This document shows, one piece after another, positions 1 to 64,000 of a DNA stretch of 64,000 nucleotides; position 1 is the stretch's first letter; each line of letters opens with the position of its first letter. Source of the stretch: Rhodococcus spelaei (GTDB lineage Bacteria > Actinomycetota > Actinomycetes > Mycobacteriales > Mycobacteriaceae); the NCBI RefSeq assembly GCF_006704125.1, contig NZ_VIGH01000008.1, positions 186,001-250,000 of the forward strand, in the 5' to 3' direction. Position numbers and translations under genes: made by a program. The notes beneath the pieces are model-generated. The model saw only the letters and a list, made by a program, of their open reading frames with translations. It had not been told where the DNA came from and did no database searches.

Positions 1-703
1 GGTGCAGCCCGACGAGGGCGACCACCGTCGCGAGGACGGCGACGATCATCGCGACGAGCTTGACCGCGGACGGCGTCGACGTGAACCGGGTGTCGAGATC
101 GGCGGTCACCGACAGGCCAACGGGAGCAGCGCCGTGAAGATCAGTGAATACGCCGACCATCTGCGGACGGAAGTCGCCGGTGAGAGTGGCCCCGTCGCTG
201 CCGTCGACCGTGGTGGTGGTCTGTTCCGCGGTCGACGTCACGGTCACCGCCCGCCCCGCGAGGTCGGCGACCGGGACCGAGAGCAGGTGCTGGTCGCGTT
301 GAACGATCTCGAATTGTGCGGATCCGCCATCCGCGCCCGCGTTGATGCGGGCGACGAGCCCGTAGCGCGCCGCGTCCGCTGAGCCCACCGGGGCGGTCGA
401 GACGACGACACCGCCCGCCGCGGCCAACTGTTGTACCGCGGCCGCGGGAATCTTCAGGTCGAGTTCGAGCGGCGCGTACGAGACCAGCGGAGCATCAACA
501 CTGGTGAGCGAACCCGCCTGCGGCCAGGACAGTTTCGCGGTCTCCTGCTGTACCGGCAGGAACGGCACCGACACGGCGGCCAGGATCGCGAGCACCGACG
601 CGACGGCGGCGACGACCCGGACCCTGGTCACATCCCCACGGGACACCGGGGTCGGGTCCGGTCGGTCGGACTGCGTTCGGTCGGCCACGGCACTGTCGGT
701 CAC
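1..703 (-). CDS. Arabinosyltransferase Emb family, N-terminal part (gene runs off the window)
   Basis: This is the 5' end of a large cell-wall arabinosyltransferase of the EmbA/B/C family, which polymerises arabinan of arabinogalactan or lipoarabinomannan from decaprenyl-phospho-arabinose. About 234 residues are visible of roughly 1,050-1,100 expected. After a short polar start with a GTG codon (complement of 701-703), one membrane segment (VRVVAAVASVLAILAAVSVPFLPV) is followed by the family-typical LSWPQ and APLVSYAPLELDL stretches of the first extracytoplasmic domain. A second hydrophobic segment begins at the window edge (KLVAMIVAVLATVVALVGL). Which paralogue it is (embA, embB or embC) cannot be told from this part. 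The gene starts 305 bases from a divergent reductase gene. The family call is firm; the start is inferred from the reading frame. Confidence 0.85.
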   Translation of the reverse strand, partial: MTDSAVADRTQSDRPDPTPVSRGDVTRVRVVAAVASVLAILAAVSVPFLPVQQETAKLSWPQAGSLTSVDAPLVSYAPLELDLKIPAAAVQQLAAAGGVVVSTAPVGSADAARYGLVARINAGADGGSAQFEIVQRDQHLLSVPVADLAGRAVTVTSTAEQTTTTVDGSDGATLTGDFRPQMVGVFTDLHGAAPVGLSVTADLDTRFTSTPSAVKLVAMIVAVLATVVALVGLH

Positions 704-1007
704 GACGATCGATGCTAGACGGGCGGATCCGGGAAAGGTCCCAGATGGTCTTTCGCCGTGGCTCCTTGCAACGAGTGTGGGACCGCCCATGCGACCCGCT
801 CCGTGAGTCGGCCTGTGTCCAGGTCGGTGAGCTCGGCGGCGTGCTCACGCCGACGGTCTCGACGTCCGTATTCCAGCGGTCCAGGGTGGCGGCATGTTCG
901 ACTGGGTGCGGGGCGACCGGGACTCCGGGAGTCGAACGGCGATGAGTTTCGCCGTAATTTCCCGTCTGTATCCACAGACCTTGTCACTTGGACCCGAGGA
1001 GAGCGCC
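704..1007. other. Divergent intergenic region between emb and the reductase gene
   Basis: There is no convincing gene here. Short open frames exist on the minus strand, but none has a start with a ribosome binding site or a family I recognise. A small perfect inverted repeat, GTCTGT-ATCC-ACAGAC at 964-979, lies 28 bases before the start of the downstream gene and could be an operator. Its right half with the spacer (TATCCACA) also resembles a DnaA box. Confidence 0.4.
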
Positions 1008-1583
1008 ATGACCGCCACCTACACCTTCGACGTCTTTTCCAGCCTCGACGGCTTCGGCGGCGTCAGCGACGGGGACTGGGGCGGCTACTGGGGCAAGCAA
1101 GGCCCCGAACTGCTCGACCATCGCCTCGGTTTGTACGAGACGGAGCAGCGGATGGTCTTCGGGGCCAACACCTATCGGGCGTTCACACAGCTGCTGGCCT
1201 CGGACACAGAGGAGTCGGTGCGCGACCCATGGGTCTCCCGGATGAGGAGTCTGCCGGCGACGGTGGTGTCGACCACCCTGCACGGACCTCTCGACTGGCC
1301 GGACGCGACCGTCGTGAGCGGTGACGCCGTCGACGTCGTCGCCCGCCTCAAGCAGGAGTCCGAGGTGCCGTTGCGCTCACACGGCAGCCTGTCGATGAAC
1401 CGGGCGCTGATGGCCGCCGGCCTGGTCGACCTCATCCAGGTGACGCTCTTCCCCGTGATCACCGGTCAGACCGGTGACGACCCGATCTTCCAGGGTGCGG
1501 CCGACTTCGACCTCGAACTGATCGAGAGCCGGACCCTCGACGGTCACATCCAGGAGCTCATCTACCGACCGACTCTTCATTGA
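1008..1583 (+). CDS. RibD C-terminal/DHFR-fold family reductase
   Basis: A 191-residue single-domain protein of the RibD C-terminal (dihydrofolate-reductase fold) family, probably an NADPH-dependent reductase of unknown substrate. The family signature is visible: the SLDGFGG segment near residue 15, a catalytic-site-like VFGANTYRAF stretch, a LRSHGSLSMNRALMAAGLVDLIQVTLFPVITG core and a C-terminal IQELIYRP strand. The ATG at 1008 is chosen over upstream in-frame starts because GAGGAGA sits 5-11 bases before it and because the protein aligns with the family from there. It converges on a VOC gene and has no operon partner. It is not the riboflavin-pathway RibD, which lies at 62557-63579. Confidence 0.75.
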   Translation: MTATYTFDVFSSLDGFGGVSDGDWGGYWGKQGPELLDHRLGLYETEQRMVFGANTYRAFTQLLASDTEESVRDPWVSRMRSLPATVVSTTLHGPLDWPDATVVSGDAVDVVARLKQESEVPLRSHGSLSMNRALMAAGLVDLIQVTLFPVITGQTGDDPIFQGAADFDLELIESRTLDGHIQELIYRPTLH

Positions 1584-1607
1584 CCGCCCCTGTCGGCGGC
1601 AGGTGCG

Positions 1608-2048
1608 TCAGCCGATCTGCTCGAACAGGGACACGATGATCCCTTCAGGCCCACGCACGTAGGCCATCTGCACGCTGTTCTCGTACTCCCCGATGCCGCC
1701 GATGAGCCCGTACCCGTCCATCGCCAACTCGTCGACGACCGCCCGGAGGTTCCCGACCTCGAACGACACGTTGCGCAGACCGAGCTCGTTGGCCATCGCG
1801 GTGGGCGATCCGGGCCGGTGGTCGGGCGTGACGAAGCTCGAGAGCTCCAGCCGGGACCCACCGCCGGGCGGCCGCAGCATGGTGATCTGACAGTGCGCGC
1901 CCGGGATGCCGCAGACGGTCTCCACGAACTCGCCCTCCACCGATCCGGTGCCCTCGACCTCGAGACCCAGTCCGACGAAGAAGGCCGTGACCGAGGCAAG
2001 GTCTGCGACGGTGATGCCGATGTGGTCGAAACGGTGCACGTGTGCCAT
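1608..2048 (-). CDS. VOC (glyoxalase/bleomycin-resistance/dioxygenase) family protein
   Basis: A 146-residue protein with two beta-alpha-beta-beta-beta modules of the vicinal-oxygen-chelate fold. The first begins RFDHIGITVADL (His as likely metal ligand), and a second half contains LRNVSFEVGNLRAVVDEL and ends with GPEGIIVSLFEQ, where the Glu matches the usual last metal ligand. Such proteins bind a divalent metal and act as glyoxalases, epimerases, dioxygenases or resistance proteins; the substrate cannot be deduced. It is the last of four minus-strand genes running from 5791 down to 1608, but the 94-base gap to the preceding gene makes co-transcription uncertain. Confidence 0.75.
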   Translation of the reverse strand: MAHVHRFDHIGITVADLASVTAFFVGLGLEVEGTGSVEGEFVETVCGIPGAHCQITMLRPPGGGSRLELSSFVTPDHRPGSPTAMANELGLRNVSFEVGNLRAVVDELAMDGYGLIGGIGEYENSVQMAYVRGPEGIIVSLFEQIG

Positions 2049-2142
2049 GGGATCTGTCCTCCAACAGTTGTCTTGAGTGTCGACGCTGAGACCTCGTCGA
2101 GACCGGCCGTGATCGCCGACCGGGTGGACCCCGCGGCGCTAC

Positions 2143-3165
2143 TCAGGCGCGCGCCCAGGGGTCGTCCGAGGTCCGGTGCCACTCGGTCGGATCCCCGTCG
2201 ACGACGATGTGGTCACCACGCAGCCAGAAGGTGGCGTCGGGGTTCCAGCCGCCCAGCACGGTGGCACCTGCATGGGCGGCGAGGGGGATCGCGATCCCGG
2301 GCGTGGTGAGGTAGCCGTGCACGGTCAGGTGCACGGCGTCGTAGTCCGCCGCTACCGCAAGCCAGTCCGGAATGAACCAGTCGTGGTGTTCTCCGGTGGT
2401 GGCGTACCAGTCGGAGCGACGTGACGCCGGTACCGGCAAGGGATACGTGTCGACAAGGTGCGCCCAGGCCGCCGGACTCGTGATCTCGTAGATGCGGGGC
2501 GTGCCGTCGATTCGTACCGGCCAGACACGTGCGTTCTTGCCATCCGAGATGTCGTCCTCTTCGAGCAGCAGTTCCAGGGCGCCGAGGCCGTCCCGCGCGC
2601 GGCTGGTGACGGGTGTCCCGCCGGTGATCGGGGTGGACCACCATTCGCCGCCGATCTGCCTGTCCGGATCGTCGATCAGATACTCCCGGAACCGGCGTTC
2701 GTTGGTGAGTGCGTCCGCTCGCCACCGTTCCAGGTGGCCGTCGACTCGGCGGATCCGCAGCGGCAACTCCGACCAGCCGTGGTGGGAGTAGCGCTTCTCC
2801 ACCAACCGCTGGTTGCCGAGATCGACGGGGTCCGCCCACCAGTCGGTATGGGGTGAGGCCAGGGCTGCCTGGGCGATCGGCCGCAGGGCGGCAACGATTT
2901 CCGGGCGAGCGAACATCAGGTCTTCCCTGTCCGGTGGCTGCCAGTAGCGGGCAAAGTCGGTGGCCAGGGCCAACGCGTCGAGCAGCTCGATCTCCGTCAA
3001 CCGGGCGACCGCGCGGACGTCGACGTTCGCGAGGACGTCGAGGACCTGGCCGGCCGATTGCACGAGCTCATTGGGGCGCGGCTTGCCGTTGTCGGCGGCA
3101 TAGCCGACGTTCGAGCAGAAGTACCGGCCGCGCGGTGAGGCGACCAGTAGCGAGACCGTGTCCAT
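2143..3165 (-). CDS. Conserved hypothetical protein, unknown function
   Basis: A 340-residue soluble protein with no signal peptide or membrane segment. I do not recognise a characterised family. Visible blocks that look structured include HHGWSELPLRIRRVDGHLERW, GEWWSTPITGGTPVTSRARDGLG, VRIDGTPRIYEITSPAAWAHLVDTYPLPV and HDWFIPDWLAVAADYDAVHLTVHGYLTT. It is Trp- and acid-rich, and the C-terminus (GDHIVVDGDPTEWHRTSDDPW) is plausible as a globular end. I take the ATG at 3165 because MDTVSLLVASPRG looks like a folded N-terminus; an ATG at 3189 would add eight residues. It follows the FAD monooxygenase gene on the same strand with a gap of about 45 bases, so the two may be co-transcribed. Confidence 0.6.
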   Translation of the reverse strand: MDTVSLLVASPRGRYFCSNVGYAADNGKPRPNELVQSAGQVLDVLANVDVRAVARLTEIELLDALALATDFARYWQPPDREDLMFARPEIVAALRPIAQAALASPHTDWWADPVDLGNQRLVEKRYSHHGWSELPLRIRRVDGHLERWRADALTNERRFREYLIDDPDRQIGGEWWSTPITGGTPVTSRARDGLGALELLLEEDDISDGKNARVWPVRIDGTPRIYEITSPAAWAHLVDTYPLPVPASRRSDWYATTGEHHDWFIPDWLAVAADYDAVHLTVHGYLTTPGIAIPLAAHAGATVLGGWNPDATFWLRGDHIVVDGDPTEWHRTSDDPWARA

Positions 3166-3210
3166 GAAGTGGAAACTAATGCACTCCAACGCGCTACCCG
3201 CGGCTATCGC

Positions 3211-4860
3211 TCAGGGACGCGAGCACAGGACTGCCGCCAGGTGCTCGTCGAGGCCGTCGACGGTGATCGCGTCGCTGCGGTACCCGACGTAGCTGTCGGG
3301 CCGGATCAGGTAACCGCACAGCCCGTGCGGGCGGTAGCCGGCCGCGAAGTGTCCGGCGTTGTCGCGCAGGGTGATTCCCGACGCGTCGGGCAGCGCGGCC
3401 GCCGTGAGGATGTAGGCGCGGACCTCCGGGCCGTACCGCTCCTCGACCGCTGCGGCGACGTCGCGCTGTCGCATCCACGACGCCTGGTCTGTCGCCCACA
3501 GCAGCAGGGTGTGCCCCGGGTGGCGCAGCAGTTCGTGCAGTCGCGTCCCGAACGTGGCGGTGTCCTGGCCGAGTTCGGTTGCGTCCGGCGCCCGTTCGCC
3601 GGGGAGCGGACCACCGTCCAGCGAACCGCCGGCGACGTCCTCTCCGACCAGCGGGCTGTCCGGGTAGGCGACCAGCAATTGCGCCTCGCGGGCCATGACC
3701 GATGCTGGGTCGGTGTCGTCGGCGCCGATGCCACGGCGAGCCTGTCGCACCGTGCGCCCGACCACCTCCTCGCCGACCGGGTGACGCTCGAGGTGATAGC
3801 TCTCCAGCAGGTCCTCCGCGGCGCGTCCGCGCACCGCCAGGGCCAACTTCCACCCGAGGTTCACGGCATCCTGGATGCCGGTGTTCATGCCCTGCGCGCC
3901 GGTCGGCGGGTGGATGTGCGCGGCATCGCCGGCCAGGAACACCCGACCCGCGCTGTAGCGTTCGGCCAGCCGGTGGCTGATCCGGAACACCGAGGACCAG
4001 CGCATCGTGTGCGCCATTGTCGGCTGCGGCGAGAGTCGGTCCAGGACCGCCTGCACGTGCCGCAGTTCCGGTGCCCTGCCGCCCTCGAGTCCGTGCGCGA
4101 CCTCGCCGGAACCCGTTGGCGCACTGGACAGTTCGTCGGGGACGAGCATCGAGATCCGGTAGCGGCGGTCGCCGGGCAGCGGGATGCACACCAGCAGGTC
4201 GTCGGTGACACCGTCGCTCTGGTGCATCGACCTGACCCCGAACCCGGTCGGCATGCTCCAGTCCACCTCGACGTCCGCGAGCATGTACTCCTCCGGGAAG
4301 GCGTCGCCCTCGAAGCCGACACCGAGGCCCTTCCGGACCGCGCTGTGCGCGCCGTCGCAGCCGACCAGGTAGCGGGACGCGATCGTCGACCGACCGTGCG
4401 GGCCGCGGATGGTCGAGACGACGTGGTCGTCGTGCTGGTCGAACCCGGCGAACTCGAGTTCGCGGCGCGCCGACACCCCGCGCTGCGCCAGCGCGTCCGC
4501 GAGGACCCGTTCGGTCTCGTACTGGGGCAGCGCGGCGAAGCGGTACGGCACCTGGTCCGGCAGCGACAGCTCCAGCGTCGCGGTCCGGACGCCGTTGACG
4601 TACACCAGTTGTCCGCGCATGGTGGTCGCCGCGTCGAGGGCCGGTCTCGCCACCCCCATGGCGTCCCACAGTTCCAGCGTGCGCGGCTGGATGCCGACCG
4701 CCTTCGCGTACGGCGCGCGCTCGGCGAGCTTGTCGACGACGATGACGTCGACGTCGCGGCGACGCAGTTCGAGGGCGAGTGTGAGCCCGACCGGTCCGGC
4801 ACCGACGATCAGGACGTCGGTGCTCGTGTGCGGAACCTTCGGATCCACAGACGAAGTCAT
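3211..4860 (-). CDS. FAD-dependent aromatic hydroxylase (PheA/TfdB-type monooxygenase)
   Basis: A 549-residue class A flavoprotein monooxygenase that would hydroxylate an aromatic substrate with NAD(P)H and O2. The Rossmann dinucleotide motif GAGPVGLTLALEL is at residues 18-30, the mid-protein DG motif is YLVGCDGAHSAVRKGL, and the FAD-ribityl GD motif is RVFLAGDAAHIHPPTGAQGMN. The C-terminal domain is thioredoxin-like, as in PheA/TfdB and anthracycline/rifampicin hydroxylases. The ATG at 4860 leaves a normal N-terminus; no strong ribosome site is visible. It starts 13 bases after the DUF5995 gene ends, so the pair is probably an operon. The substrate is unknown; a phenolic or antibiotic target is possible (rifampicin monooxygenases belong to this wider group). 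Confidence 0.85.
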   Translation of the reverse strand: MTSSVDPKVPHTSTDVLIVGAGPVGLTLALELRRRDVDVIVVDKLAERAPYAKAVGIQPRTLELWDAMGVARPALDAATTMRGQLVYVNGVRTATLELSLPDQVPYRFAALPQYETERVLADALAQRGVSARRELEFAGFDQHDDHVVSTIRGPHGRSTIASRYLVGCDGAHSAVRKGLGVGFEGDAFPEEYMLADVEVDWSMPTGFGVRSMHQSDGVTDDLLVCIPLPGDRRYRISMLVPDELSSAPTGSGEVAHGLEGGRAPELRHVQAVLDRLSPQPTMAHTMRWSSVFRISHRLAERYSAGRVFLAGDAAHIHPPTGAQGMNTGIQDAVNLGWKLALAVRGRAAEDLLESYHLERHPVGEEVVGRTVRQARRGIGADDTDPASVMAREAQLLVAYPDSPLVGEDVAGGSLDGGPLPGERAPDATELGQDTATFGTRLHELLRHPGHTLLLWATDQASWMRQRDVAAAVEERYGPEVRAYILTAAALPDASGITLRDNAGHFAAGYRPHGLCGYLIRPDSYVGYRSDAITVDGLDEHLAAVLCSRP

Positions 4861-4873
4861 GTCCGGAATTGTC

Positions 4874-5791
4874 TCAGAGCCCGCCGAGCCTGGCCAGGAC
4901 TTCGATGGCGCCGTCGGCGGTGGACCACAGCGCATTCATCTCGGCTTCGGCGCCTGGCGCGGTCTGTGGATTCTGCAGGGCGAAGCCGTTGGCCAAGGTC
5001 AGCGTGTTGTATCCGCTGTCGGCGGCCCGCAGTAGCAGCTCGGACCCGACGCCGGCGCCGGTGAGCCGGTCGAGGCCCTCGCCGAGGAAGTAGAAGCGCC
5101 ACAGGGGCCCGAGGTCGGCGCCGTACACCGCCTTGGTCCGGGTGACGATCGCGTCGCCGTCGGTGGCGATGGAGTCGACGATCTTGTAGAAGTCGGGCAC
5201 GTTCTGCGCGGTGGTGCCGGTTGCGGCGACCGACCGGGCCAGGTCGATCGTCAGGTGCGCGTTGTATCCGGTCATCGCGACCCGCGCCGGCGACTGGGCG
5301 CAGTCGTAGGCCAGGGTGAAATAGCGTTGCCAGTCGGGTTCGATTGGCGTGCCGGTGAATTCGGCGTGCACGTTCACCAGGTAGCGCCGCAGCAGGTCAG
5401 TGCTGATCGCATGCGCCCACGCGGGCGTGGCGAACGAGGCGGGGGAGCGTTGCAGCGGCATCACCGCGGCCTGCTCGACGGCATCGAGGCCGATGCCGAA
5501 CAGTCCGCGCCGGTCGTGGTGTGCGACGAGGATCTCCGCGATCCGGTGCTGACGGTCGACCTGGTCCCCGAGGCGAGCCATCGGATCGCCGGCGGTGATC
5601 GTCGTGGTGTCCGACAGTGCCGCGACGGTGGCGATCTCGGCGTCGGTCAGGGCTGTGCCGCAGGCCGAGGCCGGGACTGTGGCGCTCGCGGCGGCGGTCG
5701 GCGTGACGGCGATCGAGGCGAGCAGGGGCAGGGCGGCGACGGCGGCGAGGCGGATCGCGACCGTGCGCACGGTGGAGCGGCGTCGTCTCAT
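4874..5791 (-). CDS. Secreted DUF5995 family protein
   Basis: A 305-residue protein with a Sec-type signal peptide: an Arg-rich start (MRRRRSTVRTVAIRL), a hydrophobic core and a likely cut after TAAASA near residue 37. The mature part is largely helical and matches my recollection of DUF5995 (conserved TDLLRRYLVNVHAEFTGTP, DWQRYFTLAYDCAQ, MTGYNAHLTIDLARSV and PDFYKIVDSI). No enzymatic activity is established for the family. It is the first gene of a probable transcript continuing into the FAD monooxygenase 13 bases downstream. It faces the SOS-controlled radical SAM gene across a 91-base divergent region. Confidence 0.75.
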   Translation of the reverse strand: MRRRRSTVRTVAIRLAAVAALPLLASIAVTPTAAASATVPASACGTALTDAEIATVAALSDTTTITAGDPMARLGDQVDRQHRIAEILVAHHDRRGLFGIGLDAVEQAAVMPLQRSPASFATPAWAHAISTDLLRRYLVNVHAEFTGTPIEPDWQRYFTLAYDCAQSPARVAMTGYNAHLTIDLARSVAATGTTAQNVPDFYKIVDSIATDGDAIVTRTKAVYGADLGPLWRFYFLGEGLDRLTGAGVGSELLLRAADSGYNTLTLANGFALQNPQTAPGAEAEMNALWSTADGAIEVLARLGGL

Positions 5792-5847
5792 CGGCGGAGT
5801 GTAGCGAGGGTCGCGGCGTCGGTCGGGGCGGTCGTCGGCGCGCACGC

Positions 5848-5882
5848 TTGACTTAACGTAGAACAAGTGTTCGACTCTGTGT
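5848..5882 (+). promoter_or_regulatory. Promoter and LexA (SOS) box of the radical SAM gene
   Basis: A 16-bp palindrome at 5859-5874 (TAGAACAAGTGTTCGA) matches the mycobacterial/Bacillus-type LexA box TCGAAC-N4-GTTCGA with one mismatch. TTGACT at 5848-5853 is a good -35 element. A -10 placed 17 bases later (5871-5876, TCGACT) would put the transcript start about on the ATG at 5883, so the mRNA is probably leaderless and the LexA box covers the core promoter. Confidence 0.75.
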
Positions 5883-6926
5883 ATGCGATGGCAGGGACAG
5901 ACCCTCGACGCCGTGCAGTCCCAGATCGACGACGGTGCTCTCCCCGGCCTGGCGCGCGTCGGCCTCGTGCGCAGCGTACAGACTCCCGAGTTCGAGGGGA
6001 TCACCTTCCACGAGGTGCTGTGCAAGTCGGCCCTGAACAAGGTGCCGGAGGAGTCGGCACTGCCGTTCCGCTTCACCGTCAACGCCTTTCGCGGTTGCTC
6101 GCACGCCTGTCGCTACTGCTTCGCTCGACCGACACACGAGTACCTCGAGCTGGATGCGGGCCGCGACTTCGACAGTCAGGTCGTGGTGAAGACCAACATC
6201 GCGGCGGTGCTGCGCCGCGAGCTGGCGAAGCGGTCCTGGAAGCGCGAACCGGTCGCGCTCGGCACCAACACCGACCCGTACCAACGGGCGGAGGGCCGAT
6301 ACCGGTTGATGCCCGGGATCATCGGTGCCCTCGCGGAATCCGGCACCCCGTTCTCCATCCTCACCAAGGGCACGCTGCTGCGACGCGACCTGCCGCTGCT
6401 GACCCTGGCCGCCCGGCAGGTCGACGTCGGGATCGGGGTGTCGCTCGCCATCCACGACCCGGACCTGCAGAAGGCAATCGAGCCCGGGACGCCGTCGCCG
6501 CGGGCTCGGCTCGAGCTGATCCGCGCGATCACCGACGCCGGTTTCGACTGCAATGTGATGGTGGCCCCGGTGATTCCGTACCTGACCGACTCGACGCGAC
6601 ACCTCGACGAGTTGCTCGGTGCGATTTCCGAGGCGGGCGCGACCGGGGTCACGGTGTTCCCGATGCACCTGCGCGGCAGTACCCGGGGCTGGTTCCTGAA
6701 CTGGCTGGCCGAGGAGCATCCGGCACTGATCCGCCGGTACCGGCAGCTCTACGGCCGCGGCGCCTACGTGACACCCGAGTACAAGCAGTGGTTGCGCGGC
6801 CGGGTGGCGCCGCTGGTCGAGAAGTACGGCCTCGGTGGCAGTTCCGACCACCGGCACGAGGCCGCGCCTGCGCCGGTGCGCGAGCTCGTCGGCGCGGGCG
6901 CCGCCCCTGCACTCACCCTGTTCTGA
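5883..6926 (+). CDS. Rv2578c-type radical SAM protein
   Basis: A 347-residue radical SAM enzyme of the SplB-like group. The iron-sulfur cluster ligands are the CxxxCxxC of [14 protein letters not shown] (Cys72, Cys76, Cys79). [13 protein letters not shown] and the [13 protein letters not shown] strand fit the TIM-barrel SAM-binding core. The protein begins MRWQGQ, like M. tuberculosis Rv2578c, and the ATG lies only eight bases after an SOS box, without a Shine-Dalgarno sequence, which suggests a leaderless mRNA. The SOS box implies induction by DNA damage; from memory Rv2578c itself has been listed in the LexA regulon. Relation to spore photoproduct lyase makes DNA-lesion reversal an attractive but unproved role. 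It is a single gene with phoA starting 110 bases downstream. Confidence 0.85.
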
Positions 6927-7035
6927 CGCAGGACTCCTCACGGCACCCGGACTGTTGCCGGGCGTTCATCGTGGCGGCCGATCATTCGGCGCGGCACAAC
7001 GAACATTTCGCCCACACGAAGGAGTCTCGATCCGA

Positions 7036-8568
7036 ATGTCCTCGTCGACCAATTCCCGCCGGGTCCTGGTGGCCGCGCTCGCGCTCACAGCGCTGGCGGC
7101 CGCCGGCTGCAGCAGCGGATCCGGTGACTCGCCGAAGTCCAACGGCGACACGGTCACCCGCGCGGCCGCAGGAGACGTGACGAGCAACGGCGGCGCCCGC
7201 CGCCTCGACTCCGAGCAGTCGCAGGCCCTCAAGGACGCGATCAACTCGTCCGGCGCGAAGAACGTCATCCTGCTGATCGGTGACGGGATGGGCGACTCCG
7301 AGATCACCGCGGCGCGCAACTACGCTGAGGGTGCGGGCGGCAGTTTCGCCGGCCTGGACGCTCTGCCGATCACCGGGCAGTACACGCACTACGCACTGAC
7401 CAAGGACGGCAAGCCGGACTACGTGACCGACTCTGCCGCCAGCGGATCCGCCTGGGCCGCGGGAACCAAGACCTACAACGGCGCGATCTCCGTCGACATC
7501 AAGGGTCAGGCCCAGCGGACCGTCCTGGAGTTGGCGAAGGCGGCAGGCAAGGCCACCGGCAACGTCTCGACCGCCGAGATCCAGGACGCGACCCCCGCCG
7601 TCCTCGCCTCGCACGTCAGCAGCCGCAAGTGCTACGGCCCGGAGGTCACCAGCAAGACCTGTCCGGAGAACGCGCTCGAGAACGGCGGCGCGGGATCGAT
7701 CAGCGAGCAGTTCCTCGGCACCCGCGCCGACGTCACCCTCGGCGGCGGCGCCAAGTCGTTCGGTGAGACAGCCAAGGCGGGCGAGTGGCAGGGCCGGACC
7801 CTCGCCGAGCAGGCGAAGGTTCGCGGCTACCAGATGGTCTCCACCGCAACGGAACTGGACAAGATCGACAAGGCGAACCAGGACGCCCCGGTGCTCGGAC
7901 TGTTTGCCGACGGCAACATGCCGGTCCGCTGGCAGGGGTCGGTCGCCACCCGCGGCGGCTACCTGCAGCCCGCCGAGACCTGCATCGACAACCCCAAGCG
8001 GACCGCCGAGGTGCCCACCCTGGCCGCGATGACCCAGAAGGCCATTGACCTGCTCGCCCCCAACGACAACGGCTTCTTCCTGCAGGTCGAGGGCGCGTCC
8101 ATCGACAAGCAGGACCACGCCGCCAACCCGTGCGGCCAGATCGGTGAGACCGTCGACCTCGACGAGGCCGTGCAGAAGGCACTCGCGTTCGCCAAGGCGG
8201 ACGGGCAGACACTGGTCGTCGTCACCGCCGACCACGCGCACTCCAGCCAGATCGTCGGAAACATGACCGACGCCGACATCGCCTCCATCGCGACGGCGCA
8301 GAACCTTCCGTTCGAGCGGGCGCGGGACATCGTCTACCCGGGCCTGACCCGCCGACTCACCACCAAGGACGGCTCCGAGATGACGCTGAGCTACGGCACG
8401 TCCGAGGACCCGGCGGTCGAGTCCGAAGGACACACCGGCTCGCAGCTGAAGGTCGCGGCCTTCGGTCCCCGGGCGGCGAACGTCAGTGGCCTGACCGATC
8501 AGACCGATCTGTTCTTCACGATGACCGACGCACTCGGCCTGGACCGCACGAAGGGCGCGTCCAAGTAG
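7036..8568 (+). CDS. Alkaline phosphatase, PhoA type, lipoprotein
   Basis: A 510-residue exported phosphomonoesterase. The N-terminus is a lipoprotein signal: a short Arg region, a hydrophobic stretch and the lipobox AAGC at residues 23-26. Metal-site motifs are in the usual order: [18 protein letters not shown] (first Asp), [13 protein letters not shown] with the catalytic Ser near residue 133, [25 protein letters not shown] and the late GHTGSQL histidine. It would free phosphate from organic esters at the cell surface, typically in phosphate starvation, though I see no clear Pho box. The ATG at 7036 is supported by AAGGAG 11 bases upstream. A strong hairpin at 8603-8633 ends the transcript. 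Confidence 0.92.
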
Positions 8569-8602
8569 TCAGGTAGTTGTCAGACAGTGCCGCAAGATGA
8601 TT

Positions 8603-8633
8603 CGGCCGCCCATGCGTCGCGCATGGGCGGCCG
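8603..8633. terminator. Bidirectional hairpin terminator between phoA and the zinc peptidase
   Basis: A perfect 14-bp stem (CGGCCGCCCATGCG against its complement) closes a 3-base TCG loop. It sits 35 bases after phoA and 13 bases from the end of the opposing gene, so it can serve both strands. There is no U tract, as is usual in actinobacteria. Confidence 0.85.
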
Positions 8634-8645
8634 TATCGCTGCAGG

Positions 8646-9584
8646 TTACGGCTTCAGCGCCGGCGGGTTGTTCAGGTCGCGGGCCGCGTAGGTGTTGCAG
8701 TCGGCCACCCGGCCGGTGCGGTAGCCGGTGAGGAACCACTTCTGCCGCTGTTCCGAGGAGCCGTGCGTCCAGCCCTCGGGATTGACCCGGCCGCTCGAGG
8801 CCCGCTGGATCCGGTCGTCACCCACCGACGACGCCGCCGAGAGCGCGTCCTTGATGTCCGCCTCGGTGAGGGTGTTGAGGAACGGCGGGCCGCCGTCGGG
8901 CCCGGGCTGGCTGTCGGCGAAGTGTGCCCAGATGCCCGCGTAGCAGTCGGCCTGCAGTTCGGTCCGTACCGCCGCGGACTGCGCGCCCTTCGGGTCGGTC
9001 TGGGCGCGGCCGATGTCGCCGAGCTGGTTCTGGATGTGGTGGCCGATCTCGTGCGCGACCACGTACTCCTGGGCGAGCGGGCCGCCACTGGAACCGAACC
9101 GGTCGACCAGCAGCTGGAAGAAGCTGGTGTCGAAGTAGGCGGTGGAGTCGGCGGGGCAGTAGAACGGCCCCACGTCGCTGGTGGCGTTGCCGCAGCCGGT
9201 GTTCACCGCACCCGAGAACAGCATGACGGCCGGCTGGACGTACGCGGTGCCGGTCTGCTGCTTGAGCTGCTGCTCCCACACCGAGTCGAGGCTCGCGGCG
9301 GTGAACGCGACCCGGCAGTTCACGTCGCGGTTCGCGTCGGCGCCGGTCTCGCAGCCCTCCAGGGTGTTCGCGGCGCCGGTGCCCACCTGGGCCGGGCCGC
9401 TGACCGCGCCGGACAGTCCGCCCAACAGCGACCCCGGGTTGCCGCCCATCAGCAGGGCGAGCACGAGCACGATCAGACCGCCGGCGCCGCCGCCGAGCGC
9501 GAACTTGCCGCCCCGACCGCCGCCCCCGCCGCCGCCGACCGAGACCCGTCCCGAATCCATCCGAGCGCCGTCGTTGAATGTCAT
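8646..9584 (-). CDS. Neutral zinc metallopeptidase (YpfJ/KPN_02809 family)
   Basis: A 312-residue membrane-anchored protein. A Gly-rich cytosolic start is followed by one membrane segment ([14 protein letters not shown], about residues 35-50) and an external zinc peptidase-like domain. The zinc motif is [13 protein letters not shown] near residue 177, with the downstream [13 protein letters not shown] as the third-ligand region. Four cysteines (EGCETG, DVNC, NTGCGN, FYCPAD) fit an oxidising environment. Proteolytic activity is assumed from the family rather than shown. The ATG at 9584 gives the family N-terminus [15 protein letters not shown]; upstream in-frame extension reads into the aspS promoter and is rejected. 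It is divergent from aspS and ends at a shared terminator. Confidence 0.85.
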
Positions 9585-9738
9585 CGTCACCACTTTCGTC
9601 GAGAGTCGACATGCCGTAGATGTCCACCTTTGCACGACAACGGCTCTGACCATTCGTCTAATGCGATGTGTCTTGTCGTGTCCGACCTCCGTAGGATCAC
9701 TGCAACAACAAGTCCTGGAATTTTCTGAAAGGAAACCC

Positions 9739-11556
9739 GTGCTGCGCACCCATCTCGCCGGCTCGCTGCGAGCCGAGCACGCCGACCAGACCGTCACCCT
9801 CACCGGATGGGTGGCCCGGCGGCGCGATCACGGTGGGGTGATCTTCATCGATCTGCGCGACGCCTCGGGGGTCGCACAGGTGGTCTTCCGCGAGGGTGCG
9901 GCCGCCGAGCAGGCCCACCGCCTGCGCGCCGAGTACTGCGTCAAGGTCACCGGCACCGTCGAGGTCCGGCCCGAGGGCAACCAGAACTTCGAGATCCCCA
10001 CCGGCGCGATCGAGGTCAACGTCACCGCGCTCGAGGTGCTCAACGAGAGCGCGCCGCTCCCGTTCCAGCTCGACGACAACGCCGGTGAGGAAGCGCGGCT
10101 GAAGTACCGCTACCTCGACCTGCGCCGCGAGGGACCGGGGCACGCGATCCGGCTGCGCTCGAAGGTCAACGCCGCCGCCCGTGAGGTGCTCGCGCACCAC
10201 GAGTTCGTCGAGGTCGAGACCCCGACCCTGACCCGGTCCACCCCTGAGGGCGCCCGCGACTTCCTGGTCCCCGCCCGACTGCAGCCGGGCAGCTTCTACG
10301 CGCTGCCGCAGAGCCCGCAGCTGTTCAAGCAGCTGCTGATGGTGGGCGGCATCGAGCGCTACTACCAGATCGCGCGCTGCTACCGGGACGAGGACTTCCG
10401 CGCGGACCGCCAGCCCGAGTTCACCCAGCTCGACATCGAGATGAGCTTCGTCAACCAGGACGACGTCATCCTCCTCGCCGAGGAGATCCTGACCAACGTC
10501 TGGAAGCTGATCGGGCACGAGATCACCACGCCGATCGCGCGGATGACCTACGCCGAGGCGATGCGCCGCTACGGCTCCGACAAGCCCGACCTGCGGTTCG
10601 GCGTCGAGCTCGTGGAGTGCAAGGAGTTCTTCAAGGACACGACGTTCCGCGTCTTCCAGGCCGAGTACGTCGGCGCCGTGGTCATGCCCGGCGGGGCCGC
10701 GCAGCCGCGTCGCGAGCTCGACCGTTGGCAGGACTGGGCCAAGCAGCGCGGCGCGCCGGGCCTGGCCTACGTGCTCGTCGGCGAGGACGGCACGTTGACC
10801 GGTCCGGTGGCCAAGAACCTCACCGACACCGAGCGGGCGGGCCTCGCCGCGCACGTCGGTGCCAAGCCGGGCGACTGCATCTTCTTCGGCGCGGGCGCCA
10901 CCAAGTCGTCGCGCGCGCTGCTCGGTGCCGCGCGCGGCGAGATCGCGCGCAAGCAGGACCTCATCGACCCGAACGAGTGGGCGTTCGTGTGGGTCGTCGA
11001 CGCGCCGATGTTCGAGCCGACCGCCGACGCCACCGCGAGCGGCGACGTCGCCCTCGGCTACAGCGCCTGGACGGCCGTGCACCACGCGTTCACCTCGCCG
11101 AAGCCGGAGTCGATGGGCACCTTCGACACCGACCCGGGGGAGGCCCTGGCCTACGCCTACGACATCGTCTGCAACGGCAACGAGATCGGCGGCGGCTCGA
11201 TCCGTATCCACCGCAAGGACATTCAGGAACGTGTCTTCAAGGTGATGGGCATCTCGCACGAGGAGGCGGAGGAGAAGTTCGGCTTCCTGCTCGACGCCTT
11301 CGCCTTCGGCGCCCCGCCGCACGGCGGCATCGCGTTCGGCTGGGACCGGATCACCGCGCTGCTCGCCGGGATGGACTCCATCCGCGAGGTCATCGCCTTC
11401 CCGAAGTCCGGTGGTGGCGTCGACCCGTTGACCGACGCCCCGGCGCCGATCACCGCGCAGCAGCGCAAGGAGTCCGGCATCGACGCCAAGCCCGAACCCA
11501 AGGGTGACGGTCCGGCCGCGTCCGCTGGCGGTGCCGCGGACCCGTCCGCTTCCTGA
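9739..11556 (+). CDS. aspS: Aspartyl-tRNA synthetase
   Basis: A 605-residue class II synthetase that charges tRNA-Asp. Actinobacteria that use GatCAB usually have a non-discriminating form that also makes Asp-tRNA-Asn. The OB-fold anticodon domain comes first ([23 protein letters not shown]). Class II motif 1, motif 2 ([25 protein letters not shown]) and motif 3 ([27 protein letters not shown]) follow, with the bacterial GAD insertion domain between. The GTG start at 9739 has GAAAGGA just upstream and gives the normal N-terminus [11 protein letters not shown]. It is monocistronic, divergent from the zinc peptidase and followed by a strong hairpin. Confidence 0.97.
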
Positions 11557-11560
11557 CGGC

Positions 11561-11595
11561 CGGCAGTCCCCGGGGGAGGCTCCCGGGGACTGCCG
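11561..11595 (+). terminator. Hairpin terminator after aspS
   Basis: A 14-bp perfect inverted repeat (CGGCAGTCCCCGGG) with a 7-base loop, GGAGGCT, begins 5 bases after the aspS stop codon. It has no U run. Confidence 0.85.
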
Positions 11596-11751
11596 CACCG
11601 TTGCTTCACGGCTTCGATCGTGACCGTGTCGAGACAAGGCGTACGAAGTGGTCTGTTTCGCCAGGTCGGCCCGAGAAACCCCGCGCGAGACCGTCGGAAG
11701 GTTCGACGAGGGTGCCCTGAAACCGTGCGTGACCGGGTAGGTTGGGTGGCG

Positions 11752-12960
11752 ATGACTGCACTGTTGGCCGACCCTGTTTCAGAGGTGGTTGCCGCAGCCG
11801 AACGGCTGCTCGAGCGACGGACCGGAGCCCCGGTCACCCTCGTCGATCCCGTCGATCTCGGGGGGAGCGGCCGAACCATCGTTCTCCGGGTGCGGTGCGC
11901 CGAGAACCCCTTCTCGCTGCCGCGGACGCTGGTGATCAAGCAAGTCCGGGAACTGTCCGAGACCGCCGAGGCGCGCAGCGTCGCGGTGTACCACGAGGAC
12001 ACCTTCTCCGGCGGCGACGGACGACTGGTCTCCGGCGAGGTCGCCGACGCCGCGTTCCTGCGCGAAGCGGTGTCGTACCAGTTCGCGACGGCGCTCGCCA
12101 CCGAGAACCGGCCGGGTCCGGCCCTGATCGCCTACGACCTGTCCGCCCGACTGCTGGTCCTCACCGACCTCGGCGACGCGATGCCGATCGCGGACCTGCT
12201 GGTGCGGGCCGACGAGTCCGCCGTGACCAATTCGTTGATGGCGCTGGCCCAGGCGATCGGGCGGATGCACGCCGCGACCGTCGGTCGCGAGGAGGATTTC
12301 ACCGCCCTCCTCCGGCGTACCGGGGTCGCCGAACAGGGCAACCTGGTCGCCGAGCAGGTTGCCTCGCGCATCCCGAACGTGCCGGCGATGCTCGAACGCG
12401 AACTCGGAGTCGTCGTGGACCCGGAGGTGATCGAGCTCGCCGGGCGGGCGGTGCGGCTGTTCGACGGCGGTCGGTACCGGGCGTTCAGCCCGTCGGACCT
12501 GTGCCCGGACAACATCATCGTCAACGACGAGGGCGTCCGGTTCCTGGACTACGAGTGGGGCGGGTTCCGTGACGCCACGCTCGACATCGCGTACGCCCTC
12601 ACCTCGTTCCCCGGCTGCCTGTGCAAGTTCGAGCTCACCGATGAGCGCTCGGCCGCCATGGTGGAAGCCTGGCAGGCCGAGGTCGTGGGAATGTGGCCGC
12701 AACTCGCGGACGACGACCTGCTCGCGACCAGGCTCGTCGAAGCGCAGTTGGCCTGGGTGTGGCTCTCGACCTACTGGTTCCTGCCCGAGGACCACGCCCG
12801 CATCGCCGCGGTCCGCGAGCACCAGCTGTCGGTGCCGCGGTCGAAGGCGTTGATCGGGCGGTGGAAGGCGCTGGCCAGGGCCGCCGCACGGGCGAACGCA
12901 ACCGCCGTCGTCGCGCACGCGAACGAGACGGCCGCAGCCCTCGAGAACCTCTGGCAGTAG
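11752..12960 (+). CDS. Phosphotransferase family protein (kinase-like fold)
   Basis: A 402-residue protein of the aminoglycoside-phosphotransferase/choline-kinase-like superfamily. The catalytic-loop equivalent is FSPSDLCPDNIIVNDEG (residues about 244-260), and the metal-binding loop VRFLDYEWGGFRD follows. The first motif deviates from the usual HxDxxxxN: His is replaced, but Asp and Asn are kept. A small-molecule kinase is likely and the substrate is unknown. The ATG at 11752 is chosen; a GTG two codons upstream is possible. The next gene begins 2 bases after its stop, so it is probably co-transcribed with the patatin gene. Confidence 0.75.
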   Translation: MTALLADPVSEVVAAAERLLERRTGAPVTLVDPVDLGGSGRTIVLRVRCAENPFSLPRTLVIKQVRELSETAEARSVAVYHEDTFSGGDGRLVSGEVADAAFLREAVSYQFATALATENRPGPALIAYDLSARLLVLTDLGDAMPIADLLVRADESAVTNSLMALAQAIGRMHAATVGREEDFTALLRRTGVAEQGNLVAEQVASRIPNVPAMLERELGVVVDPEVIELAGRAVRLFDGGRYRAFSPSDLCPDNIIVNDEGVRFLDYEWGGFRDATLDIAYALTSFPGCLCKFELTDERSAAMVEAWQAEVVGMWPQLADDDLLATRLVEAQLAWVWLSTYWFLPEDHARIAAVREHQLSVPRSKALIGRWKALARAAARANATAVVAHANETAAALENLWQ

Positions 12961-12962
12961 CC

Positions 12963-13847
12963 GTGGTGACCATCGCCGGCCGGCCGTCGGGTGCCTCGCC
13001 GCACAGGTCGGGTCGGGCGGTGGTGCTCGGAGCTGGTGGACCGGTGGGTGTCGCGTGGATGTCGGGCCTGGTCGCCGGGTTGCGGCGCGGGGGAGTCGAC
13101 CTCGCCGCGGCCGACCTGATCGTCGGGACCTCGGCGGGCGCGATGGTCGGCGCGGTACTGGCGAGCGGGCAGGACACCGAGCGGCTCGCCGAACCGACCC
13201 GGCCGACCCCCGGCGAACCGGAACTGCCGCCGGTCGATCCCGACCGACAGAACGCGGTCTTCGCCTTGCTGCGTGACGGCAGTCTGGAGCCGGCGGAGGC
13301 GCGTCGGCGTATCGGTGCCCTCGCCGCCGGGATGGACGGCTCCCACCAGGAGATTCACCTCGATCGGATGGCCGCACTCGTCGGTGCGCGGGACTGGCCG
13401 CCGACCGCTTTGAAGGTTGCGGCGGTCGACATCGAGACCGGGGAACGGGTCGTCTTCGACCGCGAGAGCGGCGTCGCGCTGCTGCCTGCGGTGGTCGCGA
13501 GCCGCGCGCTCCCCGGAATCTTCCCGCCGGTCACCATCGACGGCCGGCGCTACATGGACGGAGGCATGCACTCCGCGACGAACGCCGACCTCGCCGCCGG
13601 TGCGCGGCTGATCGTGCTTGTCGATCCGATGGCGTCGGTTCTGCCCCGCGACCAGGTCGTGCGTGAGCTCGCCGAGGCGGACGCGGACACCGTCGTCGCC
13701 ATCGCCCCCGACGAGGAATCGGCGGCGGCAATCGGTCCCGACCTGAGCGACCGCTCGGCCTGGGTGCCCGCCTACCGTGCCGGCGACCGTCAGGGCGAGG
13801 CGGCAGCGGAGAGCCTGCTCGGCAGTTGGGCGGGCGGTCAGCCCTAG
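12963..13847 (+). CDS. Patatin-like phospholipase family protein
   Basis: A 294-residue Ser-Asp dyad hydrolase. The oxyanion/glycine region is VVLGAGGPVGVAWMSGL, the nucleophile elbow is IVGTSAGAMVGA (Ser at about residue 56), and the catalytic Asp is in YMDGGMHSATNADLA. Patatins hydrolyse acyl esters of phospholipids or other lipids. There is no signal peptide, so it is probably cytosolic or membrane-associated. It starts at a GTG 2 bases after the phosphotransferase gene (a second GTG follows directly). Its stop codon overlaps that of the convergent phoD gene inside the four bases CTAG at 13844-13847. Confidence 0.82.
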   Translation: MVTIAGRPSGASPHRSGRAVVLGAGGPVGVAWMSGLVAGLRRGGVDLAAADLIVGTSAGAMVGAVLASGQDTERLAEPTRPTPGEPELPPVDPDRQNAVFALLRDGSLEPAEARRRIGALAAGMDGSHQEIHLDRMAALVGARDWPPTALKVAAVDIETGERVVFDRESGVALLPAVVASRALPGIFPPVTIDGRRYMDGGMHSATNADLAAGARLIVLVDPMASVLPRDQVVRELAEADADTVVAIAPDEESAAAIGPDLSDRSAWVPAYRAGDRQGEAAAESLLGSWAGGQP

Positions 13848-15595
13848 GTTCCCAGCGCGGACGGAGCGGGCACGAGACGCTGCGCCCGGTCCGCGACCCG
13901 GAAGCTCGCCGCGTGGCGAACGCCGCTGCGCGGATCGGTCGGGTCGGTGAGGTAGTACCAGTCCATCTGTGCGCCCGCAGGCGCGAGTTCGAAGACGCCG
14001 TAGCCGTGCGAGTCGAGTTCGACGTAACGCACGTGCCGGTTGACCGCCTTGAACGCCTCCTCGATCGCGACCGTCGCGGTGCGCGGCGGCACCTTCAGCA
14101 TGTCGTCGATGTTCGGCGAGGTCACCGACGGCACCACGAACTCCGCGCCGACGGTCGGGCCGGTCGGGTAGTTCGCCGCGTCTACCGGCAGGTCGCAGGC
14201 CCACGACGAATGGATGTCACCGGTGATGAACACCGTGTTGTCCACCCCGTGCCCCGCGATCGCGTCGAACAGGCGTCTGCGGTCGGCGGTGTAGCCGTCC
14301 CACTGGTCCGTGTTGTACGGGATTCCGCCCTGCGGCAGCCCGACCGTCTCGGTCAGCGCGGCGGTGCTGCGCGCGTCGAGAGGCGGGAACAGGCACGGCG
14401 CGATCATCACCGGGTTCCCGACCACCTTCCAGCGGGCGGGCGAGGACACGATTCCGTTTGTCAGCCAGTCCATCTGGGCCCGGCCGGTGATGGTCCGCTC
14501 CGGGGCGTCGACCCGGCGCCAGCCGGCGCCCGCGGTCGCCTGCTCGTCACGGTAGGTCCGCAAGTCGAGCATCGAGATCTCGGCGAGGGAACCGAACCGG
14601 AAGCGCCGGTACAGCGCGGCGTCGGAGCCGCTACTCGAAACGCGCACCGGCATCCACTCGAAGTACGCGCGTGCCGAGTTCGCCTTGCGCGCCGCCCAGT
14701 CGCCCTCGGTGGCGGGGGTGTGGTTCTCCGCGCCCGAGCGGTAGGAGTTGTCCGCGGACTCGTGGTCGTCCCAGGTCGCGATGAAGGGCACCCGCGCGTG
14801 CAGTGCCGTCAGGTCGGGGTCGGTCTTGTACTGCGCGTGTCGAATCCGGTAGTCGGCGAGGGAGACGATCTCGTGGGCCGGCTCGTGCAGTCGCACCGAG
14901 CCGTTGCGGCCGCCGTACTCGCCGCGGCCGTACTCGTAGATGTAGTCGCCGAGGTGGATGACGGCATCCAGGTCGTCGCGCAGTGCCAGGTGCCGGTACG
15001 CGCCGAAGTAGCCGGCTTCCCAGTTCGAGCACGACACCACGCCGAACCGCAGACGGTCGAGCTCGGCGTCCGTGGCGGGCGCGGTGCGGGTTCGTCCCGT
15101 CGGGGAGACCTGGCCCAGGGTGGTCGCGGTGAAGCGGTAGTGGTAGGTCGTCGCGGGCTCCAGGCCGGTGACGTCCACCTTGACGGTGTGGTCGGCATCG
15201 GCGGTCGCGGTGACGGTGCCACTGCGCATCACCGAGACGAACCCCGGGTCGGTCGACATCTCCCACCGCACCGGAACCCGCTCGCCCGCACCGGAACCCG
15301 GGGCCGCGGCGGTCGAGGGGGTGACCCTGGTCCAGATCACGACGCGGTCGGGCAGCGGATCCCCGGACGCGACCCCGTGGCCGAACGCGACGAGCGGTGC
15401 GGCCGCCGCCCGTCCGGTGACCGATGCGGCGAGGCCGGCCCCGGCCGCGATTACCGACCCCCGCAACAGTCCCCGCCTGCTCAGCCGGGGGTTCTCGCGG
15501 GAGGCGTCGGGCAGGTGAGATTCAGGCACCCCAGGATCAGACCCGGACCTGGACGCTCGCTCAATTCGAAACGAGGGTGTGCGCGCGGAGTTCAT
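13844..15595 (-). CDS. phoD: Tat-exported alkaline phosphatase D family protein
   Basis: A 583-residue PhoD-type phosphodiesterase/monoesterase. A twin-arginine signal (LSRRGLLRGSVIAAGAGLAASVTGRAAAA) precedes the N-terminal Fn3-like domain (FGHGVASGDPLPDRVVIWTRVTP). The metallophosphatase core follows: FGVVSCSNWEAGYFGAYRHLA, IHLGDYIYEYG, ATWDDHESADN and FITGDIHSSWACDLP. PhoD enzymes use Fe/Ca and scavenge phosphate outside the membrane. The start is uncertain: ATG at 15595, or a GTG at 15529 that gives a more usual 23-residue lead before the twin arginines. A pair of palindromes lies just upstream at 15636-15688, in the gap to rarA. Confidence 0.88.
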   Translation of the reverse strand: MNSARTPSFRIERASRSGSDPGVPESHLPDASRENPRLSRRGLLRGSVIAAGAGLAASVTGRAAAAPLVAFGHGVASGDPLPDRVVIWTRVTPSTAAAPGSGAGERVPVRWEMSTDPGFVSVMRSGTVTATADADHTVKVDVTGLEPATTYHYRFTATTLGQVSPTGRTRTAPATDAELDRLRFGVVSCSNWEAGYFGAYRHLALRDDLDAVIHLGDYIYEYGRGEYGGRNGSVRLHEPAHEIVSLADYRIRHAQYKTDPDLTALHARVPFIATWDDHESADNSYRSGAENHTPATEGDWAARKANSARAYFEWMPVRVSSSGSDAALYRRFRFGSLAEISMLDLRTYRDEQATAGAGWRRVDAPERTITGRAQMDWLTNGIVSSPARWKVVGNPVMIAPCLFPPLDARSTAALTETVGLPQGGIPYNTDQWDGYTADRRRLFDAIAGHGVDNTVFITGDIHSSWACDLPVDAANYPTGPTVGAEFVVPSVTSPNIDDMLKVPPRTATVAIEEAFKAVNRHVRYVELDSHGYGVFELAPAGAQMDWYYLTDPTDPRSGVRHAASFRVADRAQRLVPAPSALGT

Positions 15596-15635
15596 TCGAT
15601 GTTCGCCGCCGCGTCCGAGTCCGGCCACGCGTCCG

Positions 15636-15688
15636 GGTGTGAACGGACAGTTCAGGCTCGCCACGGACATGAACGGTCCGTTCACACC
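15636..15688. repeat. 53-bp double-palindrome element, copy A (phoD/rarA gap)
   Basis: Two 19-bp arms in inverted orientation flank a 15-base spacer, with one mismatch between them. Each arm contains a 15-bp palindrome of the form TGAACGG-N-CCGTTCA (the right one is perfect, the left has one change), with centres 30 bp apart. The same architecture recurs at 44924-44976. It lies between the divergent phoD and rarA starts and could be a pair of operators or a dispersed hairpin repeat. Confidence 0.8.
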
Positions 15689-15756
15689 AGGCGAGGGGCG
15701 GGAGGTTGGTTGCGGGGCGTACGCCGCGGTCGGGGGTCTTCAGTAACGTCGACGCC

Positions 15757-17151
15757 GTGAGTGACTGGCTGGGAGCGTCCGACGAACCGGACACGGGACT
15801 GTTCGCGTCGCCAGAATCCGACACCGAGCCGGGGCCGGCGAACGCGGCACTGCCGGCGGTCCGACCCGACGCCCCGCTCGCCGTCCGGATGCGACCGGCG
15901 ACCCTCGGCGAGGTGGTCGGGCAGGGACACCTGCTCGGCCCGGGCGCACCGCTGCGACGACTGGTCGAGGGGTCGGGTGCCGCGTCGGTGATGCTGTACG
16001 GCCCGCCCGGCACCGGCAAGACGACCCTGGCCTCACTGATCTCCCAGGCGACGGGCCGACGGTTCGAGGCGCTGTCCGCGCTGTCGGCCGGAGTCAAGGA
16101 CGTGCGGGCGGTCATCGACCTGGCCCGCCGCCGACTCACGGCAGGCGAACAGACCGTCCTCTTCATCGACGAGGTGCACCGCTTCTCGAAGACCCAGCAG
16201 GACGCCTTGCTCGCCGCGGTCGAGAACCGGATCGTGCTGCTCGTCGCCGCGACCACCGAGAACCCGTCGTTCTCGGTTGTCTCGCCGCTGCTGTCGCGGT
16301 CGCTGGTACTGCAGCTGCAGCCGTTGAGCGAGGCCGACATCCGGGAGCTGCTCGACCGGGCGGTGACCGATCGGCGCGGTCTCGGCGGCAGCGTGCGACT
16401 GACCGAGGAGGCGACCGCACACCTGGTGCGGCTCGCGGGTGGGGACGCGCGTCGGGCGCTGACCGCGCTCGAGGCCGCCGCGGGCACCGCACTCGACGCG
16501 GCGGCCACCGGCGAGCCCGCGGTCGTCGACCTCGAGACCGTCGAGTCCAGTGTCGACAAGGCCGCGGTCCGCTACGACCGCGACGGCGACCAGCACTACG
16601 ACGTGATCAGTGCGTTCATCAAGTCGATCCGCGGGTCCGACGTCGACGCGGCGTTGCACTACCTGGCCCGGATGATCGTCGCGGGCGAGGACCCGCGCTT
16701 CATCGCCCGGCGGCTGGTGGTGCATGCCAGCGAGGACATCGGGATGGCCGACCCGACCGCGCTGCAGACCGCGACCGCTGCGGCGCAGGCGGTCCAACTG
16801 ATCGGCATGCCCGAGGCACGACTGGCGCTGGCTCAGGCCACCATCCACCTGGCGACCGCGCCGAAGTCGGGCGCGGTGATCGCGGCGCTGGGCGCGGCGA
16901 TGGCGGACGTGACCGCGGGCAGGGCGGGACTGGTGCCGCCGCACCTGCGCGACGGTCACTACGCGGGGGCCGAGAAGCTGGGCAACGCGGTCGGCTACCG
17001 GTACCCGCACGACACCGCGGACGGCGTTCTCGCGCAGCAGTACCCGCCGGACGAGCTGGTCGGCGTCGACTACTACGAGCCGACCACCCACGGCGCCGAA
17101 CGCGAGATCGCCGCGCGGGTCGGCAAGTTGCGTCGGATCGTGAGGGGGTGA
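15757..17151 (+). CDS. rarA: Replication-associated recombination protein A (RarA/MgsA AAA+ ATPase)
   Basis: A 464-residue AAA+ protein of the RarA/WRNIP1 family that acts at stalled replication forks. Walker A is [12 protein letters not shown], Walker B is [19 protein letters not shown], sensor 1 is [10 protein letters not shown], and an arginine-finger region ([13 protein letters not shown]) follows. The C-terminal tetramerisation and MgsA domain contains [34 protein letters not shown] and [10 protein letters not shown]. The GTG at 15757 gives a low-complexity acidic N-terminus before the conserved [19 protein letters not shown]. No clear ribosome site is visible, so a leaderless or weakly initiated mRNA is possible. 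It ends at a long hairpin before alaS. Confidence 0.93.
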
Positions 17152-17162
17152 CGCGGCCGTCG

Positions 17163-17212
17163 GCTTTCGGCAGCTTCGGCCCCGTTTCCCGGGGCCGAGG
17201 CTTCCCGAAAGC
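17163..17212 (+). terminator. Extended hairpin between rarA and alaS
   Basis: An inner 8-bp stem (CGGCCCCG at 17177-17184 with 17190-17197, 5-base loop) is enclosed by an outer 8-bp stem (GCTTTCGG at 17163-17170 with 17205-17212). It starts 12 bases after the rarA stop, so a terminator is the simplest reading. An attenuator for alaS cannot be excluded, but no T-box features are seen. Confidence 0.65.
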
Positions 17213-17345
17213 GCTCCTGCGGCGCGGCCGCCCGGCCGCCGTCGGAAACCGACCCGACTGGACCGTTAAGCTGGACACTGGTCGATTCGCCGCGCCCGCG
17301 GCGTGATCGGCGGCCGAACACTGTCATACGCGAAGGGCAACTCAG

Positions 17346-20012
17346 GTGCAGACCCACGAGATCCGCAGGCGATTCCTCGACCACTTCGTCAAGGCGGGTC
17401 ACACCGAGGTGGCCAGCGCCTCCCTCATTCTCGACGACCCGAACCTGCTGTTCGTCAACGCGGGCATGGTGCAGTTCAAGCCGTACTTCCTGGGCCAGCA
17501 GACGCCGCCGTACGTCACCGCGACCAGTGTGCAGAAGTGCGTGCGCACGGGCGACATCGAGAACGTCGGCGTCACGACCCGGCACAACACCTTCTTCCAG
17601 ATGGCCGGCAACTTCTCCTTCGGCGACTACTTCAAGCGCGGTGCGATCAAGCACGCGTGGGCGCTGTTGACGAACAGCGTCGACGACGGCGGCTACGGCT
17701 TCGACCCCGAGCGACTGTGGGTGACCGTCTACCTCGACGACGACGAGGCCCGCGAGATCTGGAAGCAGGAAGCCGGCATCCCGGACGAGCGCATCCAGCG
17801 CCGCGGCATGGCCGACAACTACTGGTCCATGGGCATCCCCGGCCCGTGCGGCCCGTGCTCGGAGATCTACTACGACCGCGGCCCCGAGTACGGCGCCCCG
17901 GGCGGCCCGGAGGCCGACGAGGACCGCTACCTCGAGATCTGGAACCTCGTCTTCATGCAGAACGAGCGTGGCGACGGCATCGGTAAGGACAACTTCGAGA
18001 TCCTCGGCCCGCTGCCGAAGCAGAACATCGACACCGGCCTCGGTGTCGAGCGGGTCGCGTTCCTGCTGCAGAACGTCGACAACGTCTACGAGACCGACCT
18101 GGTGCGTCCCGTGATCACCAAGGCCGAGGAGCTGACCGGCGCCAGCTACGGCGTCGACAACGAGTCGGACGTCCGCTTCCGCGTCATCGCCGACCACGCC
18201 CGCACCGCGGTCATGTTGATCGCGGACGGCGTCAACCCCGGCAACGAGGGCCGGGGCTACGTGCTGCGCCGACTGCTGCGCCGCATCGTCCGCTCGGCGA
18301 AGCTGCTGGGAGCGGACCAGCCCAGCATGAGCGAGTTCGTCACCGTCGTGCGCGACACGATGGCCCCGTCGTACCCGGTCCTCGCGACGGACTTCGACCG
18401 CATTCTCGGTGTCGCGGTCGGCGAGGAGTCCGCGTTCCTGCGGACCCTGGCGTCCGGCTCGAAGATGTTCGAGGCAGAGGCCGACGACGTGAAGGCGGCG
18501 GGCAAGAAGGTTTTCGGTGGCAGCGAGGCGTTCGTCCTCCACGACACCTACGGCTTCCCGATCGACCTGACCCTCGAGATGGCGTCCGAGGCGGGCCTGA
18601 CCGTCGACGAGGACGGCTTCCGGTCGCTGATGGCCGAGCAGCGCAAGCGCGCCAAGGAGGATGCGCAGTCCCGCAAGCACGCGCACGCGGACCTGAGCAT
18701 CTACAAGGAGTTCGTCGACCGCGGCGAGACCGAGTTCACCGGCTTCGCCGAACTGACCACCGAGGCAACGGTTCTCGCGCTGATCTCCGGTGGCGTGCGG
18801 GTACCGACGGCGACCGCGGGGCAGGAGGTCGAGGTGATCCTCGACCGCACCCCGCTCTACGCGGAGGCCGGTGGGCAGATCGCCGACATCGGCACCATCA
18901 CCGGACCCGGTCTCAAGATCCGGGTTCGGGACGTGCAGAAGATCGCGAAGAAGGTGTGGGTGCACAAGGTCACCGTCGAGGAGGGGCAGATCACCGAGGG
19001 TGACGCGATCCTCGCGCAGGTCGACCCGTCCTGGCGGTCCGGCGCCACGCAGGGCCACTCCGGCACGCACATGGTGCACGCCGCGCTGCGGCAGGTGCTC
19101 GGCCCGAACACCACCCAGAAGGGCTCGCTGAACAAGCCCGGCTACCTGCGGTTCGACTTTGCCGCGCAGAACCAACTCTCGGCGCAGCAGCTCGCCGACA
19201 TCGAGGCCGTCGCCAACGAGGCGGTCGCCGCGAACCACACCGTCAACACGTTCGTCACCGACCTGGACAAGGCGAAGTCGATGGGCGCGATGGCGCTGTT
19301 CGGCGAGAACTACGGCGACGAGGTCCGGGTCGTCGAGATCGGCGGACGGTTCTCCATGGAGCTGTGCGGCGGCACTCACGTGCAGTCGTCGGCGCAGATC
19401 GGTCAGATCACGCTGCTCGGTGAGTCGTCCGTCGGCTCCGGAGCGCGCCGCGTCGAGGCGTTCGTCGGTCTCGACTCCTACCGGTACCTCGCCAAGGAAC
19501 GCGCGCTGCTCGCCGGCGTCGCGACCGCGCTGAAGGTGCCGTCCGAGGAGGTGCCCGGCCGCGTCGAGCAGCTTGTCGAGCGGCTCAAGGTCGCGGAGAA
19601 GGAACTCGAGCAGACCAAGGCAGCTGCGGTGCTCGCCGCCGCCGGATCCTTCGTGGACAAGGCCGAAAGGGTGGGCGGACTGCTGCTCGTCGCCGAGGCC
19701 GCGCCCGACGGCGTCGGCGGAGGAGACCTGCGCACCCTCGCCACCGACATCCGTGGCCGCTTCGGCACCGAGCCCGCCGTCGTCGTGTTGCTGGGCAACG
19801 CCGACGGCAAGGTGCCGTTCGTGGTCAGCGCCAACAAGGCGGCCCAGGAACTCGGCGTGAAGGCCGGCGACCTGGTCGCCGCGTTCGGACCGAGCATCGG
19901 CGGCCGTGGTGGCGGAAAGCCCGAGATGGCTCAGGGGTCGGGCTCCGACGCCGCCGGTATCCCGGCAGCGTTGTCGGCGGTGCGCGCCCGCGTCGCCGAG
20001 ATCGCCGGGTGA
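17346..20012 (+). CDS. alaS: Alanyl-tRNA synthetase
   Basis: An 888-residue class II synthetase charging tRNA-Ala and editing Ser/Gly mischarging. The aminoacylation domain starts at [16 protein letters not shown] and contains [38 protein letters not shown]. The editing domain has the zinc ligands in [17 protein letters not shown] and [18 protein letters not shown]-terminal DHHA1-like domain ends [19 protein letters not shown]. The GTG start at 17346 matches the family N-terminus MQTHEIR. It is first in the overlapping chain alaS-ruvX-mltG-aroE; ruvX begins inside its stop codon (GTGA). Confidence 0.97.
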
Positions 20013-20557
20013 GCGAGTCCGACGATCCGGGTGTCGCCGACCCCGGTCGGGCCGACCAGCCGGGCGTCTCCGATCCCGGGCGGGGCAGGCGGATCGCCGT
20101 CGATGTCGGCAGCGTGCGCATCGGCGTCGCGGCCAGCGATCCCGACGGCATCCTCGCCACGCCGGTGGAGACGGTGCCGCGGTCGAAGTCCAAGGCGGAT
20201 ACCTCCGACCTCGCGCGACTCGCCGCGATAGTCGAGGAGTACGAGGCCGTAGAGGTTATCGTCGGTCTGCCGCAGACCCTTCGTGGGGAGCGGGGAACCG
20301 CCGCGGGGCTGGCGACGAGGTTCGCCGCGCAGCTCCGGGATCGGCTCGCGCCGGTGCCCGTGCGTATGACCGACGAGCGCTTCACCACGGTCACCGCGTC
20401 ACGGGCGCTGCGGGAGAGCGGGGTCAAGGCCAAGGGTCAACGATCGGTCATCGACCAGGCCGCCGCCGTCGCGATCCTGCAGGGGTGGTTGGACCAGCGG
20501 AGCAGGTACCTGCGGACCCAGCAGGATCCGCACTCACACATGGAGGACGGTCTGTGA
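20009..20557 (+). CDS. ruvX: Putative pre-16S rRNA nuclease / Holliday junction resolvase YqgF
   Basis: A 182-residue RNase H-fold nuclease. YqgF matures the 5' end of 16S rRNA in E. coli, and RuvX of M. tuberculosis has been described as a junction resolvase. Conserved motifs are [19 protein letters not shown] (first catalytic Asp), [14 protein letters not shown] and [15 protein letters not shown], with a late Asp in [17 protein letters not shown]. The N-terminal 27 residues are a family-atypical Asp/Pro/Gly-rich lead. It overlaps alaS by four bases and mltG by four bases (both GTGA), so translation is coupled along the operon. Confidence 0.92.
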
Positions 20558-21801
20558 CCGACGGATGGTCGCGCGAACCCCAGCGCGAACCCCAGCGTTA
20601 TCTCAGCCGAGCCGAGGAACGGCGTCTGCGCGAGGCGGCCGAACGCAAGGGCAAAGGCAAGGGCCGGTTCGTCGTCGCACTCGCGGGACTGGTCGTGGTG
20701 GCGTTGATCTGCGGCGTCGGCTACATCGGCGCGAAGAAGTTCCTCGGCGACAACTCGCCCGCCGACTTCGCGAGCGGCGAGGCAGGCCCGGAGGTCGTCG
20801 TCGTCGTGCAGAGCGGTGACACCGCGACCCAGATCGGCGAGCAGATGGCCGAGAAGGGCGTGGTGGCGAGCAGCGCCGCGTTCTACAACGCCGCGGTCGG
20901 CAACAGTGCGATGAACTCGGTCCAGCCCGGGTACTACCACGTCCAGTCGAAGCTGCCTGCGGCCGACGCGGTCGCCGCGATCGTCGACCCGAACTCGCGG
21001 GTCGGCTCCGTGGTGATCTCGGAGGGCCGTCAGCTCCACGACACCCGCGACGTCACCACCGGCGCGACCAAGCGTGGTATCTACACCCTCATCTCGCAGG
21101 CCAGTTGTGTTCCCGCCGACGGGGGCGTGCCGAAGTGTGTCAGCGTCGCCGATCTCGACGCGGCGGGCGCCAGCCCCGACCTGGCCGGGCTCGGTGTCCC
21201 GGACTGGGCCGCCGCCCAGGTGGCAGGCGTGCCCGACCGCAAGCGGCAGCTCGAGGGTCTGATCGCGGCCGGCAGCTGGGACTTCGACCCGGCGGGAACG
21301 CCGACGGAGATTCTGCGGACCCTGGTCAGCGGCAGCGCCGCCAAGTACGAGGCCACCGGCATCCGGACCGCGGGCGCCGCAGTCGGCCTGTCGCCGTACC
21401 AGGTGCTGATCACGGCGTCGATGGTCGAGCGCGAGTCCCTGCCGAGCGACTTCGGCAAGGTCGCCCGGGTGATCATCAACCGGCTCGCGGTGCCGCAGCG
21501 TCTCGAGTTCGACTCGACGGTGAACTACGCCCTCGACGCCACCGAGGTGGCGACCACCGATGCGGACCGCGCGAGGGTGACGCCCTGGAACACCTACGCC
21601 AAGGACGGTCTGCCGGCCACCCCGATCTCCTCGCCGTCGATCACCGCGGTGCAGGCTGTGGAGGCCGCACCACCCGGCGACTGGCTGTACTTCGTCACCA
21701 TCGACAAGCAGGGCACCACGCTGTTCACCAAGAGCTACGACGAGCACCTCCAGAACATCAAGAAGGCGCAGGGAAGCGGGATCCTCGACAGTGGCCGTTG
21801 A
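20554..21801 (+). CDS. mltG: Endolytic murein transglycosylase MltG
   Basis: A 415-residue inner-membrane lytic transglycosylase that cleaves nascent glycan strands and is thought to set glycan length. A basic cytosolic N-terminus ([21 protein letters not shown]) precedes one transmembrane helix ([22 protein letters not shown], about residues 37-58). A LysM-like region follows ([21 protein letters not shown]), then the YceG catalytic domain. The catalytic Glu is in [26 protein letters not shown], with the supporting [11 protein letters not shown] and [18 protein letters not shown] blocks. The GTG at 20554 overlaps the ruvX stop codon. The last 11 bases overlap aroE. Confidence 0.93.
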
Positions 21802-22627
21802 CACACCGGGCATCCCGGGCCCGCGCAAGGCGGCGGTACTCGGCAAGCCGATCGAGCATTCCCGCTCGCCGCAACTGCACCTGGCCGCCTACCGGGCGCT
21901 CGGCCTGACCGACTGGACCTACGACCGCATCGAGTGCACCGGCGAACAGTTGCCGGGCCTCGTCGAAGGCCTGGGCCCGGAGTGGGTCGGGCTGTCGGTC
22001 ACCATGCCCGGCAAGCTGGCCGCGCTCGAGTTCGCGACCGAGCGCACCGAACGGGCCGTGCAGATCGGGTCGGCCAACACGCTGGTCCGGATCGACGGCG
22101 GCTGGCGGGCCGACTGCACCGACGTCGACGGTGTCGCCGGTGCGCTCGCGGAGGTCGGCGTCGTGGACCTCACCGGCGCCGACGCCGTGGTGATCGGCGC
22201 AGGCGGTACCTCCCGGCCCGCGTTGCGTGCGCTCGCGGATCTCGGCGTCCATGGGGTGACGGTGGTTGCCCGTGACGCCGGTCGGGCCGCGGGATCGCTG
22301 GCGTGTGCGGCCGAGATGGGCCTGACGGCCCGGTACGCGGGCTTCGACGATCTGGCCGTCGCCTGCGGCGGCGCCGCGGTCGCGGTGAGCACCGTGCCCG
22401 CCGACGCCGTGGCACCGTTCGCGTCCGCCGTCGCGCAGGCTCCGGTCGTGTTCGACGCGATCTACGACCCCTGGCCCACTCCGCTGGCCTCCGCGGTACA
22501 GGCCGCGGGCGGGATCGTCGTCGACGGACTCCGGATGCTGCTGAACCAGGCGTTCGGTCAGGTCGAGCAGTTCACCGGTCGCCCCGCGCCGCGCGCCGCG
22601 ATGGCCGACGCACTGAACCTGCGCTGA
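21791..22627 (+). CDS. aroE: Shikimate dehydrogenase
   Basis: A 278-residue NADP-dependent enzyme that reduces 3-dehydroshikimate to shikimate, the fourth step of the aromatic pathway. The substrate-binding region has LGKPIEHSRSPQLHLAAY and SVTMPGK (catalytic Lys), and the conserved Asp is in ADCTDVDGV. The nucleotide site is VVIGAGGTSRPALRAL, and the C-terminal block is DGLRMLLNQAFGQVEQFTG. It starts at GTG 21791 within the end of mltG. The other aro genes resume at aroC 2 kb further on, separated by a dehydrogenase and a prepilin peptidase gene. Confidence 0.93.
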   Translation: MAVDTPGIPGPRKAAVLGKPIEHSRSPQLHLAAYRALGLTDWTYDRIECTGEQLPGLVEGLGPEWVGLSVTMPGKLAALEFATERTERAVQIGSANTLVRIDGGWRADCTDVDGVAGALAEVGVVDLTGADAVVIGAGGTSRPALRALADLGVHGVTVVARDAGRAAGSLACAAEMGLTARYAGFDDLAVACGGAAVAVSTVPADAVAPFASAVAQAPVVFDAIYDPWPTPLASAVQAAGGIVVDGLRMLLNQAFGQVEQFTGRPAPRAAMADALNLR

Positions 22628-22791
22628 CGCGCCGAGGAAGCCCCGTCGGACAGTTCCGGCTGTGAATTCGCCGAATGACCGGACACCCGTCCATATGGCT
22701 GTCTACTCTTGGCGCCGCAACCGGAAGGCCACGGCGGCCGCGGGTTCGACGGCGCGGTCGCATCACTGTTGACGACGAGAGCAGGGGTGTC

Positions 22792-23919
22792 ATGAAGACC
22801 AAGGGTGCTTTGATCTGGGAATTCAATCAGCCGTGGGCCATCGAGGAGATCGAGATCGGCGACCCCCACAAGGGCGAGGTCAAGGTCCAGATGGAAGCGT
22901 CGGGCATGTGCCACTCCGACCACCATCTCGTCACCGGCGGCATCCCGATGGCCGGATTCCCCGTCCTCGGCGGCCACGAGGGTGCGGGCATCGTCACCGA
23001 GGTCGGTGAGGGGGTCGAGGACCTCGCACCGGGCGACCACGTCGTGCTGTCGTTCATCCCGTCGTGTGGCAAGTGTCCGTCGTGTCAGGCCGGTCTGCGG
23101 AACCTCTGCGATCTGGGCATGTACCTCCTCGGTGGGGCCTCGGTCAGCGACGGCTCGTTCCGGATCCAGGCCCGCGGCCAGAACGTCTACCCGATGACGC
23201 TGCTCGGCACGTTCTCGCCGTACATGGTGGTGCACCAGAGCTCGGTGGTGAAGATCGACCCGTCGATCCCGTTCGAGGTGGCCTGCCTGGTCGGCTGCGG
23301 CGTCACCACCGGCTACGGGTCGGCCACCCACACGGCCCAGATCCGGCCGGGCCAGGACGTCGCGGTCGTGGGACTCGGCGGTGTCGGCATCTCGGCCCTG
23401 CAGGGTGCGGTCAACTCCGGCGCCCGGTTCATCTTCGCGATCGATCCGGTGGAGTGGAAGCGTGAGCAGGCGCTGAAGTTCGGTGCCACCCACGTCTACG
23501 CGACGGTCGAGGAGGCGGCCGGCGCCATCGCCGAGATCACCGCGGGGGGCATGGCCAAGAAGACCATCGTCACCGTCGGTGAGGTGAACGGTGACGACGT
23601 CGACCTGTGGATGGGAATCACCGCGAAGGCGGGCACCGTCGTGTTGACCGCGATGGGCAGCCTCCTCGACAACAAGGTGACACTCAACCTGTCGATGCTG
23701 ACGCTGTTGCAGAAGAACCTGCAGGGCAGCCTCTTCGGCGGCGCCAACCCGCACTACGACATCCCGCAGCTGCTGTCGATGTACAAGGCGGGCAAGCTCA
23801 ACCTCGACGACATGGTCACGCGGCAGTACCGGCTCGAGCAGATCAACGACGGGTACCGGGACATGCTGGAGGGACGCAACATTCGCGGAATCATCCGCTA
23901 CACCGACGCGGACCGCTGA
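22792..23919 (+). CDS. NDMA-dependent (nicotinoprotein) alcohol dehydrogenase, zinc type
   Basis: A 375-residue medium-chain dehydrogenase of the actinobacterial nicotinoprotein group, whose NAD is tightly bound and re-oxidised by an external acceptor (N,N-dimethyl-4-nitrosoaniline in vitro, probably mycofactocin in vivo). Catalytic zinc ligands are in GMCHSDHHLVTGG and GGHEGAGIV, and the structural zinc ligands are in SCGKCPSCQAGLRNLC. The nucleotide fold is VAVVGLGGVGISALQGAVNSGA, and IDPVEWKREQALKFGATHVY follows. Long stretches look nearly identical to M. tuberculosis Rv3086-type proteins. The ATG at 22792 has a purine-rich GAGAGCAGGGG upstream. Mycofactocin genes are not in the window. 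Confidence 0.88.
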   Translation: MKTKGALIWEFNQPWAIEEIEIGDPHKGEVKVQMEASGMCHSDHHLVTGGIPMAGFPVLGGHEGAGIVTEVGEGVEDLAPGDHVVLSFIPSCGKCPSCQAGLRNLCDLGMYLLGGASVSDGSFRIQARGQNVYPMTLLGTFSPYMVVHQSSVVKIDPSIPFEVACLVGCGVTTGYGSATHTAQIRPGQDVAVVGLGGVGISALQGAVNSGARFIFAIDPVEWKREQALKFGATHVYATVEEAAGAIAEITAGGMAKKTIVTVGEVNGDDVDLWMGITAKAGTVVLTAMGSLLDNKVTLNLSMLTLLQKNLQGSLFGGANPHYDIPQLLSMYKAGKLNLDDMVTRQYRLEQINDGYRDMLEGRNIRGIIRYTDADR

Positions 23920-23991
23920 CCCCGGACGGTGCCGCCATGCGTCCGCTGCGCGTGGCGGCACCGACGAGGACGGCCGGGCCTGCCGCGGGCG

Positions 23992-24025
23992 GTTGTCCAC
24001 AGGACGGGGTTGTCCACAGGACGGC
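23992..24025 (+). repeat. Two tandem DnaA-box-like repeats
   Basis: TTGTCCACA, the actinobacterial form of the DnaA box, occurs at 23993-24001 and 24010-24018 within a 17-bp direct repeat (GTTGTCCACAGGACGGG). It lies 73 bases after the ADH gene and about 50 bases before the prepilin peptidase gene. The function is unknown. Confidence 0.6.
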
Positions 24026-24071
24026 GATCTCGGGCTGTCGGCGGGGGCCTGCCGAGTGAGAGTGTCGAGGC

Positions 24072-24656
24072 ATGGTCACGGTTCTCGCCGCAGTCGTGGG
24101 TGTGCTCGTCGGGTTGGCGACCCGGCCGTTGCTGCGCCGGTTCCTCACGGATCCGCCGCTCTGGTGTGTCGGCGCGACCGCCGTGGGGTTCGCGGTCGCG
24201 GTAGTCGTGGCCGACGGTCCGCTCGTCGTGGCCGCCGTCTGCGCGTTGCTGTGGTGGTGCGTGTGCCTGACTGCCGTCGATGTGCGGGTTCGCCGGCTGC
24301 CGAACGCGCTGACGCTGCCCGGCGCCGCGGCGGTCCTCGTCGTCGGTGCCCTCGCCGGACGAGGGACGTCGGCGCTGGTGGGGGCCGCGCTGCTGGCGGG
24401 CCTGTACCTGGCTGTGCACCTGCTCGCACCGGCCGCGATGGGTGCGGGGGACGTGAAGTTGGCGCTCGGTCTCGGCGCGGCGGCGGGGATCGCGGGCGGT
24501 CGGGCGTGGCTGCTCGCTGCCGTCGGTGCGGTCGCCCTCACCGCCGTGGTCGGGGTGGCCGTTCTCGCTGCCGGCAGGCGCGGCGTCAGCCTGCCGCACG
24601 GCCCGTCGATGTGCGCCGCGACGGTGCTGGCAATGGTCGCCGCCGGGGGAGCGTAG
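24072..24656 (+). CDS. Prepilin peptidase, A24 family, short form
   Basis: A 194-residue polytopic membrane protein made almost wholly of hydrophobic segments. The two aspartates of type IV prepilin peptidases are present: CLTAVDVRVRRLPNALTLPG (first Asp, with the following R-LP-N) and the GxGD motif in GAGDVKLALGLG. The N-terminal methylase domain of the long PilD form is absent, as in actinobacterial versions that process Flp/Tad-type pilins. No pilin or tad genes are in the window. An in-frame ATG at 24072 is used; the upstream bases give no strong ribosome site. The gene sits between aroE and aroC, as I recall for M. tuberculosis Rv2551c. Confidence 0.85.
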   Translation: MVTVLAAVVGVLVGLATRPLLRRFLTDPPLWCVGATAVGFAVAVVVADGPLVVAAVCALLWWCVCLTAVDVRVRRLPNALTLPGAAAVLVVGALAGRGTSALVGAALLAGLYLAVHLLAPAAMGAGDVKLALGLGAAAGIAGGRAWLLAAVGAVALTAVVGVAVLAAGRRGVSLPHGPSMCAATVLAMVAAGGA

Positions 24657-24710
24657 CGGGGGACCGGCCGGTGTGCGGCCGGGTTGGGCTTTCGTGAAAG
24701 GATGGTCAGC

Positions 24711-25901
24711 GTGCTGCGCTGGATAACTGCCGGAGAATCCCACGGTCCCGCCCTGGTCGCCCTCCTCGACGGGATGGTCGCCGGGGTCGAGGTCACCTCG
24801 GACGAGATTTCTGCCCAATTGGCCCGCCGCCGCCTCGGTTACGGCCGCGGCGCGCGTATGGCCTTCGAGGCCGACAAGGTCACCGTGCTCGGCGGCGTCC
24901 GCCACGGCCGGACCATGGGCGGTCCCGTCGCCATCGAGGTCGGCAACACCGAGTGGCCCAAGTGGGAGACCGTCATGTCGGCCGACCCGGTCGACGAGGC
25001 GCTGCTCAAGGACCTCGCGCGCAACGCGCCGCTGACCCGTCCCCGACCCGGGCACGCCGACTACTCGGGCATGCTCAAGTACGGCTTCGACGACGCCCGT
25101 CCGGTCCTCGAGCGGGCCAGTGCCCGCGAGACCGCCGCCCGCGTCGCCGCCGGCACCGTGGCCCGCAACTTCCTGCGCCAGGTGTTCGGCGTCGAGGTCA
25201 TCTCGCACGTGATCTCCATCGGCACTGCGGCGTCCGCGCCGGACAGCCCGCTGCCCACGGCCGACGATCTCGCCGCGATCGACGCCAGCCCGGTGCGTGC
25301 CTTCGGTGCAGAGGCGGAGGCCGCGATGATCGCCGAGATCGAGGCGGCCAAGAAGGAAGGCGACACCCTCGGCGGCATCGTCGAGGTCATCGTCGAGGGG
25401 CTGCCCGTCGGCCTCGGTTCGTTCATCAGCGGCGAGAACCGTCTCGACTCGCGACTTGCCGCCGCCCTGATGGGAATTCAGGCCATCAAGGGCGTCGAGG
25501 TCGGCGATGGCTTCGAGACCTCGCGTCGGCGCGGCAGTGCAGCGCACGACGAGATCAAGCCCGGCCCGGACGGCGTGCTGCGCTCGACCAACCGCGCGGG
25601 CGGCCTCGAGGGCGGCATGACCAACGGCGAGGCACTGAGGGTGCGGGCGGCGATGAAGCCGATCTCCACCGTCCCGCGCGCACTGGCGACCGTCGACATG
25701 GCGACCGGCGAGGAAGCCGTGGCCATCCATCAGCGCAGCGACGTGTGCGCGGTACCCGCTGCCGGCGTGGTCGCCGAGTCCATGGTCGCGCTCGTGGTCG
25801 CACAGGCGGCGCTGGAGAAGTTCGGTGGCGACTCGGCCGACGAGACCGCGCGCAACGTCGAGGGCTACCTGGCGGCAGTGCGGGAGCGACTGGCGAGGTG
25901 A
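24711..25901 (+). CDS. aroC: Chorismate synthase
   Basis: A 396-residue FMN-dependent lyase that converts 5-enolpyruvylshikimate-3-phosphate to chorismate, the last common step to aromatic amino acids, folate and menaquinone. Family signatures are present: [20 protein letters not shown] at the N-terminus, [47 protein letters not shown], and [28 protein letters not shown]. The GTG at 24711 is preferred over ATG 24702 because GAAAGGA lies 8 bases before it and the family begins MLRW. It starts the tight run aroC-aroK-aroB-aroQ. Confidence 0.96.
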
Positions 25902-25908
25902 CGTCCCG

Positions 25909-26415
25909 ATGACCCCGCGTGCGGTGCTCATCGGGCCGCCCGGCGCGGGTAAGTCCACCATCGGTCGCAGGCTGGCCCGGGCTCTGGACGTGGACATCTT
26001 CGACACCGACGTGGCGATCGAACGCGAGACCGGCCGGACCATCCCGGAGATCTTCGCGCATGACGGCGAACCGGCCTTCCGGACGATCGAGGAGGACGTG
26101 GTGCGGCGCGCCCTGCTCGAGCAGGACGGCATCGTCTCGCTCGGCGGCGGCTCGATCCTGTCCGAGGCCACCCGGGAGCGACTGGCCGGGCATACCGTGG
26201 TGTACCTGGAGATCAGCGTCGCGGAGGGCCTCAAGCGGACCGGTGCGAACGACTCGCGACCGCTGCTCGCGGGCGGCGACCCGCGGCAGAAGTACCGCGA
26301 CCTGATGCGGCGCAGGCGGCCGCTGTACCGGAAGGTGTCGACCATCCGGGTGCGCACCGACGGTCGCAGCCCGGCGCGCGTCGTGCAGCAACTCGTCGCC
26401 AAACTGGAACCGTAG
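25909..26415 (+). CDS. aroK: Shikimate kinase
   Basis: A 168-residue P-loop kinase that phosphorylates shikimate at the 3-hydroxyl. Walker A is [19 protein letters not shown]. The shikimate-binding DTD is in [27 protein letters not shown] is in [18 protein letters not shown], and the adenine/lid Arg region is [30 protein letters not shown]. The ATG at 25909 is 7 bases after the aroC stop, so the genes are co-transcribed. The length is typical. Confidence 0.95.
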
Positions 26416-26421
26416 AAGTAG

Positions 26422-27974
<1,553 letters not shown>

Positions 27975-27986
27975 AAGCGGCTGCGC

Positions 27987-28036
27987 CGCCTGTGAGTCCT
28001 TCCGGTCCGTCAGAGGGCCAGAAGGACTCACAGGCG
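27987..28036. terminator. Bidirectional terminator between aroQ and the membrane protein gene
   Basis: A perfect 16-bp inverted repeat (CGCCTGTGAGTCCTTC at 27987-28002 with its complement at 28021-28036) has an 18-base loop. It lies 12 bases after aroQ and 11 bases from the stop of the opposing gene. Confidence 0.88.
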
Positions 28037-28047
28037 CGAAGCGCCCG

Positions 28048-28782
28048 TTACTCGGCTCGGTGCGAGCCCTGGGTTCCGGTCTGGTCCTCGGTGTGGGGGC
28101 GGACCGCCTCGAACACCTCGGTGGGTGCGTTCTCGTCGTAGTGTCCCGCTTCGTGCTGTGCCTGGTCGTGCTGAGGCTCGGAGTAGTCGCCGTCCGCGTA
28201 CCCGGCGCCCTCGTCGCTGTACGGACCCTCCGCGAAGCCGTACGGGCTCTCGTCCTCGCTCTCGTGCGACCACGCCGACGTGTCCCCGACCGCTGCGCCC
28301 GCGGCGCCGACCCCGGCGCCCACGGCCACCGGAGCGGCGGACTTCGGGGCCTTCTTAGCGTCACGGCGCACGATGAGCCGGCCCACCGTGACCGCGGCCA
28401 TCGCCGGCACGAAGACCAGCAGCACGGTGAACGCCGCACCGGAGGACAGTTCGAAGAAGAGGGAGTTCTCACCCAGGGCGATGTCGGAGACGGCGCCGAT
28501 GAGCCAGGAGACCGCGCCGGCGAGCAGACCGGCGACCACGGCGGCCTTGAGCCACCGCATCGTCAGGTCCGCGCCCTCCTCTTCCTCACCGGGATGCGCA
28601 CGCGCGTCCCGGATGCCGTCGAGTCCCGCCCAGATCAGTGCCGCGAGGATCACCACCGCCACGCCCAACCACCGCAGTGTCGAGCCGTGCAGGGGCCATT
28701 CGGTGACGGCTATGCCGAGCAGTACACGCGTCACCACGTGCACGAATGCCATACCGAGACCACGAAGAAGCCACGAGTTCAT
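28048..28782 (-). CDS. B-4DMT-type membrane protein with acidic cytosolic tail
   Basis: A 244-residue protein with four predicted membrane segments in its first half (LGMAFVHVVTRVLLGIAV, LRWLGVAVVILAALIWAGL, WLKAAVVAGLLAGAVSWLIGA and AAFTVLLVFVPAMAAVTVGRL). A hydrophilic tail follows, rich in Asp, Glu, His and Tyr (GPYSDEGAGYADGDYSEPQHDQAQHEAGHYDE). Annotation pipelines call relatives 'B-4DMT family transporter'; no function is established. The ATG at 28782 gives MNSWLLRGLG. Its position between aroQ and pepQ matches M. tuberculosis Rv2536, from memory. The His/acid-rich tail could bind metal, but that is speculation. Confidence 0.7.
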   Translation of the reverse strand: MNSWLLRGLGMAFVHVVTRVLLGIAVTEWPLHGSTLRWLGVAVVILAALIWAGLDGIRDARAHPGEEEEGADLTMRWLKAAVVAGLLAGAVSWLIGAVSDIALGENSLFFELSSGAAFTVLLVFVPAMAAVTVGRLIVRRDAKKAPKSAAPVAVGAGVGAAGAAVGDTSAWSHESEDESPYGFAEGPYSDEGAGYADGDYSEPQHDQAQHEAGHYDENAPTEVFEAVRPHTEDQTGTQGSHRAE

Positions 28783-28871
28783 GCGGACAGCGTAGCTACC
28801 GCCTGAACTGGGCTGTGGTCTAACCCACATCGTGGGCAGCGTCACTGTCGCGGGGGCAGTAGGTTGGGACG

Positions 28872-29978
28872 ATGCCCACCGCCGATCACGGGTCCCGCCG
28901 CGCCGCGCTGAGAGCAGTGCTTGCCGAGCGCGGTGTCGACGCGCTCCTGGTGACCGACCTGCTCAACATCAGATACCTGACCGGTTTCACCGGCTCGAAC
29001 GCGGCGCTCGTCGTCGACGCCCGCGACGCGGAGGGCGCCGAGGACCGCACGGTGATCTGCACGGACGGTCGGTACGTGATCCAGGTCGGCGAACAGGTGC
29101 CGGACCTGCGCGCGCTCATCGACCGGTCGAGCGCTCCGGCATTGGTCCGCATGCTGACCGCGGACCCGGGCATCCGAGTCGGCTTCGAGAGTCACGTCGT
29201 GACCGTCGACGCACTGTCCGGCTGGCAGTCGGTCGCACCGGACCTCGACTTCGTCCGCACCCCTGGCTGCGTCGAACGACTGCGGATGGTCAAGGACGAG
29301 CACGAGGTGTCCCTGCTGCGTCGGGCCTGCGCGTCCGCCGACCTGGCGTTGGCCGTCCTCGTCGAGCGTGGGGGGCTGCGGCCCGGGCGCACCGAACGTG
29401 AGGTCGGACGGGAACTGGAGTTCCTGATGCTCGAGCACGGCGCGGACGGCATCTCCTTCGAGACGATCGTCGCGACGGGCGCGAACTCGGCGGTCCCGCA
29501 CCACCGCCCGACCGACGCGGTGCTGGCGGCCGGCGACTTCGTCAAACTCGACTTCGGCGCGACGGTCGAGGGCTATCACTCGGACATGACCCGTACCTAC
29601 GTCCTCGGCTCGGCGGCGGACTGGCAACGCGACGTCTACGACCTCGTGGCCCGGGCGCAGGCGGCGGGCCGGGCGGCGCTGGCGCCCGGCGTGGAGGTCG
29701 CCTCGGTGGACGCCGCGGCCCGGTCGGTGATCGAGGACGCGGGCTACGGCGAGCTGTTCGTGCACGGTCTCGGGCACGGCGTCGGCCTGGAAATCCACGA
29801 AGCACCGGGAATCGGCAAGCTCGGCACCGGTACACTGCTAGCCGGTGCGGCTGTAACTGTCGAGCCGGGTGTGTATTTCTCCGGGCGCGGAGGCGTCAGG
29901 ATCGAGGACACTCTCGTGGTTCGCGAGCAGGAGCCGGAGCTCCTCACCCTCACCAGCAAGGATCTCGCAATCGTCTGA
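28872..29978 (+). CDS. pepQ: Xaa-Pro dipeptidase/aminopeptidase (M24 family)
   Basis: A 368-residue cytosolic metallopeptidase that removes residues next to proline. The N-terminal creatinase-like domain has LLVTDLLNIRYLTGFTGSNAAL. The pita-bread catalytic domain carries the five metal ligands: the two Asp of VKLDFGATVEGYHSDMTRTY, the His of VHGLGHGVGLEIHE, the Glu of TVEPGVYFSGRGG and the Glu of VRIEDTLVV. The ATG at 28872 follows a GGACG context without a strong ribosome site. It leads the pepQ-efp-nusB group, with a 16-base gap to efp. Confidence 0.93.
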   Translation: MPTADHGSRRAALRAVLAERGVDALLVTDLLNIRYLTGFTGSNAALVVDARDAEGAEDRTVICTDGRYVIQVGEQVPDLRALIDRSSAPALVRMLTADPGIRVGFESHVVTVDALSGWQSVAPDLDFVRTPGCVERLRMVKDEHEVSLLRRACASADLALAVLVERGGLRPGRTEREVGRELEFLMLEHGADGISFETIVATGANSAVPHHRPTDAVLAAGDFVKLDFGATVEGYHSDMTRTYVLGSAADWQRDVYDLVARAQAAGRAALAPGVEVASVDAAARSVIEDAGYGELFVHGLGHGVGLEIHEAPGIGKLGTGTLLAGAAVTVEPGVYFSGRGGVRIEDTLVVREQEPELLTLTSKDLAIV

Positions 29979-29994
29979 AGGAGACGCGAAGTAA

Positions 29995-30558
29995 GTGGCT
30001 GACACCAGTGATTTCAAGAACGGGCTCGTGCTGAAGATCGAGGGCCAGCTCTGGCAGATCATCGAGTTCCAGCACGTCAAGCCGGGCAAGGGCCCCGCCT
30101 TCGTGCGCACCAAGCTCAAGAACGTGCTCTCCGGCAAGAACGTGGACAAGACTTTCAACGCCGGCGTCAAGGTCGAGACCGCAACCGTCGACCGCCGCGA
30201 CATGACCTACCTCTACCACGACGGTAGCGACTACGTCTTCATGGACGGCGACACCTACGACCAGATCTCCATCAGCCAGGAGACCGTCGGCGACGGCGCG
30301 CGTTTCCTGCTCGAGAACATGGCCGTGCAGGTCGCCACCCACGAGGACGCGCCGCTGTTCGTCGAGCTGCCCGTCACCGTCGAGCTGGTCGTGCAGCACA
30401 CCGACCCGGGTCTGCAGGGCGACCGTTCGACCGGCGGCACCAAGCCCGCCACCCTCGAGACCGGCGCCGAGGTGCAGGTCCCGCTGTTCATCAACACCGG
30501 CGACAAGCTCAAGATCGACTCCCGTGACGGCAACTACCTGGGCCGCGTGAACTCGTAG
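29995..30558 (+). CDS. efp: Elongation factor P
   Basis: A 187-residue three-domain, tRNA-shaped factor that relieves ribosome stalling at polyproline. Domain I contains the tip loop [18 protein letters not shown], whose Lys is the residue modified in other phyla. I see no modification enzymes in the window, and actinobacterial EF-P is generally described as working with this lysine unmodified. Domains II and III end with [29 protein letters not shown]. The GTG at 29995 has GAAGGAGA upstream. Its function is relevant to the proline-rich leader peptide at 59878-59955. Confidence 0.96.
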
Positions 30559-30559
30559 C

Positions 30560-31081
30560 GTGTCCGGTAGTCACAAGAAGTTCGGGGCCCGGCACAAGGC
30601 CCGTAAGCGCGCGGTCGACTTCCTCTTCGAGGCGGAGGCCCGCGACCTGGATCCGGTGGACCTGGCGACCGAGCGAACCGAGCTCGCAACCAAGGACGAC
30701 GCCGTCGCGCCGGTCAGCCCGTACACCGTCACGGTGGTGACCGGGGTCGCGGAGAACCTGGACCGGCTCGACCGGGTCATCGCCGACCACCTGCAGGACT
30801 GGACCCTGGACCGGCTGCCCGCCGTGGACCGGGCGATCCTGCGCATTGCGGTGTGGGAGTTGTTCCATGCCACGGACGTGCCGCCGGTGGTCGCGGTGGA
30901 CGAGGCCGTCGAGCTCGCGAAGGAGCTGTCGACCGACGACTCGCCGGGGTTCGTCAACGGCGTACTCGGACAGGTCGTGCTGGTCGCCCCGCAGGTGCGG
31001 GCCGCGGCCGCAGCGACCTCCCAGCGCCCCGAGTCGGCCGAGCCGGCGCCGGGCGCCGCAGACGGTCACGACGACGCCTGA
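30560..31081 (+). CDS. nusB: Transcription antitermination factor NusB
   Basis: A 173-residue helical RNA-binding protein that, with NusE (S10), binds boxA in rRNA leaders. Conserved segments are [21 protein letters not shown] at the N-terminus, [42 protein letters not shown] in the middle, and [27 protein letters not shown] near the end. An Ala/Pro-rich tail of about 25 residues follows. The GTG start is one base after the efp stop, which indicates one transcript. A hairpin terminator follows at 31095-31133. Confidence 0.94.
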
Positions 31082-31094
31082 CCTCATGGCGTGA

Positions 31095-31133
31095 ACGGAC
31101 GCCACGGACTGATTGCCGGTCCGTGGCGTTCGT
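31095..31133 (+). terminator. Hairpin terminator after nusB
   Basis: An 11-bp perfect stem (ACGCCACGGAC at 31099-31109 with 31119-31129) has a 9-base loop and can be extended by about four pairs including a G-U. It begins 14 bases after the nusB stop and separates it from the pyr operon. Confidence 0.85.
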
Positions 31134-31160
31134 CGTTCCGGGGGCGGCGAGTGTGGCTGA

Positions 31161-32814
<1,654 letters not shown>

Positions 32815-32818
<4 letters not shown>

Positions 32819-34119
32819 GTGAGACGAATGCCGTGCTGATCCGCGGTGCCCGCATCTACGGCGAGGGTGAGCCGCAGGACGTGCTGATCTCCGACGGTGA
32901 GATCCGTGAGATCGGCGCCGGCCTGACGGCCCCGGAGGGTGCCGACGTGATCGACGGCGGCGACCAGGTGCTGCTGCCCGGTTTCGTGGACATGCACACC
33001 CACCTGCGCGAGCCCGGCCGCGAGGACACCGAGACCATCGAGACCGGTTCGGCTGCGGCCGCGCTCGGCGGGTTCACCGCCGTGTTCGCGATGGCCAACA
33101 CCAGCCCGGTCGCCGACTCGGTGGTCGTCACCGACCACGTGTGGCGGCGCGGGCAGGAGGTCGGCCTGGTCGACGTGCACCCCGTCGGCGCGGTCACGGT
33201 CGGCCTCGAGGGCAAGCAGCTCGCCGAGATGGCGACCATGGCCGCCGGTGTCGGCAAGGTCAGGATGTTCTCCGACGACGGCCACTGCGTCTACGACCCG
33301 CTGATCATGCGGCGCGCGCTCGAGTACTCCAGCGCGCTCGGCGTCCTGATCGCCCAGCATGCGGAGGAGCCGCGACTGACCGTCGGCGCCGTGGCGCACG
33401 AGGGTCCGACCGCTGCCCGGCTGGGACTCGGCGGCTGGCCGCGCGCGGCCGAGGAGTCGATCGTCGCCCGTGACGCGCTGCTGGCCCGGGATGCCGGCGC
33501 CCGCGTGCACATCTGCCACGCGTCCACTGCCGGCACCGTCGAGCTGCTGAAGTGGGCTCGCGGACAGGGCATTTCGATCACCGCCGAGGTCACGCCGCAC
33601 CACCTGCTGCTCGACGACTCGCGGCTCGAGACCTACGACGGCGTCAACCGGGTCAACCCGCCGCTGCGGGAGGCCTCCGACGTCGCCGCGCTGCGGCAGG
33701 CCCTCGCCGACGGCGTCGTGGACTGCGTGGCCACCGACCATGCCCCGCACGCCGAACAGGACAAGTGCTGCGAGTTCTCGCAGGCCCGCCCCGGCATGCT
33801 CGGCCTGGAGACCTCGCTGGCGATCATCGCGCGGACGATGGTCGAGACCGGTCTGCTGGACTGGCGGGGCGTCGCGAAGGTGATGAGCGAACGGCCCGCC
33901 GAGATCGTCGGGCTGCCCGACCAGGGCCGACCGATCGCGGTGGGAGAGCCGGCGAACCTGACACTGGTCGATCCCGACCGGGAATGGACCGTGCACGGGC
34001 CGGATCTGGCGTCCGTCGCGAACAACACCCCGTACGAGGCGATGACCTTCGGTGCGCGGGTGACCACCACCCTGTTGCGCGGTCGGGTCACCGTCCGGGA
34101 CGGGAAGGTGCAGGCATGA
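32815..34119 (+). CDS. pyrC: Dihydroorotase
   Basis: A 434-residue amidohydrolase of the type I dihydroorotase class that closes carbamoyl-aspartate to dihydroorotate. Zinc ligands are in [26 protein letters not shown] (HxH and a nearby Asp), [26 protein letters not shown] and [13 protein letters not shown] (catalytic Asp). Unlike the inactive paralogues of some operons, all these residues are kept. It overlaps pyrB and the next gene by four bases each. Confidence 0.95.
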
Positions 34120-34607
34120 GTACCGACCGGATCCTGCTGACGCTCGGCTTCGTCGCGTTCTGGGCGCTGTTCGTCGGACTGATGTACTGGGGCTGGAAGG
34201 GTCGCGCCCGCCGCCAGCAGGGCGCGGTCGGCGAACTGCCGTCGGTCCCGACCGAACTCGGCAAGCAGCTGATCGAGCCCAGTTCCGGGCTGTACGTCGG
34301 CAGCACGTTGGCGCCGAGTTGGCAGGACCGGATCGCGGTCGGCGACATCGGCTTCCGCGCCACCGGCGACCTGAGCCGCTACGAGCGAGGGGTGCTGCTC
34401 GAACGGGACGGCGCCTCGGCGATCTGGATCCCGCAGGAGTCGATCCGCGCGATCCGCACCGAACGCGGCCTCGCGGGCAAGGTCATGAGCAAGGACGGAG
34501 TCCTGGTGATCCGGTGGGAATTGCCCACCGGGACGGAGATCGACACCGGATTCCGTGGAGACGACAAGAGTGTGTACCCAATGTGGGTGAACGGAGAGAA
34601 CGCGTGA
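34116..34607 (+). CDS. Membrane-anchored PH-like domain protein of the pyr operon
   Basis: A 163-residue protein with one N-terminal membrane helix ([22 protein letters not shown], residues 6-27), a basic stop-transfer (KGRARRQQ) and a cytosolic beta-rich domain. That domain ([49 protein letters not shown] to [17 protein letters not shown]) resembles what databases call PH-like. The family is conserved at this place in actinobacterial pyr operons (Rv1382 in M. tuberculosis, from memory), but no role in pyrimidine synthesis is known. It overlaps pyrC and carA by four bases on each side, so its dose is tied to the pathway. Confidence 0.8.
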
Positions 34608-35784
34608 GCAACGGCTTTCAATCAGTGACCGGTACCGAAGCGGCCGCCCTGGTGCTCGAGGACGGCCGGATCTTCCGTGGCACCAGCTTCGGCGCCGTCG
34701 GCCAGACCCTCGGCGAGGCGGTCTTCAGCACCGGCATGACCGGCTACCAGGAGACGCTGACCGACCCCAGCTACCACCGCCAGATCGTGGTCGCGACCGC
34801 GCCGCAGATCGGCAACACAGGCTGGAACAGCGAGGACGGCGAGGCGCTCAGCGCGGGCCGCCAGGCATCCGGCGACTCCAACAAGATCTGGGTGGCCGGC
34901 TACGTGGTCCGCGACCCTGCACGACGGACCTCCAGCTGGCGCGCTACCGGGTCGCTGCAGGATGAGTTGGTGCGCCAGGGCGTCGTCGGCATCGCCGGCA
35001 TCGACACCCGCGCGCTGGTCCGGCACCTGCGTACGCGCGGTTCGATGCGCGCGGGCGTCTTCTCCGGTCCCGCGCTGACCGACGACGCCGCGATGCTGCA
35101 GGCCGTCAAGGAGCAGCCGTCCATGCTCGGTGCCGACCTCGCACGCGAGGTGAGCACCGACAGCGGCTATGTCATCGAGCCGGTCGGCGGCGAAGCGCGG
35201 TTCACCGTCGCGGCCATCGACCTCGGTATCAAGACGAACACGCCGCGGATGTTCGCGCAGCGCGGCATCCGGGTGCACGTGCTGCCCTCGAACGCCAGCC
35301 TCGAGCAGATCCTCGACCTCGGCGCGGACGGGGTGTTCCTGTCCAACGGTCCCGGCGACCCGGCGACCGCCGACGGCGCGGTGCACCTGACCAAGGAGGT
35401 GCTCGGCCAGGGCCTGCCGCTGTTCGGCATCTGCTTCGGCAACCAGATCCTCGGCCGCGCGCTCGGCCTGGAGACCTACAAGATGAAGTTCGGTCACCGC
35501 GGCATCAACATCCCGGTGATCGAGCACGGCACCGGCCGGATCGCGATCACCGCGCAGAACCACGGGTTCGCGCTCGAGGGCGAGGCCGGTCAGGAGTTCG
35601 ACACGCCGTTCGGCCGGGCCGTGATCAGCCACACCTGCGCCAACGACGGCGCCGTCGAGGGCGTCCGCCTGCTCGACAACTCGGCCTTCTCGGTGCAGTA
35701 CCACCCGGAGGCCGCCGCCGGCCCGCACGACGCCGCGTACCTGTTCGACCGCTTCACCAGCCTGCTCGAGGGAGTCAAGAAGTA

Positions 35785-35785
<1 letters not shown>
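34604..35785 (+). CDS. carA: Carbamoyl-phosphate synthase small (glutaminase) subunit
   Basis: A 393-residue class I glutamine amidotransferase that feeds ammonia to CarB. The N-terminal domain begins with [43 protein letters not shown]. The glutaminase triad is visible: the nucleophile Cys in [18 protein letters not shown], and the His and Glu in [15 protein letters not shown]. The GTG at 34604 overlaps the previous stop codon (GTGA), and an upstream GGAGAGAA serves as ribosome site. It overlaps carB by one base (TAATG). Confidence 0.96.
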
Positions 35786-39134
<3,349 letters not shown>

Positions 39135-39138
<4 letters not shown>

Positions 39139-40049
39139 GCCACGACCGCGGTGCGGTCCAGGGTCACAGTCCCAGCTGGGGCCACCGGCTGCGGTCGGCG
39201 ATCGCGGCACGGGGCCGGCTGTGTGTCGGCATCGACCCCCACCCCTCCCTGCTGAGGGCGTGGGGGCTCCCGGAGTCCGCCGAGGGCGTCGAGGCGTTCG
39301 CGGAGATCTGCGTGGAGGCCTTCGTCGGTGACGTGGCGCTGGTGAAGCCTCAGGTGGCCTTCTTCGAGGCGTACGGCGCCGCCGGGTACGCGGTGCTCGA
39401 GCGGACAATCTCGGTGGTCAGGGACGCGGGCACGCTGGTGGTCGCGGACGCCAAGCGCGGCGACATCGGCTCGACCATGGCGGCGTACTCGCAGGCGTGG
39501 CTCGGTGACGGCTCACCGCTCGCCTCCGACGCGGTGACGGTCTCGCCGTACCTGGGCTTCGGTGCGCTCGAACCGGCCGTCACGCTGGCCACCGAGACCG
39601 GTCGCGGCCTGTTCGTGCTCGCCCGCACCTCCAACCCGGAGGGCGGCGAGCTGCAGGGTGCGCGGCTCTCGCCCGGATCACCCGGCGGGGTTTCCGCAGA
39701 CCAGACGGCATCGGTGGCCCAGTCGACCCCTCGGGGTGCGTCGGTGGCCCAGTCGATCGTCGACGCGGCAATCGCGCAGAACCGTGACGGACGGGACACT
39801 GCCGGCCTGGTGATCGGTGCGACACGCGGACACGGATTGGATTTGTCGGAGTTTTCCGGCCCGATCCTGGCGCCGGGGCTGGGCGCCCAGGGCGCCACGG
39901 TGGCGGATTTGGCGGAGATCTTCGCGGATTCACGAGAGCTGTTGTTGCCCAACACTTCTCGTGACATTCTTCGGCACGGGCCGTCCGTCTCGGCGCTCCG
40001 CGAGGCAGCCGAGCGGGTCCGGGACGAGGTCGAGGCCGGACTCGCATAG
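39135..40049 (+). CDS. pyrF: Orotidine-5'-phosphate decarboxylase, type 2 (mycobacterial form)
   Basis: A 304-residue decarboxylase that makes UMP, the end of the operon's pathway. The active-site cluster is [23 protein letters not shown], with [18 protein letters not shown] early and [18 protein letters not shown] before it. The C-terminal phosphate-binding part is [10 protein letters not shown] and [16 protein letters not shown]. Residues about 174-208 hold an unusual Ser/Gly/Pro/Gln-rich expansion with a repeated ASVAQS (see the repeat at 39708-39755), which is longer than I recall for homologues. It starts at GTG 39135 inside the carB stop. Confidence 0.93.
39708..39755 (+). repeat. 30-bp in-frame tandem duplication within pyrF
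   Basis: A 30-bp unit starting GCATCGGTGGCCCAGTCG is repeated after 30 bases (39708-39737, partial copy 39738-39755). It encodes [10 protein letters not shown] followed by ASVAQS in a surface-loop-like region. The reading frame is kept. Confidence 0.75.
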
Positions 40050-40178
40050 CCGACCGGAATTCCGGCGGCACGCCAGGGGGTGGGTTAGCAATCGGCGCTC
40101 AGCGTGAGTACGGTCGCTATCGCTGCTGGTTATCCAGTGGATGAAGACCTATTTTGCACACGACGAGACGGAGGAACC

Positions 40179-40499
40179 GTGGCCCTTCCCCAGTTGACCG
40201 ATGAGCAGCGCGCTGCTGCTTTGGAGAAGGCGGCTGCCGCCCGTAAGGCCCGGGCTGAGCTCAAGGAGCGCCTCAAGCGCGGCGGCACCGACCTGAAGCA
40301 GGTCCTCAAGGATGCCGAAGAGGACGAGATCCTCGGCAAGATGAAGGTGTCCGCCCTGCTCGAAGCCCTGCCCAAGGTGGGCAAGGTCAAGGCGCAGGAG
40401 ATCATGACCGAACTGGAGATCGCTCCGACCCGCCGCCTGCGCGGCCTCGGCGACCGCCAGCGCAAGGCCCTGCTCACCAGGTTCGATTTCGAGGCCTGA
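40179..40499 (+). CDS. mihF: Integration host factor, actinobacterial type (mIHF)
   Basis: A 106-residue basic, helical nucleoid protein. It is unrelated in sequence to enteric IHF but carries the H2TH-like segment LPKVGKVKAQEIMTELEIAPTRRLRGLGDRQRKALLTRF. The N-terminal half is a charged helix (TDEQRAAALEKAAAARKARAELKERLKRGG). It binds and bends DNA and is essential in mycobacteria. The start is the GTG at 40179, with GACGGAGGA 5-13 bases upstream, giving VALPQLTDEQR; an upstream GTG at 40104 lacks this. gmk starts 9 bases downstream, probably in the same transcript. Confidence 0.95.
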   Translation: MALPQLTDEQRAAALEKAAAARKARAELKERLKRGGTDLKQVLKDAEEDEILGKMKVSALLEALPKVGKVKAQEIMTELEIAPTRRLRGLGDRQRKALLTRFDFEA

Positions 40500-40508
40500 G
40501 CAAAGAAC

Positions 40509-41144
40509 GTGGTGGCTGACGCAAACAACGTGTCAGACAGCAAGACCACCCCGGCGCACGTGGCCGGGGACAGCACAGCGCGGAGGGGCCGGCTCGTAGT
40601 TTTGGCCGGCCCCTCCGCCGTGGGCAAGTCGAGCGTGGTGCGCAAGCTCCACGAACGGCTCCCGGACTTGGTCTTCAGCGTGTCTGCAACGACGAGAGAC
40701 CCCCGCCCGGGCGAGGTCGACGGCAAGGACTACCAGTTCGTGTCGCGGACCGAGTTCCAGCGGATGATCGACGCCGGTGAACTGCTCGAATGGGCGGAGA
40801 TCCACGGCGGGCTGCAACGGTCGGGAACCCCGGCCGCCCCGGTGCAGGCCGCCCTGGAAGCCGGACACCCCGTGCTCGTGGAGGTCGACCTGGCCGGCGC
40901 ACGCGCCGTCCGGGAGGCGATGCCCGAGGCGATCCTGGTGTTCCTGGCCCCGCCGAGCTGGGAGGAACTGGTCTCCCGGCTCACCGGTCGCGGGACCGAA
41001 TCCGAAGAGGTCGTCGCCCGCCGACTCGAGACCGCCAAGGTGGAACTGGCAGCCAAGGACGAGTTCGACACGGTCGTCGTGAACGTCGACGTCGACCGTG
41101 CGTGCGAAGAGTTGGTATCCTTGCTAGTCGGTAGTCCGCAGTAG
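40509..41144 (+). CDS. gmk: Guanylate kinase
   Basis: A 211-residue P-loop kinase that phosphorylates GMP to GDP. Walker A is [18 protein letters not shown]. The GMP-binding segment is [46 protein letters not shown], and the conserved [29 protein letters not shown] follows, with the lid [17 protein letters not shown]. The first 26 residues are a variable hydrophilic lead; GTG 40509 or 40512 are equally possible starts. It sits in the common mihF-gmk-rpoZ-coaBC-metK order. Confidence 0.95.
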
Positions 41145-41174
41145 CAGCACAGTGTCGGTCCCAAGGCACAGTGA

Positions 41175-41528
<354 letters not shown>

Positions 41529-41536
41529 CTGCGTGA

Positions 41537-41655
41537 CGGGTCGTTCCGCAGGCTCCACTCCTGGGGTGCCGGGTCGTTCCGCAGGCTCCACTCCTGGGGT
41601 GCCGGGTCGTTCCGCAGGCTCCACTCCTGGGGTGCCGGGTCGTTCCGCAGGCTCC
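41537..41655 (+). repeat. 33-bp tandem repeat array between rpoZ and coaBC
   Basis: Three identical 33-bp units (starting CGGGTCGTTCCGCAGGCTCC) at 41537-41569, 41570-41602 and 41603-41635 are followed by a 20-base partial copy at 41636-41655. The array fills almost the whole 132-base gap and ends 5 bases before the coaBC start, leaving no recognisable ribosome site there. The unit is a multiple of three and open in one frame (GRSAGSTPGVP). Confidence 0.95.
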
Positions 41656-41660
41656 CCGCA

Positions 41661-42950
41661 GTGACCGAGATCGAATCGGATTCCGCCGGTTCACCCCGAC
41701 GCATCGTCGTCGGCGTGGGCGGCGGAATTGCGGCATACAAGGCCTGCTCGATCATCCGGAGCTTCACCGAGGCAGGCCACCACGTCCGCGTGATCCCGAC
41801 GGAGTCCGCCCTGGAGTTCGTCGGCCGTGCGACGTTCGAGGCGCTCTCGGGCAACCCGGTGCAGACCGGTGTGTTCGCCGACGTCCCGCAGGTGCCGCAC
41901 GTCCGCCTCGGTCAGGAAGCCGACCTGGTCGTCGTCGCACCCGCCACCGCGGACCTGATGGCACGGGCCGCGCACGGCCGGGCCGACGACCTGCTGACCG
42001 CGACGCTGCTGACCGCTCGCTGCCCGGTCGTGTTCGCTCCCGCGATGCACACCGAGATGTGGGAGCACCCCGCCACCGTCGCGAACGTGGCCACCCTGCG
42101 CTCGCGCGGGATCACCGTGATCGAGCCCGCGTCCGGCCGGTTGACCGGCAAGGACACCGGTGCGGGCCGGCTTCCGGAACCCGACGAGATCGTTGGCCTC
42201 GCCACCCTGCTCCTCGAGCGGTCCGACGCGCTGCCGCAGGATCTCGCGGGCCGCCGGATCCTGGTCTCGGCGGGCGGCACCCGCGAACCCCTCGACCCGG
42301 TGCGGTTCCTCGGCAACCGCAGTTCCGGCAAGCAGGGCTATGCGATCGCACGGCTCGCCGCGCAGCGCGGCGCGCAGGTCACCCTGGTGGCCGGGTACAC
42401 CGCCGACCTGGTCGACCCGGCCGCCGTGACCGTGATTCGGGTGCGGACCGCGCAGGAGATGCGTGAGGCTGTCGACAAGGCCGCGATCGGCGCCGAAGCC
42501 GTGGTGATGGCCGCGGCCGTCGCCGACTTCCGGCCCGCTACCGTCGCGACCAGCAAGATCAAGAAGGGCGCTGACGAGCCCGACACGATCCCGCTGACCC
42601 GCAACGACGACATCCTGGCGGGGCTCGTGCAGTCCCGCCGCGACGGTGGTCTGCCGAACACCACGGCGATCGTCGGGTTCGCGGCGGAGACCGGCGACGC
42701 GCACGGCGACGTGCTCACCCACGCCCGGTCCAAGCTCACCCGCAAGGGCTGTGACCTGCTCGTGGTCAACGCCGTCGGGGAGGGCAAGGCCTTCGAAGTG
42801 GACAACAACGACGGTTGGCTGCTCGGCGCGGACGGTTCGGAGCGCGCCTTGGCGCACGGTTCGAAGGCGCTGATGGCAAGCCGCGTCCTCGACGCGGTGT
42901 CGGCGCTGCTGACCGCGGGAGGCTCGTCGGGGGTCAGCAGTGCCGGATGA
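41661..42950 (+). CDS. coaBC: Bifunctional phosphopantothenoylcysteine decarboxylase/synthetase
   Basis: A 429-residue coenzyme A biosynthesis enzyme. The N-terminal CoaC flavoprotein half has VVGVGGGIAAYKACSIIRSFTEAG, the catalytic His in PHVRLGQEADLVVVAPATADLMARAAHG and PAMHTEMWEHPA. The C-terminal CoaB half has ILVSAGGTREPLDPVRFLGNRSSGKQGYAIARLAA, VVMAAAVADFRPA and IVGFAAETGD. The GTG at 41661 follows the tandem-repeat array directly and has no evident Shine-Dalgarno sequence, so translation may depend on read-through from upstream ribosomes or on another start. Confidence 0.94.
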   Translation: MTEIESDSAGSPRRIVVGVGGGIAAYKACSIIRSFTEAGHHVRVIPTESALEFVGRATFEALSGNPVQTGVFADVPQVPHVRLGQEADLVVVAPATADLMARAAHGRADDLLTATLLTARCPVVFAPAMHTEMWEHPATVANVATLRSRGITVIEPASGRLTGKDTGAGRLPEPDEIVGLATLLLERSDALPQDLAGRRILVSAGGTREPLDPVRFLGNRSSGKQGYAIARLAAQRGAQVTLVAGYTADLVDPAAVTVIRVRTAQEMREAVDKAAIGAEAVVMAAAVADFRPATVATSKIKKGADEPDTIPLTRNDDILAGLVQSRRDGGLPNTTAIVGFAAETGDAHGDVLTHARSKLTRKGCDLLVVNAVGEGKAFEVDNNDGWLLGADGSERALAHGSKALMASRVLDAVSALLTAGGSSGVSSAG

Positions 42951-43088
42951 ATCCGGTGCTCGTAATGTGAATATCGATTGACCAGTTTCGTGATTTGAAT
43001 TGTTCGTTCCGCCCCACCGCGCACGTAGGGTCCTCGAAGGGCGCAGGTCGTGCGCGACACACAACAGCCGTTGGCGAGAGGGAGATCT

Positions 43089-44303
<1,215 letters not shown>

Positions 44304-44316
44304 ATGCACGCTGCCG

Positions 44317-44348
44317 CGAGCCGCTCACCGATCGTGGTGGGCGGCTCG
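44317..44348 (+). terminator. Hairpin terminator after metK
   Basis: An 8-bp outer stem (CGAGCCGC with 44341-44348) stacks on an inner 4-bp stem (CACC/GGTG) across one T-G wobble, giving about 13 pairs with a 6-base loop. It starts 13 bases after metK. Confidence 0.8.
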
Positions 44349-44434
44349 TGCGCTCTCGGGCGATGTTCTCTCGGGCGGAGCCTCGGGCGAGGTTTCAGCC
44401 TCGGGTCGTGTCACCGTCTCTGTGAGGGGATTCG

Positions 44435-46606
44435 GTGACGGCGACCCGTGAACCGGCCGAACTCCTGCCCGTCGCCCGGGTGCTGCCGATGCTGCCGCTC
44501 GCGCACCTGGACCGCGAGTTCGACTACCTGGTCCCGCGTGAGTTCGACGAGCAGGCCCAGCCGGGCGTCCGGGTCCGGGTCCGGTTCGCGGGACGACTCG
44601 TCGACGGCTTCCTCGTCGAGCGCATCGCGGTCAGTGACCATCCCGGCAAGCTCGGCTGGCTGGACCGGGTGGTCTCCGCCGAGCGGGTGTTGACACCCGA
44701 GGTCGCCGCGCTGGTCGACGCCGTCGCGGCCCGCTACGCCGGCACCAGGGCGGACGTGTTGCGGTTGGCGATCCCGCCCCGGCACGCGCGGGTCGAGGCA
44801 GAACAGATTCCCGAGGCCCCGCCCGAGGCGGTATCGCTGCCCGAGGCTTCGCCCGAGGCGGTATCGCTGCCCGAGGCTTCGCCCGAGAAGGAACCACCGC
44901 CCGCTCCGTCGCCCGGCCCAGTGGGTGTGAACGGACCGTTCAGGTCTACCGAGAGCCTGAACGGTCAGTTCACGCCGGACCAGGTGGCGGAGGTGGAGGT
45001 GGCGGCGTGGGCCGCGTACCAGCACGGCGCGGGGTTCGTCGCGGCGGTGGCCGACGGACGCGGACCGCGGGCGGTCTGGCAGGCGTTGCCGGGCGACGAC
45101 TGGCCGCGGCGGCTCGCCGAACTTGCCGCGGTAGTGGCTCGGCGCGGACAGTCCGCTGTTCTCGTGGTGCCGGACCAGAAGGATCTCGACCGGGTCGCGG
45201 CGGCCTGCGTGGACGTCGCCGGGGACGACCTGGTCGTCCCGCTGGCCGCGGGCCTTGGCCCCGCGATGCGCTACCGCCGCTGGCTCGCGGCGCTGCGCGG
45301 TACCGCGCGGATCGTGGTCGGCACCCGCAGCGCGGTCTTCGCGCCGGTGCCGGACCTCGGGCTGGTCGCGGTCTGGGACGACGGCGACGACAGTCACGCC
45401 GAGCCCCGTGCCCCGTACCCGCACACCCGGGAGGTCGCGTTGCTGCGCGGGCACGGGACGGGGTGCGCGGTGGTGCTCGGCGGCCACGCGCGGACCGCGG
45501 AGGCGCAGGCACTGGTGGATTCCGGCTGGGCCCACGATCTCGTCGCGGCCCGGCCTCAGGTGCGGGCGCGGGCCCCGCAGGTCACCGCGCTCGCCGACAG
45601 TGACCAGGCGTTGGCGCGGGACCCGGGTGCGCGGGCCGCCCGACTGCCCGCGGTGGCGTTCGCGGCGGCTCGGGAGGCGTTGTCCGCGGGTGCGGGCGTC
45701 CTGGTGCAGGTCCCGCGGCGCGGGTACGTGCCGTCGCTGGCCTGCGGCAAGTGCCGGACGCCCGCTCGGTGCCGTCGCTGCAACGGGCCGCTGTCGCTGC
45801 CGTCGGCGGTCGGGCCGGACGGGGCGGGCACCCCGACCTGTCGCTGGTGCGGGGTCGCCGACGCGGCGCACCGCTGCCACGCGTGCGGTGCCCGGTCGTT
45901 GCGGGCGGTGCTGGTCGGCGCGGGCCGCACCGCGGAGGAACTCGGTCGAGCCTTCCCGGGTGTCCCGGTGCACACTTCTGGTGGCGACGCCGTGATCACT
46001 ACTGTGAAATCCGGTGCAGCCCTGGTTGTTTCGACGGTCGGGGCCGAACCGGTGATGCCCGGCGGGTACGGGGCCGCGTTGCTGCTCGACGGCTGGGCCC
46101 TGCTCGGCCGGGCGGACCTGCGGGCGGAGGAGGAGACTCTGCGACGCTGGATGACGGCCGGCTCGCTGGTGCGGCCTGCGAGCGAGGGTGGTCGCGTTGT
46201 GGTGGTCGCGGACTCGGGACTGCCGACGGTCCAGGCGCTGGTGCGGTGGGATCCGGTCGGCGCCGCGCAGTCGCAGCTGGCGGAACGGGCGGAGGTCCGG
46301 TTTCCGCCCGCGGTGCACCTCGCGGCGGTCGACGGCACGCATGCGGCGATCGAGGACCTCCTCGCAGCGGCGAAACTCCCCGACGAGGTGGAGTTGCTCG
46401 GTCCGGTGCCGTTGCCGCCGGGGGCCCGACTGCCCTTCGCGGGCGACGGTCCGGAGCCCGCGGAGGTCGAGCGCATGCTCCTGCGGGCGCCGCGCGGGGC
46501 GGGCGGCGCGCTGGCGGCGGCGCTGGCGCAGGCGCAGGCTGTGCGCGGGGCCCGCCGGGAGCAGGGGTCGGTGCGGGTGCAGATGGACCCCGTCCGGATC
46601 GGCTGA
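44435..46606 (+). CDS. priA: Primosomal protein N' (PriA-like), helicase motifs degenerate
   Basis: A 723-residue PriA homologue. The N-terminal 3'-DNA-binding domain is VARVLPMLPLAHLDREFDYLVPREFDEQAQPGVRVRVRFAGR. The zinc-binding Cys cluster is retained (CGKCRTPARCRRCNGPL, CRWCG, CHACG, about residues 432-490). The Walker A motif of true PriA helicases is missing, as in other actinobacteria, so ATP-driven unwinding is unlikely. Residues about 126-181 are an unusual insertion: a 10-residue PE-rich tandem repeat (LPEASPEAVS) followed by an in-frame copy of the 53-bp palindromic element. The GTG at 44435 has GUGAGGGGA upstream. It probably acts in replication restart as a structural loader. Confidence 0.88.
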   Translation: MTATREPAELLPVARVLPMLPLAHLDREFDYLVPREFDEQAQPGVRVRVRFAGRLVDGFLVERIAVSDHPGKLGWLDRVVSAERVLTPEVAALVDAVAARYAGTRADVLRLAIPPRHARVEAEQIPEAPPEAVSLPEASPEAVSLPEASPEKEPPPAPSPGPVGVNGPFRSTESLNGQFTPDQVAEVEVAAWAAYQHGAGFVAAVADGRGPRAVWQALPGDDWPRRLAELAAVVARRGQSAVLVVPDQKDLDRVAAACVDVAGDDLVVPLAAGLGPAMRYRRWLAALRGTARIVVGTRSAVFAPVPDLGLVAVWDDGDDSHAEPRAPYPHTREVALLRGHGTGCAVVLGGHARTAEAQALVDSGWAHDLVAARPQVRARAPQVTALADSDQALARDPGARAARLPAVAFAAAREALSAGAGVLVQVPRRGYVPSLACGKCRTPARCRRCNGPLSLPSAVGPDGAGTPTCRWCGVADAAHRCHACGARSLRAVLVGAGRTAEELGRAFPGVPVHTSGGDAVITTVKSGAALVVSTVGAEPVMPGGYGAALLLDGWALLGRADLRAEEETLRRWMTAGSLVRPASEGGRVVVVADSGLPTVQALVRWDPVGAAQSQLAERAEVRFPPAVHLAAVDGTHAAIEDLLAAAKLPDEVELLGPVPLPPGARLPFAGDGPEPAEVERMLLRAPRGAGGALAAALAQAQAVRGARREQGSVRVQMDPVRIG
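44810..44887 (+). repeat. 30-bp tandem repeat within priA
   Basis: Two 30-bp units (44810-44839 and 44840-44869, differing at a few bases) and an 18-base partial third copy start with CCCGAGGC. They encode PEA-[PS]-PEAVSL repeats in a linker. A similar CCTCGGGC-rich stretch occurs in the opposite orientation just before the gene (about 44355-44405). Confidence 0.85.
44924..44976. repeat. 53-bp double-palindrome element, copy B (inside priA)
   Basis: Same architecture as 15636-15688: 19-bp inverted arms, a 15-base spacer, and two TGAACGG-N-CCGTTCA palindromes with centres 30 bp apart. Left arms of the two copies agree at 18 of 19 bases and right arms at 17 of 19, while the spacers are unrelated apart from their first bases. 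Here it is translated in frame as GVNGPFRSTESLNGQFTP (residues 164-181 of PriA). Confidence 0.85.
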
Positions 46607-46649
46607 AACCGTGGTGTGATCGAGTCGACCCTTGCAGTCGAGCTATTGC

Positions 46650-46659
46650 CGATATATCG
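46650..46659. promoter_or_regulatory. Palindromic candidate operator of the PadR gene
   Basis: The perfect palindrome CGATATATCG lies in an AT-rich island 71 bases before the PadR start, in an otherwise GC-rich region. AT-rich dyads of this kind are typical PadR-family targets, so autoregulation is likely but unproved. Confidence 0.5.
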
Positions 46660-46729
46660 TCGAATACGTAATCGACTGAACGGTGGCGCGGTCCGAGGAT
46701 CGCGTCGGCCGACCGAGAAGGAGCACGAC

Positions 46730-47461
46730 ATGGAGAACATGCAACGACACAACGGGCGCGGACGGCGCCACCCCGGACACGTGGGCCGGGACCGTCGCGC
46801 CGACGGATTCGGTGCGGACTTCGGCTTCGGGCCGGACGCCGGCTTCGGGCCGGGACGGCGCGGGGCGCAACACGGCGGCGAGCGGCGCGGCGGCTTCGGC
46901 GGCGGACGCCACGACCACCGGGGTGGACCCGGCGGCGAGCACTTCGGCCGGGGTCGCGGGCGAGGCGGCCGGGGCAGGCGCGGAGACGTGCGGGCGGCGG
47001 TCTTGCTGCTGCTGGCGGAGTCGCCGATGCACGGCTACGAGCTGATCCAGCGGATCGCGGAACGCAGTGACGGACTGTGGAAGCCGAGCCCCGGCTCGGT
47101 CTACCCGGCGCTGGCCCAGCTCGAGGACGAGGGTCTGGTGCTGATCGAGAAGGTCGCCGGCCGCAAGACCGCCCGACTGACCGAGTCCGGCGTGACCTTC
47201 GTCGAGGAGAACAAGGGCGAACTCGGCGACCCCTGGGGTGAGGTGCGGGCCGGGGTCGGGCGCGAGGCGCGGGATCTGCGCGAGCTCGTCGGAGCACTGA
47301 CCGGGGCCGTCCGGCAGGTCGCATCGGTGGGCACACCCGATCAGGCGCGGGCGGCGGGCGAGGTCCTCGTCGAGGCGCGGCGCGCGCTCTACCGCATCCT
47401 GGCCGACGAGCCGACCACGGTGGAGAGCCCGGACGAGAGCGATCCCGAGACCTCGCGTTGA
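46730..47461 (+). CDS. PadR family transcriptional regulator
   Basis: A 243-residue regulator. The first 85 residues are a Gly/Arg/His-rich, probably disordered segment (RGGFGGGRHDHRGGPGG and similar). The winged-helix domain follows: VRAAVLLLLAESPMHGYELIQRIAERSDGLWKPSPGSVYPALAQLEDEGLVLIEKVAGRKTARLTESG. The C-terminal helix (EARDLRELVGALTGAVRQV) would dimerise. The ATG at 46730 has GAGAAGGAG 6-14 bases upstream; the reading frame is open further upstream but lacks a ribosome site. No target gene is adjacent, and the palindrome at 46650-46659 suggests self-control. Confidence 0.88.
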   Translation: MENMQRHNGRGRRHPGHVGRDRRADGFGADFGFGPDAGFGPGRRGAQHGGERRGGFGGGRHDHRGGPGGEHFGRGRGRGGRGRRGDVRAAVLLLLAESPMHGYELIQRIAERSDGLWKPSPGSVYPALAQLEDEGLVLIEKVAGRKTARLTESGVTFVEENKGELGDPWGEVRAGVGREARDLRELVGALTGAVRQVASVGTPDQARAAGEVLVEARRALYRILADEPTTVESPDESDPETSR

Positions 47462-47577
47462 CCTGAACCCGGGGCAGCCCGTGCCGAGATCGTGACCGTG
47501 TCCGCGGTGGGCATCGACACAGCATCGGGCCATGATGGGCCTAGCGACTCGGCATCCTCAGGACGGGGGAGGACACG

Positions 47578-48552
47578 ATGAGGCGAACGACGATGGCGTG
47601 CGCCGCAGCGTTGGCCGCGGCTCTCGGTGGCGGCTCGCCTGCGCTCGCAGCCGCGGTGCCGCCCGCGGTCGGGATCATGTCTGTCTCCGAGGTGCCGACG
47701 ACCAGCGGCCCGCCGCAGCTCACCCACCTCGATGCCGCGAACTACTCCGACACCCATCCCGGCAGCGCACCCGCCGGCACCAACGACTTCTCCTGCCGCC
47801 CCACGTCCACGCACCCGTATCCGGTGATCCTCGCCCACGGTAGCGACGCCAGCGCCTACTCGGACTGGTCGGAGATCGCGCCCCGGTTGAAGGACCGTGG
47901 AATCTGCGTCTTCGCACTGAACTACGGCGGCAAGGCCGGCGGCCGCTCCTTCGGGACCGAGGACATGTATCTCAGCGCCGGGCAGGTCGCCGACTTCACC
48001 CACCGCGTGCTGGCCGCGACGGGAGCCGCGAAGGTCGACCTGGTCGGCTACTCGCAGGGCGCGACCGTCACCCGCTACTTCGTCAACCGGCTCGGCGGGT
48101 CCGCGGTCGTCGACCAGTGGGTCGGTCTGGCCTCACCCAGCTACGGCGGGGTGTTCTACGGGTTGGTGCCGCTGGTGGAATCGGTGCCGGGCGCCAAGGA
48201 TGCGGTCGGGTTGGTCACCACTACCGCCGTCGCCCAGCAGATGCAGGGCTCGGACTTCCTGAACGGGCTGAACGCCGGCACGGACACCGTTCCCGGCGTG
48301 GGATACACCACAATCGGAACCCGGTTCGACGAGATGATCCAGCCGTTCTCGAATGTGTCGCTGCACGGTCCGGGCGCCGAGAACATCCTGATTCAGGACC
48401 GCTGCCCGCAGGACCAGACCGGGCACATGAACATGGTGTACGACCCGTTCACGGTGTCCCTCGTGGTTGCCGCACTCGACCCGTCTGCGCCGGTCGCGCC
48501 GTGCCAATCGGTGCCGCTGGGAACGGGAATGGCGGGAATGGTGGGGCGCTGA
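47578..48552 (+). CDS. Secreted alpha/beta-hydrolase lipase (triacylglycerol lipase/EstA-like)
   Basis: A 324-residue exported lipase. The signal peptide MRRTTMACAAALAAALGGGSPALAAA is likely cut after ALA near residue 24. The fold has PVILAHGSDASAYSDWSEIAPRLKDRGICVFALNYGG with the oxyanion region. The nucleophile elbow is VDLVGYSQGATVTRYFVNRLGG (Ser about residue 159) and the catalytic His is in QTGHMNMVYDP near the end. Paired cysteines (FSCRPTS/GICVF; QDRCPQD/APCQSV) fit secretion. Substrates are probably acylglycerols or other esters. It is preceded by GGGGGAGGA and ends in a 17-bp repeat tract and a long hairpin. Confidence 0.88.
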   Translation: MRRTTMACAAALAAALGGGSPALAAAVPPAVGIMSVSEVPTTSGPPQLTHLDAANYSDTHPGSAPAGTNDFSCRPTSTHPYPVILAHGSDASAYSDWSEIAPRLKDRGICVFALNYGGKAGGRSFGTEDMYLSAGQVADFTHRVLAATGAAKVDLVGYSQGATVTRYFVNRLGGSAVVDQWVGLASPSYGGVFYGLVPLVESVPGAKDAVGLVTTTAVAQQMQGSDFLNGLNAGTDTVPGVGYTTIGTRFDEMIQPFSNVSLHGPGAENILIQDRCPQDQTGHMNMVYDPFTVSLVVAALDPSAPVAPCQSVPLGTGMAGMVGR

Positions 48553-48598
48553 CCCGGAATCAGCGCCGACCCGGAATGCAGGCTGACCCGGAAAACAG
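48550..48598 (+). repeat. Three imperfect 17-bp tandem repeats after the lipase gene
   Basis: TGACCCGGAATCAGCGC, CGACCCGGAATGCAGGC and a partial TGACCCGGAAAACAG follow one another from the lipase stop codon to the terminator. Confidence 0.7.
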
Positions 48599-48651
48599 TT
48601 CGACACCGAATTCGCCCGACGCGACAGACGTCGGGCGAATTCGGTGTCGAA
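48599..48651. terminator. Long perfect hairpin between convergent genes
   Basis: A 23-bp perfect inverted repeat (48599-48621 with 48629-48651) has a 7-base loop, CGACAGA. It contains the EcoRI-like palindrome GAATTC in each arm. It lies between the lipase gene and the convergent small gene and can terminate both. Confidence 0.9.
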
Positions 48652-48666
48652 AGGGTGAGGCGGGGA

Positions 48667-48873
48667 CTACTCGGCCAGCTTGGCGAACGCCTGAGCCCAG
48701 AGGAAGAACTTGTTGGTACCGAGGTCGCCGACGGTCTTGATGTTGAATGCCGCTGCCAGCTTCTCCGCGTCGCCGTCGCTCACGCCCTGCAGGGCCGTGA
48801 CCGGGGCCTTGGCGATGTCCTCGATCGACTTGCCCTCCCAGGCCTTGATCAACTTGTTGTCAGTAGCGGCCAT
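48667..48873 (-). CDS. Small helix-hairpin-helix-like protein, 68 residues
   Basis: A compact acidic/lysine-rich protein, MAATDNKLIKAWEGKSIEDI followed by a helix-hairpin-helix-like unit (APVTALQGVSDGDAEKLAAAFNIKTVGDL) and a C-terminal aromatic helix (NKFFLWAQAFAKLAE). The HhH pattern resembles DUF4332/RNA-polymerase-alpha-tail-type modules, so binding of nucleic acid or protein is possible; no function is known to me. A very good Shine-Dalgarno sequence (GGAGGTTG) lies just before the ATG at 48873, and the frame ends at a strong terminator. This supports a real, well-expressed gene despite the size. Confidence 0.75.
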   Translation of the reverse strand: MAATDNKLIKAWEGKSIEDIAKAPVTALQGVSDGDAEKLAAAFNIKTVGDLGTNKFFLWAQAFAKLAE

Positions 48874-49207
48874 GTCAACCTCCATGTGAGTGCGCGACAA
48901 TTCCAAGGGCCGGCGGACGCAATTCGACTTCCCGCGCACCGCCGGACCGAACAACACTGACAGTCAATACCGCTCGCGCCCGGTTGGGCACTATTACACG
49001 CGCCGTGTTCGCAAACATTTCGCGAATTGGTCGGTTGGTACATCTCGAATCCGGCCAATCGGTCACCGTGAGGCCGTGGCGGGCGCGGCGCCGCCTCGGA
49101 CCGGTGTGGTTCGAACCGTTTCCCGGCTTCCCTAGACTGTTGCTACACCGGACCCGCTGCAACAGTGGGCGCACACACGTACACATTCGACAAGCCGGAG
49201 CAGCCTC
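48874..49207. other. Divergent intergenic region before def
   Basis: This 334-base stretch holds no gene I can support. It is less GC-rich than its surroundings. TAGACT at 49133-49138 is a good -10 element for def, about 65 bases before the GTG. On the minus strand TTGACT (complement of about 48963-48968) could be a -35 for the small HhH gene. A TTCGCGAA palindrome lies at about 49018-49025. Confidence 0.5.
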
Positions 49208-49750
49208 GTGAGTATTCAGCCCGTCCGCCTGTTCGGCGATCCCGTCCTGCGGACACGCGCGGACGAGGTCGTCGACTTCGACCGGGAGTTGCACCAGCTG
49301 GTCGAGGACCTGACCGACACCATGCACGACCGCGGCGGCGCGGGCATCGCGGCACCGCAGATCGGCGTCGGCCTGCGGGTGTTCACCTACAACTGCGGCG
49401 GGCTGTCGGGGCACCTGGTGAACCCGACTTACGAGGTCCTCGGGTCGGGGGAGCAGGTCGGACCGGAGGGCTGCCTGTCGATCCCCGGGGTGCGCGCCGA
49501 CTGCAGGCGCGCACTGACGGTGCGGGCCAAGGGCGTCACGATGCACGGCGAGCCGGTCAGCTTCGAGTGCGAGGGCATCATGGCGCGCTGCGTCCAGCAC
49601 GAGACCGACCACCTCGACGGCGTCCTCTTCCTCGCGCGCCTCGAACCCGCCGACCGTAAGGACGCGATGCGGGTGATCCGGGAGTCGGACTGGTTCCGTG
49701 CGGGCATCACCGTCTCGACCGAGGCCGCGGCGCCGGCGGGGGGACGCTGA
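49208..49750 (+). CDS. def: Peptide deformylase
   Basis: A 180-residue metallopeptidase that removes the formyl group from nascent chains. The three motifs are intact: [13 protein letters not shown] (motif 1), EGCLSIPGV (motif 2, metal Cys) and [14 protein letters not shown] (motif 3, HExxH form, near residue 130). The start is GTG 49208. It begins the chain def-fmt-rsmB, with the fmt start one base after its stop, which links formylation and deformylation of the initiator. Confidence 0.95.
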
Positions 49751-49751
49751 C

Positions 49752-50690
49752 ATGCGGATCGTCTTCGCCGGCACCCCGGAGCCCGCGGTCCCTTCGTTGG
49801 CCCGGTTGCTCGCCTCGTCGCGGCACGAGGTGGTGGCTGTGATCACCCGACCCGACGCGATCGCGGGCCGCGGACGGAAGGTGACCCGGTCGCCGGTCGG
49901 GCTGCTGGCCGACGAACACGGCATCGAGGTGCTCACCCCGGCGCGGGCATCCGATCCCGAGTTCCTCGCCCGGCTCACCGAACTCGCCCCCGACTGCGCT
50001 CCCGTGGTCGCGTATGGTGCGCTGCTGCCGCGACCGGTGCTCGACGTCCCGAAGCACGGTTGGGTGAACCTGCACTTCTCGCTGCTGCCGGCCTGGCGCG
50101 GCGCGGCGCCCGTGCAGGCGTCGATCGCGGCCGGCGACGACATGACCGGAGCCAGCGCGTTCCTGCTCGAGGAGGGTCTGGACACCGGGCCCGTCTTCGG
50201 TGTCATGACCGAGCGGATCCGCCCCGAGGACACCGCGGGCGAGCTGCTCGGCCGGCTCGCGGAAAGCGGTGCGGTGCTGCTGGATTCGGTGCTCGACGGC
50301 ATCGAGGACGGAACGCTCCGGCCGATTCCGCAGCCCGAGGAGGGCGTCTCGCACGCGCCGAAGGTGACGGTGGAGTCCGCGCGGATCCGGTGGGACGGTC
50401 CGGCGCTCGCGGTGGACCGGCAGATCCGCGCCGTCACGCCGGCGCCCGGCGCGTGGACGCAGGTGGGGGAGCTCCGGCTCAAGGTCGGTCCGGTCACCCC
50501 GGTCGAGGCGGCACTGCTCGACGAATCGCTCGAACCCGGCCAGTTCCTGGTCCGCAAGGACGGCTGCTACGTCGGGACCGCGACGACCGCGGTCCGGCTG
50601 AGTCAGGTTCAGCCACAAGGCAAGAAGGCCATGGCGGCCGCCGACTGGGCGCGCGGAGCGCGCCTCGACCCCGAGGTGCGTGCACAGTGA
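49752..50690 (+). CDS. fmt: Methionyl-tRNA formyltransferase
   Basis: A 312-residue enzyme that formylates initiator Met-tRNA with 10-formyl-tetrahydrofolate. Conserved parts are [68 protein letters not shown] (catalytic Asn/His region, SLLP and the following Arg) and a C-terminal OB-like domain from about residue 205. The ATG at 49752 is one base after the def stop. It overlaps rsmB by four bases (GTGA). Confidence 0.96.
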
Positions 50691-52165
50691 CCGAATCCCG
50701 CAGACCTTCCCGTGGAAACCGGGCGAATCCGTCGAAGAGCGGCGACGGCGGGGCCGGCAAGGCCAGGGCCGGCAAGGGCGGCCCGAACACCCGGCCGCGT
50801 CAGCCCCGCCGGCCGGACGACGCGGGAGTCGACCAGCCGCGGCTCGCGGCACGCGACGTGCTGCGCGCGGTCCGCGAACGCGACGCCTACGCGAACCTGG
50901 TACTCCCCGGCCTGCTCCGGGACCGGAAGATGGACGGCCGCGACGCCGCCCTCGCCACCGAACTTGCCTACGGCGCGAGCCGGGCCCGCGGACTGCTCGA
51001 CGCCGTCATCGCGGCCGGCGCGGGCCGGTCGGTCGACGAGATCGACGGCCCGCTGCTCGACGTGCTGCGCCTGGGTGCCTACCAGCTGTTGCGCACCCGG
51101 ATCGCCCCGCATGCGGCGGTCGCGACGTCGGTGGACCTGGTGCGTGGCGAATTCGGCGGCGGCAAGGCGGGATTCGTCAACGCGGTGCTGCGGCGGGTCG
51201 CCGAGAAGTCCGAGGACCAGTGGGTGGCCGAGCTCGCGCCGGACGCTGCGTCGGACCCGGTGGGGCATCTGGCGTTCGAGTACGCGCATCCGGTGTGGAT
51301 CGCGCAGGCCTTCGCCGACGCGCTCGGTGCGGACGCGGCGGAGCTGGAAGCGGTGCTCGCCGCGGACGACGCCCGCCCGGTGGTGCACCTGGTGGCGCGG
51401 CCGGGGGAGATCTCGGCGGAGGAGCTGGCGCTGGTCACCGGCGGCGAGGTGGGACCGTACTCGCCGTACGCGGTGCATCTCGACGGCGGCGACCCGGGAC
51501 AGCTCGACGCCGTGCGCGAGGGACTCGCCGGTGTCCAGGACGAGGGCAGCCAGCTCGTGGCGCGGGCGTTGACCCTGGCGCCGGTGGTCGGTGACGACGG
51601 TGGGCGCTGGCTCGACCTGTGTGCGGGCCCCGGCGGCAAGGCCGCGCTGCTCGGGGCGCTCGCCGACATCGAGGGTGCGCGGGTGGACGCGGTCGAGCCC
51701 GCCGAGCACCGCGCCGACCTGGTCCGCAAGACCACTCGCGGGCTGCCGGTGGACGTCCATGTCGCCGACGGCCGCGAGCCGGGACTCGCACCGGGGTACG
51801 ACCGGGTGCTCGTGGACGCGCCGTGCACCGGTCTCGGCGCGCTGCGCCGGCGGCCCGAGGCGCGCTGGCGCCGCCAGCCCTCCGACGTCGCGGCGCTGGT
51901 GAAGCTCCAGCGCGAACTGCTCGCCTCGGCGATCTCGCTGGTCCGTCCCGGCGGGGTGGTGCTCTACTCGACCTGCTCGCCGCACCTGTCGGAGACGGTT
52001 GCGGTGGTCGCGGACGCCGTCCGCCGGCACGGGGTGGTCCCGCTGGACACCCGCGAGCTCGTTCCGGGCGTGCCCGACCTCGGCGAGGGCCCGGGGGTGC
52101 AGCTGTGGCCGCATCGGCACGGCACCGACGCGATGTTCATGGCTGCGCTGCGCAAGCCGGAGTAG
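50687..52165 (+). CDS. rsmB: 16S rRNA m5C967 methyltransferase (RsmB/Fmu)
   Basis: A 492-residue SAM-dependent RNA methyltransferase. A basic, disordered lead (residues 1-45) precedes the NusB-like RNA-binding domain ([23 protein letters not shown] to [10 protein letters not shown]). The catalytic domain has the SAM motif [19 protein letters not shown], the motif IV Cys in [21 protein letters not shown] and the motif VI nucleophile in [14 protein letters not shown]. The GTG at 50687 overlaps the fmt stop. Confidence 0.95.
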
Positions 52166-52167
52166 CC

Positions 52168-52533
52168 ATGACCGCGTTCCAGAGGTCGGTGGCCCGCGCC
52201 AACTGCCTGGCCAATCGTCTGGTCGTTCCGGCGCTCGGCGTGCCGCTCGTCGGCCGGACGCTGGGTCGCGGGATCGTGATGATCGGCTATACCGGACGCC
52301 GTTCGGGAACCCGCGTCGAACTGCCGGTCGCGTACCGGCGGCGGGGTGACCACGTGCTGATCCGCGTCGCGGTGCCGGACGGGAAGTCGTGGTGGCGCAA
52401 CTTCACCGGCGCCGGCGGGCCGCTCGAGGTGCACTTGCCGGGCGGCACGAGAATCGGGCACGCCGTGAGCGGACGGGACGACGCCGGGGCAGTGACGGTG
52501 GTGGTCGCACTCGATCCGGTCGCTCCGGTGTGA
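52168..52533 (+). CDS. Nitroreductase/deazaflavin-dependent reductase family protein (DUF385-type)
   Basis: A 121-residue split-barrel protein. The pattern VMIGYTGRRSGTRVELPVAYRRRGDHVLIRVAVPDGKSWWRNFTGAGGPLEVHL is that of the F420-linked Ddn-like or nitroreductase/quinone reductase family, where the TGRRSG motif and the following WWRN bind the deazaflavin. It may reduce quinones; the substrate is unknown. The ATG is 2 bases after rsmB, so it is the last gene of that operon. It is shorter than typical Ddn proteins (about 150 residues) at the N-terminus. Confidence 0.75.
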   Translation: MTAFQRSVARANCLANRLVVPALGVPLVGRTLGRGIVMIGYTGRRSGTRVELPVAYRRRGDHVLIRVAVPDGKSWWRNFTGAGGPLEVHLPGGTRIGHAVSGRDDAGAVTVVVALDPVAPV

Positions 52534-52887
52534 TCAGTCGTGGTGCGCGACGACGTTGACGACGGTCCCGTCCGGGGCCCGCACGAAGAACCGCCGCACA
52601 CCCCACGATTCGGTGGTCAGCGGGTGCACGACCGCGTAGCCTGCCCGGACCGCCGCGTCATGGGCGGCGTCGACGTCGTCGACGTGCACGGAGATCGCCG
52701 AGTCCTCCGGCGCTGTGGCGTCGTGGGTGACGAGCTGAACGTGGGCGCCGGTCTCAGGAGAGGTGTAGCGGGCCACCCAGCCGAGGTTGAACTCCTCGGC
52801 GCTCAGGCCGAGGAAGTCGGTGTAGAAGACCTTGGCGGCGTCGATGTCGGCGACCGGCAGGTTGGTGGTGATTCTGGTGACGCGCAT
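52534..52887 (-). CDS. VOC family protein (glyoxalase-like), 117 residues
   Basis: A small vicinal-oxygen-chelate protein. MRVTRITTNLPVADIDAAKVFYTDFLGL opens the first module; HVQLVTHDA and SAISVHVDDVDAAHDAAVRAGYAVVHPLTTESWGVRRFFVRAPDGTVVNVVAHHD complete the second. It lacks some of the usual metal-ligand positions in the first strand, so it may be a binding protein or resistance protein. The ATG at 52887 is preceded by AGGAGAACC. The stop abuts the convergent reductase gene with no gap, so no room is left for a terminator. Confidence 0.78.
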   Translation of the reverse strand: MRVTRITTNLPVADIDAAKVFYTDFLGLSAEEFNLGWVARYTSPETGAHVQLVTHDATAPEDSAISVHVDDVDAAHDAAVRAGYAVVHPLTTESWGVRRFFVRAPDGTVVNVVAHHD

Positions 52888-53280
52888 GCGGTTCTCCTGT
52901 CCGAAAGGGGTGAGGTCGATCATCGGACGGACTTCTCCGCATGTCGACCCGGAGTGATTCTGCGGCCTCGGTACCGGCCGGTTCCATGCCGATCGAATCA
53001 AGGCTGCTGTCGATCGTGTGGAGGGCAGTGGATTCGGTTGGTGGGCGGTCTGGTTGAATTCGCTGCGCGTAACGGGCATTGGTCGCATCCCCGACAGTGA
53101 TCGCTGCCGGGGCCCGGTCGCCTACTGCGGTGCATTCGGTCATCGCGACGGAACTGCCCGCGACCGGGACCGGCGAACGCGGGTCAGGTTCGCCATGTCG
53201 ACATCGGTGTGGCGACTGTGGCCCTTCCTGCGTCGTTCCGTCATGCCGCAATCCGGGACATTCCCAATCCCCGTGAAGCG
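52888..53280. other. Intergenic region between VOC and SHOCT genes
   Basis: No gene is convincingly supported in these 393 bases. An in-frame upstream extension of the SHOCT gene to GTG 53209 is possible but looks unlike the family. The region should carry the promoters of two divergent genes; I cannot point to clear -10/-35 pairs. Confidence 0.4.
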
Positions 53281-53532
53281 GTGACGATCATCAACCGCGT
53301 CGCGCACGACGCGCGCCTCGCCGCGCACGACGCGCGCCTCGCCGCGCACGCCCTGGCGAACACGCGCCATCACCTGACCGGATCGTCGCAGCCCAGCGCG
53401 CCAACCCTCGAGAACGCCAGCGCAGGCGACCCGATGGAGCAGCTGGCGAAACTGGGGCAGCTCCGCGACGCAGGTGTGCTCACCGACGACGAGTTCGCAG
53501 CGAAGAAGGTCGAAATCCTCGCTCGCATGTGA
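53281..53532 (+). CDS. Small SHOCT-domain protein
   Basis: An 83-residue protein whose last 35 residues form a SHOCT (short C-terminal) domain: DPMEQLAKLGQLRDAGVLTDDEFAAKKVEILARM. The N-terminal part is an Ala/His/Arg-rich helix with a duplicated DARLAAH, produced by a 21-bp tandem repeat near 53306-53347. SHOCT domains are short helical oligomerisation modules of unsettled function. I choose GTG 53281 (VTIINRVAHDARLAAH) because this N-terminus is the one I recall for actinobacterial relatives; GTG 53209 would add 24 residues. No ribosome site is obvious for either. Confidence 0.65.
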   Translation: MTIINRVAHDARLAAHDARLAAHALANTRHHLTGSSQPSAPTLENASAGDPMEQLAKLGQLRDAGVLTDDEFAAKKVEILARM

Positions 53533-53816
53533 CGGACGGTCGAACGACCTGCGCCGCAGTCACTTTCACGACTCACCTCGAGCTTGCCGTCGGTCCGCTG
53601 CGTGAGATGTTGGCCATCCGCACCTCCCGACCAGACCCTCGACAAGCAGTCGGGCGCGCTCGACATCCGCCGCCTGCGCAGCAGTCGCTCCTCGTCGGCC
53701 GCCAGCCACGGCTTCACCCCGAACTCGGCTGCTGTGGGGATTCCGGGCGGTGCCGGTGGTGCTGGCAGTCTCCACCCCGATCGGGCCGTTGCTCGAACGT
53801 CGATAGGCTGCCCGGT
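53533..53816. other. Intergenic region before the lipoate ligase gene
   Basis: These 284 bases contain no supported gene. TAGGCT at 53804-53809 is a good -10 element that would place the transcript start at or next to the ATG at 53817, so the lipoate ligase mRNA may be leaderless. No convincing -35 is seen. Confidence 0.5.
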
Positions 53817-54866
53817 ATGCGTGGTGAGTACAAGGTACCCGGTGGCAAGCTCGTGGTAGTCGACGTCGAGGTCGAGGACGGTCGCCTGGCGCAGGTGTCG
53901 TTGTCGGGGGACTTCTTCCTCGAGCCGGACGAGGCACTCGACGACATCGTCGAGGCGGTGACCGACATGCCCGTTACCGCCGACGCCGCGCAGTTCGGTC
54001 AGGCCATCACCCGGGCACTCGGCGCCGAGGCGTCGATGATCGGTTTCACCCCCGAATCGGTCGGCATCGCGATCCGGCGTGCCCTCGGCCACGCGACGAG
54101 CTGGCACGACCACACCTTCGACGTGATCGCACCGGTGGTGCTCGACCCGGCGATGCACGTCGCACTCGACGAGGTGATCACCCGTGAGGTCGCCGCAGGC
54201 ACCCGCCGCCCGACATTGCGGTTCTGGGACTGGGCTTCGCCACTGGTGGTGCTCGGCTCCTTCCAGTCGGTGCGCAACGAGGTGGATGAGGCGGCCGCCG
54301 CGCGGCACGGCATTGGTATCGTGCGGCGCATCTCCGGCGGCGGCGCGATGTTCATGGAACCGGGTAACTGCATCACCTACTCGCTGTCGGTGCCCACCTC
54401 GCTGGTCGACGGCCTGAGCTTCGAGCGCTCCTACGAGTTCCTGGATCAGTGGGTGATGGGCGCGCTCGCCGACGTCGGCATCAAGGCCCGCTACGTCCCG
54501 CTCAACGACATCGCCTCCGAACACGGCAAGATCGCCGGCGCCGCGCAGAAGCGGTTCGTCGCGGGCGCGGTGTTGCACCACGTGACCATGGCCTACGACA
54601 TCGACGCCGACAAGATGACCGAGGTGCTGCGCATCGGCCGGGAGAAGATCTCCGACAAGGGCATCACCAGTTCCGGCAAGCGGGTCGACCCGATGTCGGC
54701 GCAGACCGGCATGGCCCGCGCCGACATCATCGCCGCCTTCGTCGCGCACTTCCGCGACCGCTACGACACCCGTGAATCCACCTACACCGACGCCGAACTG
54801 GCCGCCGCGCGGGAACTGGTCGAGGCCAAGTTCACCAACCCCGAATGGACGTACCGGGTGCCGTGA
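53817..54866 (+). CDS. Lipoate-protein ligase family protein with accessory domain first
   Basis: A 349-residue protein. The biotin/lipoate A/B ligase fold occupies about residues 105-330: RPTLRFWDWASPLVVLGSFQSVRNEV, then the lipoyl-AMP loop IGIVRRISGGGAMFMEPGNCITYSLSVP, and PLNDIASEHGKIAGAAQKRF with the catalytic Lys region. The first 85 residues (KVPGGKLVVVDVEVEDGRLAQVSLSGDFFLEPDEALDDIVEAV) resemble the small accessory domain that lies at the C-terminus of E. coli LplA, so the domain order is permuted. It would attach scavenged lipoate to E2/GcvH proteins. The ATG at 53817 lacks a ribosome site and may be leaderless. Confidence 0.85.
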   Translation: MRGEYKVPGGKLVVVDVEVEDGRLAQVSLSGDFFLEPDEALDDIVEAVTDMPVTADAAQFGQAITRALGAEASMIGFTPESVGIAIRRALGHATSWHDHTFDVIAPVVLDPAMHVALDEVITREVAAGTRRPTLRFWDWASPLVVLGSFQSVRNEVDEAAAARHGIGIVRRISGGGAMFMEPGNCITYSLSVPTSLVDGLSFERSYEFLDQWVMGALADVGIKARYVPLNDIASEHGKIAGAAQKRFVAGAVLHHVTMAYDIDADKMTEVLRIGREKISDKGITSSGKRVDPMSAQTGMARADIIAAFVAHFRDRYDTRESTYTDAELAAARELVEAKFTNPEWTYRVP

Positions 54867-54868
54867 CC

Positions 54869-54984
54869 GGTCAGCCCGTCCCAAGCTCGACCGCCTTCAC
54901 GACCAGCAGGATTGCCCCGACGACGAGGTAGCCGCGCAGGGCGAGCATGCCGAGTTTGGTCCCCGACGACGAGACGGGTTCGAG
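54869..54984 (-). pseudogene. Truncated duplicate of the nramp 3' end
   Basis: About 115 bases match 56773-56891, the last 38 codons of the Nramp gene, with only a handful of substitutions and one 3-base deletion. The reading frame for SSGTKLGMLALRGYLVVGAILLVVKAVELG and its stop is kept, but there is no gene attached: identity stops at 54984 and the plc gene follows. It directly follows the lipoate ligase stop codon. It is a direct repeat flanking plc, not a functional gene. Confidence 0.9.
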
Positions 54985-55002
54985 TAACGACGGCCGGTCG
55001 TG

Positions 55003-56547
55003 CTACCGCGCAACCACGCCGGACGGCGCCGGCCGTGTACCAGGTTCCTGGGTTGGCATCCGGTTCGGCGGCACCGGGTACGGGGCGCCCTTGCCGAGGG
55101 TTCCCGTCGCCATGTTGGGTCCGCACTGCAGGACGGCGTTCCGCGTTCCCGCCGCCGGGTCGGACAGCGCCGGTTTGCCCGTGTCGGGTGGCGCGGCGAA
55201 GTTGAATGCCGACGTCATGTCCCCGACCGTTGAACGGCGCCACGGCGTGAGGTTCGGCACCGGCGCACCGAATCGTTTCTCCAGCAAACGCAGCTGGGAG
55301 GTGTGGTCGAACACCTCCGACGCGATCAGGCCGCCGCGGCTGTACGGCGAGACAACCAGGGCCGGCACGCGGTACCCGAGTCCGATCGGCCCGGCAACAC
55401 CCTTCGCGGAGGACACCGAACTCAACGGAACGGTGAGGAACTCGCCGGGCGTGCCCGGCGGCGGGGTGGGCGGAGTGACGTGATCGAAGAAGCCGCCGTG
55501 CTCGTCGTACGAGATGATCAACGCGGTCTTGGCCCACACGTCGGGATTCGACGTGAGGATATCGAGTAGTTCGATGAAGCCTGCGGCGCCGAATGCCGGC
55601 GGCAGAGCAGGATGCTCGCAGTTGAGAAGGTTCGGAATGACCCAGGACACCGCCGGTAGCGTTCCGTTGGCGACGTCGCTGCGGAAATCATGGGGGTAGG
55701 TCGGATCGATTCCCTTGCGGGCCAGGGCGGAGTTGGGGTCTCGGGCCTGCTTGAAGCAGCCCATCATGCCGTCGAGAGCGACCGAGGAGACCGGACCGAA
55801 GTCCTTGTTGTTGTAAATCTTCCAGCTCACCCCCGCCTCTTCGAGGCTCTCCGGATACGTCTTCCAGGAGTACTGGAACTTCGGGATCAACGTCGGCGTC
55901 TCCACCAACGGCCCGCCCGCCAGTCCGTCGGGGTCGATGGTTCCGCTCATCCAGTACAGCCGGTTGGGGTCGGTCGGGCCGAGCACGGAGCAGTGGTAGT
56001 TGTCGCACAGGGTGAAGGCATCAGCGAGCTGGTAGTGGATCGGGATGTCTTCCCGGGTGTAGTAACCCATCGCGGCTGGGCCGTTGCCGACGCCGACCGA
56101 GGCAATGGACATGGGCATCCACTTGTCGTTGGCTCCGTTGTTCCACGCCTCGTGCGTGCCGGCCCACGAGTGGTCCGGATCGTTGATGCACTCACCGTCC
56201 AACGACGCACCCCGGGTCGTGTCCAACCGGAACGGGTTGATGAATCCCGTCGGGTCCACACCACGTTCGGGCGAGTAGCCGAACTGCTTCCACGCCGCGG
56301 ACGGATCGTCGAATCCGCGTCCGCCCGAGAGTGTTCCGAAGTAGTGATCGTAAGAGCGATTCTCCTGCATCAACAGCACGAAGTGCTCGATGTCGTTGAG
56401 AGAGCCGTGGCCGATGTCGGACATGGTGTGTGCCCTGGCGATGATGGGACTCGCCCAGGAGTTGAGCATCGCCACCGAACCGACTGCGGTCGCCTTCGCG
56501 AGAAACTCCCGGCGAGACAGTCCCGCGAACGGGTTTCCATGCACCAT
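55003..56547 (-). CDS. Phospholipase C, Tat-exported (PlcA-D type)
   Basis: A 514-residue phosphoesterase of the alkaline-phosphatase superfamily, like mycobacterial PlcA-D and Pseudomonas PlcH/N. The twin-arginine signal is FAGLSRREFLAKATAVGSVAM with a cut near residue 38. Catalytic elements are DIEHFVLLMQENRSYDHYFGTLSGGRGFDD (metal Glu and nucleophile region), CDNYHCSVLGPTDPNRLYWMSG, IISYDEHGGFFDHVTPP (metal Asp/His) and FDHTSQLRLLEKRFG. It would release diacylglycerol from phospholipids outside the cell. It lies alone between two direct copies of the nramp 3' end, which suggests a later insertion. Confidence 0.92.
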   Translation of the reverse strand: MVHGNPFAGLSRREFLAKATAVGSVAMLNSWASPIIARAHTMSDIGHGSLNDIEHFVLLMQENRSYDHYFGTLSGGRGFDDPSAAWKQFGYSPERGVDPTGFINPFRLDTTRGASLDGECINDPDHSWAGTHEAWNNGANDKWMPMSIASVGVGNGPAAMGYYTREDIPIHYQLADAFTLCDNYHCSVLGPTDPNRLYWMSGTIDPDGLAGGPLVETPTLIPKFQYSWKTYPESLEEAGVSWKIYNNKDFGPVSSVALDGMMGCFKQARDPNSALARKGIDPTYPHDFRSDVANGTLPAVSWVIPNLLNCEHPALPPAFGAAGFIELLDILTSNPDVWAKTALIISYDEHGGFFDHVTPPTPPPGTPGEFLTVPLSSVSSAKGVAGPIGLGYRVPALVVSPYSRGGLIASEVFDHTSQLRLLEKRFGAPVPNLTPWRRSTVGDMTSAFNFAAPPDTGKPALSDPAAGTRNAVLQCGPNMATGTLGKGAPYPVPPNRMPTQEPGTRPAPSGVVAR

Positions 56548-56702
56548 ATGGCGATGATTTCACCCGCAGTCACGACCCGCAAGCGGAGCCTCCGACGTAG
56601 CGAAGTTGGTGTGCCACAACGGGGTCGAAGAACGTGCCAGGTTGTGGGGCGATTGTCCGCTATGCCGTTTCGGTGGTCGTAGCTCAGGAGCCGAAACGAC
56701 TG

Positions 56703-56755
56703 CGGGCGAGCCACTGCGACGGTTCCCGCTGAACCGGTCGTCCGTGGCTCGCCCG
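56703..56755 (-). terminator. Nested hairpin terminator after nramp
   Basis: A 12-bp perfect outer stem (CGGGCGAGCCAC at 56703-56714 with 56744-56755) encloses a second GC-rich stem (CGACGGTT against AACCGGTCG). It is about 20 bases downstream of the Nramp stop codon and would end that operon before plc. Confidence 0.8.
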
Positions 56756-56772
56756 ACGCTCGTCACCCGTCG

Positions 56773-56891
56773 GGTCAGCCCATCCCCAGCTCGACCGCCT
56801 TCACGACCAGCAGGATCGCCCCGACGACGAGGTAGCCGCGCAGGGCGAGCATGCCGAGTTTGGTCCCCGACGACCACGAGACGGGTTCGAG
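56773..56891 (-). repeat. Intact nramp 3' end, second copy of the direct repeat flanking plc
   Basis: This segment is the authentic C-terminal coding region of the Nramp gene and is repeated in the same orientation at 54869-54984. The two copies bracket about 1.8 kb that contains only plc and its leader. Confidence 0.9.
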
Positions 56892-58445
56892 CAGGGCGAG
56901 CGGCGGCATCCGCCACTGCGACTTGTCGACCCCGTCGAACTCGACGGCCGGCGCCGGTGCGGCTGCACCCCGAAGCCGCTCGAGCACCTTCACTCCGAGC
57001 ATCGCGGCGCAGGCCACGACGGTCATCGCGACCGCCAGGTCGATCGACACGCTCCGTACGTCGAGGTCGGGGAACAGGGTGGTGGCCATCAGGATTCCCG
57101 AGAGCAGCAGGAGGATCCCGACGATGAGACCGGCCACGATGTTGAGCCAGCGGCGGTTGGCCCAGGGCCCGAGCACCTGCCGGTCGTTGCACAGCAACAG
57201 CAGGAACACCGTGGCGCTGGGCAGCAGCAGTCCGGCGAGCGCCTGGACCGCGGTGGTGATCAACCCGAGCGGCGCCCCCGGGATCAGCGTGATGCCTGCG
57301 GCGAGGGCGATCATCGCGCTGTAGGAGAGGTAGAACTGCTTGGCGTCCTTGAACCCGCGGTGCAGCGAGTGCTTGACACCGAAGACGTCGCCGAACGCGT
57401 AGCTCGTCGACAGCGTGACGGCCGCCGCGCCGACGATCGACGCGTCGAGCAGCACGATCGCGAAGATCGACCCGAGCGTGCTGCTGCTCATGCCGAGCAG
57501 GTGTGCGACCTCACCCGCGTCGACGAAGTCACCGATGGTTCCGGTCGACCGCGCGGCGTAGTCGGCGGTCATCATCAGCGCGGCCGCGCCGATCACCACG
57601 ACCACAGCACCGAGCACGGTGTCGGCCCGTTCGTAGCGGATGAAGCGCGGCGTGATCCGCTTGTCGATGATGTTCGACTGCTGGAAGAACAGCTGCCACG
57701 GCGCCACCGTGGTGCCGACGATCGCGATGATCAGCAGCACCGCGTCCGAGCTCACCCCGCCCTTGATCCCGGGGATCACGAAGTCGCGGGCGGCCTGACC
57801 CCAGTCCGGGTGGGAGAGCAGCAGCATCGGGATCTGTACGACGCTGATCGCGATGAAGACGAACATCGCCCGTTCCCACCGGCGGAAGCTGCCCGACGCC
57901 ATGATCGCGATCAGGGCGACCGCCGCGGTCGGCACCACGATGTACCGCGAGATGCCGAAGTAGCTTGCCACCAAGGAGATTCCGATGAACTCGGTGACGA
58001 TCGTGAGAAAGTTCAGGGCGAACAGGTCGCCCACGCTGAACCAGCCCCAGCCGCGACCGAAGCGCTCGTTGATCAGCCGCGCGTGGCCGACGCCGGTGAC
58101 CGCCCCCAGGCGCACCACCATCTCCTGGTTGACGACCAGCACCGGGATCAGCAGCAGCAGTACCCACAGCAGGGAGTAGCCGTAGTTCTGGCCTGCCTGC
58201 GCATAGGTGGCCACGCCGCCGGCGTCGTTGTCGCCGACCATCACGATCAGGCCGGGACCGACGATCGCGGCCATCGTGAGCAGTCGGGTCTTGAGCGTGC
58301 GGCCGGTGTCGGGGTCGGTGACACTGATCCGGCCGAACGCGCCTTCGATGTCGCCGAGATGCGCGCTGTCGAGCACGGCGGTCCGGCGAGCCTCGGTTCG
58401 GGTGGGTTGTTCCGGTGCGGTGACGACGATCTGGTGCTCAGTCAC
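56775..58445 (-). CDS. Nramp (SLC11) family transporter, atypical and probably Mg2+-specific
   Basis: A 556-residue transporter with about eleven membrane helices and a soluble tail. The first metal-site helix reads VMVGDNDAGGVATYAQAG (residues 69-86) in place of the usual DPGN. The second reads GTTVAPWQLFFQQSNI, so the metal-coordinating Met of classical Mn/Fe Nramps is Ala and the following His is Trp. Loss of that Met is the hallmark described for Nramp-related Mg2+ transporters. The gene starts inside the end of the MgtE-N/CBS gene (GTG 58445 overlapping TGA; GTG 58454 is an alternative). It lies in the same M-box-controlled transcript, which independently points to Mg2+. Its 3' end is duplicated at 54869-54984. 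Confidence 0.88.
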   Translation of the reverse strand: MTEHQIVVTAPEQPTRTEARRTAVLDSAHLGDIEGAFGRISVTDPDTGRTLKTRLLTMAAIVGPGLIVMVGDNDAGGVATYAQAGQNYGYSLLWVLLLLIPVLVVNQEMVVRLGAVTGVGHARLINERFGRGWGWFSVGDLFALNFLTIVTEFIGISLVASYFGISRYIVVPTAAVALIAIMASGSFRRWERAMFVFIAISVVQIPMLLLSHPDWGQAARDFVIPGIKGGVSSDAVLLIIAIVGTTVAPWQLFFQQSNIIDKRITPRFIRYERADTVLGAVVVVIGAAALMMTADYAARSTGTIGDFVDAGEVAHLLGMSSSTLGSIFAIVLLDASIVGAAAVTLSTSYAFGDVFGVKHSLHRGFKDAKQFYLSYSAMIALAAGITLIPGAPLGLITTAVQALAGLLLPSATVFLLLLCNDRQVLGPWANRRWLNIVAGLIVGILLLLSGILMATTLFPDLDVRSVSIDLAVAMTVVACAAMLGVKVLERLRGAAAPAPAVEFDGVDKSQWRMPPLALLEPVSWSSGTKLGMLALRGYLVVGAILLVVKAVELGMG

Positions 58446-59778
58446 GACGATCACCGCGCTCGCGTCCGGTCGCGGCGCCGGCCGCGGGTTCGGTGACGGG
58501 TCGTGGTGCGGGTTCGCGTCGCCGCCAGTCCTCGGGGATGGTCGCCTCGAGTACGTCGTCGACCGTCACCACGCCCAGGACCCGGTCGCTGTCGTCGACC
58601 ACGGGAATGGTCGCCAGGTTGTAGTCGGCCATCAGCAGGGCGACATCGGTCAGGTCGGCGTCGGCCGACACCCGGACGGGGTCGGAGTCCATGAGTTCGG
58701 CGACGGGGACGGCCGGATCGGCCTGCAGGAGGCGGATCACCGAGACGACACCGACCAGTTGCCCCGTCCCGGTCACCACGTGCACCTTCAGCAATGCCTC
58801 GGACTGCATCGACTTTGCGCCGGCGATCACCGAAAGTCCTTGGGCGGCACTGTCGGTGACGCCGCACGACGCGACGTCCACGGTCATCAGACCGCCCGCG
58901 CTCGAGGGGTTGAACCCCATCAGCGTGACGACCTTGGTGCGCTGACCGGGGGGCATGAGCTCGAGCACCCGCCGGCGGCGGGACTGGCGGAGGTCCGCGA
59001 CGGCGTCGGCCGCGTCGTCGGCCTGCATGCGGCCGAGCACGCCCGCCACCTCGGCGTCGGTCATCTCTTCGAGCAGCTTGGTGGCCTTGTCGGGGTCGAG
59101 CTCCTCGAAGACGTCGGCCTCGAGTTCGGGGTGGGTGTGGACGCGGTCGAGGATCTCGCCACCCTCACGCTTGGTGGCGTCCTCGAGCAGGTCGGCGATC
59201 TGGGCGGGCTTGAGCGTGCTCAGTCGTTCGCCCTCCTGCCGCACCTCGACCGACTGGTTGTGACCGATCAGCGGCTCGAACGCCTTCCAGTCGCGACTCG
59301 CCTGTCCGCCTTGGCTCTTGATCAGGCCGAACAGTCGGGCGGGTCGGCGGGTGTCGAGGCGGGCGAGCACCCAGCCTGCGCCGGAGTCCTCGATCTCGAT
59401 GTCGTAGGCCTGGACCAGTTCGGCCGCCGGAACGTCGATGAGGCGGTGGTCGAGGAGGTCGGCGCCGAGCAGGACCTCACCCTCGCGCCGGGCGAATCCG
59501 CGCAGGTCCACCTTGTTCCTGGACAGGTTCACCAGGTCGGGGGTGAGGTCGCTGACCTGGTCGGTCGACAGGTACACCCGGCGTCCTCCCATGTCGACGA
59601 CCAGGCCGGTGACGAGTGGATAGGCGTCGACGCCGCGGAGACGGACGACGACGTCGTCGACGCGACCGACGGTCTCGCCGGACAGGGCGACCACCGGCAG
59701 CCGGCGCAGGCGGGAAAAGTAGACAACCCGGGTACTGCCCGGCGGTGACGTCGACTCGTTCGAATCGAATGTGTTCAT
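58438..59778 (-). CDS. MgtE N-domain/CBS protein without membrane domain
   Basis: A 446-residue cytosolic protein. Residues 15-85 look like a PRC-barrel (VVYFSRLRRLPVVALSGETVGRVDDVVVRL to YLSTDQVSDLTP). Residues about 200-300 are the MgtE intracellular N domain of stacked helices (KPAQIADLLEDATKREGGEILDRV, FEELDPDKATKLLEEMTDAEVAGVLGRMQADDAADAVADL). Residues 305-430 are a CBS pair (LMTVDVASCGVT, VTGTGQLVGVVSVIRLLQAD, LATIPVVDDSDRVLGVVTVDDVLEATIPEDW). These modules bind Mg2+ and gate the channel in true MgtE, but the transmembrane domain is absent. The overlapping Nramp gene suggests it acts as a detached Mg2+ sensor of that transporter. Its 456-base leader carries an M-box. Confidence 0.88.
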   Translation of the reverse strand: MNTFDSNESTSPPGSTRVVYFSRLRRLPVVALSGETVGRVDDVVVRLRGVDAYPLVTGLVVDMGGRRVYLSTDQVSDLTPDLVNLSRNKVDLRGFARREGEVLLGADLLDHRLIDVPAAELVQAYDIEIEDSGAGWVLARLDTRRPARLFGLIKSQGGQASRDWKAFEPLIGHNQSVEVRQEGERLSTLKPAQIADLLEDATKREGGEILDRVHTHPELEADVFEELDPDKATKLLEEMTDAEVAGVLGRMQADDAADAVADLRQSRRRRVLELMPPGQRTKVVTLMGFNPSSAGGLMTVDVASCGVTDSAAQGLSVIAGAKSMQSEALLKVHVVTGTGQLVGVVSVIRLLQADPAVPVAELMDSDPVRVSADADLTDVALLMADYNLATIPVVDDSDRVLGVVTVDDVLEATIPEDWRRREPAPRPVTEPAAGAATGRERGDRRD

Positions 59779-59799
59779 GGGAGGCTCTCTGGCTCGATC

Positions 59800-59821
59800 G
59801 GCGCCGCGACTCGGCGGCGCC
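59800..59821 (-). terminator. GC hairpin just before the MgtE-N/CBS start
   Basis: A 7-bp perfect stem (GGCGCCG/CGGCGCC) with an 8-base loop sits 21-43 bases upstream of the ATG on the transcript, after the leader ORF. It could be an attenuator or control access to the weak ribosome site of the gene; the role is inferred. Confidence 0.45.
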
Positions 59822-59877
59822 GCGCGGCACGCCGCGGCCGGTCGAACCCGGGAACGGGTGCGGGGGGACGCGAGCGA

Positions 59878-59955
59878 TCAGGCGGTGCGGTTGTGGCCGC
59901 GGAAGTGGAACGCGGATGGGTTCGGATCAGGATGCGGACTGTCGCCGGTACTCAC
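59878..59955 (-). CDS. Proline-rich leader peptide ORF, 25 residues, in the Mg2+ riboswitch leader
   Basis: A 26-codon reading frame, GTG (complement of 59953-59955) to TGA (59878-59880), encodes MSTGDSPHPDPNPSAFHFRG then HNRTA. Its Shine-Dalgarno sequence AGGAGGTGA is fully complementary to the 16S 3' end and ends 8 bases before the GTG, far better than that of the MgtE-N/CBS gene downstream. The peptide has prolines at alternate positions (SPHPDPNPS), including a D-P step. It recalls the enteric leader MgtL, whose EPDPTP start destabilises translating ribosomes at low Mg2+. It lies between the M-box/hairpin and mgtE-like coding. Function is inferred; there is no homology evidence that I can compute. 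Confidence 0.65.
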   Translation of the reverse strand: MSTGDSPHPDPNPSAFHFRGHNRTA

Positions 59956-60023
59956 GTCGTTCCTCACCTCCTCGCGGTCGGGACGCACGGGGGCGTCGTT
60001 CGTCGCACAGCGTCGTCACACGC

Positions 60024-60063
60024 AGGGGAGGGGCCCAGGCGAGCACGCCTGAGCGGGCACCCC
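60024..60063 (-). terminator. Candidate expression-platform hairpin of the M-box
   Basis: Directly after the aptamer, a 6-bp stem (CAGGCG/CGCCTG, loop TGCT) is extended by an imperfect GGGG-GCCC / GGGC-CCC outer stem. It is placed where M-box riboswitches form their Mg2+-dependent terminator. There is no U tract. Confidence 0.6.
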
Positions 60064-60234
60064 TCTCGTCAGAGCTTCGGCACTGCACGGCGTATCCGCT
60101 GACCGTCCGGTCGCGAAAGCCACTTGGGCTCAACCCTTAATCCGGGAGGAGCTGTCCTGACCCGGGGCGTCTCTCGACGTTCGGGGTCAGTGGCCTGTGT
60201 CCGTGCAGACGCCTCGCCTAGCGAGGTGCTTGCA
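60061..60234 (-). ncRNA. M-box (ykoK) magnesium riboswitch
   Basis: Read on the minus strand, the leader shows the M-box consensus in order: CUAGGCGAGGCGUCUGCACGG at the 5' end, ACAGGCCACUGA, then CGUCGAGAGACGCC, GGGUCAGGACAGCUCCU, UUAAGGGUUGAGCCC, CAGCGGAUACGCCGUGCAGUGC, and the closing CGAAGCUCUGACGAG. The first and last segments pair as the P1 region. It begins at the predicted transcript start and is followed by a terminator-like hairpin. High Mg2+ should shut off the MgtE-N/CBS and Nramp genes downstream. Confidence 0.9.
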
Positions 60235-60240
60235 GGGGCA

Positions 60241-60269
60241 AGAGTGGACCCGGTATTCGACGATGTCAA
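60241..60269 (-). promoter_or_regulatory. Promoter of the M-box transcript
   Basis: TTGACA (complement of 60264-60269) is spaced exactly 17 bases from CACTCT (complement of 60241-60246). The start would fall near 60234, the first base of the M-box. A palindrome ACCAAAAGCTTGGT lies immediately upstream. Confidence 0.75.
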
Positions 60270-60326
60270 CCAAAAGCTTGGTAAACGCCAAGTGTTGCGA
60301 TGAAAGATGTTCTGCACGTGGGTGAT

Positions 60327-61712
60327 TCATTCACTCCGGGCCGGTGTCCTCGCCTGGTGTGAGATCCGGATCACGAGCGCAACCATTATGTAGTTGGCGA
60401 GTAGCGACGACCCGCCGTAGGACATGAACGGCGTCGTGATGCCGGTGAGGGGGATCAGCTTGGTGACGCCCCCGACCACCACGAACACCTGCCATCCGAT
60501 CGAGAAGGACAGACCGGCCGCGAGCAGCTTGCCGAACGGGTCACCGACCGCGAGCGCGGCCTTGAACCCACGAAATGTGATGACCAGGAACAAGATCACC
60601 ACGACGGTCAGTCCGATCAGACCGAGCTCCTCGCCGATCGTCGCAATGATGAAGTCGGTCTTCGCGAACGGGACGATCTGCGGTCGTCCGGCGCCGAGGC
60701 CGGTCCCGAACAGGCCTCCGGTGCCGAGGCCGAACAGGGACTGGGAGATCTGGTAGCCGGTGTCGTAGTACGTGGCGAACGGGTCCCTCCAGGTCTGCAC
60801 CCGCACCCGAACGTGGCCGAACAGTTGGTAGGCGATCACGCAGCCGACCGCGAACACCGCCAGACCGATCAGCAGCCAGCTGACCCGGTTCGTCGCGATG
60901 TACACCATCGCCAGCACAGTTCCGAAGATCAGCAGCGAGAAGCCGAGGTTCTTCTCTACCACCAGCACGACCACCGCCAGGCCCGCGACCACGAGCAGCG
61001 GTCCGATGTCGCGAGGCCGGGGGAAGGTCATGCCGAGGAACCGGGTGCCTGAACTGGTGAACAGTTCGCGGTTCGCCACCAGATACGCCGCGACGAACAC
61101 CAGCAGCGCGACCTTGGCGAACTCGCCCGGTTGCACGGAGAATCCGTGGAACATGATCCAGCTCTTGCCCCCGTTGACCTCGCTGAACCGGGCGGGCAGT
61201 ACGGCGGGAATCAGTAGCAGCACCAGCCCGGCCAGGCCGGTGGTGTAGCTGTAGCGAGCGAGGACGCGATGATCGCGCAGCAGAGCCAGGACGCCGGCGA
61301 ACAGCAGCACCCCGATCGCGGTCCAGATCATCTGGTTCGCGGCGTCCGCTGTCGGAGCGGGCATTCCGTGTGACCTCGCGTCGGTCGCCTCGGCGGCGTC
61401 CAGGCCGGAGATCAGGACGAGCCCGAGGCCGTTCAGCAGGGCGACGCAGGGCAGGATCAGCGGATCGGCCTCGGCGGCGAACCGCCGGACCGCCAGGTGG
61501 GCGACCAGGAACAGTGCGGCCAGTCCGGCCGCGTACCGCAGGATCGTGCCGTCGAGGGCGACGCCCTGGCCGGCGTCGGTGAGTAGCCACCCCGCAACGG
61601 TCACTGCCATCGCGAACCCGAGCAGAATCAGTTCCGTGCGCCGGGCGTGATCGTCACCGGGCCCTGCCGCGCGGTTCGTGCGGCCGCCCGGGCGCCGCGT
61701 CGGGATCGCCAT
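60327..61712 (-). CDS. FtsW/RodA/SpoVE family peptidoglycan polymerase
   Basis: A 461-residue SEDS protein with about twelve membrane helices. Signatures are [19 protein letters not shown] early, the periplasmic-loop region [32 protein letters not shown] (catalytic-loop Asp replaced by surrounding family motif), [30 protein letters not shown] and the C-terminal [28 protein letters not shown]. It polymerises glycan strands with a class B penicillin-binding protein. The partner pbpA and the stk/pstP genes that accompany rodA elsewhere are not here, so this is probably an extra SEDS paralogue. The start is uncertain: ATG 61712 ([10 protein letters not shown]) or ATG 61730. Confidence 0.88.
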
Positions 61713-61870
61713 GGCGGCAATTATCGACATGTCCTTCGGTGGTTGCGCGCGGGGGTGACCTGCAGGAACCCGATCCGGGACGATTCGGGCACGGCGGAGC
61801 GGCCCGAGAGGGCGGCGGCGCAGCGCACACAGTCGTCGACGGTGAAACGCACCCACTAAACTCGGCGTCT

Positions 61871-62554
61871 GTGGCTCACCCGATGATCGCTCCGTCCATC
61901 CTGTCCGCCGATTTCGCCCGACTCGCCGACGAGGCCGCCGCCGTGGCCGGCTCCGACTGGCTGCATGTCGACGTGATGGACGCGCATTTCGTGCCGAACC
62001 TCACCCTCGGCCTTCCGGTCGTGCAGTCGTTGCTCAAGGCGACCGACATTCCGCTCGACTGCCACCTGATGATCGACAACCCCGGCCGCTGGGCGCCGCC
62101 GTACGCCGAGGCCGGTGCGCACAACGTCACCTTCCACGCGGAGGCCACCGACGATCCGATCGCCGTCGCCCGCGACATCCGGGCGGCCGGGGCCAAGGCG
62201 GGCCTGTCCGTCAAGCCGGGCACCCCGATCGAGCCGTACCTCGAGATCCTCAAGGAGTTCGACACCCTCCTGGTGATGAGCGTCGAACCCGGCTTCGGCG
62301 GGCAGTCGTTCATGCCGGAGGTACTGAGCAAGGCCGCCGCCGTCCGCAAGCTGGTGGACTCGGGTGAGCTGACCCTGCTGGTGGAGATCGACGGCGGCAT
62401 CAACGTAGACACAGTCGAGGCCGCCGCCGAGGCCGGCGTCGACTGCTTCGTCGCCGGGTCCGCGGTGTACGGCGCGGCGGATCCCGCCGCCGCGGTCCGC
62501 GGCCTGCGCGCCCAGGCGGCCGCCGCGTCCCCGCACCTGACGATCGTCCAGTAG
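61871..62554 (+). CDS. rpe: Ribulose-phosphate 3-epimerase
   Basis: A 227-residue TIM-barrel enzyme that interconverts ribulose-5-P and xylulose-5-P. Motifs are [34 protein letters not shown] (metal His and catalytic Asp), [35 protein letters not shown] and [36 protein letters not shown] at 61857-61862 is a -10 element 8 bases before the GTG, with no ribosome site between, so a leaderless mRNA is likely. It is the first gene of rpe-ribD-ribE; its product shares ribulose-5-P with the riboflavin pathway. Confidence 0.95.
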
Positions 62555-62556
62555 TC

Positions 62557-63579
62557 GTGCCCGGCCCCGTCGAGGACGCGGTGCTCACCGCCCTGCGGGT
62601 GGCTGTCGACGCGTCCGAGCAGGTGCGCGGCACCACCAGCCCCAACCCGCCCGTCGGTGCGGTGATCCTCGACGCCCACGGGGTGATCGCCGGGGTCGGA
62701 GCCACCACGCCCGTCGGTGGCCCGCACGCGGAGGTGATGGCGTTGCGCGCCGCGGGTGCCCGCGCTCGCGGTGGCACCGCGGTCGTCACCCTCGAGCCCT
62801 GCAACCACCAGGGCCGGACCGGTCCCTGCGCGCTCGCCCTCGTCGAGGCCGGGATCTCGCGGGTGGTCTTCGCCGCGGCGGACCCCAGCCCGCAGGCGGC
62901 GGGCGGGGCGCAGACCCTGCTCGCGTCCGGAATTGAAGTTGTCGCCGGGGTGGGGGCGGACGAGGTCGAGCGCGGCCCACTGCGCGCCTGGTTGCACCGC
63001 CAGCGCACCGGCCGCTCGCACGTGACCTGGAAGTTCGCGGCCAGCCTCGACGGGCGCAGCGCCGCCGCGGACGGCACGAGCCAGTGGATCACCGGCGCGG
63101 AGTCGCGGGCCCGCGTGCATGCGCAGCGCGCGCGACTCGACGCGATCGTGGTGGGCACCGGGACGGTCCTCGCCGACGACCCCTGGCTGACCGCACGCGA
63201 TCCCGACGGCGGCCTCGCCGCACACCAACCGCTGCGAGTCGTGGTGGGGGAGAGGGAGATTCCCGCTACGGCCCGGGTCCTCGACGACGCTGCACCGACC
63301 CTGCTGATGCGCACCCGCGACCCGCACGAGGTGCTGGCCGCACTCTCCGACCACCCCGACGTCCTGCTCGAGGGTGGCCCGCACCTTGCCGGGGCCTTCC
63401 TCCAGGCGGGACTGGTCGACCGGATCCTGGCGTTCCTCTCACCGGTACTGCTCGGTGCGGGCACGGCCGCGGTGGAGGATGCTGGGGTCGGCACCATCGC
63501 ACAGGCACTGCGGTTCGAGCGGGAGTCGGTCGAGACGGTCGGCACGGACCTGCTGCTGAGCCTCACGCCCGGCGCTTGA
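62557..63579 (+). CDS. ribD: Bifunctional riboflavin deaminase/reductase RibD
   Basis: A 340-residue enzyme for steps two and three of riboflavin synthesis. The N-terminal deaminase has the zinc motif GGPHAEVMALRAAG and VVTLEPCNHQGRTGPCALALVEAG (HAE...PCxxxGxTxPC pattern). The C-terminal reductase has HVTWKFAASLDGRSAAADGTSQWITGAESRARVHAQRARLDAIVVGTGTVLADDPWLTAR and VLLEGGPHLAGAFLQAGLVDRI. The GTG at 62557 is two bases after the rpe stop, which indicates one transcript. Confidence 0.96.
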   Translation: MPGPVEDAVLTALRVAVDASEQVRGTTSPNPPVGAVILDAHGVIAGVGATTPVGGPHAEVMALRAAGARARGGTAVVTLEPCNHQGRTGPCALALVEAGISRVVFAAADPSPQAAGGAQTLLASGIEVVAGVGADEVERGPLRAWLHRQRTGRSHVTWKFAASLDGRSAAADGTSQWITGAESRARVHAQRARLDAIVVGTGTVLADDPWLTARDPDGGLAAHQPLRVVVGEREIPATARVLDDAAPTLLMRTRDPHEVLAALSDHPDVLLEGGPHLAGAFLQAGLVDRILAFLSPVLLGAGTAAVEDAGVGTIAQALRFERESVETVGTDLLLSLTPGA

Positions 63580-63638
63580 CGCAGTGATCTTCACCACAAC
63601 AATGCAGTCACAAACAACAACGCGAGGAGCGGACTGAA

Positions 63639-64000
63639 GTGTTCACCGGGATCGTCGAAGAACTGGGCGAGATCGTCGCCAAGGAGGACCTCACCGACGC
63701 CGCACGATTCACCGTGCGCGGTCCGCTGGTCACCTCCGACGCGTCGCACGGGGACTCAATCGCGGTCAACGGCGTGTGCCTGACCGTCGTCGACGTTTTG
63801 GACGGGGACAGCTTCACCGCCGACGTGATGGCCGAGACCCTCAACCGGTCCAGCCTGGGGGCGCTCGAGGTCGGCAGCCGCGTCAACCTCGAACGGGCGG
63901 CGGCGCTGAACAGCCGACTCGGCGGACACCTGGTGCAGGGCCACGTCGACGCCACCGGCGAGATCGTCAGCCGGTCGCCCTCGGAGAACTGGGAGGTTGT
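63639..64000 (+). CDS. ribE: Riboflavin synthase alpha chain, N-terminal part (runs off the window)
   Basis: The first 120 residues of a lumazine-binding-type riboflavin synthase, which dismutates 6,7-dimethyl-8-ribityllumazine. The N-terminus VFTGIVEELGEIV with a GTG start is the family hallmark. DSIAVNGVCLTVVDV and AETLNRSSLGALEVGSRVNLERAAALNSRLGGHLVQGHVDATG complete the first of two barrels. The ribosome site GAGGAG lies 9 bases before the start. The gene is 59 bases after ribD; the gap is too short for an FMN riboswitch. Confidence 0.96.
   Translation, partial: MFTGIVEELGEIVAKEDLTDAARFTVRGPLVTSDASHGDSIAVNGVCLTVVDVLDGDSFTADVMAETLNRSSLGALEVGSRVNLERAAALNSRLGGHLVQGHVDATGEIVSRSPSENWEV

Follow-up and report, generated by a model that had tools for sequence, protein, structure and literature searches.

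An M-box-headed Rhodococcus spelaei operon pairing a predicted Nramp-related magnesium transporter with a soluble MgtE-type candidate sensor

Nramps are transporters of the LeuT fold. Whether the sensor of a channel can serve a transporter of a different fold has been a question since 2014, when an MgtE fragment was described beside NrmT. In the available text of their study, Shin et al. 2014 (PMC4072509) describe a homologue of the MgtE cytoplasmic domain next to most genes of the NrmT group and co-transcription of many of these pairs behind an M-box, and they put forward feedback regulation by the MgtE fragment. According to the same text, two Clostridium NrmTs transport Mg2+ without requiring the fragment, and co-expression of the partner gave no added rescue with the pair of A. 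capsulatum (Acidobacterium). A sequence-only reading of the locus presented here had held that no case of an MgtE-type sensor controlling an Nramp fold was described; this claim of novelty was wrong, because the pairing, its M-box control and the feedback proposal are already reported in that text. Like those operons, our locus holds a gene for an Nramp-related Mg2+ transporter (NRMT) that adjoins a gene for MgtE cytoplasmic domains, with an M-box in front. However, the M-box-linked Nramp genes in the available text of PMC4072509 come mostly from Clostridia and Deltaproteobacteria, whereas the present locus belongs to a Rhodococcus. Moreover, a PRC-barrel, a membrane form with a dead pore and a pairing with DUF1003, all of which were met in our analysis, find no mention in this text, and no paper on PRC-barrel, MgtE and CBS together was found in the open-access literature searched. 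The interest of the locus lies in the gating question and in relatives that suggest a route from channel to detachable sensor, and it offers a compact, soluble and confidently modelled candidate sensor with one clear partner.

The window, i.e. the whole stretch of DNA analysed, comprises 64,000 nucleotides of Rhodococcus spelaei (NZ_VIGH01000008.1, positions 186,001-250,000; assembly GCF_006704125.1). On the minus strand the M-box is followed by a pyrimidine stretch, a Shine-Dalgarno sequence with a small upstream open reading frame (uORF), the sensor gene P0002 and the transporter gene P0001 (Table 1). Both overlapping reading frames that had been read from the sequence alone are present on this strand with the same ends, and they share 17 bases; translation from a GTG that lies nine bases downstream would reduce the overlap to 8. 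The M-box match is full-length (model positions 1-169 of 169, not truncated), exceeds the gathering score of 44 and was recovered again by a whole-genome search. The P0002-P0001 locus is a real, well-supported operon of a type already in print.

Table 1. Features of the operon and its leader, in window positions
Feature	Position	Strand	Basis and details
M-box (ykoK) Mg2+ riboswitch aptamer, RF00380	60232-60054	-	cmscan 145.5 bits, E 8.6e-34
Pyrimidine stretch CCCCTCCCC, putative mask of the uORF Shine-Dalgarno	60033-60025	-	minimum-energy fold and analogy
uORF, 25 codons from GTG, VSTGDSPHPDPNPSAFHFRGHNRTA, downstream of AGGAGGTGAGG	59955-59878	-	predicted, sequence reading
Sensor gene P0002 (candidate)	59778-58438	-	446 aa with PRC-barrel-like part, MgtE_N and CBS pair; membrane segment absent
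PRC-barrel domain, aa 19-73 of P0002	59724-59560	-	PF05239 23.2 bits, cut-off 21.2
MgtE intracellular N domain, aa 189-291 of P0002	59214-58906	-	PF03448 71.5 bits
CBS pair, aa 292-412 of P0002	58905-58543	-	PF00571 59.1 bits (aa 359-412); pair from predicted structure
Nramp-related Mg2+ transporter (NRMT) gene P0001 (predicted)	58454-56775	-	559 aa; C-terminal extension after about aa 457
TM1 binding-site motif D77-A-G-G80 (DxxG)	58226-58215	-	alignment to 7qia; PMC8806188 signature
TM6 motif T248-T-V-A251-P-W253 (TxxA; Trp at the first-His place)	57713-57696	-	alignment to 7qia; PMC8806188 signature

Pfam assigns P0001 to the Nramp family (PF01566, 274 bits). The earlier wording "Nramp-type channel" was right in the family and loose in the word channel, since Nramps are regarded as LeuT-fold transporters. 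The best match of P0001 among solved structures is 7qia (EleNRMT; phmmer 9.9e-60 over residues 58-457), while other Nramp-family chains reached 8.2e-22 or weaker; by phmmer E-values the protein is thus nearer to the known NRMT than to classical Nramps. According to the available text of PMC8806188, NRMTs are marked by DxxG in TM1, TxxA/T in TM6, the replacement of both TM6 histidines and a retained glutamate in helix 3. P0001 carries this signature: the alignment to 7qia yields D77..G80 and T248..A251, places W253 and Q258 at the two histidine places and aligns E155 with Glu133. The motifs previously read as DNDAGG in TM1 and TTVAPWQ in TM6 were confirmed. EleNRMT shares DxxG/TxxA, the Trp for the first TM6 histidine and the helix 3 glutamate with P0001, whose C terminus is about 100 residues longer; no partner protein is mentioned for EleNRMT, and the terms CBS and operon have no occurrence in the portion of PMC8806188 searched. 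A co-variation of the C-terminal extension with the sensor gene was ruled out, as two relatives (L091 and L092) carry the extension without an adjacent sensor.

Judged by its binding site and the riboswitch, P0001 probably imports Mg2+; the Mg2+ role proposed for it from the sequence alone appears supported by the NRMT signature, by 7qia as best chain and by the upstream M-box. That Mn2+ or another divalent ion is instead the main substrate of the transporter, with the sensor responding to that ion, seems decidedly unlikely to us. Although the available texts describe full rescue of a Mn2+ transport mutant by the A. capsulatum NrmT-group transporter, whose gene adjoins that of an MgtE fragment (PMC4072509), and transport of Mn2+ by EleNRMT as well (PMC8806188), the window operon is headed by an M-box, described as Mg2+-responsive in vivo, whereas the A. 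capsulatum gene has none, and the DxxG/TxxA site of P0001 is without a Met ligand.

The PRC-barrel-like lead, MgtE_N and CBS domains that had been recognised in P0002, together with its lack of a membrane domain, were borne out by Pfam and the predicted structure. Pfam scores the second CBS domain only; the predicted structure (mean pLDDT 89.1) contains a CBS pair and agrees in fold with the cytosolic domains of MgtE. Neither Pfam nor the predicted structure revealed a membrane domain or family in this reading frame, and P0002 thus lacks the MgtE membrane domain with the pore Asp; the TIGR00400 mgtE model gave 110.6 bits, under its cut-off of 232.75. A second barrel-like part is suggested at about aa 100-170 because of strands in the P0002 model and two PRC stretches in a relative (L066). 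MgtE and CBS chains fill the top structural matches, with no PRC-barrel entry among them, and these matches therefore hold no information on the PRC part.

P0002 is similar to the MgtE channel in its cytosolic MgtE_N and CBS domains (PF03448, PF00571; fold). It retains, as D254 and D408, the residues corresponding to D91 of the N domain and D247 of the CBS domain of Thermus MgtE (TtMgtE), which were jointly mutated in the Mg4 mutant (PMC5882242), and the E59 (Mg7) position is acidic in 25 of the 26 aligned sensor rows, two of which represent one gene. The Mg5 residue D226 is replaced by Asn in P0002, and the plug-helix residues E258/D259 are missing from the short sensors; therefore, the closing mechanism of MgtE is not transferable unchanged. 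Compared with the MgtE cytosolic domain (2yvy, 2zy9), P0002 thus differs by these substitutions and losses, by its PRC-barrel lead and by the missing membrane domain. Among its best fold matches are the ATP-bound MgtE cytosolic domains 5x9g and 5x9h, with several nucleotide-bound CBS pairs next, which could mean that the CBS pair reads adenine nucleotides or Mg-ATP and not free Mg2+, so that import would be coupled to the energy state. We regard this as unlikely, given that the acidic Mg4 pair D91/D247, needless for a pure nucleotide sensor, is Asp at both positions in all 26 rows.

Sensing of free Mg2+ by P0002 is part of the reading that we favour, if modestly, as a whole chain: an M-box-controlled Mg2+-uptake operon with import by the NRMT and docking and inhibition by the sensor at high Mg2+. 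At low Mg2+ the leader would, as in its riboswitch family, permit expression of the operon, and P0001 would import Mg2+. P0002 would be a cytosolic descendant of MgtE that no longer has the pore domain but kept the N and CBS Mg2+ sites which help to close MgtE. At high Mg2+ in the cytosol, the ion would bind at the N/CBS interface and bring P0002 into a compact form, in which it would dock on the NRMT from the cytosolic side and halt transport. A drop in Mg2+ would loosen P0002 again and set the transporter free. Feedback would then act at two levels, through the riboswitch on expression and through the sensor on transport. We infer both the physical contact between P0002 and P0001 and its inhibitory direction, and gating of the NRMT by the sensor appears plausible.

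Co-occurrence of the two genes in the phylum, a check already proposed in the sequence-only reading, was surveyed in 296 genomes, and the pairing was found to be conserved. With a threshold of E 1e-30 or better, 85 matches to P0001 were obtained in 76 genomes; the list of sensors used held 110 rows, and rows matching the C-terminal part alone were left out. At least 55 of the 85 Nramp matches listed have a sensor match within 3 kb, and the pairing of sensor and NRMT is therefore not due to chance. In these 55 listed cases the sensor lies upstream (51) or downstream (3) on the same strand, or on the opposite strand (1). Within 4 kb of an Nramp match lie 17 of the 27 M-box matches in the 296 genomes. 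Two Nramp matches of the window's own family (in G150 and on contig C8 of G096) have an M-box and no sensor.

The loci of the best 80 of 583 relatives were surveyed as well. A sensor reading frame is present in 49 of these best 80, sensor and transporter genes overlap or nearly touch in the closest relatives, and no reading frame in the 80 loci matches both, as a natural fusion would. For M-boxes in these loci, a regular expression caught 2 of 15 known ones, and a profile made from the 15 was adopted, which gave no matches on reversed sequences. An M-box lies upstream of sensor or transporter in 19 of the same 80 loci (2 pairs with the sensor gene first, 4 with the transporter gene first, and 13 transporters lacking a sensor); two matches downstream of the transporter of one locus (L158) were excluded from this count. 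In a tree of 81 rows made by a quick method, the window falls into a starred clade of 22 rows, of which 20 have a sensor and 2 lie on cut contigs, and all 27 NRMTs without an adjacent sensor are placed outside this clade. In the inner 14-row clade of the window, 9 of 11 uncut relatives have no M-box in the fetched flank. Because many tree rows are without a sensor and most inner-clade flanks without an M-box, the sensor is common yet not obligatory, and the same holds for the M-box. A universal role of the sensor is disfavoured by these 27 of 81 NRMTs together with the dispensable Clostridium fragment described in the available text of PMC4072509.

Of the 55 adjacent sensors listed, 25 are long forms with about 200 extra residues. 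When six long sensors were compared with Pfam, the MgtE membrane domain was found above the cut-off in L072 (61.7 bits) and L077 (33.3 bits) and below it in L070 (23.9 bits), and three of the six were unmatched; L072 also aligns with Thermus MgtE all along the membrane domain (residues 176-606, 4.9e-81). The membrane domain of the long sensors is accordingly MgtE-derived or unrecognisable. We aligned 25 linked and 13 unlinked long forms with 12 ordinary MgtE proteins of the same phylum; where the membrane domains are most divergent, columns were matched by the multiple alignment alone. The pore residue Asp432 (TtMgtE D432) is present in all 12 ordinary MgtE proteins and in none of the 38 long sensors, which hold no Asp anywhere in columns 428-436. 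By eye, the [GS]GN motif of TM2 shows the same distribution (12/12 versus 0/38). D91 and D247 as well as the plug residues E255, E258 and D259 are intact in all 38, while D91 and D247 are each Asp in 10 of the 12 ordinary proteins. Other positions of the long sensors are less conserved: of the 38 proteins, 30 have an acidic residue at E59 and 31 at D95, where the other 7 have Ala, and Asp occupies D226 in just 7.

Since the pore Asp is gone in 38 of 38 long sensors while D91/D247 persist, P0002 resembles an MgtE with a dead pore from which, in the window, the membrane part has gone as well. The simplest reading that the long forms suggest is a channel that died and then became a sensor, and these relatives supply a testable history for it; the long sensors may still conduct an ion of some kind along a different path. 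Two further relatives (L084 and L085) end in an apparent single membrane helix, as judged by eye, and P0002 has none. The model of the long sensor L066 reached a pTM of 0.34. No report of a pore-dead MgtE was met in the open-access literature searched with wording that was not aimed at such proteins.

The genome of the window holds one further MgtE_N gene, a sister sensor with PRC (match just below the cut-off), MgtE_N and CBS parts, and this gene overlaps a DUF1003 gene. We take Rv1232c and Rv1231c to be the M. tuberculosis counterparts of this pair. Among the 55 listed sensors that are not near an Nramp match, 39 have a DUF1003 match on the same strand at most 1 kb downstream, one of these matches being incomplete, at the end of a contig, and scoring under the cut-off, and 0 of 2 NRMT-linked control sensors were counted with DUF1003. 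The other 16 of these 55 comprise 13 long forms in genomes with an Nramp match elsewhere and three sensors (G240, one G198 gene and G203) left out of further examination. No report of a pairing of sensor and DUF1003 was met in the open-access literature searched; if functional, it would offer a starting point for DUF1003, a membrane family whose function is unknown.

Such a distribution could also mean that P0002 is a Mg2+-dependent adaptor, buffer or assembly factor for several membrane proteins and not the gate of P0001, and a metal-chaperone function is also weighed in the available text of PMC4072509. We think this improbable, as the NRMT-linked and the DUF1003-linked sensor each have a gene and a partner of their own, an arrangement that would fit two dedicated sensors equally. 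With P0002 as a dedicated regulator of the NRMT, the gating module of MgtE might have been split off and put to new use as a regulatory subunit that senses Mg2+ for other, unrelated membrane proteins, the NRMT and, for the sister gene, DUF1003. This wider reading is tentative, and we would place it somewhat short of even; the intermediate steps that the relatives may present as part of it, from a dead-pore MgtE-like membrane domain over a single membrane helix to none, are no firmer.

The leader of the operon resembles a described mycobacterial one. In the available text of PMC12810186, the M-box of M. tuberculosis (Mtb) pe20 is a translational switch composed of SD1, a masking stretch, SD2 and a uORF; the window leader likewise shows M-box, SD1, putative masking stretch, SD2 and a small uORF. 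In contrast to the pe20 M-box, the window M-box heads a sensor-NRMT operon. The M-box and the 25-codon uORF were absent from the sequence-only reading. The uORF begins VSTGDSPHPDPNPS and has a strong Shine-Dalgarno sequence in front. In the minimum-energy fold of the leader the pyrimidine stretch pairs with this Shine-Dalgarno region and, by analogy to the Mtb leader, may mask it. The leader fold as a whole is no stabler than shuffles (z -0.69); therefore, what supports masking is the layout together with the published Mtb case. An intrinsic terminator was not found in the leader, and the sole terminator-like match sits upstream of the aptamer. Seventeen leaders could be aligned; they share an SD-like stretch where the aptamer ends and have another in front of the uORF. 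A uORF with Asp-Ser-Pro at positions 5-7 occurs in 14 of the 21 M-box leaders scanned, the window counted, and Asp-Gly-Pro stands there in 2 further leaders. The window uORF starts with VSTGDSP and may be related to uORF2 of Mtb pe20; the available text of PMC12810186 describes a conserved start with Pro at position 7 for this Rv1805A-type peptide. That text calls the uORF peptide "specific for mycobacteria", whereas similar starts were present here in two Nocardia loci (L161 and L166).

Of 21 M-box leaders, 9 (loci L091, L092, L110, L118, L157, L159, L161, L171 and L182) contain a second, similar small ORF, which follows the uORF and precedes the next gene. It comprises 45-71 codons and carries a motif like TPQERxNL...AVxxASLGGHP. 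In the leader of the window, an identical scan did not find this second ORF. The genome from which the window is derived contains a second M-box, which is located at the head of further genes. At another locus (L098) the M-box separates the sensor from the NRMT gene and therefore would control the transporter, not the sensor.

The source genome also encodes a second PRC + MgtE_N + CBS protein, whose gene overlaps a DUF1003 gene. Among the sensors listed in the survey, this pairing recurred in 39 of the 55 located away from any Nramp hit. A further Nramp-like gene in the same genome shows a mixed motif, since Met is retained and Trp takes the place of His (TM1 DTDAGS, TM6 AVVMPW). Downstream of the NRMT gene, three loci (L024, L029 and L031) contain stand-alone ORFs without an MgtE part which, judged by eye, look like candidate PRC-barrel repeats.

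Coordinates of the additional features, counted within each locus
Feature	Locus	Position	Contig
Second M-box	L086	4186-4358	C12
Sensor and NRMT gene with intervening M-box	L098	1766-5378	
Second sensor gene overlapping DUF1003 gene	L001	579-2667	C3
Mixed-motif Nramp-like gene	L087	4060-5331
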